From Polytrichum commune (taxonomy: Eukaryota > Streptophyta > Polytrichopsida > Polytrichales > Polytrichaceae): DNA of 64,000 nucleotides. This document shows, in pieces, positions 1 through 64,000 of this stretch (its first letter is position 1; every line of letters starts with the position of its first letter). Below the pieces are notes generated by a model, which saw only the letters and a list, made by a program, of their open reading frames with translations, did no database searches and was not told where the DNA came from. A program made the position numbers and the translations under genes. The stretch spans positions 68,362,033 through 68,426,032 of the forward strand of contig OX485804.1 in the NCBI GenBank assembly GCA_950295325.1. The letters run 5' to 3'.

Positions 1-614
1 ACACCACCCTACACCAGTAGATACCTTCCAACCAAGTAGATCGCCACCTAGTGGGTTGCAAACCCATCAGAACATTAGGTGGCGACCCATTTTGGGTTGC
101 ATGAATATTGAAGTGTTAAGTGACTAGGTTTCCATCTTAGGCAATGATGGTGGGAGCCAAGCTCAAAGAGGGAGTGTCTAATCCTAGCCTTCAGTGTCTA
201 GCTCAAGCCTATAGGTGTCCTTTTAAGATCAAAATTTGAAGTAGGCACATATACCTTATGTTGAGGAATATTTTTAATCGTAAGTGACGGAAAGAAATCT
301 TGAAAAATATGTTCTCTTACTTTTCATGACTTTGGATGAATCCAAAAATTAAATTTTTGAGTATTGGATTTCCAAGCTCTACCAGTCTAAGATTTCAACT
401 ACACAAATTGGCATTTGGAAAAAAAGAAAGAGCCCATATGTAAATACCATGATATATAGACCATAATTTTGACCTTACCATAGTATTCCTTTACGATGTC
501 TGTAGTTTGTGATATGGATTTAGAATATAATTCTGGACAATTCACAGCATTCGTAAAACAAGTCATATACAATCATTTCTAAAATTTTGTGTTCACAACT
601 ACTTTATAATTTTG

Positions 615-1280
615 TAAAAACTTGCTCGATACTAATTGTAAAGCGCCCGTGTAATGTCACCAACACTAAATGTAAACCCTAACATTATTTGTCATTCCTT
701 GCAAAAAAAGTAAAAATAAATAAAAAAGGGCATTACAGATTTAAAATGTTGCAATTATTGTCACTTACTAAGTGAAGTGTCATCCAAATTTTAGTCATTC
801 ATGTCAATAGTTCATTACATAAATGTCAGGATGCATAATGTATCAAAGATTGTTTCAATAATTGACATTTGGATGAACTAAAAGCAAGTTGGGATGACAA
901 TATTTGCAAACTTGTTCACAAGAAGCGTCATTGAAGAAGTTACCACAATGTCATAAAATACCATATGACACTATATATATATATAATATTTCTTGGTTAT
1001 ATACAAGGTGAGGTCTTCAATCTCCAACTTGCAACAACTTCATCCATTGCATCATAAGTATTATTTGTTACATCTATGTCTTGGTTGTCTTCATTTGTGT
1101 TTTTGGATCCCTTAACATAAATGAATAAATAACCAATGTCTGGCAATTGGACGTGAATTTGAGCCTGTTGGCCCTACACTAAGCAAGAATTCTCTTGCTT
1201 AAGTATTTCTAATAGGGTGGGGTTTACTGCCTACCTTGCGGTGGGTGGGCTCTTGGCTTCCTACTTAGCTAGCTACACTA
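615..1280 (+). repeat. Dispersed repeat family R1, longest copy
   Basis: The stretch begins with a GTGTAATGTCACC...CACTAAATGTAAACCC segment, continues through AT-rich sequence with TGTCATT motifs, and ends in a block containing GGTGGGTGGGCTCTTGGCTTC. The 5' part recurs in direct orientation at about 6,956-7,060 and the 3' block (1,124-1,275) recurs at 7,252-7,394. Positions 650-980 also recur inverted at about 5,610-5,900. It behaves as a multi-copy, non-coding transposon derivative; its class is unknown. Confidence 0.6.
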
Positions 1281-1575
1281 AATATGATATTTAGTGTTTG
1301 ATTAGATTTAGTGTTTTACCACCCTACTTTGCTCAACACTAATTTTCAATTCTTTGATAATTAGTGTTAGACATAAATGCGCCGCCGCCGCCTTCCTTGT
1401 TGCCACCTCTTTCCTACTAAACACTAAATTCGTGCATGTAACTTTCACATAGTAAATGATATTTAGTGTTTGAGTTTACATTTAATGTTACTTAATTTCA
1501 TAGGGTTAGTGAGATTTAGTGTAGTGTTCGTATTTAGTGTATCTAACACTAAATATCATATTTAGTGTAGTTTTT
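1270..1575. repeat. Cluster of ACACTAAAT / ATTTAGTGT motifs
   Basis: At least eight copies of ACACTAAAT or its complement occur in about 300 bp, several arranged as short palindromes around ATATCATAT or ATATGATAT. Dense, mixed-orientation short motifs of this kind resemble subterminal regions of CACTA-type elements. I could not find matching ends, so this may be a relic. Confidence 0.4.
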
Positions 1576-2210
1576 CCCCGTCAAGTAAAGAGAAGATTTC
1601 ACAGCGGGAATCGAAGATCCCCTAACATGTCTTGGAATGTTAACATTGAATCACCTATTTGGGGCAATCTTTGGGTCTGTTTGTTGGGTTGTAGGGCTAG
1701 AGATAAATGTCAATTTGCATTCCTTTTGGAATTCTTTGTTGACATTGAACTTCGTAGTTGAAGAGATACCCCAACTTACAAAATCTTCCTCTTCGTACCT
1801 TTCCCCATGTTCCTCAACGTCCATATGTTAGGCATGTGTTTATGGGTTGCCTAAAAGAACCCAACCTCTGAGAGGAGGGGAGTCACCCTACTTTGAAACC
1901 TGGTAAAACACGATCAAGGTAAGGAAGAACGGGCTCCCATTCACGTCAGTGTACATTTACGCTGATGGTACTTTTATTTTATTTTATGGAATGCAAATGT
2001 CTGTTTTAAGGGGCTTAAAGATACAAACATGTAGGGATTGGAGTGAATGGGACATTTAAGAAAGCATTATAAGTGGAACACTAGTTTGGTTGACAACATC
2101 TATTGTGACATGCTTAACCTGTAGGTTTCTATTTTATGTTGAACTCTTGCCATGCTTTGAATTGATATAAGGACATGACCAATCCGCTTTAAAGATAAGA
2201 TCCTCGTCAT

Positions 2211-2339
2211 ATTATTATTATTATTATTATCCCCCCCCTGCATAACTATGAGAACTCGTGATTCTTATTAGTCAACATAAATTTCCATGAGTCTCTTGTC
2301 TTTAATAATAATAATAATAACAATAACAATAATAATAAT
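2211..2339. repeat. ATT and AAT trinucleotide microsatellites
   Basis: A run of (ATT)n at 2,211-2,230 is followed by a C run. A second, imperfect AAT/AAC run lies at 2,304-2,339. These are simple sequence repeats with no sign of function. Confidence 0.8.
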
Positions 2340-3983
2340 TTCTATGGTTTCACTCCTTGCCAACACCCACCACTGCTCCTTCCTTTCATTGTAGTTCCCA
2401 ACAATGATATGGCGATACTTTTGCTTTGTGTATAAATTATCTACATTGGACTAACATTTAAGTATATTTGAACAACCCACTTGTCCATAAGTATAATAAG
2501 GGATGTGCAGTTATGGGGACAATAACATGAAAGAACAACATCAAAAATTGTTATAGCAATTCAACAACCGCACTGCGAATGATTGTATCCGATGATTACC
2601 AAACACCACATTTGTGTAGTTGTGTGATTTAATGTACGTCATATTGGCAGTTGGAATTGTTTAAAATTCATGCATAAATCCAAATATTCTTAATATTTAC
2701 TTATGAATTGCGTAAGTCTTGACACCTTCCTTGCTCTAAGTAGGTAGATATTCAATGGTTGCTTCTTTTTTTAATCTATCCCACTTCTCTTGGGATAAGA
2801 AACATGCAGTTGATATGAGATGGTTAGGGAATCCAAATCGAGGCCGAAGCTACTTTCCTCATAATCTAGTAGCTCATATGACCATCTTATTCATTATCAA
2901 AGCGGAGATAATTGTCCTCATGAAATGGTCATTTAGAACCCGACAATTATGCTGATTATTGAGCCTTTGAGAACGCTTATCAAATATTGAGCACATAGTC
3001 CAATCTCTTTTAAACACACATCTTTGTGGTGTCCATTCTTAGATCCACACCTAACCACATACCACTCAAATATAGGTGTTTGGTTAAGATGGTAATTTAA
3101 GCAAATGTGAGCACGACCCTAGCATGACATGTGACAAATATTGAGGGGAAATGGTTTGTGTCATAATAAAGAGCCTCCATAGTAGTATATAATTTTGGGC
3201 CATGGTATTCACAAGCATGCTCCCACCCCTTGGTTGCATTGTTGTCTTCAGTGATGCCCCCCTTCAATGTTGCTAGAGGTGGGTTACCTATAGTTTATTT
3301 GATTATTAAGATGCCTATTCAAAAGCTATAAGGGCTCATTAAAGTGTTGGTTTTAGTGCACAAGCGGTACGAGCAATAAGTGTGGGCAAACTTGGAAGAA
3401 ATTGTTATGGATGAAAGACATGGGCAATTTTGGGCCGGCCTTGGGGCAGTTTTAGGAGTTGTTTCGAGTGAGGAAAAAGTGTGGGTCTAGGAAGGGATTA
3501 AGTAGCTAGGGGCAGGTGAATTGCAAAAAAGGTAATATGTTCATATACTGTACATTTTATTTTAAATTATTTTTATCAGGTCTAAGCCAATCATGCATAC
3601 CACTTCTCTAAATGGGCTCTGTTAAAACAAACTTAATCAACCAAAGGGTTAGTTAAACCCCTAGAAACCGAAGCAAAACCATCCCAAATCTACCCAACAC
3701 AATTCAATCCGACTCATGTGCATAGTCAAGAAAACCGACACCTCTTATGATAGATCTGACTATACAAATGAAAACTTTATAAAGGTAGAATAGTTCCCTT
3801 ATACTTTTCAACTGTCCACGTGTCCAAAATCAGAAGATTACGATTATGTTGCTTGACAACAGTGACTACATGGACATAAAACGTCCTCGTCAGCCTTTTA
3901 GGAGGTAAGCACCCTCTACCGTCGGTAAATCTCATCTTGGGTGAAGTGGGTACGGCGGAGCGAGAAACATGTTTGTTTAGGGT

Positions 3984-4053
3984 TTAGGATTACATTTAGT
4001 ATGTATCAGTGGCACTTCATGGGCGGTTTACAATAAGTATTGAGCAAGACAAA
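3984..4053 (-). repeat. 70-bp repeat, copy 1 (identical to 5,878-5,947)
   Basis: These 70 bases are identical to positions 5,878-5,947. The first ~20 bases resemble the inverted ATGTAAACCC segment of repeat family R1, so this is probably a truncated R1 copy. The exact identity contrasts with the divergence of other R1 copies and suggests recent duplication or gene conversion. Confidence 0.8.
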
Positions 4054-5369
4054 CAAGAAAACGGTAGAACCGTGAGGCTTTGTCCTTTATTATGAAAGAC
4101 TACAATAGTAGTTGTCCACTTTGCTCATGCCAATCCATGGTTATTCACTATACCAAACCTTAGATTTTGGGCATTTTCTTCTCAAATGCAGGTCAAGGAT
4201 TGAAGCTACTCATTTATCACTCGAAATTTTTAAAATGAATAACCAAGAATTGCTAAAATAACTATAATTAACTAGATTTCTTTCAATGCTTTTTAGGGAG
4301 CAATTATATATATAGAGAGAGATTCTTACATTATTCTACATTACTCAAAAGACTAATTGGGTCTTGCATGTATTTGCCAAAATAACAAAGGTGGACAAAG
4401 TGGCCTTGCAACTTGGGGGGCCGTGGTGGGTGGTGGCTATATTATTATGCAGGGGCTCTTGACTTTTGTAGGCGGGTCTTACACAAACACTTTCCTCTCT
4501 TCGTCACCTTGTATGATACGAAACATGCAATAAGAGCCATTTTTACACGTGTCACAAGTGACCGTGAGGAAAATAAATTATGGTTTGTGATTTGTTGTGG
4601 TCATGATCCACATCACGTTTTAAAGTCTCGGTCATGGGTCATAGTATGAAGCGGACTTAGATTGGAAATCCGAGACGTTAAAAAACAAAATTAGAGGTTC
4701 CAAATGACTACAAATAGTAACAAGTGAGTGCGTGAGACTAGTGATTCAAGGTAAATTTGTAGGTGACTTAAGATTACATTGGTAAATTGCATAGATTTGT
4801 CCTATTTAGCACATATTATTATTTGAAACTACAAGTCACTCTTATAGTTCATTAAGAAATCCATTAGTCAACCCATAGAACGTAAATAGCTTGTATGCAC
4901 ATCAACGAGTAGGATATAGCTTACTTGGTTAAAGCATATTCTTGGTTTCAAAACAAGTTATAGCATCATGTATTTCCAAATGACAATCCACACTTTATCT
5001 GGAAAATGCTTATAGTTTTGCCTCAATGCTCCGTGAGGCCCATGTTTGCACGGAAATCACTAAGGGGATGTTTACACCAGTGACCGGTGACCGGCGACCA
5101 ATGACCATGACCATGCTTTCTAAAGATTGCCATTGGTTGAGAAATGAATGGCAATCCCATTTTGATTTACACAAGGTTGTCAAAAATGACGTGGGCAAGC
5201 ATGTTAAAAAATGAATGAGAAAGTGACTTGGAATCTTACATGTCCAGAAATGAATAGTGTTATTTGGTCACCTAGATTTTGTCGCGTGAGAACCCAAATA
5301 AGTTGTCTCAAATGGAAAAAGAGGTGACCATGCCGGAATAAATATTATTTTCTAAATATCTAATTTTAC

Positions 5370-5370
<1 letters not shown>

Positions 5371-5400
<30 letters not shown>
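5371..5400. repeat. CA dinucleotide microsatellite
   Basis: A run of about twelve CA units is followed by a short TA run. Confidence 0.85.
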
Positions 5401-5401
<1 letters not shown>

Positions 5402-5609
5402 AATACTACGTCCCAATCTTAATCCGCTTCACACTATTCTCTATGATCAAGTCTTTTAAGAAGTGATGTGGATTTCTTTTGGTCACGATCTTTGGACCAT
5501 CAATCATTTCCATGACGAATCCGAAATCAATTATTCTCACAGCCTTTGGTCACGTGTGTCAAATAGCCCTAATGGACTGCACTAAATAACAAAAAAGAGC
5601 GGGGCATCA

Positions 5610-5947
5610 TTAGTACACTAAACATTATATATGATGTATTTAATGTCATATGATATTTCATGTCATTGTCATTGTCATTGTGGTAACTTTCCTAATCACA
5701 CTTCCTATGAATTCGTTTACAAATATTGTTCATCCACTTTTGGTATTTTATGCATCCTAACATTTATGTAACGGCATAGTGTCATGAATGATTGAAAGTT
5801 TCCCTACTAAGTGACAATAATTGCAACATTGTAAGTCTACAATGCCCAATTTCTAATACAAGGAATGACAAATAATGTTAGGATTACATTTAGTATGTAT
5901 CAGTGGCACTTCATGGGCGGTTTACAATAAGTATTGAGCAAGACAAA
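5610..5947 (-). repeat. Dispersed repeat R1, inverted copy
   Basis: Read on the minus strand, this stretch follows positions about 650-980: the ATGTAAACCC-like start, ACATTATTTGTCATTCCTTG, AATTATTGTCACTTAGTAGG, the ATAAATGTTAGGATGCATAA segment and the CCACAATG end. With the plus-strand copy it makes a widely spaced imperfect inverted repeat. Its proximal end includes the second copy of the 70-bp identical repeat. Confidence 0.6.
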
Positions 5948-6299
5948 TGAAATCGGTGACACTAAACACGATATTTAAATAAAATCGGTGACACTAAACA
6001 TGACATTTAATGTAGTGTTTTAATAACCCATATATGAACTTCTCTGAAGGATCCACTTATGTAAAGGACAACTTAAGCCTAGGGTTAGTGTGGGACTCCC
6101 CATTTTGGGATGCTAAGTTAATATATTAATTAAATTAGGTGCTAATATAATTTTGGTGTGGAGATGGGCATTGGTGACACGCTGGCGAGCCCCTTTTTCC
6201 AGGGCTTGGAAACCGGCCATTCACTTATTAATCTTTGCCACTCTGTCATGTTCAACAGCCCATCATATGCGTGCGTGCATGCATATATGCATGCATCAC

Positions 6300-6745
6300 A
6301 TACTATCATGATGAGGGCCACGCATCATGTGATAATGCATTGACCATGACCATACATTGAGTGCTCGATGTATGGCAGTTCATGTGCACAACTTGCATGT
6401 TGGGGACGGCATGGCCATAGGATGCTCATGCAGTGGATGACGTGGCATGGGAATGTATGATGGGGGCCATTGATCATGTGATAATGCCCATGAGCATACA
6501 TTGAGTGCTCGATGTATGGCAGTTCATGTGCACAACTTGCATGTTGAGGATGGCATGGCCATAGGAGGAGGATGCCGTGGATGACGTGGCATGATATTGT
6601 ATGATGGGGGCCATGGATCATGTGATAATTCCCATGAGCATGCATTCAATACTGGATGTATGGCAGTTCATGTGCACAACTTGCATGTTGGGGATGGCAT
6701 GGCTATAGGATGCTCATGCAGTGGATGATGTGGCATGGGAAATGT
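6300..6745. repeat. 144-bp tandem repeat, three copies
   Basis: The segment CAGTTCATGTGCACAACTTG begins at 6,376, 6,520 and 6,664, exactly 144 bases apart each time. Flanking sequence in each unit (ATGTATGGCAG, GGCATGGC, GTGGATGA, GATCATGTGATAAT) is also conserved with few changes. Long open frames here arise from the repeat and are not taken as genes. Confidence 0.9.
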
Positions 6746-6949
6746 ATTGGCAGATGCCACCTAGGACGATAGGGCGTGCTTGAATCGAACACATCCTATG
6801 TTTGAGTTGTCATAACATTACAAAACTTCTTGGTTGCGTTTTATGGGACCATGTATCACACGAGCATAATTATCCTTCAATTTCATAATTCCTTGTTTAT
6901 GGGGAGCACTCAGGTTTGTGTTCAAATTATGACATTTTCGACAAGCAAC

Positions 6950-7394
6950 TGTGAATTATAAATTGCGCGTGTAGTGTCACGGACACTATATGTAAACCCT
7001 AGTATTATCTGTCATTCTTTAAAAAAAAACCATAATTGGGCATTCTAGATTGACAATGTTGCAACAAGTGTCCATGGAGATTTTGGGGCATAATCGGTCA
7101 AGATGCTAGTGTTTCGAAGGCCAACTGGTTACAAGTTGCAATTTTTTCGGTTTTTTTTCATTAGTGTAAGGTGTTTTCTATAAGTCCCTCTCAATGGATT
7201 AATTACTATCCTAAAGTACTGTATTTATTGTATTTCAAATAAATAGATAAATAGATAAATAACCAACGTCGGGTAATACGACGTGAATTGAGCCCGTAGG
7301 CCCTACCCTGCTTAAGAATCCTCTTGGTGCAAGGTGGGGTCTATTGCCTACCTTGCTATGGGTGGGCTCTTGGCTTCCTAGCTACCTAGCTAGT
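6950..7394 (+). repeat. Dispersed repeat R1, second direct copy with insertion
   Basis: The 5' part (GCGTGTAGTGTCAC...ATGTAAACCC) matches 640-700 and the 3' part (7,252-7,394, ending GTGGGCTCTTGGCTTCCTAG) matches 1,124-1,275. The central portion of the longer copy is missing and is replaced by a piece of repeat family R2 (7,076-7,200). Confidence 0.6.
7076..7200 (+). repeat. Dispersed repeat R2, copy 1
   Basis: Contains TCCATGGAGATTTTGGGGCA, then AAGATGCTAGTGTTTCGAAG and GCCAACTGGTTACAAGTTG. The same order of words appears at 16,208-16,400 and 27,055-27,260, which identifies an old dispersed non-coding repeat. Confidence 0.6.
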
Positions 7395-8171
7395 TTTCCC
7401 CCCATTCGTTCCCTTGGACACTAGTCTAGTTGTGGTCCTAAAGCACTAATAAAACACTTAAGATATAAGTTCTTGGAGTGTATTGTAGTTTCATTAGATT
7501 GTTTAAAAGGTAAGCTTTCTAGAGCTTCATTACTCAAAAGAAAAAATGTTGCTAATTATTTTAAGAGATCATATCAATATGGTAGCACTATTTAGTAATT
7601 TTTAGGATTTGTCTATAGTCGATTTAGAATTATTGATTTTCAAGAAATTATGACAATAATATGCAGTAAAAGTATAGTCCAAAATTTAAAGGTTATATTA
7701 AGAATAAATATACACATTGAGGTAAGAAAAAGAATCCATATAAAATCATCAATGTTCAATGAAAATAACATGAAGTTACTACATATAGTAATGTATCAAC
7801 AAGGGGAAAAGTCGGTTCATTCTTGGCTTGCACATTTTTCTTGTGCACAACCATCTATTCATAGTGGAATGGGATCATCGACATCGCCATCAACAAGAAA
7901 ATTTCATGAGGAACATGAGTATACCTATTGTGACCTCCTATCACCTTCCTTGTGGATGAATTTTCCTTCAACAATCATTCATACGCCCAAATATGGAAGT
8001 GAAGGGCTAAGGACATCTGAAGTTGAATAATTTTCTTAAAAGAAAAAGCTTTACCCCTAAGTAGTGTGTTTTGGAGCTTCATTACAAAGTGCAGGTATGG
8101 GATGCTCATGATCATGGGTATACATGGTGATGGCATGGCATGAAGTGTCCGTGATTGTGTGTGTGCGTGTG

Positions 8172-8188
8172 TGGGGGGGGGGGGGGGG
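8172..8188. repeat. Poly-G run after a GT repeat
   Basis: A GT-rich stretch runs into about sixteen consecutive G bases. The exact length could be unreliable in an assembly. Confidence 0.8.
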
Positions 8189-8434
8189 TACTAAGGGTGA
8201 GTTTCCATGTAGCCCGCTTGTTCACTAGATTCTAGATAATAGTGAGCAGGAGGTGTTCGCATGTAAATAAGCACAAGCTACCAACCAACCACGTTCCAGT
8301 GGCCTCCTAGAATGTGGAGGGCCATTGACATGGGCCGCTAGACTTCCATGTGCCCACTAAAGCATTGTTTAACCTACAAGTGCCGGTCACTGAATGATTA
8401 CATACCGGTTTTAATTAAGGAGAGGAGGAGGTTA

Positions 8435-8461
8435 ATACACTACTACAAAACACGTCTTTTA
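8435..8461 (+). repeat. Element 1 target duplication and left TIR
   Basis: ATA (8,435-8,437) is followed by the 24-bp terminal inverted repeat beginning CACTACTACAAAACACG. It matches the right end base for base. Confidence 0.95.
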
Positions 8462-8807
8462 TTCCAACGCCCACTTCACTACATGTCTTTTACTACTATG
8501 AAGAGTGATTGGGGGAATGCACGAAATTCAATGGTGTTCATTCCATGTCCGAGTTTACTTTGAGGAGTCATGGTGCTGATGTGGGACAACAATTCAATTG
8601 GGAACGCACGTGTGAACGTGTTTGGGAACGCCAAATGGGACGTGCATTACTGTAGGTAGTGAAGTGGTCGATTTGGACAGATTGTCATATGTTTCAAGGA
8701 TTTAGAATGGGTACTCGCCAAAAAGGGGCGTCTATTTTTATAATTCATAATGGAATGTACATATTTATATAGAGTGAGGCATTTCTACATAACCAACATA
8801 ATCTAAT

Positions 8808-11800
8808 TTAATCTATTTGAACATCTCTATCTTCTTCAATTCCAAAGTCATCCTCGTCTTCAAATGGAGATTCGTGCTCATTTGTGTTCAAAGCTATAAC
8901 CATTTCGTTGCTGCTTAATACCACAACCTCATCCAATATTGGGTCAGTTGGTGTTGCATCATTCTCTAAAGATGCGGGCACCAAACCACAATGTTCTTCA
9001 ACGTTGCCTGGAGATAGGCAACCTATGTCCGGCATATAGTCTTTGTTGGAAACAACTCTTGCTCCTTTTGGCTCTTTCCGCAGAACCACCTTCCACCCAT
9101 GATTGTTCAAATCATTTGCAAAGAAAACTTGTTCAACATGGAGTGGAAATGCGAAAGATTCGGCTGATAATGGTACCAACCTATCAAAATTCACTAGGCT
9201 AAACCCATACTCATCTCGCTTCATGGTGGTATTGTGCCCAACCATATTTGCCATCACCCAATTACAATATAACACAACCAATTCATATCGACCATAGTTT
9301 ACGGCCAATATTTCCTCCACCCATCCCACATACTCCAAGTTCGCCGCCTTCATGTTCTTAGCACGTACATTTGATCGACAATTTTGGGAGAAGGTGGCGG
9401 CCACGCCACAGTCGCATGTTGTCAATGTCCCCTCTGCACTTCGCACACGGATATGGTTTCCAAAAGCATACATGGAGCGGTAAGATGTTGCTTGGCTAGA
9501 GGGTGGAAGAGATAAGACCAATATATCTTCATCAATCTCTTCTCCCGCCGCTTTTGCACGTGAAACCTCGGACTTGAACCAATTGTGAAAGGGCTCATCT
9601 TGGAAATTTTCGGGATAGACAATCCTGCCATTTCGTTTCTTCCTTCGATATTCTTCACGATCCAATTTGCGCTGTGTCATACTTGCGGTGTGTCGCCTGC
9701 AGAAAAACACAATATTGTGTTGTCTTTCAATTTCCAAAGGTTTTGTTAATATTACTTTACATAGTAAAGTAGATATCACGATTTCAAGTAATAAATATAT
9801 GTCATTTCCATATTTGTTTACTCTTGGCAGTTACAAATGCTTACTACATATAGTTATTGCCTAGTAAGACTAGTGACATTATAATGTGCATGCTACTAAC
9901 ATATCATTGTGCATGGAATATAATGTCACGGCCAGGAACATTGATCATGAAGTAACTTACTCTCTCCACGACTCCAAGGGGGCCACATTATTCACCACAA
10001 ATTCATGGATCCAGTCGCGTATCTTGGGGGTTAGTATCATTGGTCGCCCAACACCTTCCAATATTTCGTCGTTCATTGTAGGATCTTTTTTGTCGTCCCA
10101 TACCCTGCGACTTGTAATGGAATATGACGTCATGTACTCCGTGCAAAAGCCAAGCGCCTCATCTATGGCATATCCTTCGGCCATACTAGCTTCGGGTCTA
10201 TTGCGATTGCGAACATAGCCCTTCAATGTCTTCAAATACCTTTCCATAGGATACATCCAACGGACATGTATAGGCCCACAAATTTCCAATTCCTCAATCA
10301 AGTGCACCACAAGGTGCGTCATGACATCAAAAAATGCCGGTGGAAACTCTTTTTCAAGCATGCACAAGGTGATGGCCGTATCCTCTCTCAAGTCACTCAT
10401 TTCCAACGGATTGATGGTTTTAACGCATATCCGTTTGAATATGCGGCTTAATCTTATTATGCATATATGGACCTCTTTTCTCATGATTGTGCGTACACAA
10501 AGGGACAATATCTGTTGCATAAGGACATGGTAATCGTGGGATTTCAATCCTTTCAATGTCCCATCCACGTTCATTCTTTTCCGCAATTGGTCCACATAAT
10601 GGGTTGGAGTTTTCAATTGCCGCACAACATCCACAAATACCTCCTTTTCGTTCTTTGTGAGCACATATGGGGCTTGTGGTAAAGTGAGGCTTCCTAGTAT
10701 TCTCCCCGGTATGGGCCACAAATACGGCCGTATGTTGGCTTCCTGTAAATCCATGCGAACCTTGAGTATATCCTTCTCCTCAAATATGGTTTTCATAAGA
10801 CTTTCTGTTATGTTCTTCTCGCAGTGCATTACATCCAATGTATTGCGTATAAGAAGGCCCTGTTGGTGCACATAAAATTTGGGTAAGTACAGTGTCTATC
10901 AAATGCCATATAATAAACTGTTGCAAAGTGTTCAGACAATGGTTGTCCGATATGACTATACCATTACTTGAATAAGTATTGGATTATTAATGAAAATGCA
11001 TTTATAAGTGAACCCTTACTTCCTGCAGTCATTATGCATTACCTCTAACAGTAATGTGTGTTTACTTTTAATAGACAAGCATTACTTCCCACAGTAAAAT
11101 AAAAGTCGCTAGTGTGTACCTTCCAATATGGTAATGCAAAGAGTGCATTCTTTCTCTTCACTCCATGCTCGTGAATTGGATCTAATTTGTCTCCTTTTTT
11201 GTTTTCGGTTGAGCTTGCCAACCAATCTTCTCTTTGTTTTGTAAACCGCAAATGATCATGTGCAAATATTACCCGCGGGGGACCTCGGTGATCCTCCTCT
11301 CCATCAAAACTATTTTTTAATCGTCTATACGGATGGTGCATTGCCAAGTAATGACGATGACTGAGGTAAACGTTCTTCCCCAACAACTTGGACCTCCTCG
11401 TTGACACATGTGGCCCACATGGGGGACAACCCCTATACCCCTTTGTTACTTGTCTGGCAAGCAACCCATATGCCGGAAAGTCATGTATGCTCCACATAAG
11501 AATCGCACGAAGGTTCAAATTTGGGTTTGTGGAATAAATACTCCCCTCACTTGAACTCGCCTTCTCCAAAACAGATCCATCTGTTGTCATCACCCCTTTC
11601 CACAACCTTTGAAGCTCCTCTATGAGCGGTGCTAAATACACATGGATATTCTCCTCTTTCACACTTTCTTTTCCGGGAATGATTAGGGTTAACATCACAA
11701 AAAACCGTTTCGTAACTAGCCATGGTGGTAAATTGTAGTTTAACAATACCACTGGCCATGTTGAATGACTTAAAGATTGGTTAGAAAATGGATTGACACC

Positions 11801-14386
11801 ATCCAAAGCTAGTGCCAAACGTAGGTTTCTTGGCTCCTTCGCAAAGTCCGGCCACCTTGCGTCCACGTGTTTCCATGCCTTTGAATCCACTACCGATCTC
11901 ACTTTGTTGTCATTGCTTTTTCCCTCTACATGCCACGTCATAAGCTCGGCCAAACGTTTGCAACGGTACATTCGGAGCAACCGAGGTATAAGAGGAAAAT
12001 GTCGCAACACTTTCACTGGAATGCTATCACTACCGGGAATATACCGCGATTCTTTGCATTGGGGACACTCTTTTGCGTCCTTTAGTTCATTTCTAAACAA
12101 ACAATGGCCATTCTTGCACGCACGAATAGTGTTGTAGCTTAAACCTAACTTCCTCACCAATTTCTTGGCCTCGTAATGTGAAGGAGGGCAAGTGTTCTCT
12201 TTGGAAAGTAGATCATGTTTAAACAACTTCAACAACTCGTCCACACATGCATTTGGTACTCCAAAAATGTTGCATACATTGAGGAGCATTAGGATTGCTT
12301 GCAAGCGGTTGGTGGGGCTATCCTTGAAGAGCGGAGTTCTCGCTTCTTTCAATAAATCCTCCATACTATCGTCATTTCCTTCATTGCTCTCATCAAGTAA
12401 AGGTACTTCCATGTTGGCCATCTTGTCCTCGTCTTCTTGTCTTCCTTCGTCTTCTTCCTCAATGCCCTCATTGTGTGATGTGATGTTTGCGCGTGCGGGC
12501 AGTCCATCATACCTCTTGAAACACTCGTTCACCATCCGAACTACCTCCACTCCCTCCCTGCTATCTTGCATTGTTTCTGTATTTGTTTCCGGTAATATGT
12601 CTCCATCTACATCTCTTCCCGTATCATTGTTTGCTTCTACCGTCATGTAGCCCCCTTCTTGTGTCGCATTACATGTGCCACGATTAGCATTGTAGATGTC
12701 ATTGTTGACCTCCTGTATGTGCATCAACATACAAGAAACAATACATTTACTCTTAGTAACCCAATGTTAGACATGAAGAATCTAGTGGGTTAAACATTTG
12801 GCACATGTTCTCTTCTAGTCCTTTCACTTGCATTAAATTGATATTCACTACGACAAGTAATGCAAAACGCTACATCTTACTATCCAGCACAGGAAGCCTC
12901 CTGGTGTTGAACATGTATTTGCATCGGGAATAAGAAACCATTACATTTCGTGATTCAGAAACCTTGTATGTTTAGGACAAATCCAGGAGGAACCATTACT
13001 TTCACATTATTTCTTCTGGCACTTTCAACTTCACTCAATACTTGTTCACTGTGTCGAGTAATGCAAAATACTGCATCAAGTAAAGCTATCCAACACAACA
13101 TGCCTTATTACTTTCATCAGGTATGTGTGTCTACAATAAGATTGCATTGAAATAAGTAGTCACAGTAAACTTGTATAGTTATGAGAAATCCAGATGGTCA
13201 GTTTGTTTTCACATGTTCTCTTCTGGTCCTTTCAACTGCATTCAGTTGGGCTTCACTAGGTCAAGTAATGCAAGTTGATATTCAAATATGCAATGAAGTA
13301 CGTGAGCAACACATTTTAGAAAAAATAACACAAATTTAATTCACGGGGTAATATGCAAACAACTCTTCTCCTACTTCTATATCCCTTGATGCAATGGTCA
13401 TAACAAAACCCCATTCGTCATTGTTCCAAGGCTTTGGAAGCAAACTATACTCCCACACTACATTGGCGATTTCCTCTCGCCCTATGGAGCTGTTAATAAA
13501 ACCTGCAACATTGCCCCTCTCTACTCTCCCGTCGATGTAAATGTCATCCTCAACTTTAAAGACATAGCTTTTGAAGCGGGGTACAAGAGTTTTCATTTTC
13601 CGGTACTCTGATGTGGTGTACTGAGGCCCCACAAATGGTAAAAGGATATCGCCTGCTTTTGCGGGATCCATCGCAAATAAACCCCAGCCCATGAACGAAA
13701 ACTTAGAAATTTTCACTTCCCAATTTCTATCATGAAAAAAGAAAGTACTAAACTTTGGTATGGGACCATTACGCCACTGCCCATCGAATTGGTCAACCCT
13801 CCAATTCATCAATTTCAGCTCCTCATTAGTGTGAATTTTCTTTTCAGGTACAGGTGTTGTGGTTGTCATCTCTTTAAAAAACTCTTCCATAGCCGCCTTA
13901 GCTGCTTCTTCAACAAAAGGTCTTCTTTGTGCCTACACGAACGGATTCGTTATTACATCACTACGTGGAGTAATACCAGACTTGTATTACGAATATAAGC
14001 GTTACGACATCACTACGTGTAGTAATACGAGACTTGTATTATGAATGGAAGTGATATTACATCACTACTTGTAGTAATAACAAACATGTATTACGAGTGG
14101 AATCGTTCTTACATCACTACTTGTAGTAAAACTAAAGTGCCCCGATTCCAAAACAACATAATTCAATAAATGCAAATATAACTCTTACCAATATGGATTG
14201 TGTGAATGTGGGATCTCGCTTGTATCGACGAAGATGTTTCCGTATGGTTGCTCTAGACAATACCTTTCCCCCTGCACACATACTACAAGGACATCGGTAC
14301 TTTACCAATCTTCGTCTGTCTGCTTCTTTTTCTTCCATGTTCCATAGCTCCAAGTCCAAGACATCGCGCCTTGATGAACCCTCCAT
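8808..14386 (-). CDS. TNP2-family (TNPD-like) CACTA transposase, intact
   Basis: This is the catalytic transposase of element 1 and is expected to act in the nucleus, cutting and joining the element ends. I join four exons: 14,386-14,189, 12,712-11,120, 10,859-9,961 and 9,696-8,808. All donors are GT and all acceptors AG, phases agree (0, 0, 2), and the total is 1,193 codons including stop with no internal stop. Order of domains: transposase-associated Cys/His region in exon 1 (RCPCSMCAGG); an acidic linker; the TNP2 core with LALALDGVNPF, STWPVVLLNYNLPPW, MWSIHDFPAYG and a CPPCG motif; DVMHCEKN and the DUF4218-like part with HVRWMYPMERY; then a DUF4216-like C-terminus. The two Asp residues in DGVNPF and IHDFPAYG fit the CMC-superfamily DDE catalytic core. 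The donor after YWK is conserved in element 2. The SET exon lies in intron 1. Splicing is inferred, not observed. Confidence 0.9.
13336..13932 (-). CDS. SET-domain exon inside the transposase gene
   Basis: An open exon of 198 codons plus a stop lies in TNP2 intron 1 on the same strand. It follows a good acceptor (TCGTGTAG before GCACAAAG), and an internal ATG at 13,890 would give 184 aa alone. I see SET-domain landmarks: GWGLFA (cofactor GxG loop), GDILLPFVG, YIDGRVERGNVAGFINSS in place of the usual RFINHS, ANVVWEY, and a terminal IEVGEELFAYYPVN equivalent to GEEL..Y. SET domains methylate lysines using S-adenosylmethionine; activity here is not proven, and the NHS motif is altered to NSS. 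The acceptor is phase 0, matching the donor of TNP2 exon 1, so a 264-aa protein joining the transposase-associated domain to SET is possible. It could also be a separate gene using ATG 13,890. Element 2 has no counterpart. Confidence 0.75.
   Translation of the reverse strand, partial: AQRRPFVEEAAKAAMEEFFKEMTTTTPVPEKKIHTNEELKLMNWRVDQFDGQWRNGPIPKFSTFFFHDRNWEVKISKFSFMGWGLFAMDPAKAGDILLPFVGPQYTTSEYRKMKTLVPRFKSYVFKVEDDIYIDGRVERGNVAGFINSSIGREEIANVVWEYSLLPKPWNNDEWGFVMTIASRDIEVGEELFAYYPVN
13930..14135. repeat. Degenerate ~60-bp tandem array in TNP2 intron 1
   Basis: About three and a half units contain TACATCACTACTTGTAGTAA variants followed by CTTGTATTACGA. Each unit holds inverted TTAC/GTAA words around CACTAC. 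The array lies between the transposase-associated exon and the SET exon and belongs to the element-wide AGTAAT/TTACT motif family. Confidence 0.7.
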
Positions 14387-16207
14387 TTGTAACCTGTATT
14401 AAATCAAAGGAAATTTCGTTACTCCAAATGTACATAACTTTACTTGACGTAGTGAACACAATTACTTGAGGTAGTGAACAACTTTACTTGATGTAATGAA
14501 CTGCTTTACTTGATGTAATAATGTGCGCTACCACACATAGTGAACAACAATGAAATGCAGTTTAGAAGGGACGAAGATAACATGTGGGAAAAAATGACAA
14601 GGCTTGACATCTGGCCAACATGCCAATGTAATTAATCTTGAGGCATGAACTGAGTGTTTGTTAGGCAGTCCGGATATCCTAAGATGTGTCCCATTTTAGG
14701 CATATATATGGTTTTGGTAGATAGGATTAGGCTTCATGAACACTTGTGACCAACACACGTTATATTAGGGTCGCTTTATATTAGGGCCTATTTGGAGTTC
14801 GACCTATTTGGAGTTGAGCCCACTTGGATTTGATGTGGGCCTTAACTTTATTGTTACTTTACAAAGTGAGATGTTAACTTTGATCCACCTCAGATGGTGA
14901 GAAGACTAAGAGGATCTTATCCTGAAGGTGCCTACCTTTCTAGGAAATTAATTTTGTTGAGTGTCCAAAAAAAAAAACAACATTCAAAGAGTGCTAAAAT
15001 CACAATAATGCAAGTGATATTCACTGGAATCCAACAAAGATGAAATAAAGAAAACCATTCATGAATTATAGAAACGACTTGGATGAACGTCTAAATCATT
15101 ATAAATTACTTTTTGAATTTGCCCAATTTTAGACTATTATTATCCTAACTGATTATTACACTTTCATTACTCATTAGGCAAAAAGGTGCCCAAGCTGCTA
15201 GAGAGCTACGGTAAGTTAGTTGCTAATCGAAGCAAGCAAAGGATCATGTCGGGTAGCCCAGTGAGGGAGATACCCCACTGAAGCTCAACCCTAGTCTTCA
15301 ATGACGCCTCCCTCCTCGCCTCCCTCCCACGCCTCCCTCCTTTTTGAATCAGTGACGCCTCCGAGCTCACCTTCGCAGGTTGGAAGCTGGCTCTGTGTGG
15401 GATGTTGCCGGTGTTTCTGTGATCTGTCATTCCATATTGTAGAGGTGTGTTGCAACTGTAAGTTTTTCAAATGCTTCCATTAATTCCTTTCCGTTTTGAT
15501 GTTGGTGAACCACCCTATACCTAGATCTTGGATGAATGTCTTTCTTGCAGCCTTGAATGTTTCCTCGCTCACTAATGCACCTCCAACTGAGAACCACTCC
15601 GTTCATTCTCTTTCAAAAGCAAGTCCATGTTCTCTGTTTGTCGATCCTACCCATTTCTGTTCATTCTGGATCTCAATGTACCTCTAATGTCCGGATTCCT
15701 TGTTGTGGCAGGGATATCTGGATTTGTTGCTTTGTTACCTACATTGAAATCGGAACTCCCGATGTGCAGTTTCTGGTGGTCGGGTATGTGTCGGCCAACA
15801 CCTCCACTTCCGGCACCATTTATGAAGACGTCCTTTATTTCATGCCGGAGACAGGAGGCAACCCTGTCACCCTCCCTATCTATTTAGGGTGAGTATCTCC
15901 TTCTCATTATCATTGGCAATTCACGTAGATGCGGTTTCCAGCTTGGTGCACCTTCTTACACGCCCTTGTTGTCAAAGTTGCTAAATTTTGTCAAGTGCTT
16001 AGTATTTACTTGCCGTCCTTGTAAACAATTGCGTTCCTTGTAAACAACTATTTTTTTTTTTCCCGTTCCATGTCTCCAATGGACGCATGTGGTGTCAATC
16101 TGAGCTCTCAGAAAGTTCTTAATGCCATGCACGCTGATTTAGAGGAAGTGCGAGAACTAGCAATGACTAATTGAGCTGAACATGAATACGTCAATACGGC
16201 TCAATAG

Positions 16208-16400
16208 TTTTGTAGAGCAGGGTCTGGGGATATTTTTGGGCATAATTGGTCGAGATCCTAGTGTTTCCGAGTCCAACCGGTCACATGTTGACATCTTCCG
16301 GTTTTTCTTTATTAAATTGGGGATTGTCTATAAATTCCTGAAGCCTTGAATGCTAACCGGTTATTTCTCAAACTAGTTTATTTGTAACTAGCAATCGGTT
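16208..16400 (+). repeat. Dispersed repeat R2, copy 2 (inside element 1)
   Basis: Words in order match the other R2 copies: TTTTTGGGCATAATTGGTCG, AGATCCTAGTGTTTCCGAG, TCCAACCGGTCACATGTTG, then GGTTATTTCTCAAACTAG. Its presence inside the element shows an insertion into, or capture by, this CACTA lineage. Confidence 0.6.
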
Positions 16401-17300
16401 CATTGATCTAAAGCACTGGCCTGGAAATTGACTCTGTTAATCTGTCCGGACTGAATGAAGCAGGTTCTTCAATTTGTCTCTTCCTCATCATGTTATTGCA
16501 CGTTTCTCAGATCAAGTTTTACTCCACTTTTACAGGCAGATCATCTATACTACGTCACCTAGATTGCTAATCTCGTCAGTAGTGTCGATCGATTGTCATT
16601 TGAATTGACTTTTTGGTTTCTGTTCGGGGTTGGGCTCGCCGCAGATAAGGCCGACCTTTTCCCTTGGATCTTGTATTAGCCCACATGTTCATCTGCAAGT
16701 CTAGTTTGCAAACAGCTAGTTCGTTTCCACTTTGCGATTTGCTTCGGAAGAGGTGAATCAAGTGCAGGGTGGGAAGACTGCAGGAAGTCGTGGGCTGGAG
16801 TATGACAGGTGAGGCTAGGGGTGACGGATGAGTATTCGGATGGTGTTTCAGGAAGTTGTGTATGTGAGCTTGGGTTGAGTGGTCCTCAACAATATATGTA
16901 TGGTACCATAATCTTACAGTTTGCTGTCCGGGTGGGTAGACTGATTGGTTTCTTTGTATGTAGTGGTGGATTCAGGGATATGATGCGCCTCCCATTGTTT
17001 TCAACAAAAACCAAATTGAAAATCGAACCAACCCTAATTTAGTTGTGGTAATTCTCCTGTACTGTTTCCATCCCTTTTTTGCTTTGATTAGAGGTCCACA
17101 TTGTAGGCTTGATGCCTAAGGCCGTTATGAAAATCACCAGAGAAGTGTCATCTCTTGTTAGTAATATAGGATCTATCTGGTCATTTGGAATCAACGATCC
17201 TAAACTGCACTCTTTTAGTCTTGTACGATTATGTAATCTTCAGTTTGTTCTGACACATTTTTTTATAATAATTTCAGTTTGTAAGTAATTTGATTTTCAG

Positions 17301-17501
17301 TGGCATGGTTTGTGGAGTGCACTTCTGAATTTGAAGTATGCCAAGTATGGTCGCACTTCCAATAGTGCACGCCTTGCTTTGGAGCCTGTCAAGCTAATCC
17401 AAAGAGTGTGTAAAGATATCACTGATGCTTTGTTGTTTCAGAATCCACGCTTTTACATGCGAATTTTGAATAGCCACGTCTTAGGAATGGCAGTGCTTTG
17501 A
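17301..17501 (+). other. Possible captured exon, function unknown
   Basis: An open stretch follows a good acceptor (TGATTTTCAG at 17,291-17,300). The translation (HGLWSALLNLKYAKYG, then LEPVKLIQRVCKDITDALLF) reads like a helical region of a real protein, but I do not recognise the family. No neighbouring exon joins convincingly. It could be a host-gene fragment carried by the transposon or chance. Confidence 0.25.
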
Positions 17502-18551
17502 TACAATAACATGTTGGAGCCTGTGAATCTGATGTGGTAATTAACATAATAAGGTATGTGGGCTTATCATGGGGGTGACTTTCATTTTTGATCTCTAACC
17601 TATGTGTAGGTTTTTATTATGAGCAATCCAGACCTGGGTGTAACTGTTTTAATTTGTCATTTACAGCAACCTCAGCTTGTGGCCATTGTGACGCAATTTC
17701 TGGGCTTCCTGGAAGCTGTAAGGTCATTTTATACAGAGCCTAGAATAGTTATCATAGTTTGTGAAGGTACTTCTTTAACATCTAGGCAATGACATATTAT
17801 TTTTGATGGGCAATTAGAACTGTTTGTGATGGGCAATTAGAATTATTTTTGTGATCTGAAGGATCTCTCTCTCTCTCTCTCTCGCATGTAGATTTTGGTG
17901 TGCTGCCCCAAGGGAATGGAACAAGGTATGTAAGAGCAGAGAAGATGACATAAAATGTTTGCTTGTGTGTACACCCATGTTGGACTAGTATCGTCCCTTT
18001 CTTCTCTAATTCTTTTCATAACCATTCAGGTTTAATGTTAACTTAGCTTAATTTAACTTAGGTTAATGAACTTAGCTTAATGAACTTAGCTTAATTAACC
18101 TTATGATCAGCCTGCAAGTTTAAATTAGTTTCAGCTAGTTTTTCTTAACTTAGTTTAACTTACTAGCTTAATGAAGCTTAGTTAACATTCTAAACTCAGC
18201 TTAGTATACTTAGTGCTATGTTAACATAACTTAATGGTGGCAGCTGCTTCTCGTTTTTGACAATTTCTGGAGCTCATATGAAATGTCTAGAGAATTATCA
18301 AAGTGAAAGTGCTTCAGCAAAGTTAAATGGTCATATAGATCTTCCCCATTATGTTGGTTATTGACAGTAGCTCACTTAACAAATTTTGAGTGTGCAGTAC
18401 AATATTTTTTTTAAAACATGTCTTTTAAAATTATGCTCAATGGCTGATGCAAACAATTTTTATGTTTGGCCCCGTTCTTCAAATATAAAGTAGATATTAT
18501 TTTGTGTATTACCTTATTCCGGTCCTCCATCATATGTAGTGTACTTATTTT

Positions 18552-21500
18552 ATGGAAGTGGAGTCCGAATACGAGCGACAAAGGCGCTCTAGAATTGAAG
18601 CAAACAAAAGGAAGTTGGAATCACTGGGACTTATTGCATTGGCGGCTTCGGTGCAACCGGCAGCTATTTTGAAGAGGTAAACTTCCATTACTTGTTGATA
18701 TGCCTAAGATTGTAGTCTACTTTGAGAACTGTTTACACTGAAAATGTAAGAGCTTAATTTGGAACCCTCACCTTAGTTCATTTGTCGCAGCTATCCAACT
18801 GTCATCAGATTATTATGGAGATTAAGCTGAAATAATTACTTAGAGAAATAGCAGCATTGAGTGATGAAGACGTGAAGACTTTGTTTTTAGAGGTTCACAA
18901 ATTTTCCGCAATCAATTCGTCTTTGCTAGCCAAAATGCAAGATCTGCTTGCTAATACTTTCGAGGATGCCAGGACTACGGTCTCCGATTCCCTTCAACCA
19001 CCCAGGAGGAGCGCCAGGTTGTCAACTAAACCATTACTTTCAACGCATATAGAGGAAAATGAGAGTAGCAAGGAAGATGATGTGTCTAGTGAGCATAAAA
19101 TTGATAAGGACATAGACTATAGCGTAGAATAAGAAGAAGAAGAAGAAGAAGAAGAAGACCACCGAAAACCCATTGCAACCCAAGGCAAACCTGTAAGTAA
19201 TCTAATTCTCTGGCTGTAAGTGTTGTGGGTGTTGTAGTCATTTGAAATTGAATATCACTGCATGTAGTTGTGCACATTACTTTGTCCAGTTATATATTAC
19301 TAGACATAGTTGAACTTTACTAAGCAAATTACTGGAATAAGTAATGTGTGAAAATACTGTTTGGGTGTTTTGCAGAAAGACAATCCTAGAAGTTAGACTT
19401 TTAGGAAGAAGAAAATGACTTCACCTCGCAGAGGGAAGAGAAAACTATCTGTTGGAGAACCTGAAGGTTGGGAGGAACGTCGTGAGAATGAAGAGGATGG
19501 GGATGAGGACGAGGAAGAAGAAGAGTACGATTGGAGCAAGCCAATCTTGATGGAGGACGGGAGAGACTATATCCGGGCGTGAGGAAAGCAACCTCAGCGG
19601 GATGTTGTTAGCCCTCACAAGGATAGTAGTGCAGCCAAGCTGGCTTTAGAGATAGAAAAAAAAGCTGTTAATTATGAAACATGAGCTAGCATTAACATCA
19701 CGCCGCCACTCGGTGAGGGAGCATAGCAGCGACGAAGGAGAAGATGAAGACGAAGAAAAATGGGTTGCAATGCGGAGGACTTCTAATCGCAACTCGTAGA
19801 TGAAGGCGAAGAGGAGGGCAGCGAATAAAGCTTGCCGTGATGAATTCGAGGAGAGAGCAAGGGAGGGGAAGCCCAGATTCGTTGTCGATCTTGACGATAA
19901 TGGTAAACCATAGCCAACCCAATATTTTATCCAATGTTCCTTAGATGTATTCTTAGGCATCCAAATTTTAAGAACTATCGCTGCATAACTTGCTTCAACA
20001 AGTATATGACTCAACGCAATGATCTCCGTATGTTAAGTGTAAACATATTATGCATGCTATAAACATACGACTAAGTTGAGTCATCTGCATGTTACTCGTT
20101 ACAGTAACCGAACTCATTTGCACTCTATACACTTAGCGAAGTCGATATGTACCTCACTATTTGTAGTAATACGGGACCTTGTTGTCAACGTTACTTGCCA
20201 TAGCAAAGTATTCATCACTTCTAGAAGTAAGAGATATAACCCATTACTATATGTATTCACTCTTAGCAGTCGTAGTTGATTACTACGTAGAGTTAGTGCC
20301 TTCTACAATCTGTGACAATATTGCATGTATGCCCTTAACATATGACTATTGTTATTATTTGAAGGAGGTTTGTGACTTATTTGTATTGTTTTTTGTAGGC
20401 AATCCCAGCGGTGTGTATAGGCCGCAGTGGCTGAACGCGCTGAGAGGCTATTCCAACGATCTGGACTGGAGCGTGGACAACATAAACGATCAGTCCGAAA
20501 CGGCTCTGGACAACATATTCACGCGGATGAAGGAGAATTGGGAGTATCGCGGCTCTAGAGGAGAAACAAGAGTGTTGAGGTATGAAGTTTTCAAATCTAA
20601 CCTAGGTCAGCAGCTGAAAAGTAAGAGAGCGCAGATGAAGATGCGCATATCAAAAGGTTTAAGCAGACCTGAGTCTATTCGATTAGACCACTGGCTCCAC
20701 ATGGTTGAGCTGACACGCGATCCTCGCAAAATCGAGCAAGCGAATGTGATGCGGGAGGCGAGGAAGTGCGTGAAGAAGGTCTCTACATTTGGACGCTCCG
20801 AAGGGGAGGTCCGAGCCCGGCTGGTAAGCGGTCTTGAGTTATTATTGCAATTGATTGTAATATTTAAGTACCCTTGATTATAATTAGTGTTGTTACCACC
20901 CTATTGTTTACCGTGATGATAAGTGCTAGACATAAATGTGACCTCCAGATGCAAGCATAGTTGAAAACAAATATGGAGCTCAAAGTTTATGTTAAGTTGT
21001 AGGTTACTATGAACCTTTAACTATGTGAAGTTGTATGTTACTATGCGAAGTTTTATGTTACTATGTGAAGTTGTATGTTGCCATGTATTTGCAACTATGC
21101 GAAGTTATATGTTACTTTGCACCTATAACTATACACAGTAGACCTGACAATTAGGCTCCGGATGTTACTTTGTACAGTTAACCATCAGCGGGTAGAGCAC
21201 AGGTAGGTGTTCAATTTATCTGCCTGTGAGTATTTCATTAATGTTCTTGCAGGCATCCGAACTAAACAGGGATCCTCGGCAGGACGAGGTTGAGGTTGAA
21301 CTTGCCTCGAACAAGAATACCTCCAAGTCCAGAGGCGGCCGACCAATGAGTTCCAGTATGTTGAGGGGGGGAGTCAGTGACGCCTAGTATGAGTGCGGGT
21401 TTGGAATATCGCCGCACGTAAGTCGCACGAGGGATGAGGGAATGGATGAGAGGAGGGCAAAAGTAGACCTTAAATTTAATGCCCTAGAAAACAAATTTAA

Positions 21501-23147
21501 TGCAATGCAGAGCTCAATTGAATTGGTGATGGCCAAGCTTGGCATCACAGTTCCAGTAATGGCCAGCGCTCCCTCGGTTGGAGAGAAACCTTTAAGTGAT
21601 CACAAAGGGAGATCAGACTCACGTAGGAGTGTATCACCTCCCGCACGCTCTCAGTCGAAGGAGCCACTAAGCAAGGCCTTGGACTTTGGCAGTGCAGGGG
21701 AGAAGGTCACCTCACTAAGCCCAGAGATCCCCTGCGGCTCGCAAAAAGCCTCCTCCACGCATGAAGAGGTTGAACATGTATGAGGTTTGAATTGGTTCGG
21801 TTGGAAAGCTTTGGCATCTAGAAAATATGTTCATATTACGCAAATCCATCATTGTCAAATTTCGGAAACCTCATGTGTAATAGTTTAGTTTTCTCTAGCT
21901 TAATGTTGGGCTTTAATGTGCTAGTTGTTTGTTTCTGGTTGAAGGCACCGGAAATTTCCAGTGGGGGCGTTCAGTCCGTTGTCTAGCCAACAACAAATGA
22001 CAGTGGAAAACGGGAGAGGGGACCCAAGACGAAGCGTATTCGACTCAGCGAAGGACAGAAACTGACGCTGGAGGCCGGTGCACTGTTACCTAAAGGTAGC
22101 ATTTTTATTGTGATCTATGTTTATGCAGCTAGTAAAGTCTAACAACTGCAGTGAGTAAAGTCTAACTGCACCTAGTAAAGTCTAACAACTGCACCTAGTA
22201 AAGTCTAACAACTGCACCTAGTAAAGTCTAACACCTGCAACTAGTAAAGTCTAACTGCAACTAGTAAAGTTTAGCTGCAACTAGTAAAGTCTTGCTGCAA
22301 CTAGTAAAGTCTAACTGGAACTAGAGAACCCTTACATAACTATAGCTAGTAAAGTCTAAATGTATCCAGTATGAGATAATGCTCATTTTAACTGTCTCTA
22401 TTTACTACCAACACTCAATGAGGCTTACTACCATAAGTAAGATGAAAGCCAATTCATGTGAACTCATTTTCCATTGATCGATCTGTGAATGTAATGCAAT
22501 TGTGAACTTTACCCGGACATTACCAAAACTCAACCGGTCCATTTGTCTAACTCTCCACTCTCCCGGACCATATTGCACATTGCAGAGAAATCCAGGGGCA
22601 TCCCATTAAAAAAGGGCTCGAAGAAAACGGACAAAGAAGGAGAGAAAGAAATGGCGGATAAGCGTAGGGGAGACAAACCTCCCCTTGGCACAAAGGCTCC
22701 AAAGAAGACCCACCCTATTCATGATTTGGTGAGCATTCGGTCCAACTACTTAAGACTAGTAGCTAAGTGCAAGTAAGCACATTAATTCAAGTTTCTACTT
22801 CATTATGGATTTAAGAAGCAATTTGTTTATTTAATTTGGCTGAAATAATCGTGGGATTTGTGCAGACTAAGGGGGACGAGGTTTACTTGTGTGGGTATGA
22901 TTTGGAGGAGTCGAAGGCGAAGTTCGTTGGGAAGGGTGTTATTCAGCATATAGCAAGTGGAATGTTGCACGGGAAGGTGATTGGCAATGGCTATGTATCA
23001 TTGGCCATCACGGAGTCACTTGAAGACGACTATCCTTTGCTTGAACCTCTCAGTGGAGACGACCCTCCAGTGACTACTATTGGCAAAGCGAAGGGCCATT
23101 ACATTCTTTGGTCAAGCGAATGTGTAAAGCCATGTGCGGCTACGTGA
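18552..23147 (+). pseudogene. TNPA-like accessory gene of element 1, disabled
   Basis: TNPA-type proteins bind subterminal motifs and help the transposase. Eight exons can be followed: 18,552-18,676, 18,844-19,192, 19,376-19,902, 20,399-20,823, 21,253-21,777, 21,945-22,095, 22,586-22,728 and 22,866-23,147. The start encodes a charged segment with YERQRRSRIEANKRKLESLG. Acidic and basic regions follow, then the Ptta/En/Spm transposase_24-like region (RFVVDLDDNG joined to NPSGVYRPQWLNALRGY, ending near ARKCVKKVSTFGRSEGEVRARL), a coiled coil near 21,442-21,540, and a DUF8039-like C-terminus (VIQHIASGMLHGKVIGNGYV, TTIGKAKGHYILW). Lesions: TAA 19,130, TAG 19,394, TGA 19,580, a +1 frameshift in the A8 run at about 19,658-19,665, TAG 19,797, TAG 21,385 and TAG 21,984. 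Removing one base restores a total length divisible by three. Some lesions could be avoided by different splicing, but not all. Confidence 0.8.
22125..22350 (+). repeat. Short tandem array CTAGTAAAGTCTAAC in an intron
   Basis: About ten units of 16-21 bp share CTAGTAAAGTCTAA with CTGCAAC or CTGCACC spacers. The array lies between two exons of the TNPA-like gene and carries the AGTAA word typical of this element. Confidence 0.85.
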
Positions 23148-24271
23148 GTGTGGAGTGGATTTGTAGACCTAGGTTGATTTGCAGACATTTGGAGTTCAGT
23201 GTTTAATATTGTTAGAACCAAATTGTGAAACATTCATGACACAATATTGGATAAATATGATTTGGTTTTTAGCAATGGCTACATTTGGCAATGGCGACAT
23301 TTGGTACATGTCACAAATTTATAACTATGTTGAGTTAGCCCCATGTTACTAGTTGCTGTAAATGCGCACAGTTGCATCCTAATCACGGCACTTAGCGCAG
23401 TCGATATTCACTGTAATACCAGTAATATACATTAAAGACATGTGAAGACCACATAACCTCACAACGAACACAAAATACTAGAGTTTGTTGTCTATATTAC
23501 GTTACATAGTAATATAGATATCACTACTATAAGTAACAAATATATGCCATCTAAATATGTATTCACTCTTGGTAGTCACAGACACTTACTACGTACAGTT
23601 ACACAGACACTTGGCAAGGACATGAATACTTCACTGGTAGTAATACACAAAAAGACATCCGTGAACCACATGACCTAACAACGTAGGCCATAGACCACTG
23701 CTTGAGGTAAACATCACTCCAGCCAGTGAAGTTCACATGACGACGTGGAGTAAGAAATTATGCAGTTGTTGTATGTATTTACTACCAAAAGTCAAAGATG
23801 TTAACTACGCAACGTTATTCACTACCCACTTGGTTGTCCGCGATTACTGGAATAAGTAATGTGTGAAAATTAATTCAATTAATCTTAGCCACGTGGTTAC
23901 ATATTTGTTTCAACCACGTTGTTATGGTTCACTAGTAATTTGGAATGTATGTATACGTATTTTACTTTGTATTACTCTGTGTAGTGAAGTAAAAAAACCC
24001 GACCATGACTAGTGGCAGTGACATTATATCTCTTCGATGAGTTATATTGACGTGTGTCATATCTTACTTATATTGCCAAAACATAGTGAAATAGGACATG
24101 ACTCTATGAAGTAAAGCACGCGGAGCTAGTCCAACTTCACTGCCATTGGGAACGTATCCATTGGGAACATCCTGTCCGATACTCCTTTACTGCTTGTCCG
24201 GAGCGACTGGTCGTTTTCCACGTTAGTAAAGTCTGGATTTTTTCACTCGTAGGAGTTAAAAAACCCAGTTG
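23148..24271. other. Right subterminal region of element 1
   Basis: No gene. The region holds many AGTAAT, GTTACT, TTACTAC and ACGTAGTAA words on both strands. One segment, TACTGGAATAAGTAATGTGT, also occurs at about 19,331 in an intron. In well-studied CACTA elements, such subterminal motif arrays are the binding sites for TNPA; that role is inferred here. Confidence 0.6.
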
Positions 24272-24298
24272 TAAAAGACGTGTTTTGTAGTAGTGATA
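24272..24298 (-). repeat. Element 1 right TIR and target duplication
   Basis: The last 24 bases of the element are the exact reverse complement of the left end and are followed by ATA. Confidence 0.95.
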
Positions 24299-27054
24299 GA
24301 TTGTTGGCACATACAAACCCTACCCCACCAAATTCCATCTACATTTGGACAAATTTGTCCTTATTCCCATTAACATTTGGTGGACAAACGACCTACATGG
24401 GAACTCACCCTAAAAGCACCAACAAAGCACTTAACTTAGGAGCGGGTGTTGACAATGTGGTGGAACTATAATAAGGGGGGAAGCTTCACCCACTGTGCTA
24501 TCATGGCATATGGGTCACATATATGCACCTATACATGCATGCGGGACCGGGAGAAATAAAAAATTATATATATATATAGGCCAACCGTGGGCCCACAGGA
24601 TTGGCCCTCCTTGAAAGAATATTCTCGGTTCCGTGCCCACAGCTTTTCAATTGAATTATTAGAGTACCTTGATTCCACAACTAGGAATACGAAATTACGG
24701 GGGCTCAAGAGGCTCCTTGTCATATGTGCACCCTACATTCAATAACATTGGTCTCACTATGTTAGGTTAGGTGTCTTATTAGCCATGAGCAATGAGGGCC
24801 ACTTCACACACGAGACTGAGAGCCCATGACCATTACACTTCAAGCACTCTCATTGGTGGAAAAGGCGGAGCCACTCCAAGTTCGCTTCACTCTACGCTTG
24901 AGGGACCAACGGAGTATGTGAATGCAAGATGGATGTAAAGTCTACATGGATTCCTACATGGCATGGAATGGATCATGTTTCATGGTCACTTGGACTATTT
25001 TCAAAACCCACCTCTTGGGGGTAGGCCGAACACATGACCGGGAGACCATGGCACTCTGAATGTTCACAACCGTTGGATTTCTTCTATTTTATCATGTGTG
25101 AGGACCTGGATGAATAGGAATTCATTGAAATAGCATTTGATTGAGGGCCCGGTCACATATAACTTCACACTACACTTGAGGGTCCCTGACCACACTACAT
25201 GATTTTGGAAGTGTGTTGGGACGGCCTTTGGACACTCTCTCTTGGGCTCTCTCAATTTCAAGGTCACGGCTTTGGCTCGTTTGTGAAATGGCCTTAAGAC
25301 ATGTTTTCTTAGTTCATCGTAACTATTCATATTATTCATACCGACATACTTTATTATTCATATTGGCATCATTTCCCCCCCCCCCCCCTAATATTTAAGT
25401 TTTAGTATGTTTGGAGGTAAGACGGTGGAGGCCCTTGTCATATAGTAAATACAACAACTAAACTCCGCCATATGGTTGAGTTATGTTATTCTTGTTCTAC
25501 ATGATGCACTATATTCTTAAGCCTATGTGCTTATCTAAGATAGGTGTGCCTAATTCGGTTACCTATCTATCTTAATTGGACACCTATACCTACATTTGAA
25601 TGGTGTGGGATAGGATTGACTTCACAAACAGATGCTAAAATGACATGTATTTAAAAGAGGTTGGGCTACATGTTCAAAATATGATAACTATTGTAGACTC
25701 AAGGAAATGAAATTGATTTTAAAGTCCGGGAAGCCAAAATGTCAACTATCAATGTAATTGGAGGAACCTATGTGACCACTTAATGAGCATGAGAATGTTC
25801 ACTTTGATCATGTATAAGATATTCATAGGAAACTGTAAGGAAAGGTGGCTACAATTATAGGAAATTATGAATAATAGCTCCAAAAATTATAAGGAAGGTG
25901 GCTACATCCTCGATTCAGGTTTGCTAACCATCTTGTATTGATTGCTTGTTTCATTCCTAGGTGAAGTGGGCTAGTCGGGAAAAAGTATATGCAAGGCGGC
26001 TATTTTAATTTGCATTAGGTGTTAGTCGGAAGTGTCAAGAAATACTAAGGAGAAGACATGGGGTCTTGGATCCACGTTATTTCCACCCACACTAATATGA
26101 CTAAATGAAGTAGTTGTCATGAACAGAGAGAATATTCTTGCATGGCCAATCTCGTTGGTTCTCATGCATTGTTGTTATCCTTCAAACCTTAATTGGACAT
26201 GTGTTTTATGAACTAGTGATGGCATGCGTTGGACACCGGCTTGGTGACTATATCATCTGAGACTTTTTAAAATAAAAAAAAATAAAAATACAATGTGTTT
26301 TTTTATTCTAGATTAACGATTTTCGATGATACTCTAAATCTACTCACAAGAATAAAGCACATGTGAAGACAATTCTAAAAGCACTCCAATCTCGCTATTC
26401 TAACATGTTGACTATGTAGGTTGATCCAAAAACCTCACGAACCTCACTTGACCCTCCCAAGTGACATAGGCCCCCCTCAAACTGGACAATGATGATCATT
26501 AACATTTTGTCTTCAATAATGAATGAGTTGCATTTGCAGTCCTTAGAATAATTCATTTAGTTTTCTTGTTGAAGTAAGTACTTGCCCACCTTGGAGAAAA
26601 GTTGGTGTTGGAATTAGGCGCTTCTACCTTTTGTGTTGTGAACCCTTACCCCCAAAACTTTGTGATGATGCTGAATAATGTTAGGCTACACCATTCATGG
26701 TATCTAGTGTCACTTACTATTTGAAGTTACATAATACTACAACGTTGTACTAAGATGATAAGTTTTTACCAAGTAAAAGCCATTTGGGTTATATAATGTC
26801 CATAGAACCTATTTAATCTTTGCAGTTACATAACAAAACCCTATCATAAGAAGTTATGTCATTGCGTAATCCCATATACGATGTGACACTAAATAGTGTA
26901 AACGGTATAGCGGTAAGCTTTAAGTGTAACTCATCATTGAGTTTCAAAACATTGTAGCTTCTGGTAGTAATTCTAGTCAAATCTTAGTTTATCCAGTTAA
27001 GGCTCAGTTAATATAAAAAAAATTCTTCCTTTAAGTTATCCACAAGTCCCACCA
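24299..27054. other. Non-coding DNA right of element 1
   Basis: Nothing gene-like is visible. There is a short TA run at 24,565-24,580 and a C run at 25,374-25,389. Open frames are short and match nothing I know. Confidence 0.55.
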
Positions 27055-27260
27055 ACAATGTCCAGGGAGATTTTTGGGCATCCGTAATCAGTTGAGATCC
27101 TAGTGATCTTTCCAAGGTCAACCGGCCACATGTTGCAATCTTCCATTTTTCCTCCATTAATTTGAGGTATATTCCATAGAGTCCTCTAAAAAGATCAATA
27201 ATTCTCATGAAAGTCTTGAACTTCAAAAGGTTATTTCTCAAACTCAATGTGTTAATCTGT
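27055..27260 (+). repeat. Dispersed repeat R2, copy 3
   Basis: Same word order as the other two copies: TCCAGGGAGATTTTTGGGCA, GAGATCCTAGTGATCTTTCC, GTCAACCGGCCACATGTTG, then GGTTATTTCTCAAACTCAAT. Confidence 0.65.
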
Positions 27261-27689
27261 GACTATAGCTCAGTTCTTCCTGTTCATTGCCCACATGCAT
27301 GGGAGGGGCATGCCTTCTTCTGTGGTCGGAACCATCTCCTGGTTGCAGACAAAAAAACACCGCCCCTCCATGGATAATAGATATCTACTATCCATTTTGG
27401 AACTTTGAGAGGGCAATGGCACATGGGTATTGATGCAGGTTGCTTGTGAGAGTGGACATAGGGTGTGGTTTCCAACAACAACATGTGATAACATTGGTCC
27501 AAACTAGTAAAATGCATGTATTCAACTTTGTATTCCAAAACATTTCAATATGAAGTTCACAAATGAAATACTAAAGTGTTTGGATTTTTCATTCCGTTCA
27601 AAATAAATCAACATAATAGATTTATTTATTTATGTATGTGAATTCGGATCTCTGATCATAGTACTATTGTAGTCAACTATGTATTTGGG

Positions 27690-29350
27690 CATATTCCTCC
27701 ATACTATTATGCTGGTGCCCAATATTCTGGTAAATTTTGTCTCTGTACTCACCATAAAATTTCCATTTGTTTGGGCAGCATCCCAAGTGGTTTCCAAAAC
27801 CCTCAAAATGCTAGTTTGTTTCTTGTTTCTTTTTTCTTTTTTCCGGCAGTGATACTTCTATTACATACTATTTGGAAACTATATCATGTATATTCTTTCA
27901 ATTAACATTGCTATCTTAGCATGATAAACTCAAGTGAAGTATTGTCACTGAACATTATCATAATAAAATGGGTGACATCATTGGAATAATGTAACATCAA
28001 TTTCCAAATGTTGTGGGCATCATCCCAATTGATTTTTAATATGAAATTTCATTATAAGATCATATGCAAGCCACTTGAAAGCAAATGTTTATTTATGGCA
28101 CCTGGTTTTGGGTGACCACTAATTTGATATTTTTTGCCTTGAATTTTGAAATACAATTTTTGATTTAATGGGCACAATCCCGGCCAATTCCAATCCTTGG
28201 AAACCATTGCCAAGGCCTTATGCTAACCACTTGAAAACGAATGCTAAAATTTGGAACCAAATTTAGGGTGCCCAAAATTTTGGAATTTTTGTTCCGGCTA
28301 CAAGAGACATAATCTTTGAATTTTGGGGCAAAAAAGACAAGGCAAATTGCAAATCATGGAATTCAGTGATAAAATCACTATTTGCTAACCGCTCGAAAAT
28401 AAATGGTAACAATTGGAACCGATTTTGAATTGCCCAATTTATAAAATTTGAAGGTCCGCCATGAATGACAAGATCTCAAATTTATCATACACAAGACTAG
28501 TAGATCTCGCCCTGGGCTAGATCACATCTTCATTCAGCTGGGCACCACCCCTCCCACGCCTCCTTTACTGCCCAATCTTCTTGCCCGCACCTACGTGGGA
28601 ACTCTTCATCGCTGGGAACCAATGTGATAGTACCCGGTCACTTAAGCCTAGCTCCTTTGGCATGTGAAGGAACTTCATCAATTAACTTGGGAGTAATGAA
28701 AATGATGTCAACTTGAGTATTTGTAATTTTGACCAGGTATTGTCATATTGGTTTCCAACGAGGAAGTGTTCCCACGCAGGTGTGGGCATGAAGACCGGGC
28801 AGTGAAGGAGACGTGGGAAAGGTAAGGCCAAGCTGAATGAAGATGTGATCTAGCCCAAGGCGTAGATCTCCAAGTCATTAGAAAGGATTGCTTGGGTTGC
28901 TTGAAAATCGCTTGAGAACCGCCGGTGAAATTTGGAAGCAATCTTGGGATACCCAACTTTTTTTTTGGGTGGTATTAATTTTTTTTGGGTCTTGCAACTA
29001 AATATAAAGATTATAATTTCTGGGCATGATCCCGGTAGATTTCCAAATCCTTGGGAAGCACTAGCAAGGTCTTTTGGAAACTACTTGAGAATGAATGCTG
29101 AAATTTGGAACCAATTTTGGGGTGCCCGTTGCGGTATTTTTGAGTCTCAACATTGACACTAAAAATTTCCACATGTTTGGGGGACCTGCCCATTGGATTG
29201 CCAAAACTGCCCAATGAAGTGCAAGGTCCACTTGGCAGTCACTTGACAAAGATTGTTAAAATTCAGATTCAATGTTGGTTATTTTAGTCTCAATGCTGAC
29301 ACTTAAACTGTAAAGGACATTTTTGGTCCATGGCCTAGCCGAAATAGGCA
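27690..29350 (+). repeat. Degenerate ~155-bp satellite, block A
   Basis: Units can be followed through recurring words in the same order: GGGCATCATCCCAATTGATT-like start, a CCTTGGAAACCATTGCCAAGG-like middle (shortened here), CCACTTGAAAACGAATG, AAAATTTGGAACCAATTTT, GGGTGCCCAAAATTTTGG. Units are heavily diverged and about 150-165 bp long. The block is interrupted by a foldback element at 28,502-28,869. The same satellite reappears at 34,890-37,085. Confidence 0.75.
28502..28869. mobile_element. Foldback / MITE-like inverted repeat in the satellite
   Basis: The left arm (28,502 to about 28,640) and right arm (about 28,730-28,869) are inverted copies. Both contain GGGCTAGATCACATCTTCAT, CTCC(A/T)TTACTGCCC-like and GTGGGAAC words and begin and end with AGATCT near the tips. 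Arms of about 140 bp flank a centre of about 90 bp. There is no coding capacity. It splits a satellite unit, so it inserted after the satellite formed. Confidence 0.75.
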
Positions 29351-32300
29351 ATTTTTGAAGTTTTAATAATGGCGTTCATCAGGCGACTAACAATTGGATA
29401 GTCATCCAGAGTGGAAAGCCAAGGCAATTGTTGTTAAGGATTAGTTATAGTCTGTAACCAACTCCTTCCCTTCCTCTGCACCATGAGGAGGACGCAAAGG
29501 AAGTCATTTGGAGGCTATTTTCCATTTGTAGAATCTTGCATAGTCTTGTAGTACGTAGTAGAGCAATAGACGTCACCAAGTGGTAGGAACTCAATGATTG
29601 AGTCCATAGATAGGCATACTCCAGGTGAGATACTTGAGAGAAATAGCAATAGGTTGATGTAGAATCGAGTGATTTGGATTCTTGAGTCTTTGAACTTTGA
29701 AATGAAGAATAAATACCTTTGATGTGCAATGGTCATGATGTCTTGAAGTGGAACTTTGATGGTTGTTATTTTGTGATGTGGAGAGAATGAGAAATAATAT
29801 CTTGGATGTAATTGAATAGTGGTTGTGAGAATCTGGTTGACCTAGTCATTTGTCAAAGTGTAAGTGAAGTTGCTTAAAGATTATGAGGGCTGAAGTCTTG
29901 TGTAAGAAAGTGCATTCGGGCGACATGCCAAGTAGAATAAAGTTTGAACTTGAGAATGAAGAACAATGTCAGTTGAGACATAATGTCTATGAATATCATG
30001 ACTGAGAGGAATAATATAAACGATGGACTATGAGAAAGCTTTATGCAAGTGAGTGGTTGATAATTGGGAAACCAAGAATTAGTTGACTTGACTGAGTGAA
30101 TTACTAGCCATGGGAAATGTGTGAAGGAGGCAAATGAGTGTATGAGAACTTCAAGGATCAAAGTGATATGGAAATAACCAACTTTGGTGATAGACATAGA
30201 GGGTTTGAATGTAAGAGGTGAGAGAGTTAGTTGGCAATAAGGATGTAAGTCGTTTTACCAAGCCTGTGAGAGTGTATAAGGACTAATTGATGAGATAAGG
30301 GCCAATTGACTTAGCTAGGGTGAAACCAATCAACCACCTAATTGGAATGGTCCACAGTATAACCCCATAACCCATAATTATACAACACCTATACTAAATC
30401 AGATCGTGAGGAACCAAAGGCCTAAAATTAATGCATTGCCCTCTAGGTCAATGAGGATAATTTAGATAAAGTACAACCAACTATAACCATAAAACAATTA
30501 TTGGCTATAGCACCACAATGTCATAGTTCCCTAAGCACCTCCATGATATATAAAAGGTCTAGAATAGTAGTAGTATATGACATATCCTTGAGTGCAGTGC
30601 TTGAGTGAAGACCTAGGAGCCTCTGCAATTGATGTAATCATAGGAGGTCATCTTATATTGGGATTCTAGATTGACATAGGATTGAATGTCAATTTGATGA
30701 ATGTGGAAATTATGAATGAACTAGGAATAACTAGTGTAGTTTCAACCTCAACTATTTTGAAGATGGCAAATAGTAGTCGAGTCAAACCATTAAGAATTTT
30801 GGAGCAAGTCCCAACTCTCATAGCTAATATTGAGTACGAAATAGACTATGTTGTTTTCAAAACAATGGACGATATGTAATCCTATCTAGGCCTTCTTGGA
30901 CGTACATGGTTGCTCGATGCGCATGCCACAGAAGATTGGGTAAAGACACACTCACTGTAGGAAAATAGGAAAAAAAAAATTTGTTTCACCTTTGTTTCCC
31001 ACCCAATACCAAGGTGAGAACCAAGATGATGAAATTGAATTCACTACCAAAGATGGTTATGAAATAGAAAAAGTAAACCACTATGAGTGAGTCCATACAT
31101 CGTGTGAATGATAAACCATTTAAGTATATCCCTTTAGGAACGAGGGAATTCTTTTGTGCCATGGGTGATGGTGATCATGATGATGCTATTGTAGCATGGC
31201 AAAACACCATTCTAGTAAACGTGATCTCTACCCATAAACACTGAACCATGACCTACATGAAGAAGAACAAAACCCAAAACACCTAATAAAGATGAATTAG
31301 CTGAAAAATGGGAGTCTTCCATGTTTGAATTTGACCGACCTATAAAGAATTATGTGATCAAAGATGTGTGTATGGATATGGGTCTAAATGATGACAATAC
31401 ACCACGACTTATTAAGATATATGAAAAATAACTAACGTTGAGTGGAAATATTGGAGATATTTCTTTAAAAGAAATATTAAAGTTTTATCCTAGACATATA
31501 AAGAATTGAGAGGAGTTTTGCTTCAAAGCTCACGGTTGCAGCGTGGTTGCAGCAACAACCTTGGCCTCATAATCCTTGCACGCAATATGGTATTAAGGAT
31601 CTTCAATTATTCATGCCTTTGAACATCACAATTGCGCCTAAAACACCTAACCTAGGCCTTTATTCTATCCAAAATGTCATTGTGTTCCTTGTGCACTGCA
31701 CAAGATGCCCTAAAAAATGAGGGGAATTGAAGAACAAACATACTACTACAAATGAACACATAAGAACTAAAGAAACAAGCATTTGGATGTTGAAGCACAT
31801 ACTGATGTATTGCCATATAGGTAGCAGTGTTTGAACATGCTACCAATACGTGGGCCAATTGCTTCATCTTCCAATTGTTGGTGAAGGTATTGCATGTAGG
31901 CATCTCGATCATCAACCAACTCCTTTGACACCCATTTTTGTGTCACTCTTGTTATGAGAATGTAGAGATCATTGATGTCTACTTTGGGTGGAGGAACTGC
32001 AATCTCGTTGGCTTGACCAAAGAGTTGAGTGGCATTCTTCAAGCTTGTGCTTCAAACTCTTCACGTGATTGGGGTGGAGCTAAATGCGATTGAAAAATAG
32101 GGATGTGCCTCAGCACAAAACTCCAAATCTTTAATGGGAGCAAAGTTCTTGAGTGAGCCTAGAGTTTGTTCTTTGGTGTTGGAACGGGCTCACTATGCGA
32201 ATTGTGCAAAGGAAACATGTTCTTTGTTGGATTATGTCTTCGATTGACGAGGCAACTTCTTTGCCTTTATTTTAAGCCTTGAGGGTGGAGGTGACATTGC

Positions 32301-34889
32301 TACCTTTGGTGCAACCTTCGTTGCCAAGTGGCATAACACTACATCATATTATTTGGCCTTTGTTGCCAAGTGGCATGACACTGGGTCATATTTTGCAACC
32401 TTCACTAAGAGGTTGAGTTTCTTTGGAGGTAGGGAATGTTCTACATCCTTGACTACCAAGTTTTGCTTCCTAGAAGGTTGTGCTTCTAGGTTAAAAGGGG
32501 GCGGTTGCTCCGTAGGGGATGCAACGCTTGAACCTAGGGACTATTGAGGGACACAAAAACCCATGAACTATATGGTTAGACATGTTAACATAGATATTAG
32601 CATAAACATCTCTAATGATAGAAAGGGGTCTTTGCACCCCATAAGAGACTCCAAGCTAGTGGTCATCTGAGTTAAATTCTTTTGAAGGACACATTACGAT
32701 AGCTCTCATACATCTCAACATATGGAGGACATAGATGGACAAAGAAGAACACGTGAAAAAAGTCACTCTAAAAACATCTAGAAAAAAGAAGGAAAATGCC
32801 ATAAATACCCTTGAAGAACACAATAACAAATCCCAAAGGGTATGAGGAACATAACACAATGCCTCACAAATGAAATTCACAAAGAAATTCCAACTTCTAC
32901 ACAACATAATGAAGTGACCTCATTCACTAAAGTTAGGGAATGAACATCCCTCGGAAGGTTACATGAATTAATTTAATCTTGCAAGGAAACTAGAAGACAA
33001 CAAGGAGAAAGGCAAGAAACCCTACACCATCTTGCCAACCATTGCTGCCGTGGATGCACAACTCAACAAACTTACCTCTACACAGCCATGAGATCATGCG
33101 TTCATCCTCTAGGATATGTAAGTTCACATCCAAAGCCTCAGGCACAAGATTGGTTGTCGTCCAAGAATGTCTAGCTTTGGGGGCTGATTTTATGATTTTC
33201 ATAAAGCGATATGGATATGAAGTAGAGTGCTTTTAGCTATTGTCATGAAGACAAACACTATTGGCATCAAATAAGCCCTAAGCACTCCGTACCACTCAAC
33301 AATATTCTCGAGCACTTAATAAACTGGTGTTTTTAAACCTCGCATCACAAGTGTGCTTTTAGAAGCAATCAAAAACGTGGTCATCATTTTCAACAACAAT
33401 AAACTCACAAGGATTTGCTTGATTGAAGCACTCAAGAACTAGTGGTCATTAAAAATCAATAAATGCACAAGGGTTTGCTCAATACAAACGTTCAAGCAAA
33501 TGGAGGTTTGCTTTACACTAGTAGTCAAGTCAAAAGGATATTTTGCTTATAGGCAAGTGAAGAAAATGGAGGTTTAGGGCCAAAACCCTCAAAAGTATGT
33601 GCTCCTTACAACATTCAAGAAGATGAACTAAACCCTTGCCTCCAACACGTTGTGTCCTCCCTAAAGCATTCTACACTCTAGCACTCAAGCACCTCAAAAG
33701 TGGTTGTAGTAAAACTACTTACTAGGACTCTAACAAGTCACAGGACCAACGAAGAAACCAACACTCAAGCAACTTACTACAAGAGTTTACACCCTCAAGG
33801 CCTTCCAAACACTCAAGAAACCAACACGCAACACAAGAGTTGGCCCTACATCTCCTCACAAGCACTCAAACAATAAACTTCCTTACAACAGACATACATT
33901 GCAATCATGTGCAAGATGAAGATAAGTGCTTTTGCACCATGAAACAAAGACAAATATTTGGGTACCGAGAAATAAAGACAAACACACATGCACTGGGAAA
34001 AATCCATTCATAAGTTGTGCAGAAGTCGGTCTCATCCACAAAAGAGGTTGGCACGCAAATTGTGGAGAAACTCTAGCACTGATTACTCCCCAATCTACCT
34101 ACTCCACCAAGAAGATCATGATGATGAGGGACCCTAATAACTCCATAGTGATTTGTCCATTATGACTTGGGCTAATCACTCGTAACTGCTCCGTGCAATG
34201 ACTCCACGCTCAAACTCTAAGGTAATTAGCGCCTACACACCTCAAATCATGAGCACTCAAAACCCTAGATGTGTCTTCACGCATGGATCTCCATCAACAA
34301 CCCTAAACATGTCAAATCAACATCAAATTACTGTAGAAACTAGCAAACATAAAGTCACAAGCAGGACAATAAGGGCAACGGGCAAGATTGGACAAGATGA
34401 AGAGAGTATGGTGAGGGATACAGAATTGGACTATAGAACTTGTAGACTATACGACAACAATGCAGGACATAGTATTTGATGAGCCAAAACGAGGCTCTAT
34501 CTTGGGAAGAACACCCCACCCCCAAGATTGTCCAACCCAACCTTCGAAGTCCTACAAGCCGCACCTTCACACCAACGTCGTCGTCCTCCATGCCTCGAAG
34601 GGTGTGTCCGTTCCCCTTGGCCAGTGGCCTTTTGCTCCAATCACCTCCCTCAAACGGGCACCCCCCGTTTTTGGGGATCTTACCTTGTCAACCCCCCTTA
34701 AAGTTTGTATGGGGAGACTTAGGGCCGGTTTACACTACGGTGGAGAAGGCCTCCGGTCGGTCAAGAATGCTCGGCCAAGACATGGTTATATGAGGCAAAT
34801 GGTGGATGTGCCGGAGAAGAATTAAAGGCAATAAAATATTTTTATTGAGTTGGGCTTCTCCGGCCTCTTGAACGCCCGTCCATCTCTAG
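29351..34889. other. Interval between satellite blocks
   Basis: Apart from the gypsy-like remnant at 30,664-31,530 I recognise no gene. Two 45-48-bp near-copies around TTGCCAAGTGGCAT occur at 32,300-32,400, and 33,240-33,920 is rich in CACTCAAG/AAGCACTC words. Longer open frames at 31,767-32,042 and 34,355-34,825 match nothing I know. The interval looks like DNA inserted into a once continuous satellite array. Confidence 0.5.
30664..31530 (+). mobile_element. Decayed Ty3/gypsy retrotransposon fragment (protease region)
   Basis: The translation from 30,670 follows the retropepsin region of plant Ty3/gypsy polyproteins: an active-site-like I-D-I-G-L-N-V-N in place of D-S/T-G, then LKMANSSRVKPLRILEQVPT, then after a stop at 30,877 the LLGRTWLLDAHATEDWV segment. 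Further on, SMFEFDRPIKNYVIKDV and NDDNTPRLIKIYEK resemble the linker before reverse transcriptase. Multiple stops make it non-functional. I found no long terminal repeats. Confidence 0.6.
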
Positions 34890-37085
34890 TGGATTTCCGA
34901 AATCCTCAATAGAATTGCTAGGGTAACTTTGAAAGCCACTTGACAAGAAATGTTAAAATTTGGAATGTCGATGTTGGGTTTTGAGAATTTTTGTATTTTT
35001 GGTCTCCTTGGTGATAATGAAATTTACAATTTATCAAGCACAACTCAGGCCGATTTGTGTTCCTTTTCTAACCACTTTTTTTAGTGATAAAATATAGAAC
35101 CAATTTTAGGGTGCCCAATATTTTGGAAATTTTTGGTACCACCAGAGACGATGTAAATTCCATTTTTTTGAACACAAGACGAATTGATTTGCAAAATACT
35201 AGAAAGTCGTTTTAGCTTCATTTGGACACTTTTTAAAAATACTTGTTGAAATTCGGAACCAATTATGGTGTGCCCATACTTTTGAAAAACATTTAAGGCA
35301 CTTATAGTTCAAATTCTAGAATGTTGTGGGGACCACCCCGGGAAATTTCCAAGCCATAAGAAAGCATTGCAAAGGTCATTAAGAAACGACTTGGAGAAAT
35401 TATTAAGATCTAGAACCAAAATTATGGTATTTGTGTCTCTCCACTTATTATAGAATTTTCAATGTTTTGGACACCATCCTAGTTGATTTTCAAAAAAATT
35501 AAATGAATTGTCAACTCAAAAAAAATGTTAGGAATTAAAATCAAGTTTGGCTACTCAAAAATTTGGGTATTTTATATCTCAATTCTGACACCAAAATTAT
35601 GTTGTTTGGGTCATTTTTCTTTGTTATACCAAATCATCAAAAGGTTTTGCCAAGGTCATTTAGGAACTCTTGAAACAAATGTAAAATTTGCACCCTTTTC
35701 CATCATGCCCAATATTTTGGCATTTGTTGTGTTGGCTTTGACACTATATTTTTCAAATATTTGATAACATCCTAGTTAATTTTCAAGAACATTAAAGCAT
35801 TGCAATAGTCATTTCCAAGCCAATTGAAAATAATTACTAAAATTTGGAGTTGATTTTGAGGTGCCCAAAATGTTATGATTTGTTTTATCGACACCAAGGC
35901 CCAAGATAACAAAAACCACTTTAATGTTGAAACCATCTTGGTCGAATTTCAAAACCCTAGAAAAGAAGTGCAATAGTCATTTAAAAGCCAACCAAAAACA
36001 TTGTTTAATTATGGAACCAAATTTGGAGCGCCCAAAATGTTAACATTTTGTCTGGTGCCGATACATATGGACACCAAAAGTATAAATTGTTAGGTCCATC
36101 CTAGTTGACTTTCCAAACCCTAGAAATGATTAACAACATCATTTGCAAAGCACGGGAAACATATATTTAAAATGGCACCACGTTTGCGTTTTCACATTCT
36201 CTATTTTAAATATCAATTTTGAGAGCCAGTTTGTAATTTTAGAATACCATCCTGGTTGATATCAATCCTTTGAAAGGATTGCCATGATCAAATATAAGCC
36301 ACTTGAAACAACTATTATAATTTGGAGTAAATGAAAGGGTGCCATAATGACTGGCTTTAGTATCTCCCAAATAAGATTAAAATATTTGAATTTTGGGAGG
36401 AATCCTGGTTGATTTTGAAAACCTCCAAAGTCGTGACATGTGCAAAACGCTTGAAAAAAATGTTAAAATTTGGAGCCAACTTTATATTTTGTGTGAGAAC
36501 CAAGACAACATTATCGGAAAAAAAAATTGCATTTTCGTGGTTGATATCCACATAAAACATTGCCAAGGTTATTTGGAAATCACTTTAAAATAATTAAACA
36601 TTTAGAATCAATTCTGGTGCCCAAAATTTTAGTTTTATTATAAAAAAAATTGGTGCCGGATTTTGGGCACCATCCTAATTGGTTTTTAGAAACTTTGATA
36701 AACAATGTCAAGCTCATTAGGAAACCACTGGATAAGAAATGCCAAAATTGGAAAGTAATTTTAGAGTGTCCAAAATGTTTGAGAGATTCTATCTTGGAAC
36801 CACGGCACCAACATTTATTTGGGCACCAACCTGGTTGGTATCAAGAACTTTGGATACATTGTCAAAGATCATTTGGAAAGTATTTGAATAAAATAAAATT
36901 CAAATGCAAAAATTCAAAAAATCAAAAAATTGGTTCCAATTTTGGGATGCCCAAAATGTTGGTGTTTGTTGTGTCTACAGTAAGAAAACAAAATCCAGAA
37001 ATCGTAGGGTGCCAAACATGTAGATTTCCAAGTTCCTTAAGAGCATTGTCGAAGTGATTTGGATTCTAGAAAGCACTTGAAAAAA
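34890..37085 (+). repeat. Degenerate ~155-bp satellite, block B
   Basis: About thirteen diverged units, recognised by GGAACCAATTTT...GTGCCCAAAATGTT words near 35,096, 35,254, 35,411, 35,690, 35,841, 36,013, 36,174, 36,322, 36,472, 36,603, 36,749 and 36,930, at spacings of roughly 130-180 bp. Each unit also carries an ACCATCCTAGTTGATTTTCA-like and a CATTTGGAAACCACTTG-like word. Open frames here are repeat artefacts. Confidence 0.75.
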
Positions 37086-39594
37086 ATATTAAATGGCATG
37101 CTATGGGTACGTAGCAAACATTGTAAAGTATTGACGCTTGCATGTAGTGATATGCAATCTAAAAATGTCGTAGCCCAAATTCCACTGTGGAAAGCTTGAT
37201 GCGGTTGTGGCTAAGAATGGTGTCGCCAAGATGAACTTTAAGGGGTACATGGTGGACAGTACTCAACTTATAGCATGAAGTAGTTGATGATTGGGGTCTT
37301 CAAACTTCTTGTATTTTTTATTTGGAAATTTTGTATACTATATCAGCAGTGCCAAATGGGACACTATCCTCCTGAAGTTTCCTTTCTGAAGATGATGCCT
37401 TTGTAGTCCTAGCTTTGCTTCTAGGCCTTTAACCATTTGAGGAACCATAGTCCATGGTTGTAAAGGTGATCATTAGAAGACACATACCACATCACCTCCA
37501 ATAACTAAATCACATGTATAATGTGATATGATAGGTGTAAAAATAGCCATGTAGAGGTAGTGATCATGAGTCCACCAAACATGTATCTATGTTTTGCAGA
37601 CATGCACCCATGTCCAAACTATGAGCCTTCGGAACATAGAAAATGGAAATGCCTTTGCAAATAATATATTTTTTCCCATCCTTGAGAGATCTTGCTATGA
37701 TGGGTCCAACAAATTGACCTTCAGAGTTGCTATCAAGGTTTGGTATTTCATGGTTATCATGTTAAAATCAAGAGTGGATGTTCTAGTAGGTGCATATTTT
37801 TCCCCTTGTTTTTTCAATCTTATCAAGAGCAAGGCAGCATATGTCATCTTAAAGTCAATCATGGTTTGCAGTGTCATGCAAGAGTGAGTGCATAAGACAA
37901 ACTCTTGGGGGGAAGTTGTTTTCTATGGCGAGGGCATGTTTTGTGGCCAATCTTCTTGGGTATGAGTGAACAACAATATTGGGCAATCTTTCTTTCAACG
38001 AGGTCCGAATGTATCATGATCAAGGCTTTTTAAACTTGCAATCGTTGCCTTCCAACATGATGACATGAACAAGATGCCCATCACGAATCAAGGTTGTAAA
38101 CCCAATATAATGCTATAGCTATGTGATGGACCTTCAAGTAAACACTACAAAGTATTTTTGACAAAGTCGTTAATTTGTTAATTTATTAATTTGTTCTTGA
38201 CAAAGTCATTTGCCATACGAAGGAATTGTTACCAATAATGGGAGAGAGCATTCCTCTATAAGTTAATGTATATCCTAATTAGATCTCAACCATATGCCTT
38301 GGCTTTGACAACTTTTGGAAAACCTTCAATGTTGGATAGCTTTCAACAGTTGTAAGTGTATTTTGACATGTATATGGTAGTTATGATGTCACACAACCCA
38401 ACATCTCGGATTCAAGTTGCCATTTGTCCTTTTGCCATAAAACTTTACAAGGTCTTTGAGCCATTTCAAGCCTTCATGGGCCCACTCGTCCATGTCAATT
38501 CCCAAAGATTATGTCATGTTGTAAATGACTTGTAAATGATATTGCCAAGGTACTTTAATGCCCCCATCCCTAATGATGGCATTCTAGATTTTGAAGCATG
38601 CTTGATTCTAATAAGCTTTCCTAACATGTCAAACACATAAGTGAACCATCACTCCTAGCAATACTGGAGGACATAGTCCAATCTATATTTAATCTTTGTT
38701 TGTCGCCCTGGATCTTCAACGGCAATGTTTTTGAAAATTGCCATAATACCAAGCTGCACTAAATAGCCCTATTAGTGTGGGTGGGAAATCAACATGAAAA
38801 TACTTAGCATGGGCGGTGAATATGGTATTACCATGGACCTTGGGTATTCCTTAAGTCTTCATGAAGCCTTTTGACCAACACCTTATATAAAAATAAAATG
38901 GTCACCTTCCATCAAAAGTAGCACAAAAATAAATAACCACCCACATTAATTTTCTAGAAAAATAATTATTGTGGCCTACGCTAATTTTCTACCAAAAATC
39001 TAGTGTGGGTTGAAAATTAATGTGACCCACAATGATTGTCATCATGAGAATTAGTGTGGACTCCATAAAACTATCGTGGCCCACAATAATAAGATTACTT
39101 AGTGTAGTTGACAACAACTCTTCTACCTCCCTTGGCTCATGTAATGTGAGGGTCTATGTCCCCAATACTTGGGGCATGTCACCAAGGAATGCGATAAGAA
39201 ACCAAACATTGTATATTAAGTGGTCAATATATTGTAAAATGAACGAGCATTTTCATTTTCAAACTCACATCTAGAGCTCTTGTAAATTGGTGTATGTTTC
39301 AGGAAAGTTTACAAATTTCAAGCTAAAAAAAAATCGCTGCAGCACTCGTCTTTGAGGCATCGACACAATGTTTTTGTTAGAAAGACGGACCTCCTTGTTG
39401 AGAATATAAGAGCCCACCTACCACCTCACGCTCATGCTCAACTTCTAGGCAATGTAAGCTGACTGTGACACATTCCAAGGGTTATCAATGGACTTGTCAT
39501 GGCCATGATTGAAGTGAACAACCTCATCAGTGGCGAATTCATTCCAATGTCCTGGATACACATTCTGACATACTACTCGAAATTCTTTGGCTAG
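37086..39594. other. Non-coding DNA
   Basis: No supportable gene. A short run of imperfect CACTAAT/TTAGTG and GTGGCCCACA words at 38,755-39,110 suggests an old inverted-repeat relic. The rest shows nothing I recognise. Confidence 0.5.
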
Positions 39595-40127
39595 GTGTGT
39601 CATGAGTATCATGTGAAGCATAAATACTCCTGTTTCAAAGAAAAGACTCCGCAATCGATTGCATTGATCCCAATGGTAACACCTCACCTTCCTACTCGTG
39701 CATCTCTCTTGTGTGAGGTCATCATTTCAATCCCCCTGCAGGCTGTCATTCCATACTTCTCTCCATCTTCACTGTCAGGCATTGCAGTTTGGAGTGCAGA
39801 TGGTTTCCATCTCACTTACAATTTTCTCATGTGTTGTTGTTTGACGTCAGGAGGGCCAAGTTCATTCAATTTAATTGCCACAGTAACAAGTCTCGTCACA
39901 CTAATTCATGATTATCCAATCTTGTCTCACAGATTACAAGCCACACCATTGGCCAGACAGTTCAATTAGTACTTGCATGTTCATCCTCAGCTCATGAAGC
40001 ACAATCAAGCGGTGTATTTAATGTTCTTCTAAATAGTCATGTTATTAGTAGTGTTTCGTATACTGGCAATAACAATTCATCTAGCTAAGTTGATAAACAG
40101 TCTTAATTTTTTAATGCAGCAGATGTA

Positions 40128-40455
40128 TATTTCGAAAGGCTCCTTGTGTTTTCAGCTGATAAGAAAACTTTTGTACCCGCAGACAAGGACCCAAGGGAAA
40201 AAGGACATGATACTCACAGGCAGCTCCAGCAAAGACAAACCGAATATGCTTTGTGAAGATAATTATACACAAAAAAAACGAACAGCCCTTGCAGCAGTGG
40301 CACCCAATGAGGTCAAGGAAACCCGTGCTTGCATTCCATACAACAAAACTAGATCCTGTTGTACAGTGAATTCAGGAGCACAGAAAGCCTCTCCTCTCCA
40401 AGCACCCTCTATTCAAACCCAAGCTGAATTGCAAATTTACAGAAAGTCTTCCTGA
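40128..40455 (+). CDS. Possible 3' terminal exon of an unknown gene
   Basis: The plus strand has intron-like T-rich sequence ending TTTTTAATGCAG at about 40,120, then an open frame ending in TGA at 40,455. It encodes a hydrophilic, Lys- and Ser-rich tail (GKKDMILTGSSSKDKPN and onward). Further acceptor-like CTGCAG and TGTCAG sites at 39,739 and 39,778 hint at upstream exons. It would converge on the HMGB gene. I do not recognise the family and it could be chance or HMGB 3' flank. Confidence 0.2.
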
Positions 40456-40719
40456 AAAAAATCTCAAAGAAAAGCTGATTCCCCAACCTTTTCTCACCTG
40501 AACGAAGCATCACACGATGCTTGGATCAAGGTCACTCCCTAGAGCATCTCAAAAAGTGACTTGCTACTAATCCTACATACGACTGGAGAACATACAGCTC
40601 CCAGAAGAATTCACATGTCAATGGATCACAGAGCTATGTTGGTGGAGCCATTAGAAAGGTGTTTCTATTGAGGAGGTGCCAGCTAATGGTTACCACATCT
40701 GTAGTACAGCTACAAGAAT

Positions 40720-41984
40720 TTAGTCCTCCAGATCTTCATCTTCCTGCACAACATCATTGTAAACACCAAAAGTGTAAGAAATAAAACAAACTCAATCAGA
40801 CAGTGTCTCAATAGGCAATTCAGTCTCCAAGCAACAACCAACAGGCAAGCACAAGAAACAAAAACTATGACCAGTTTGTTCAGAAACATACATCCTCATC
40901 TTCATCGTCGTCATTGATCTCAGACTTGGACTTATCTGACTCCTCAGCTTCAGCCTCATCTTCATCATCATCCTGAAAGTAAACCATTCAGCATCATTTC
41001 CAATCAAAATCAGTAACAATCACCAAAACACTGCGGTCCATACCTTGGAAATTGTATGAAGCAGCAATTTCAAAGGACACACTTTGCAGCCACATACCTG
41101 CTTCTGCTTGTAGGCAGCCAGTGTCTTGTCATACTCTGTCTTCTTCTGAGCAGCCTTGGAAACATAGGGTTGTTTCTCCTGAACAAGCAAGACATTAATA
41201 AATCAGATGAAAAATAATTCAAGTTGTAAAAGAGAATGGCATCCACACAAAAATTTGCCACATCACTGTATATTGTTCAAGGAATGGAACTTACAGCTTC
41301 AGACATGTCCTTCCATTTCTCTCCTCCAGCCTTGCCAACCTGAACGTTCAGAGATATAATTCTGTAAGTGGCAGTCCAGTAACTCAAATGCAAAACCAAA
41401 TAGAGTATAAAATTCTTCAAAGTTTCAAGCACACGTAGAAACTGATGAACACTAACCATGGTGACACCCTTGACGTCAGGATGCTCCTCCTTGAAGGTCT
41501 TTCTGAATTCGTTTCTATTCATCACAGCCACCACAAGGTTAGTCGTGCATATCTCCTTCATGGGAGTACATAAAGATCCCTAAAGAAAGTCAAGCAACGT
41601 CTAGAAAACCAATCATGACACGTATATCATTCTTACAGGAAGATAAAGAAAGCTGTCGGTGGTCGCTTGGGGGCATTTGGATCCTTGGCAGCCTTGGTCG
41701 CCTTCTTGGCTGCCTTTGACTTCTTAGCCCTTGGCTCCTTCGCAACTGACTTCCTCTTCTTGATGTCTCTGCAGACATGTGCACCAACCACATTAGAAAT
41801 AAGCAAGACAAAGCAAAGAGAGTCACATATGGCCTCTGACCACAAAATTTCCCATTTCTCATGACAATACATGTCAAGTAAGTTCAGGGCTGGACGCTTA
41901 CTTGTCCTCCACCTTCCGGGTCTTCTCCTTCACATCTCTCTTTGCAACCGTAGTAGCTCCTTTCTTGCCCTTTGTGTCCTTCAT
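40720..41984 (-). CDS. HMGB-type high mobility group protein, 167 aa
   Basis: HMGB proteins are abundant nuclear factors that bend DNA without strong sequence preference and assist chromatin remodelling and transcription. Seven coding exons join cleanly with GT-AG introns: 41,984-41,902, 41,768-41,637, 41,514-41,457, 41,339-41,295, 41,178-41,098, 40,972-40,892 and 40,743-40,720. The product has a lysine-rich basic N-terminus (residues 1-56), one HMG box (about 57-130, with DPNAPKRPPTAFFIF, VGKAGGEKWKDMSEAEKQPY and YDKTLAAYK) and an acidic Asp/Glu tail (134-167, ending EDLED). This is the standard plant single-box layout and usual length. The start ATG is the first in the exon; upstream is a 5'UTR intron. 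The only clear host gene in the window; its 5' region is duplicated at 46.4/58.6-59.66 kb. Confidence 0.95.
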
Positions 41985-43180
41985 CTTGACTACTTGGGCC
42001 TACGGTGCGATGTTAAGATGTGCGTTAGGCAACCATCCACACTGCCTTCTTGTTCCAACCTGCTTAAAACGCCTGTGTCAGAACTTCTGACACCTCAGCA
42101 ACCAGTTCAGAGGTGATTCGACATGCAAGAAAACTCTTCCTTGAAAAGACAAAATATTAACTATTAAACAAAAGGTTCATGGCATGATAACTATTCAACG
42201 AAAGGTTCATAGCATAACAAGTAATGAAGAAAAGGTTCATACTTCACAACTCGACTCCCAAATAAACCATTAATTCTTGAGACCACTGCCATACTTAGAA
42301 ACACATGGACGCTGTTATTCTGAGAAGATCCTCGACTATCATTATTTCCACCAAAGATTTCGCAGTTGTGGTTTTCATATTTCCAAGGACACTATTCCAC
42401 TGTTCTAATCTCCATACCACACAAATGCTCACAAATAAATACAAACAGGACCGAAAAGCTATCCTCGACGCTTCCAACTGCCAGAAAAACACAAAGCTAA
42501 TACTTCAGTGATTGCATGGGCCATAGATAGCACCAAAAAAGGCCATACCTTCCAAAGTATCGAGGAAACAATGCAACACAAGCAAAGCGACCTAAAAAAC
42601 CGCCACTAACCGTAGCCCGCACCAATGAACCGCAACTACCTGCGGGCCAAAACCACAAGCCGACATGTAAGGCATCTTACTCACACCACGGCTACACACC
42701 GCAACCTACGCCAATTTCGTCCGGACTTCCGCGGGAGGAATCCCGGGTCTCCAAACGAAGCCAACCACCGCACTCGCTCGCTCCCACACCGTCGTAGGGC
42801 CACTAAACGCGACCTACGACCACTGCCGTCTCTAAAAAGCGCAGAAATTTTTTTTATTTCACGCTACTAAAAGGATAGGACATAGGCGCAGAGGCCGCGA
42901 AAAATGTGTAGGCGGCGCTGAGACGAAGAAGACGCGAAACTGGACGAAAAAATGGACGGAAAAAGACGGGAAGAAGCGTTACCTGTGAAGAAACGCGCCG
43001 GCGAGTTGGCTAGCAGCAGCAAGGGCTGGCGGAGAGGCGAAACGACGGAGAAGAAACGGCGGAGAAGAATAAGAGGAGCAGCATGGGAGTGGGAGGACAA
43101 CAACACAAAGGAAGAAAGGAAAGGAAGGCAGGCAGGCAAAGGGCACAGCAGCAACGAGGGTTTCCAAAGGCCCTCCCTCA
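41985..43180 (-). other. HMGB 5'UTR, leader intron and proximal promoter
   Basis: A short leader exon (41,999-41,985) precedes the ATG and follows an acceptor at 42,000-42,001 (CGCACCGTAG). A donor with TTCACAG before GTAACG ends the first non-coding exon at 42,983, giving a leader intron of about 980 bp. The GC-rich, purine/pyrimidine-skewed DNA upstream (about 42,984-43,180) is the likely first exon. The start site is not determined and I see no clear TATA box on the minus strand. Open frames across this block are not supported as protein. Confidence 0.6.
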
Positions 43181-46100
43181 CCAGGCGCCACCCAGCGGCC
43201 CCAAAAGGGAGCTCTGGGCCACCTGCTACCGGCTGCAGCCCTGGGGCCTGCCTGTGCTGGTCACCGGACGGCCCAGTCTCCCTGCGCAGAAAGGAAGGGG
43301 CGGGAGAGCGCGGGTGACCTGCGGGTGGGGGGGGTTGTCACTGGGCCCCACCCGTTCAAATTTTCGATTTTCAAACAGGGAACGTCACCACAGGAAACGG
43401 AGGGGGAGAGAGAGCGAGAGAGAGGATGGGAAGAAGAGTTTGGGTAGCAAAGGCAATGCGTTGTTGTTATTGTATAAAAAGGTGTGTGGGTGTTTCCCGT
43501 TTCGTTTTCCCATGTTCTCCAACTTCTCACGATTAAATTCATAGCATGCCCACACTGGGACTAGCAACTGGTTCACGTCAATAGGAGAGTTTCCATCTCG
43601 ACATGCATTTATGTCTTGTATGCAATGGCGGAACTGTAGTACATTACATCAAGTGAGGTTAGTGTGAGTAAGATGCAGAATTTTCACTGGTAGTAGTAAA
43701 TTCCGGAAAGATATGAACTTTCCGTATCGAGAGAGAGAGTCCCCCCTTCATGTCGAGGAGTTGTAGTTGTCCTTGGTGTGAGTATGGTATACACGATGGA
43801 ACTTTGTGTCGCATTTGCAGATCTACAATAAGGCATCAACAACAATCGGATTGAAAATCGGACTTCCCCTTTTCTAGTCAATGGAAGTGCATGAATACGT
43901 AGGTCCTCCCAATTGTGTTCATGATCAAACGTGGGAATACTTGATAAAAAAATTTGATTATATAGTCCAATGTCTTTCAAACATGTGTTATTATGGTGTT
44001 TCTTCTTTGATCATCACCGGATCATATGCCAAACATATCTAGATATCCAAGTAAGAAAAGTTATCGCCCACATACCTTATTTCATGAGCACATTAGTAAC
44101 TTATGATGATGAACATGATATTATTATTCTTGGATTCAAGGACAATTGTAACATTTTTAAAGTTTTTCTACATAGGTTTCTTTTTTGATGGAAGGTTCTT
44201 ACAAAACACTATGAAGGGGTTCCATGTAACTACGTGTTGTACATGCATATACATTGTGAGCTTATCATGTTTCACATGTAATTGTCCGCCTATATTTGAT
44301 TAATAAGAGAACCCAAGATATGTTATAAGGGTAGTGGATGTAACTAATTCACAGACCCATAAACCCGTGGAGAGGCTTTGGAATGTCATTATACCTTTTG
44401 TAGTAATAAGAGCCATATGCATTTTGATGGTTAGCCTCCCTTAAGATCCCCGTCCCATGTTATTATCGAAAGTAAAGACAAATCATGGGAACACCTCTAT
44501 AGAGTCCAAAGGTGCCTTTGTGGGGACGAATGAAGAGTTTGAAATCAAAAAGATTCATTGAATGGTTCCGGTTGACAAGGCTCATTTGCGTACCATTTGC
44601 ACAACAAAACATATTTCCCTTCAAAATCACACTTAGTGATGATTTTCTTCCATATGTGTACATATCATGACGAGATGTGTATCTTTATGATAGAAGGTTT
44701 ACATTCTCCACATTAGGAGTTCAACATCGGGTGTCATTATCCACCTTAACCTAACTTGGACTAAACAACTCTTTGTAATCTAATTATACTCCACTCTAAG
44801 GCCATGGATCCTCTACTCCAAGACCACCGAATTCCGGCAATTTCAATTTGTGAGTTGTGTAATGTTTATTTAGGGTTGTTGGTGTTCAATTGCCTTCGAG
44901 TTTTGTTCTATGATGAATGAGTTGTTTGCATTATAGAGAAGTATGACTATTTTACACAACCCATAAATATCTTTCCAATCATCTTATCTCAATTTGGCGT
45001 TCAAGTGTGTTGTGGCTTGTGGTTCGTTGTCATTTTTGTGAATCCCAACCGGATTTGGAGGTTAGTCGCATTTGATTTTTTTTGCATCGTAAATTTGTTG
45101 CGGGTTTTGTGGGAATCCATAAAAACCCCGTTTCGTGTTTGTGACAACGAAGTGGGATCGATGACCCACAAGGTTGTATTCTGTTGTTCCCATTGGTGAG
45201 GCACAATTGTTGGTCACTGTGGGTCTGAAAGTTTAGGAGCCAATCTTTCGGACGTCAGCTCGTGTTTTGACGTCCCGTTTTACCCATCCGAGGCTTGTGG
45301 TTTCTTATCACTTTACTCTTACCCTTAACCCATTTAGAGCCGCAACATGATAGGTCGATGGGAAAGAGTTTGAAGATTTGAAGAAACTAAAGACCAAGAC
45401 TCTTGAAGACCAGAAGATTCGACGGTTCGACAAACAAATCTAGTTGCAGCCAAAAGCTCAGTGCTTTTCCAAGGCAGAACCCTCTCTACCCGACAACGCG
45501 TCGTGGATTAGATGCGTTTATGATAGAGTTTGTATTTTCTTCTTTGATGACCTTTGTGATATTCTTATAGCACCGTCATGGTTGGCCAAATGGTGGGCTT
45601 GCAAACCAATATGGGATTGTGTGGGCCATAGGGATGTATTATTCAACACATAATTGTTGCAATCGGGAGTTTGTTTTGGTGAATGTATTGAGACAAGGAC
45701 GATCTTCTTGTGTGGTTCTTAATTGAAATTATATTGTCAATTATTTTATAAAAAACATGGACGTGTTGTTGGTAAAAAATTTGGGTGAGTTATAATGTTA
45801 TGGAATTGAAATTCTAGTAACGATGTTATAGAAATTTAAGGTTGGTGCATCTATAACCGATGAAATAAGAGAGTTTGCATATATTTAGGAGGAGTAATAG
45901 CGGGGAATTAGGTTACTTACAAAGAGAAACAAATTCTAAGGAGAATAAAATCATGAATATGGGAATTACTACGGGTTACATGTAGTTGATCTATATGTTA
46001 AATAGCTATCATATTTGAGCACACGATCCGCTTTCTTTTAGACAAATGTTTTTATGGCGTTCATTATTACAACCAAATCCAACCACACGCCACCCAAATA

Positions 46101-46397
46101 TAATTGTATGAGCTACACAACTTAACCATGAAAAAACCGCTTACCTTAAAACATTGGGATGACAAGATTCATGATTGTGCTTGCACTCTCAATCCAATGT
46201 AGAATTTGTTGATTCTACCAAACTAAATGTTCTTTTACAACATCAGTCATCCACTTCCTAAGGGCATGTTTACACCAAATGCATAAGGCCATGGCTCTTA
46301 AATGACCACAATACCTCACTTTTAGAATGAGACGATAGAGAAGTTCGTGGACTATAGCCCAAAGTTGCTACAAAACGCATCCAAACAACCTAATGAA
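43181..46397. other. Non-coding DNA between HMGB and element 2
   Basis: The first 200 bp (to about 43,380) are still homologous to the duplicate at 59,460-59,655 and are likely HMGB upstream sequence. GAGA-rich runs lie at 43,407-43,425 and 43,729-43,739. Beyond that I see no gene. Confidence 0.5.
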
Positions 46398-46486
46398 GTT
46401 TGGAACTGGACTGCCAAATGACTCATTAATGCTCGGAAACACCGACAGAGTAACAAAGTTGAACATATGTGGGCCCTTTTATCCGA
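46398..46486 (-). pseudogene. HMGB 5'-region duplicate, left piece
   Basis: This stretch (AACTGGACTGCCAAATGACT, CATTAATGCTCGGAAAC) aligns with 42,244-42,330 in the HMGB leader intron (AACTCGACTCCCAAATAAAC, CATTAATTCTTGAGAC). It is the continuation of the duplicate seen at 58,611-59,655, separated from it by the inserted CACTA element 2. No HMGB coding exon is visible further left, so the duplicate contains only intron, leader exon and promoter. Confidence 0.65.
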
Positions 46487-46498
46487 CACTATAAGAAA
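46484..46498 (+). repeat. Element 2 target duplication and left TIR
   Basis: CGA is followed by CACTATAAGAAA, the reverse complement of the right end at 58,599-58,610. Confidence 0.92.
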
Positions 46499-47580
46499 CC
46501 CGCGTTTTTGGGGTCGTTTTGGGGAAACAAGTGATGTCTTCCGAGATGTCACTATGTTCGGCAATAAACGCCCACAGAATTGCAGATTTTATTGGACGTT
46601 GCGTGAAACATGACAAATCATGGGCTAGGACATGGCGATGTCAGGAAGGATAGCCATGTTCTTGTGGATGTCATTTAAAACATGCTGACGTCCTGCGTCG
46701 GGCCGTTTGTAAGGCCGCTAACGCCACGTCATCCCCACAGGTCTATCCACGGCATGTATAAAGTTGCGGCGGGGAGACTTAAAGTGCTGCCCGGGAAAAA
46801 AAGGTTGGAGAATGTTCAACTATGTGTGGTTGGCTATAAAAGACAAACTTGTTCCCAAAAATTTGAGGGAATGCCACATAAATTTCTCACGGTGCATCAA
46901 TATGGTTCTTGGCATGCATGTTATTCTCCCGAATTCCGTTCAAATATTTGTAGCGGATGAGCCAAAAAACACGGGGGTGGTTGAATCATTCTCTAATTGC
47001 CATAAGGTAGACATGCGGGACCACAATTGCATACCATAGGTTCATATATAGCTAGTTCAACACATGTTAACCGAATAATTAATTAAAGTGGAAAAATGCC
47101 CTTTGGATTAAAATAGAAAAATTATGAAATTTCAAGTTTTGCTACAAAAGGAATGTTTTCTCATTCACTTGTTTATAATTTAGTTTGTCATATGTTGATT
47201 TTGATTTCAAAGGATTTCAAAGGTTATATATTTGTACATTTAGACACGAGGAAATCAAGGGAAGACTTTTGCAAGCAAAATATGGCACTTCATTGCTCTC
47301 ACAATTCCAAAAATACATGCGCCAAACGTGGGAGTGCCCACGTTGGATCTCGTGGCCACATTCCACATATAGACGAGCAACTGCTACTGGAAAATCTTAG
47401 TGCCTAGAAAATTATGACCATCCGTCTATTTGAACACAAAGGACGTCTCCGCGGACACCCGAGTAGACATCAGCCTTGACAGTCGGTTCCTCTCCAGCAA
47501 GGCGTCCCTTGTGACGCAACCTTATACATTGCATGCCATGTGTGATGTGACGTTGCTGTAGGTGCTTTGGGTTGTAACCA
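46499..47580. other. Left subterminal region of element 2
   Basis: No gene. GACGTC, GATGTC, GGACAT and related words recur on both strands (for example 46,533-46,700 and 47,440-47,470). They match the motif set of the right subterminal region and are candidate TNPA-binding sites. The central part around 47,040-47,290 is AT-rich and unremarkable. Confidence 0.5.
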
Positions 47581-50500
47581 CTAATATTGTGTTCCTTCGT
47601 TTTCTTCTTCCCCACGAACATCCAACGAGGCTGGGATGTGCATGCCGCCGTCCGTTGCGGGCTCTACATCTTGCATTTGTGGTTGTAAACCCACAAAGTC
47701 AGCATCGTGGCCGACATCGATTATGCGCGGTAAGGTCTGGTTGGTTTGTAGTTGCCCACGTCTACCCCTCACGTCCGTGCGACATACAACCTTCCATCCT
47801 GGCCTCGTCGGGTCATTCGAGAAAAAAACTTGTTGACAATGCAATGGAAATGCAAAAGAGTTTGAGTGCACTTTGCCATCCATGCGGTTGAAGTTCGCAA
47901 CGGTGAAACCATATTGATCCCGTGTGATGTTAGGGTGTCGAGGACCTGCACTTGGGCGAACCTAATCGCACACTAGCACAGTGGTGCAATGATTTCGGTA
48001 GTCTAGCTCTAAGATCTCTTCGATGTAGCCCACATACTCCTCGGTTGTATCTATGGGTCGCCCATTTCTCAAGCCCCATGGTATTTGTCGTGTAAATGAG
48101 GCCACCACACATGAATCGCGCGTGACGAGGCCACCCTCAGCACCTCGTACTCGGAAGTGCATGCCAAACGCATACATTTTCCGGTGTGAGATTGCGTATC
48201 GCTCGGGAGGTTGCGCGTATTGCGCAACATCGACGTCCACAACTTCGCCGGAGGAACGCTGACGTGACAGACGCGACGTCAACCATGTTGCAAAGGGAGG
48301 AAGATCGTGTAGTTCCAACGGATACCGCACTACCAAAGTTGGATGCCGGCGGCGACACATTTTCCGAAAGGCCTCCCTCTCTTTCCAACGCGAAACTCTA
48401 GCTGCCATAAACTCCCTGCACAAGGTTGTGTGCCATTAAATTGTGGTTAGAAATGGCCCTTGCATGTATATAAAGGTGATGCAAAAGTGTGATGGCCATC
48501 ATCTGCAATATCACATGTGACGCGTATATCTCAGAAAGAATGTCATTTGGGACATCATGTCCAACACATCCTCATGCACTGCTGCATGTCACAGTTGACA
48601 TGACACAGGTATTTTGCATTGGGTGACAATATATATCATCGAGGCTTGAAGTAAAGTAAGTATGGGTTCCACTAACTCTCTGCAACGCTCCAATGACGAC
48701 GCATTGTCCAAAACAAAAGCGTGCGCATAGTTGCGGAATTCGTCGGACATCTTTCGCTTTTGTTGTGAGTTGCAACGGAGAATCTCATCGTTCATGGTTG
48801 CATCCTCTTCAGCGTCCCATACACGATGTGTAGTTCCTCTGTACTAATGCATGTACTCCGTGCAAAAACCAAGCGTGTCGTCCATTTGATAACCTTCCGC
48901 TATGCTACCCTCCGGATGTACAAATGTTCGAACGTAATCTTTCAACATTTTCATATACCGTTCTATGGGATACATCCATCGACAATGCACTGGACCGCAC
49001 GTGTACAACTGCTCCACCAAATGGACGGGAAGATGCGTCATGACATTCATAAATGTGGGAGGGAACTCCTTCTCCATGACGCACGTCGCCATCACCACAT
49101 CCAACATTGTGCCCTCCTTGTCGCCTCTCTTCACCTCCTTGGCGCATAGTCTCTGAAATACTCTACTCAGTTTGATAATAGCTACGCGCACGCTTTTATC
49201 CAATAGGTTGCGTATAGCCACTGGAAGAATCTGGAAGACATGTATTTAGAAAGTCAGAGAACGATTGTGTCGCGCCCCCCTGGACATCAGACAGAACATC
49301 TAGGAGCGTCATGAAGAACATGGAGTGCGAGAACAGTTTGAGGATAACGTCCCCCAGGATGTTGACGCGTCAATCATGTTTGGAATGAGGTCTCAGTAGA
49401 CATCATGCGGTGTGTGCCTATACTCCTATTACACATTGATACATTGTATTACAACATTGACATCCCCGAGGGTGTCCTTCTTGACTTGCATGTTGCATGA
49501 GAACATGGTAGTCGTGCGTTTTCATGTACTGCAATTTCCCATCCGCTAGGCGCTTGTGAATGCTACCCACGTAGTTTGTGGGGGTGCGAATATTGGAGAC
49601 GATTCCAACAAACTCCGCGCGTTCATGTGGCCTAAAAACATAGGGAACATGCGGCATATAATACCCATCTTGTGGCCGCCGTGGGGGTTGCAACCATATC
49701 TCTTCGCGTATTCCCAGGTCCTCCGCGTCGACCCTGCTTCCAGGACTATCATTCATTCCAAACAATGTCTTCAACAAGTTCTCGCACAAATTCTTCTCAC
49801 AATGCATAACATCGAGTATGTGACGCTCTAGCAGGTGCTGCACAAGACACATGGGCAATTTCAGACACATTGCCAGCACTTTCATGGACACATGCATGCC
49901 TCGTCTATCCGTATGAGCAAAGCTGGTAATCATCATGGCCTGAAGCGTCAGGTCAGATGTCTTGGTGGACATCATTACAAACTACGTGACTGAGACGGAC
50001 GTCGCGATGTCCACTTCAACATCTGTGGATAGGATGTGCAAACATTAATTGTTATACGGGAATCACCTGCCAGTATTCCAGCTCGAACAACGCACTAAGT
50101 CTTTTGACGCCTGTGACATGCACATGATCGTTGGGTCCGTTCTCTTTCCCGCCCATCTGTAGGTATGAATCGCGCCAAGCTGCGTATCGAATGATATCAT
50201 CCCCCGACATCGGTTTTGGCCTAGGACGTTCCTTTTCCTCCCCATTGAATCTCCTATTCCGGCGATACGGGTGGTGACGGGGTAAATAACGACGAATGCC
50301 GCCGTAAACAATTTTGGTGCCCCTAATGCTCCGATTTGGAAGCATGTCTCCGGTTTTTGCCATCCTCGCATCGGTGTTTGGTCCACAACAAGGGCACCCC
50401 TTATAGCCCTTACAAGTAAGACCAGAAATGAGGCCGAAAGCGGGAAAATCGGAAATGGTCCACATAAATATGGCACGCAAAGTGAAAGTGCGACTCCCTT

Positions 50501-51824
50501 GTGGTTGGGAGAAATCTAAAGCCTCAACACCATGCCAAAGCTCTTGTAGCTCCTTCAAAAGCGGTCGTATAAACACATCAATGTTTGAAGAGGACGGCGA
50601 CTTCTTCCCGGAAATCAATATACACAACGAGATAAAAAACTTTTTGGTCACCAACCATGGCTCGAAATTGTAAATCAAAATCAATACCGGCCACGTCGAC
50701 CAGTTGGTGTTGTTTAGTTTAAAAGGATTCACTCCGTCCAAAGCGAGAGCCAATCTCATGTTCCTATCGTCACGCCCAAAGTTGCCAAACGCGACGTCAT
50801 TGTTGATGTGCTTCCATGCAGGGCTGTCAACCACAGAACGCATGATGTCATCACTGCTGACGTGTTTGGTGTGACCTGTCAATAGACGCGCTATCTCAGA
50901 CGAGCGCCACATCCGTTTCAACCTAGGAATTAGGGGAAAGTGACGGATTACTCTTGCGGGAATGTTGTTGCTGCCATCCAGCCATCGTCGCGCCGTGTAC
51001 TTGGGACATAAATCATGATTTGCATATTCTTCGTCATATAGAATACAACCATTGGGGCATGCATGGATATTGTTGTAGATCAATCCAAGTCGACGGATGC
51101 TCTTCCGAGCCGCATAATGAGTTTTGGGCAACTTGTTGGGCATTGGTAACAAGTCTCCAGACAAAAATCAGAACAACTCATCGGTAAATGTATTGCTCAC
51201 ACGGAACACCGAGCACATGTTCATTATGATGATCGTGGCGGACACAACACTCATTTTTTAACCCGGGTACACTGGAGTCGTGGCTTCCGTATACAAACCA
51301 TCCAATTCATCTTCGATGTCGCCGTCTTCCTCATTCTCCATATGCAAACGTCCTTCAGCTACGGCCTCTTCGTGGAGTGCATCCCCTCTGCCCAGTGCCT
51401 CCAGCACCTGACGTTCAACTTCATGGAATTCATCCAGGAGGGGTGGGGGAAGTGCCCCGTTGTCGGCGTCCACGGGTTCAGGTAATGTGTTCAAAGGCAT
51501 GTCTTCTACAACGTCGTTGTCACAACAGACGTCCTCCACCCACATTCCAGACGGTGGGTATCCATCGACGGGGTCACCGCCTAGTAAAGACTTGGTTAGA
51601 AATGGATCACGGCCAACTGCCGCGTGGTGTTGCCATATAACTTGTATGGTTTTTCTGTGTCCACCCTTGCAGTCTTTGCAAGGACATCTAAATGTGTGCA
51701 CATTGTTCTCTATCGCCACGCGGAGCTCCGTGTGAAGTATCAAATCCCCTATTGGCACGTGACGAAGTGTGCGTCCATCGTCCGTCAAACGAATGGTTGC
51801 ACCACGACGCACAACCGAACCCAT
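47581..51824 (-). pseudogene. TNP2-family transposase of element 2, four nonsense codons
   Basis: Four exons join in phase: 51,824-50,067, 49,837-49,490, 49,230-48,677 and 48,415-47,581 (1,165 codons). Domains as in element 1: transposase-associated RCPCKDCKGG, core with LALALDGVNPF, STWPVLILIYNFEPW, WTISDFPAFG and CPCCG, then DVMHCEKN, HCRWMYPIERY, and the DUF4216-like end. The frame is kept throughout, but it is interrupted by TAA 51,258-51,260, TGA 51,168-51,170, TAG 48,844-48,846 and TAG 47,962-47,964; the last replaces a Trp conserved in element 1 (CNWV). There are no frameshifts. The second intron uses a GC donor (CAT before GCAAGT at 49,489). The transposase-associated region and core share one exon here, unlike element 1. 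As read, it cannot make full-length transposase. Confidence 0.88.
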
Positions 51825-53108
51825 GTTGCGTGTCCCGAATTGGAAGATGTTACCTCACTGGGCCGATGTTACACACCCTGCAGCGCTTCCGCAAGGTCTC
51901 CGCGTGGTCGTGTTGCGCATGAGCATTGATATAAACAGAGGACACCATTCGTTGACACTATGCGGAGTGTCTCTTCCAGGGTGGATGTCACTGAGAATGT
52001 CCATGGGGACATTGCTGTTGATCTATCGGCGTCAATTGTGACATCTTCCTGGACACCAAAATGAAGGTCACACACTACACGGCAGTGTGTTCCATACACA
52101 CCCACGTGAGGGATTTGACTGTTGCAGAACATCGAAACCACAATGGTCACGTCGATGACCTGGATCTTTCATTCCCGCACACAATGGGGAGCGCACAATG
52201 TTCGAATTAAGCACATGTCGCATTGGGTGTCTTACATGACGTCCAAGAAAACACTGGTATCTACGACGCCAGTAAAAAAACAATGTAACTGACCTTTTCC
52301 CACGTGTCCCAGAGGGTATTCCATGCAGTGGATGCCCCAGAGGACCCTGAGAAGGCTCGCCGACATTCTCTAAACCCTAAGTGTTGCGGCTTCACCTTTG
52401 TACGCTCATTGCTTGAACATCCCTTAGCAGCATGGCGGTGTCGCGTTCAACACGAAAGCTTGGTAGGGTTGTCCGTTTTATAGACACATCACAACATCCG
52501 CAAAGGGTGGATGCGGATGACTCCGAGGCTGCTGCAGTGTTGTCCACTTTGGTGTTTGAATGCGAAGAGAAGAATGCAATGATGCCATCCCAAAAACCTA
52601 ACACAATTCAAAGAACCCAACGTGCACACCGTCGCCGCCGCTCACGCTTGCTCAACTTCTTTGGGAGTGAAAATTTCACAACACCCACTGAGTCATCGAG
52701 CATCGCTATCAACCCAGTTCCAAAACATGTAAATCTTCCATCTCATATGCATGCATCACAATTTAGGTCACGGTCTAGTTCAAATTTTGCTGTGCGGCGA
52801 AATTTTTCGCCGCTCTCGGCCACTGGAAGCCGAACTCCGACAATGGCACTGGGAAGCCCACATGCGGACACGCGGCAGCCCCCGGTTTTAGGTGCCTGTA
52901 CGGCCTCCAGTGGGTTGGGCATAGGGTCACAGTCGGCCATAGGTCTTCTCCGATGCCGAGGTGCATAGATCCTCTTACCTACGTCCACTAGTCTCCATTG
53001 TGGTGTCTGCTACAACGCCGATGTGTTGCTTTCCCTACGGCGCTGCGCTGCCTTCCCACGCCCTTGTGTTGCTTTTCCGACGCGTTGTGTTGCTTTTGGG
53101 TGTCCAAG
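51825..53108. promoter_or_regulatory. Divergent promoter interval of element 2
   Basis: TNP2 starts at 51,824 leftward and the TNPA-like gene at 53,109 rightward, so promoters for both should lie in these 1.3 kb. GACATC/GACGTC-type words are frequent at 51,960-52,300. The interval also holds an open frame described separately. No TATA box was assigned. Confidence 0.5.
52432..52968 (+). CDS. Hypothetical 178-aa ORF, possible upstream exon
   Basis: The frame starts with MAVSRSTRKLGRVVRFIDTS, has a basic stretch (RAHRRRRSRLLNFFG) and Ser/Thr-rich sequence, and ends in a TAG at 52,966. A weak donor (GCCGAG before GTGCAT at 52,961) would end it in phase 1, which does not fit the next exon at 53,109 directly. 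It is longer than expected by chance in this GC-richer region. It could be an upstream exon of the TNPA-like gene, a separate small protein, or an untranslated leader. Family not recognised. Confidence 0.3.
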   Translation: MAVSRSTRKLGRVVRFIDTSQHPQRVDADDSEAAAVLSTLVFECEEKNAMMPSQKPNTIQRTQRAHRRRRSRLLNFFGSENFTTPTESSSIAINPVPKHVNLPSHMHASQFRSRSSSNFAVRRNFSPLSATGSRTPTMALGSPHADTRQPPVLGACTASSGLGIGSQSAIGLLRCRGA

Positions 53109-56100
53109 ATGCTGCGGACACGGGATCGCACTGGGAAGCGCAAGGAGATGTCTCCAGCAACATTGGTAGAACACAGGCGCGCAGCTGGAGAGCGGCGATC
53201 CAGGGCCAGAGAGGACCCGCGGCATGTGGCTGGGAGGCGTGGCTCACCCCCGGCAAGACGCCGCCGCATAATCGAGGTATCATCGGAGGAGGAGGATGCG
53301 GCTGAGGACGTGCCGGAGCAATCCTGGAGGTAAGTGGGTCTTTCTCCTCCTTTCTTGACCTCTTCCTGGTGTTGATGCTAGCGTAGAGCACAACCAGTCT
53401 TCATCGTCGCGATGTCCGCGCCTGTTCGACCAGTTCAATTGAGCCGCGTCTAGGCCCATGTGTCACAGTGGACGTCTAGACATCTGGTTGTCCAAGTGGA
53501 CGTCCAATTTGAAAAGTGACATTTCGATCTCTGCTGGAATCAGAGTCGGGGCGTGGGCATAATCGGTATTGCAGTCTGCGCAATTAGTAGACGTCACCTG
53601 TAGTTGTCTCTAGCAGGTCCTTAGAGCGTCCCCACCAGCAGAGGTATAAGTCAGTTGAATGGCACTCCTGGAAATCCGGTGCCCAGGACGCCAAGTTCTA
53701 ACGTCACTAAAAGACTGCAGATTTGTTTTGTGGGTTTTACAGCTGAAATTTTAAGAATTTGGGGGCATGTTATATACCGTTGGAAAGGTATTGAAAATAT
53801 CTTTCCAGCGGTATATAACATGCCCCCAAAGTCTTGAAATTGCAGCTGGAAAACCAAGAAAACAAATCTACAGTCTTTAAGAACCCATTTCAAGATGGTT
53901 TAGGTAGGACGACTCAAACATTAGACCATGTTGTTGTGGTCCATATATTAATGGGTGACAATAGAAAGTCTCAAATTAACTCATATAGTGATATTAGTGT
54001 AATGTTTTATTTCGTGATTGATGAAAATCTAGTATGATTAGTGAATTAGTTAATTAGTGAATTAGTTAACGAGGGATTTTAGTATATTTCCGGGCGGAGA
54101 ACCGAAAGGGATCGGATAGGGAATCGGGCAACACATCGGGCAAGGCTAATGGAATCGGGCAAGGGGGTAATACCGGGCGGGGGGCGGCCTCGAAGAGGGG
54201 CATGTACCTGAGCTAGTGGGCTCCAACAATATGTCGGGTAAACCCACACTATGCCCGGGGTGCCACCGGTGCAATTATGCCCGGGGCGGTGCCCGGTCTA
54301 GTGGGGATGCTCTTATGGCTTAGCTCCTATGGCGCACAACCCCCAATTAGTTGATGGAGCTGACATTAGGGTTGATCCTTCACACGGGTCAATGTAATTG
54401 GCCGCTTTCGACCTCTCAGCAGTGAATTGGTTATCTCTTAAACTCAACCAATTCATGTCTATGGGTAATCTTCCTGGACCCTAAACCTATCGAATGGATA
54501 TACCCTCTTGGACAACCAGGTCATCTATGATGGGTACTCTTCCTGAATTCTCAACCCTCAATTGGCTATTTCTCAAACTCATCTAGCTCAACTGTAATGG
54601 TTCATCTTCCTGAACTCTAAACCTTCCATTACATCTTTCTCACACGTAACCAGTGCATCGTGACTCGTAATATTCTTGCACTCTGTGACGGCCATTATCC
54701 CCTATAAAGTCGGGTAATATTCTTGCACTCTAAACCTTCAATTGGTTATTTCTCGCACTATTTCAGTTTCGCATGATGGGTAATCTTCCTGGGCTCTCAA
54801 CATCCAGGTTGTTATTTCTTTCACTCAACCAATTCACGTGTGACGGGTAGTTTTTTTGTATTCTGAACCCTCAGATGGCCATTTCTCACACTCAACCAGC
54901 TTGAACATCGTGATTGGTAATCTTCCTGAACTCTGAAGTTGCTCGACCATGCTCTTGACTGCGTGTATGATTCATAGGGGCAGTAACTGGTTGCAATGTG
55001 GCTGCTCAAGCTCAGTGGGTAGTCGCATATGTGTGCACCTGGACATTCCTTGATTGTGGAATGTGGTTGTTGTAGCCGAGGATACGCAACCAACTTGGGC
55101 ACGGAATCAGACGGCGATCAGGAGAACAGTGATGGGATTGAAACATCACATCCACTACCAACACGTAAGGGAGGGGGGAGCACTGCCTTGAAGAAACGTG
55201 TGGAGCTGGATGCGCAAGGGCAGCCTTTTGGCGCCATGAAGGCTGTCCTCTGCGCCGACATCAAGAAGTATGCAAAGGACCTGGATCCCACGACGGGATG
55301 GGAAGGCCAGCCACAGCACGAGAGGAAGCGATTATTCAAACGCCTATACACAGGTAAGGTTTGCACATCAATTTTTTGGCATGCATGTGTCGCGTTAATT
55401 TGCGATGTGAAACCCGAATCTGACATTTTAAGTGCAACCAAACATCATTCTGGACATGAGCAACATGGTGTATGTCTATGTAGGCAGGCATGACATTCTC
55501 GCTGACGTTAGGGTGGACATGTATTTAGTACAGAGTGTCATGTTGACAATCTGTGAGTGGATGCCGAACAGGACGTCCGTGCGTTTTTGTGGACATGTGT
55601 ACTGAAACGCTCGACAATCGCTATCGACGTCCATAGGGACGTCGATGATATCAATTTTCTCTTTTGTGGTGACATACTGGTTTGTACCCTTTCTAACGTG
55701 GGTGTAGTGTGGGCACCCAGTGTTGGTCGTTTGTGAAGTGAATGTGATGGCATTGACGTGTGTGTCCGGCATGCAGACTGGGAGATGTGCGGGCATTGTA
55801 ACAAAGTGTGCGAGAAGTGGATGCGGCCTATTATAACAAAGGTACTCATCAACACCCGGTGGAGGTTAAACCAGCTCATAGACAACAATGCGGGTAAACC
55901 AGCCGATGTGGATGCAGAGCATTGGAAAACACTTGTAGGTATGCGCGCCACCGAGGCTGCGCATTTGAAGTCTCAGCACATGCGCTCAATTTCAAAAGGG
56001 AAAGGATCGACCACAGCTCAACTGAAAGCTATTGAAAGGGAGGTCGTCTCCTGTCTGGTAAGAGTGTCACTATGTCTATGTTGACATGACTGACAATGTT

Positions 56101-57575
56101 GCAATTCTCTTTATAAATCTATGATGGCCCTTATCCCCTACAATGTCAATGTCGACAACAGATGTCATCCAACACCTTTACTTAGACGTCCGATAAGCCG
56201 GCAATGTAACTCTAGTTGTTTGAGCTGATGTTCGATGTTAATCATGGCACTTCCAAAGGCGTCACGGGACCTGCACCTGTTGGAACGCATTATTGTCGAC
56301 GTCCCCTTTCATCCGTAATGACTTTAATATGCCATGCAGGCGATGTTGAAGAACAGGGCACCGTACGATGCGGAGGTTGACGCCGAGGTTGCCAAAGAGT
56401 ACCAACGCATACAGGAGGAAAAGCGCCGAGCGCATCCCGATCATGGCTCGGAAATGGAGTCGATGCACACTCGAGTGACGGATTTAGAGGGCAGCGTCAC
56501 ACGCCTTGGAGAGAATGTGGCAGCCTCAAACAAGCGCATGGAGGACATGATGCGAATGATTCTTCAAAATCAGAGTCAGAAACATCCGACTAACATTGAT
56601 AGCATGACGGAGCCTTCATCGTCTGCGAAGATGCTCGATATTTCGGCATCGACGTCAACGACGAAGGATCTGGTGATGGTGGCACAGAAACAAGCTCCCA
56701 CCCCAGTTATTAGCGCGGTGGGCAGTGCGGACATGCGTGTGGCGTCCGCGATTCCTGTCCCGAGCGACGTCTCCGAGGATGCTGCGACTGATGCAGTCAC
56801 AGACGTAGAAGCAGTGCCTCCCAGCTCTGAAACCATTATCGCGTCCATAATTGAGGACATTCTCGAAGTGCCGAAAAAAACGACACAGACACCTGTAATT
56901 GATGACCTTGTAGAACCCACCAACGAGGAAGTGCCAGTGCAAGCTATGGAGGACGTCGAAGAAGGACACCTTGAGATATCCGGCAATGCGGACGTGCCTG
57001 AAGAGATTGCATCTCTGGATCAGGTAACATCAAGTAACACCCACCCATATTAGACATACTGGAAACCCTCTCATCGTCGTTTAAAAAATTATACCTTCAT
57101 GTATTTGTCTGGCATGTTCTTCGTGGTGTCAACATGTACATTAGGCTGGACGTTTGCCTTGACAGTTTGAATTATCGCAGAACAAAACGACCATAATTTG
57201 AAACCTCCAAGTACTAATGCGGAATGCTATTACAGGATGAGGTGCCCGTACCGGAGGAGTCAGGTAGCCGACCCCGCCGTGCGGGTAGAAGCGCACAAGC
57301 GAAATCCTCAATGGCCAAACTCGGTGCACCAAAAGCGGTTGGTTTGCCTAAACCTCCCCAAAATCTTGCGAAGGTGAGGGAACTAGTGTTTGCATGCCTA
57401 CATTGCTTGCATGATTGCAGGAGGAGTGTGGAGCACTCGAACATAGTCACGTCGTTCGTGTGAGTCCATTTCGTGTTCGGATGACCACTAATGTAATTCA
57501 TGCGGTTTTGTGAATGGTGGTGGAATGGGGCAGGTGGGGACTAGTACGAAGGCACAGACACAAAAGAAGAAATGA
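53109..57575 (+). CDS. TNPA-like accessory protein of element 2, open
   Basis: Six exons join with GT-AG introns and consistent phases (2, 1, 0, 0, 0): 53,109-53,329, 55,076-55,353, 55,777-56,057, 56,340-57,023, 57,236-57,373 and 57,534-57,575, giving 547 aa. The N-terminus is Arg-rich with an acidic patch. Residues about 105-260 form the Ptta/En/Spm-like region (KKRVELDAQGQPFGAMKAV, WEGQPQHERKRLFKRLYT, EHWKTLVGMRATEAAHLKSQ). A heptad-like stretch (MHTRVTDLEGSVTRLGENVA) suggests a coiled coil, followed by a long Thr/Val/Glu-rich acidic region and a basic, nuclear-signal-like tail (SRPRRAGRSAQAK, ending KKK). It lacks the DUF8039-like end seen in element 1. The expected role is binding element ends with the transposase. 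The start could lie further upstream. Confidence 0.75.
53624..54312. mobile_element. PIF/Harbinger-like small element in intron 1
   Basis: Ends are GAGCGTCCCCACCAG and the complement of GAGCATCCCCACTAG (two differences in 15), flanked by TTA on both sides (53,621-53,623 and 54,313-54,315). A TTA duplication fits PIF/Harbinger-type elements. No transposase is encoded. It contains a long hairpin at its left and CGGGCAA-type repeats at 54,090-54,180. It is nested in the first intron of the TNPA-like gene. Confidence 0.7.
53709..53879. repeat. ~170-nt near-perfect hairpin
   Basis: A 22-base perfect core pairs 53,758-53,779 with 53,809-53,830 (GGGGGCATGTTATATACCG and its complement). Pairing extends inward through TTGGAAAG/CTTTCCAG and outward through AAAGACTGCAGATTTG and its near-complement, giving arms of about 80 bases and a tiny loop. 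Any transcript of the intron would fold into a small-RNA-precursor-like stem. Confidence 0.85.
54400..54935 (+). repeat. Degenerate ~65-75-bp tandem repeat in intron 1
   Basis: About eight units recur with TCAATTGGTTATTTCTC, ACTCAACCAATTCA and GGGTAATCTTCCTGAACTC-type words. The word GGTTATTTCTCAAACTC also occurs downstream of repeat R2 copies at about 16,365 and 27,228, so the array may be an amplified R2 segment. Confidence 0.7.
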
Positions 57576-58598
57576 GTGGACGTTCTCAATAACGACGCGG
57601 CTCTCCATTCGAGTGCTCATGAATTATCCACTTAGTCGTGGAGGTGTAGACTCGCGACTATAGACATGGATGCCTCGATCATGGACAATGTTTAAGTTTT
57701 TGGGCAACTAGCGATTGATGTGTAAATGCAGCCTCTTGGTTGCAATATGTTGTATCAATGAAAACGTTGCATTTACGGAATTGGAAAGCATTGGTGTACA
57801 TTTGTTCCACGCGTTCTTTGTGTCTGTTCCGACTGTCTGGTGGAACAGTTGACGTCGGTGTTTGTTCTCGTATATGGCATAAGCGACGTGCATCTGACAT
57901 TTGGTCCTGCTAATAGCCAAACAACTTGATTTCAGTAATGTGTTTGAGAATTTGAGGCAATCAGCCACGTCAAGGCGGGCTAAGCTTGAAAACGGCATCA
58001 TCACTCCCAAACAAGCTGTGGTTTTGGCCAGAGGACATCCCCATAATTTGTAATGCCCCATTTGATGTCACACATAACATCCCACTATCAAAAAGGATGT
58101 CCAAGAAAACTAAAAATCACCCCGAAAACACCCAAAAAATACATGCATACGTCGAGGAAAATGTCTCATGTGACATTTTCGTGTCGCAGAGGACGTCGGT
58201 AACAGCACACATCGCCACGTAATGCAATGTCCACGTCAGCAACAGCGAATGCCACGTCAATTTTTAATCGCATTCCACGTCATCTCAAGAGGGTCCACGA
58301 GGCCATCCACGTCACCGAGGGGGCGGAAAAAAAAGCGTGCCGACGTGGCACTGCCCGCAAAAAACATGCTTGCGTGGCATGCCGGTGGCGTCCACGTGTC
58401 TTCACGTGGACACTATGGAACACCATGTTTTATGTGACGTCACATAAAAACGTGCTGAAATTCCCCATGTTTTCGCATGTCCACGACGCGTTTTTCTCCT
58501 GTCTGACATGACGGATTTTAGGTGACGTCCAAGAGAAGAACCTCCATGTCAAAGTGAACGCGCACTCCCGTTTTTTTTGACGTCACAAAAAACAGGAT
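57576..58598. other. Right subterminal region of element 2
   Basis: No gene. Between 58,050 and 58,600 CCACGTCA, GACGTC, TGTCCACG and ACGTGGC words are very dense on both strands (for example 58,210-58,420 and 58,425-58,590). They are the likely binding array for this element's TNPA-like protein (inferred from En/Spm). Confidence 0.65.
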
Positions 58599-58613
58599 TT
58601 TCTTATAGTGCGA
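58599..58613 (-). repeat. Element 2 right TIR and target duplication
   Basis: TTTCTTATAGTG ends the element and CGA follows. Confidence 0.92.
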
Positions 58614-59655
58614 AAACGCAACATCTACAATCATTTGTACCACCGAACTTTTCGCATTTGTGTTCTTTTATTTTCCCTCAAGACATTGTTCCACTATTCT
58701 AACGGCCATACCACACAAAGCTAAATAAAAATAAAAATAAAAACTCCAGAAGCTATTCTATAACCTTCCAACTGCCAATAAACGCACAGCTAATATTCAA
58801 ATGTTTGCATGCGCTGTGCATGGACGTAGATAGAAGCAGAAAATGCCATACCTTCCGAGTCTCGAGCAAACAATGTAACGCAAGCAACGCGACCTAAAAA
58901 ACCGCCTACAGCCAGAACCTACACCAACGAACCGCAACTACCTGCACGCAAAACCATAAGGCGACATATAATCCATCTCACTCCCACACTCGAAACATTG
59001 AAATCAAAAACTCACCACGCACGGTTGCATACGTACGCCAATTTCGCCCGGACTTCCGGGGGAGGAATCCCTGGCCTAGAAATGAAGCCAACGACCGCAC
59101 TCGTTCGCTCTCATATTGACGAAGGGCCACTAAACGCGACATACGATCACACCGTATCCTTAAAAACGCAAAAAAAAATACTCACGCTACTGAAGGATAG
59201 GAACAGAGACACAAAGGCTGCGGAAACCGTGCAAGCGGCAGTGAGACGCAAAAAACGCAAAACTGGACGGAAAAAGACGAGGAGAAGCGTTCCCTGTGAA
59301 GAAACGCGCCGGCGAGTCGACTAGCCGCATGAGGCCAGGCAGAGAGGCGCAACGAGAGAGCAGAAACGGCGGAGAAGAACGAGAGGAGCAGCCTGTGAAG
59401 AGAAGAGGAGGAGGAATCCAAGGTAGGACAACAACAAGGGTTTCCAAAGGCCCTCACCGGGCGCCACCCCAGCAGCCCCAAAAAGAGTTGTGGCCACCGG
59501 TTGCAGCCCTTGGTGTTGGCTCGGCTGGTCACCGGACGAGACGGTCACCTTGCGCAGAAAGGAAGGGCCGTGAGAGCGCGGGTGATCTGCGGGTGTGGGG
59601 GGGGGCGAGGGTTGGACCCCACCCGTTCAAATTTTTGAACTTTCAAACGGGAGCA
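58611..59655 (-). pseudogene. HMGB 5'-region duplicate, right piece
   Basis: The sequence aligns with 42,323-43,380 of the HMGB locus over its whole length, for example CCATACCACACAAA, CCTAAAAAACCGCC, GAACCGCAACTACCTGC, CTGTGAAGAAACGCGCCGGC and CACCCGTTCAAATTTT. At the leader-exon donor the intact gene has TTCACAG/GTAACG, while the copy has TTCACAG/GGAACG, so the GT is lost. No coding exon is present, so this is a promoter/leader pseudogene. Long open frames in it mirror those in the intact 5' region and are not supported as proteins. Confidence 0.85.
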
Positions 59656-62600
59656 AGGGTAGGGAGAATTGAAGAAGGAAGAGGTTCATGGGTTTTTTGG
59701 AAGGTTGTCTTGAAAGGTAATCATGAGAGTTGATGAGAAACCATGTTATTTTCATGGAGTTATAAATGAATATCTTGTGTAAGGTATGGATGTGGGCACT
59801 TTTAACGACATCTGTGATTTGGCCGTTGGATCGGATCGGGAATTGCCTCATTTACTTAGCAATTGTAAATCATACATATTTCTCATTCCAAGTTTCATAA
59901 TCATAGGTGAGATGCGAATTATAAGAGGTCAAAAGTGGAGATTATTTTTTCTCTGGAGATGGTCACATAGTGTCAGCCATAAACCCCCACCCTTATGCAT
60001 CGTAGTCCGGGTAGGAGCCTATGGCTCACATGTACTTGCTTGAGTTCCCTTAGCCCTTAGAATTCCACTCCCAATACTCCAATTGTATGAATGTTTGACA
60101 CACGGTTTTTCTTCAATAGTGCATGGTCCAAATATTGAGGAATACTCCATGCCCTAGTGTCATTGTCGATCACACTCACTTATTAAACTTCCACCACACC
60201 ACACTTAGACCCTAAGCCCTACCACACTTCTCTACTTTAGAACTACCCTAAACTATTCTAAGTGAGTTCATTGGCCATGCCAATGTTACCCATTGTTTGG
60301 CTGCTTAGTCACATTTATTCAACTACCAACTCTACACTACCTCCTGAAGTCCAATTGCCTCCTTTGTTGTCTATGTTCTCTTAGCTCGTTAGCCTCTAGC
60401 TTACTGTGACCCACTTTTGTTCACCTTCCCACCGGTTATTACACCTCAGCCACCCTGGTGACCGACCCCTGGCCAACCAGTTGCCGTTTCTCCCATCCAG
60501 CGTTTCGGTCACAGGAGCAGCAACTTCCCTCCTATGGTCATCAGCTTCTCACATTCCACCAACCTGAGTCCAAACACCTTGCAAAACCTCCACCTTCTGT
60601 TTGTTGTCGTCCCAGCAGCTCACACCAAGTAAACTCTAAGCTCTATTTCGAGTGCCATGCAACCAACTAGCGCTAGTCGGTCGAGGGTTGATTATGGGTT
60701 TCTCGATGTTGCCAGCCCACCGTCTACTGCTCTTGACCAGTGGAGCACACACCCCGTAACAGTTGGCTCCTCGATCATCAGTTCGTTGATAGTTCAATTT
60801 TTCTTGAGGTCGGACAATGTTGGTGTGTTCTAGTAGCGGCAAACTCCCGAGTTGCACATCTGCAAGCCATGCTTGAATAATACTTCCGCTGTCGAATCCT
60901 AGTATCACCTCAGGTCTTTAAATTACTTCAGAGTCAACACTGACCAAAGCCAATAGCTCCCTCTGTAATTTGTGCAGCAGACAACCTTCCTCCTGTCTGT
61001 TTATCTGTCAAATCCTAGCGTTCGCCTTGTCGACCTTCGGGTAGGAGCTTCAGAATAGCATGTACCATGCTCCCTCCTTATGCCCTTAGTGCCACCGAGT
61101 TTTTCTGCCCACAATGCACAACACCGAGATGCCTCCCCTAGTTCAGCAGCTTGTCGGATTCGGCAGTCTCGGCTTGCAGGTAGGCTTTGGCCTCTGCCAA
61201 TTTCTTCATCAACCTACCGAACTCCCTTCGGCTTGGCTAAGGTGACTCAACCCACCATCTCTAGATTCAGCCACCCTTCCAGTCGCACACTGCTAGCCTT
61301 CCTCCCAACTCTACCTTACCTGCCACCATCTCTGTGAACTTCTCCTACCCCTGTACCGCCGAAGTCTAAAATTCGGCAAGGCTCCGCCTCGTGCCTCTGC
61401 TCTCCGAGGGGTCGAGTTTTTTTTTTTTTTGAGAGAGAATGAAGCTCCACCCCCCGAGCATTCCAGGGACCCCTCCCAAACATTCTCCAATTTTAGCCAC
61501 CTCTCCACTTCTTTTGGTAGGCTCCACCCTTTTCTCCCTAGTCTCTCCCAAATTAACTAACCAACAACTAACTTCAACTCTAGCTACTTGTCTTTAATTT
61601 AAGACTTGACCTCAAAAGACACTTGACCCCTACTTGGAACACTCCTTCAAGTCTTTTCGACTTAACCCCCTAAATACTCCTAACTTAGCTTGTTAGCTCG
61701 ATTCAAATTTAAACTTCCACACTTCACTCTTTTTATATTTTTGGCTACTCAAGCAAATACCAAGCCTAATGTTTTAATGGTTTTTTTAGGATTAAGAACA
61801 CATGTGGGCACAATATTGGGCTCACACATGGACCCTCTCAATTTATAAGTTACTAAATATAGAATGGTTAAAACAATGAGAGCACATAGACCAGTTTCGC
61901 TGCAACAATTCTCTTTTTGGTGCACATTCACAACAACAAGTCTTGTAATGGGCTTTCATGTACCACTCAAACCTAGGTGTTGAATTAAGAAAAGTGAGCA
62001 CATAAGGCTTACGTATTGTATAGGGTAACGTATTAGTTTGTTTTTTTTATAAGGGTAGGAATCCAAAGTGCCCTCCATGTGGGATGCACGAGGGTTGATG
62101 CAATTACATCACATAACACACTAATACTTGTGCATTTTGTACAATACATGCAATGATACACCTCAATCTTGAATATGCATTACAAATCTCAATATTTGTT
62201 ATTTGGATTTTGGAGGTTTTGGCATATGCCATTTCAAAGCTAAGATCACGAATGCAACCAAGATGGGGGGGGGGTTAAAAACAACACTCTAAGCAATGCA
62301 ACCCAAATATATGCATTTTGATGATAAGAAAATCTATACAGTGGAGGCAATTGACCATCAAGAACTACCCAAGTGAAATCTAAATCTTTCATTCAAACAT
62401 GATTTTTTTTTTTACAAATTGTGAGTGTCCTAGGTAATAGATTCCTAAGGCCAACCCTATTAAGACCCAAAGTCAGAACCACACTACCTTGATATCCTTG
62501 TGGCCATTCACCAATTCACGCAACATGTAGGTCCTCAAACAACCGTTACCCTAACTAAGCCCGTTGAACGATGATGGGTAATCCATTCCCATAATGCGTC

Positions 62601-64000
62601 AAAACCATCCCCAGTTGGTCCCATTGTCATTTGTTGTGTTGGATCTCCACCGAATGCCATGTGTGTGAGATGCCCAAGAGTTTATTGCAATACCCAACAT
62701 GTTGCCTCAAGAGATCCAGCGATGGATGTGGTTTGTCTCACAACACAAAAAACCTTGCAAACATGCATAACTTTACTAATACCTCAAATGATGACCTTAC
62801 ATGTAGCCAAAATCCAAGTGCAACATTGCAATCAACAACCTTCGAAATTGTGTTCCCTTGCAATATCATATGCATTCTTATTGTAGGCAAGTTGCTTTCT
62901 TGTAGCAATTGCCAAGCAAACTTGGGGCCACAAATTCAAACTTAGACGTAGTGCAATCCAATAAACAACGGTAAACCAAAACAATAGTAAATCATCAACA
63001 AACCACGATGTGCACAAAGCAAGCTTGTGTGGCTAAGTGACCAACACAAATTGTTCAGTGGCATGCCTCCATAGAGTACTCATTGATGCAAATGTGCTAT
63101 GAGATGCAGCTTGAGGGGTCCTCAAGTGGAATGTGTTAGGGATTGAAGCCCAAGAGATTTTGGGTGAGGCAACCACTCGGATTATAAACCTAGCACCATT
63201 CGAGCAACCTATTGGGCACATATGGTGCTTTGAGCTCCTAAGGCCATAATCAAATCCTCATACGACTTCCATGTACAAGTCTCACTGCACCTCTACTAGA
63301 GTGGGTAGAGTGGTTGGATCCAAACTTGTTTTAATGTGTCTTTTCCACCACATTAGGGCATAATAATACTTCACTAATGGGGGCACATACCCACAAACAT
63401 GAGTGACATAGGATCCAAGAGAAATTAGGGCTCTGGATGGAATGAGAACATGGAGCCATTGTTGTTTCTTTGACCATCATCATTTGCATAAGGCATTCTA
63501 CAACCTTTTCACCTCTCATTTGCTTCTTTTTCTCCTTCTCCAATCTTTTGGTCTCCCTTGAAATATGAAATTGAGACTTGTTCTCCTCTTTTATTGGTTG
63601 AATTTTCTATTTCATCTCAAGTTTTTGTTATGATGCCTGCACATAATCCACTAGGTCATGATAATTGACTTGGAATGTTCAAATGTGTGGCAGACCCTAC
63701 GTATTTGTGCTTGGAGGTGCTAGTTTAAAGAGGGCCAAAATGGAGTTTGTGCCGTTTGTTGAGGTGAATAGTGCATGCTCACGCTCCATGTTGTCTCCCC
63801 TCTCGCCATTGATTTACTGTAAACTTATGCAGTTTAGAGAGAGAGAGAGAGAGTCCCACCACCTGAGAAGTCCCTTGGTGTAGGTCATATCAAAATATAG
63901 TATGAGTGGATGTTGGTTGTGCATCCACTCATGGTATGCATACCAGTTCTTGATCCTATCTAGTCTCTCATTCAAACTCATGATAATTGTGAGTATCTAT
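59656..64000. other. Right end of window: non-coding DNA
   Basis: I found no supportable gene. The C-rich plus-strand stretch 60,400-61,500 is compositionally unlike its neighbours and might be retrotransposon sequence, but no domain is recognisable on either strand. Simple repeats include a T run at 61,419-61,430, a G run near 62,264-62,272 and an AG run at 63,836-63,852. Confidence 0.5.

Follow-up and report, generated by a model that had tools for sequence, protein, structure and literature searches.

Among the closest described systems are the HarbingerS elements, reportedly described by Kojima and Jurka in 2014. HarbingerS and MuDR elements of Phytophthora (oomycetes) carry SET histone-methyltransferase genes, and are like the element described here in being DNA transposons with a SET gene of this kind; they differ in superfamily and host, and the accessible sections of the source mention no exon shared with the transposase (PMC12730594). 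Phytophthora also harbours proto-Helentron-Pi, whose SET ORF of ~153 aa has been likened to Clr4. That element is a rolling-circle transposon with a separate, intronless SET ORF according to the available text (PMC4067079), whereas the present domain is a spliced CACTA exon that is nearest to Set1/MLL in the PDB. In maize En/Spm, tnpA and tnpD are produced from one gene by alternative splicing, and TnpA is linked to demethylation of the element; there the tnpD ORF lies inside intron 1 and the available portions of the sources leave a SET domain unmentioned (PMC2613891, PMC10398659), whereas here a SET exon stands between a transposase-associated (TPA) exon and the TNP2 core exon. VANC proteins of VANDAL elements are anti-silencing proteins that act on the chromatin of their own element (PMC10398659). 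For VANC this function has been shown and the term 'SET domain' occurs 0 times in the accessible text, whereas we only infer the same role here. CACTA clade gamma gained an N-terminal first intron that is clade-specific, in a study of CACTA exon structure whose accessible text again uses 'SET domain' 0 times (PMC4158355). Transposon-borne SET proteins are already known from oomycetes; a search of open-access papers (Repbase reports, bioRxiv-only preprints and subscription papers aside) brought up no plant CACTA element that carries one.

The window, which is the whole 64,000-nucleotide stretch of Polytrichum commune DNA that was analysed (contig positions 68362033-68426032), holds a CACTA element with the features collected in Table 1. 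Its transposase exons match the Pfam families PF02992 (TNP2; E = 7.5e-65), DUF4218 (E = 1.1e-36) and DUF4216 (E = 9.8e-8). Beyond these three, no transposase family was matched at E ≤ 1 in Pfam, and a Harbinger-type transposase was not found in the element. The original prediction, made from the sequence of the window, described a 198-codon SET-like exon with its own stop, lying in TNP2 intron 1 on the same strand as the transposase, and a first exon ending in phase 0 at 14,189 that could be joined to either of two phase-0 acceptors, at 13,932 and 12,712. All of these features are borne out, the SET assignment by a Pfam match and by a fold match to MLL1, and the 3′ end of the TPA exon reads ATATTG/gtaaga, in phase 0. 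Joining the exons also reproduced the two predicted product lengths, 264 aa for TPA plus SET and 1,192 aa for TPA plus the exon beginning at 12712 and the later exons.

Table 1 Features of the CACTA element and its genes in the window
Feature	Position	Strand	Remarks
Whole CACTA element	8438..24295	.	TIR CACTACTACAAAACACG at both ends; 15.9 kb
Target-site duplication ATA, left	8435..8437	.	
Target-site duplication ATA, right	24296..24298	.	
Exon 1, transposase-associated (TPA), 66 codons, phase-0 end	14189..14386	-	
TPA-SET intron, 256 nt in the window copy	13933..14188	-	
SET exon, 198 codons + TAA, phase-0 acceptor	13336..13932	-	Pfam SET E = 1.2e-11
TNP2 core exon, phase-0 acceptor competing with the SET acceptor	11120..12712	-	
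Transposase exon with DUF4218	9961..10859	-	
Last transposase exon, with DUF4216	8808..9696	-	
Divergent second gene, part	20170..20877	+	without Pfam name

The TPA exon of the window matches Pfam Transpos_assoc at E = 0.00049, and its 20.6 bits fall under the curated cut-off of 27.7, as do the scores of all TPA exons scanned (7/7). One subfamily-B TPA exon (L025:1208-1402) scored 23.3 for U-box against a cut-off of 21.4, and 21.4 for Transpos_assoc against 27.7; the U-box score is probably a weak cross-match. Exact TIRs flank the SET exon in 11 subfamily-A copies, namely the window element and 10 more, and identical 3-bp target-site duplications were found in 10 of the 11 SET-bearing elements checked (for L005, L006 and L010, in which an inner TIR is also present, the outer TIR pair was taken). 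TIRs on both sides, together with identical duplications in 10/11 copies, indicate that the SET-bearing copies are separate insertions.

The same exon recurs throughout the genome. A tblastn search of 408 Mb in 64 contigs with the SET exon, of which the best 150 of 212 candidates were merged, gave at least 137 loci. The companion searches, for TPA and TNP2, covered the best 150 of 643 candidates in one case and the best 150 of 434 in the other; the resulting co-location counts are lower bounds, and 'SET-less' denotes a locus with no SET among the matches listed. A same-strand TPA lies no more than 2.5 kb upstream in at least 99 of the 137 SET loci, TNP2 lies within 6 kb downstream in at least 73, and both are present in at least 65. 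Among the matches listed, no SET locus (0/137) has TPA or TNP2 on the opposite strand within 6 kb. Viewed from the transposase, 73 of the best 150 TNP2 matches have SET upstream and 77 have no SET within 6 kb upstream among the matches listed, so many relatives can do without the exon. L038-L041 were scored as SET-less from the SET match list, and the stretches fetched for them may stop short of the exon site. Among TPA loci, at least 52 of the 99 with SET and at least 33 of the 51 SET-less ones have a relative of the second gene in the 15 kb upstream (best 150 of 380 candidates, with 117 of those 150 rows entered in the co-location count). Because the second gene accompanies both kinds of locus alike, the SET protein seems to have been added to the usual pair of genes and not to replace the second one.

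The order TPA, SET, TNP2 is kept in subfamilies A (that of the window), B, C and D, the last three being 53-55%, 43-48% and 47-49% identical to the window SET protein, respectively. Exceptions include L023 and L061, where TPA was not found, and L024, L050 and L063, where TNP2 was not found. A further group of decayed relatives (L075-L081) retains SET matches that are 25-48% identical over parts, with TPA upstream in the six where it was detected. Among 63 copies examined, the SET exon is intact in 42 and not intact in 21. A profile scan of viral and genome contig collections with the SET alignment found no relative. We note that in L037, a SET-less copy, a stretch of ~0.8 kb (L037:871-1690) splits the TNP2 exon and itself shows weak similarity to SET (31% over 48 aa, E = 0.008).

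The SET exon is an old second exon, common to at least four subfamilies and missing from other relatives. The original prediction of a captured exon holds in that a SET exon does lie inside a CACTA gene, but the exon is not peculiar to one element. A quick TNP2 tree of 47 rows requires four changes of SET label (before the trees were built, near-identical rows were dropped, 14/61 for TNP2 and 13/42 for SET). Under a midpoint root, the SET-bearing rows and nine SET-less rows fall together and the SET-less L038 and L039 lie outside. A single gain with repeated loss would fit this tree, in which gain and loss are not separable, several deep nodes are weak and long branches come together. L032, sister to subfamily D in the TNP2 tree, resembles the D exon over its first 23 residues, in a stretch ~90 nt past the donor of L032 (39% identity, E = 0.044). 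A SET remnant at this place would fit loss; the match is weak and rests on position more than on score, and the same search gave wrong-strand matches in L040 (E = 0.029) and L034 (E = 0.066). The subfamilies branch in a different order in the SET tree than in the TNP2 tree, the disagreements falling on weak or long branches. When the SET copies of the elements are placed in one tree with four further SET stretches of this genome, they form one side.

The exon scores 45.3 bits against Pfam SET (PF00856), with a curated cut-off of 22.4, and all 17 members of a representative alignment (alignment A1) match this family at E up to 0.01. Pfam Ntox17 was also matched in 1/17 members (E = 0.0009; E = 0.041 and below the cut-off in the window member), which is taken as chance. 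A sequence search of the PDB ranked H3K4-specific Set1 chains from COMPASS structures first, followed by EZH2 and ASH1L, and a profile search returned Set1, ASH1L and MLL1 chains, with EZH2 weaker. A first AlphaFold model was too weak for use (mean pLDDT 49.2); a second, from an alignment that also took in these four further SET stretches, reached a mean pLDDT of 61.9. Foldseek comparison of this second model with the PDB gave the MLL1 SET domain as the best of 275 matches at E ≤ 0.001 (E = 1.1e-6), with COMPASS and SET8 structures also matched. The model further matches viral SET proteins. Specificity is not readable from the fold; nearness to Set1/MLL would fit an activating mark. The exon encodes a relative of protein methyltransferases, whose substrates include histones, so the element may have the means to edit chromatin marks itself.

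Whether such a domain would transfer methyl groups bears on the likeliest alternative, a pseudo-enzyme in which a SET fold without methyl transfer would serve, in fusion with TPA, to bind proteins or histones. N-H-S is a SET-domain motif, and post-SET cysteines are a feature of histone lysine methyltransferases, though some SET enzymes go without them. The NHS motif is incomplete here, with Asn kept in 17/17 members and His replaced by Ser in 16/17 and by Asn in 1/17. Post-SET cysteines are absent from the 17-member alignment, where the exon stops 3 to about 8 residues past the catalytic Tyr, and Val or Leu stands two residues past that Tyr. These three departures favour a pseudo-enzyme. However, all 17 members, which are 43-89% identical to that of the window, carry GxG, both the central and the catalytic Tyr, the NHS Asn and the Asp without exception. 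The catalytic Tyr, GxG, Asp and Asn positions are common to the four other SET stretches, with the GxG and catalytic Tyr columns invariant across both sets, and no other long part of the exon is as constrained as the SET core (omega 0.10-0.20). With this conservation set against the missing features, we regard a pseudo-enzyme as unlikely, though far from negligible.

Splice sites and phase are conserved in most copies. At the SET acceptor, 54/63 copies have the AG in precise register, and 59/63 have it if it may stand up to 12 nt off in frame; of the 60 copies in which the TPA donor was measurable, 52 have GT. The eight non-GT donors belong to L022 and L066, in which a small gap shifts the reading, and to six decayed copies. 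In the six measurable copies of L075-L081 the donor position reads AT or AA, which is either a shared change or a misplaced donor. The TPA-SET intron spans 88-127 nt in 55 of 60 measured copies, 256 nt in three (the window copy and its two nearest relatives, L002 and L003) and >1 kb in two. Intron 1 of the window owes its length to a tandem array of a 52-nt unit (×3.7, at 13937-14129), which expands it. The two long introns, 1.1 and 1.5 kb in the SET-bearing L060 and L079, possibly reflect later insertions. The TNP2 acceptor AG is present at phase 0 in 10/10 copies of subfamily B, 6/7 of C and 2/2 of C2, and in subfamily D the AG is at the expected place in only 1/3 (L061).

The second acceptor bears on another scheme, in which TPA-SET would be the sole spliced product of exon 1 and TNP2 would have a start or promoter of its own, lying between SET and TNP2. 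Of the two acceptors, that of SET is the nearer, and the window copy has, by eye, an in-frame ATG just ahead of the TNP2 acceptor, both of which suit this scheme. Against it, 23/24 copies of subfamily A retain an AG in phase 0 at the TNP2 acceptor, even though the codon at the acceptor is a stop in L019-L023; that stop indicates that the AG is kept there as a splice site and not as coding sequence. SET-less relatives such as L033, read by eye, also appear to join the homologous TPA exon to TNP2 in the same phase 0. We therefore consider the absence of a splice choice improbable, and infer that both splice forms are used. A three-part TPA-SET-TNP2 product, fused by way of the GTGAAT at the stop of SET, was rejected, as subfamily B is, by eye, without Val-Asn codons at that place.

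How translation enters the SET exon can be approached through its first Met, which among the 42 intact exons is residue 15 in A1-A3, 42 in A4 (5/5), 24-29 in B (12/12), 11 in C, 1 or 5 in C2, and 75 and 84 in the two intact D copies. Q52, W53, I58, P59, R69 and W71 are invariant in 17/17 SET members, D included, and conserved residues ahead of a late first Met in A4 and D mean that the SET exon is probably spliced to an upstream exon. Translation from an upstream exon is the simplest reading. The rival is an independent gene nested in the intron, in which the SET ORF would have a promoter and a start codon to itself; its own stop and the early Met of A1-A3, C and C2 can be cited in favour. It is very improbable, given that an early Met is absent in A4, B and D, that codons 1-14 are conserved between the A groups and that the acceptor stands in register across most copies.

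The SET exon is under purifying selection. A codon model for the 42 intact copies, sampled from 63 loci, gave omega (dN/dS) 0.305, with lnL -5367.9 versus -5478.4 at omega 1, a cost of 110.5 log units (2 × ΔlnL = 221). Between groups A1 and A4, omega is 0.171 for SET, 0.177 for TPA and 0.235 for TNP2. Constraint varies along the exon: in comparisons of A1-A3 with A4, codons 1-14 gave omega 0.09, 0.17 and 0.15, codons 15-59 were nearly relaxed (0.65-0.72) and codons 60 to the end gave 0.10-0.14. The corresponding values for C versus C2 are 0.52 (few sites), 0.47 and 0.20. Among the close A groups, omega for SET is 0.336 (A1-A2), 0.409 (A1-A3) and 0.609 (A2-A3), and for TNP2 it is 0.294, 0.399 and 0.376, respectively. 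Within young groups, omega for SET rises to 0.92 (within C) and 1.3 (a single C2 pair), as expected because copies decay after insertion. Although 21/63 copies are not intact, a chance passenger fragment in neutral decay is ruled out for practical purposes by the omega of 0.305 and its likelihood margin over neutrality together with the conserved order and splice sites, and a chance ORF is rejected likewise by the Pfam SET match, the number of loci and the same omega. Neither of the two sequence checks set out with the original prediction, a SET profile match and the presence and constraint of the exon in other copies, tells against it.

We propose that, in one large CACTA lineage, the transposase gene has in the SET exon an alternative terminal exon that is old and under selection, and that TPA-SET is likeliest a protein-lysine methyltransferase, or a SET-fold binder, that alters the chromatin of the element, a reading that we place midway between doubtful and probable. 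One first exon, TPA, would serve two proteins by way of one donor with two phase-0 acceptors. Splicing of TPA to the near SET acceptor, in a transcript ending in the SET-TNP2 gap, would yield the TPA-SET protein, and skipping of SET, with TPA joined to the TNP2 acceptor, would yield a transposase with the same N-terminus. The shared TPA domain, which we assume to bind DNA, would bring TPA-SET to the element or to the transposition complex, where the SET domain would methylate chromatin or a transposase lysine. Local chromatin might in this way be shifted in favour of the element, an effect that VANC and Spm TnpA bring about differently. A more specific claim, that a CACTA lineage encodes an active, element-targeted chromatin methyltransferase as an alternative terminal exon sharing its targeting N-terminus with the transposase, is advanced tentatively, as possible but not yet probable. 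If it is true, one splice decision would set the balance between opening the chromatin of the element and moving the element.

The family offers a testable system, with at least 137 loci, intact SET exons in 42 of the 63 copies examined and SET-less relatives as natural controls. Plant transposons counter silencing by element-encoded factors such as TnpA and VANC, and the conserved CACTA SET domain is a candidate for a chromatin writer owned by a transposon, one that would be tied to transposition by a single splice choice.
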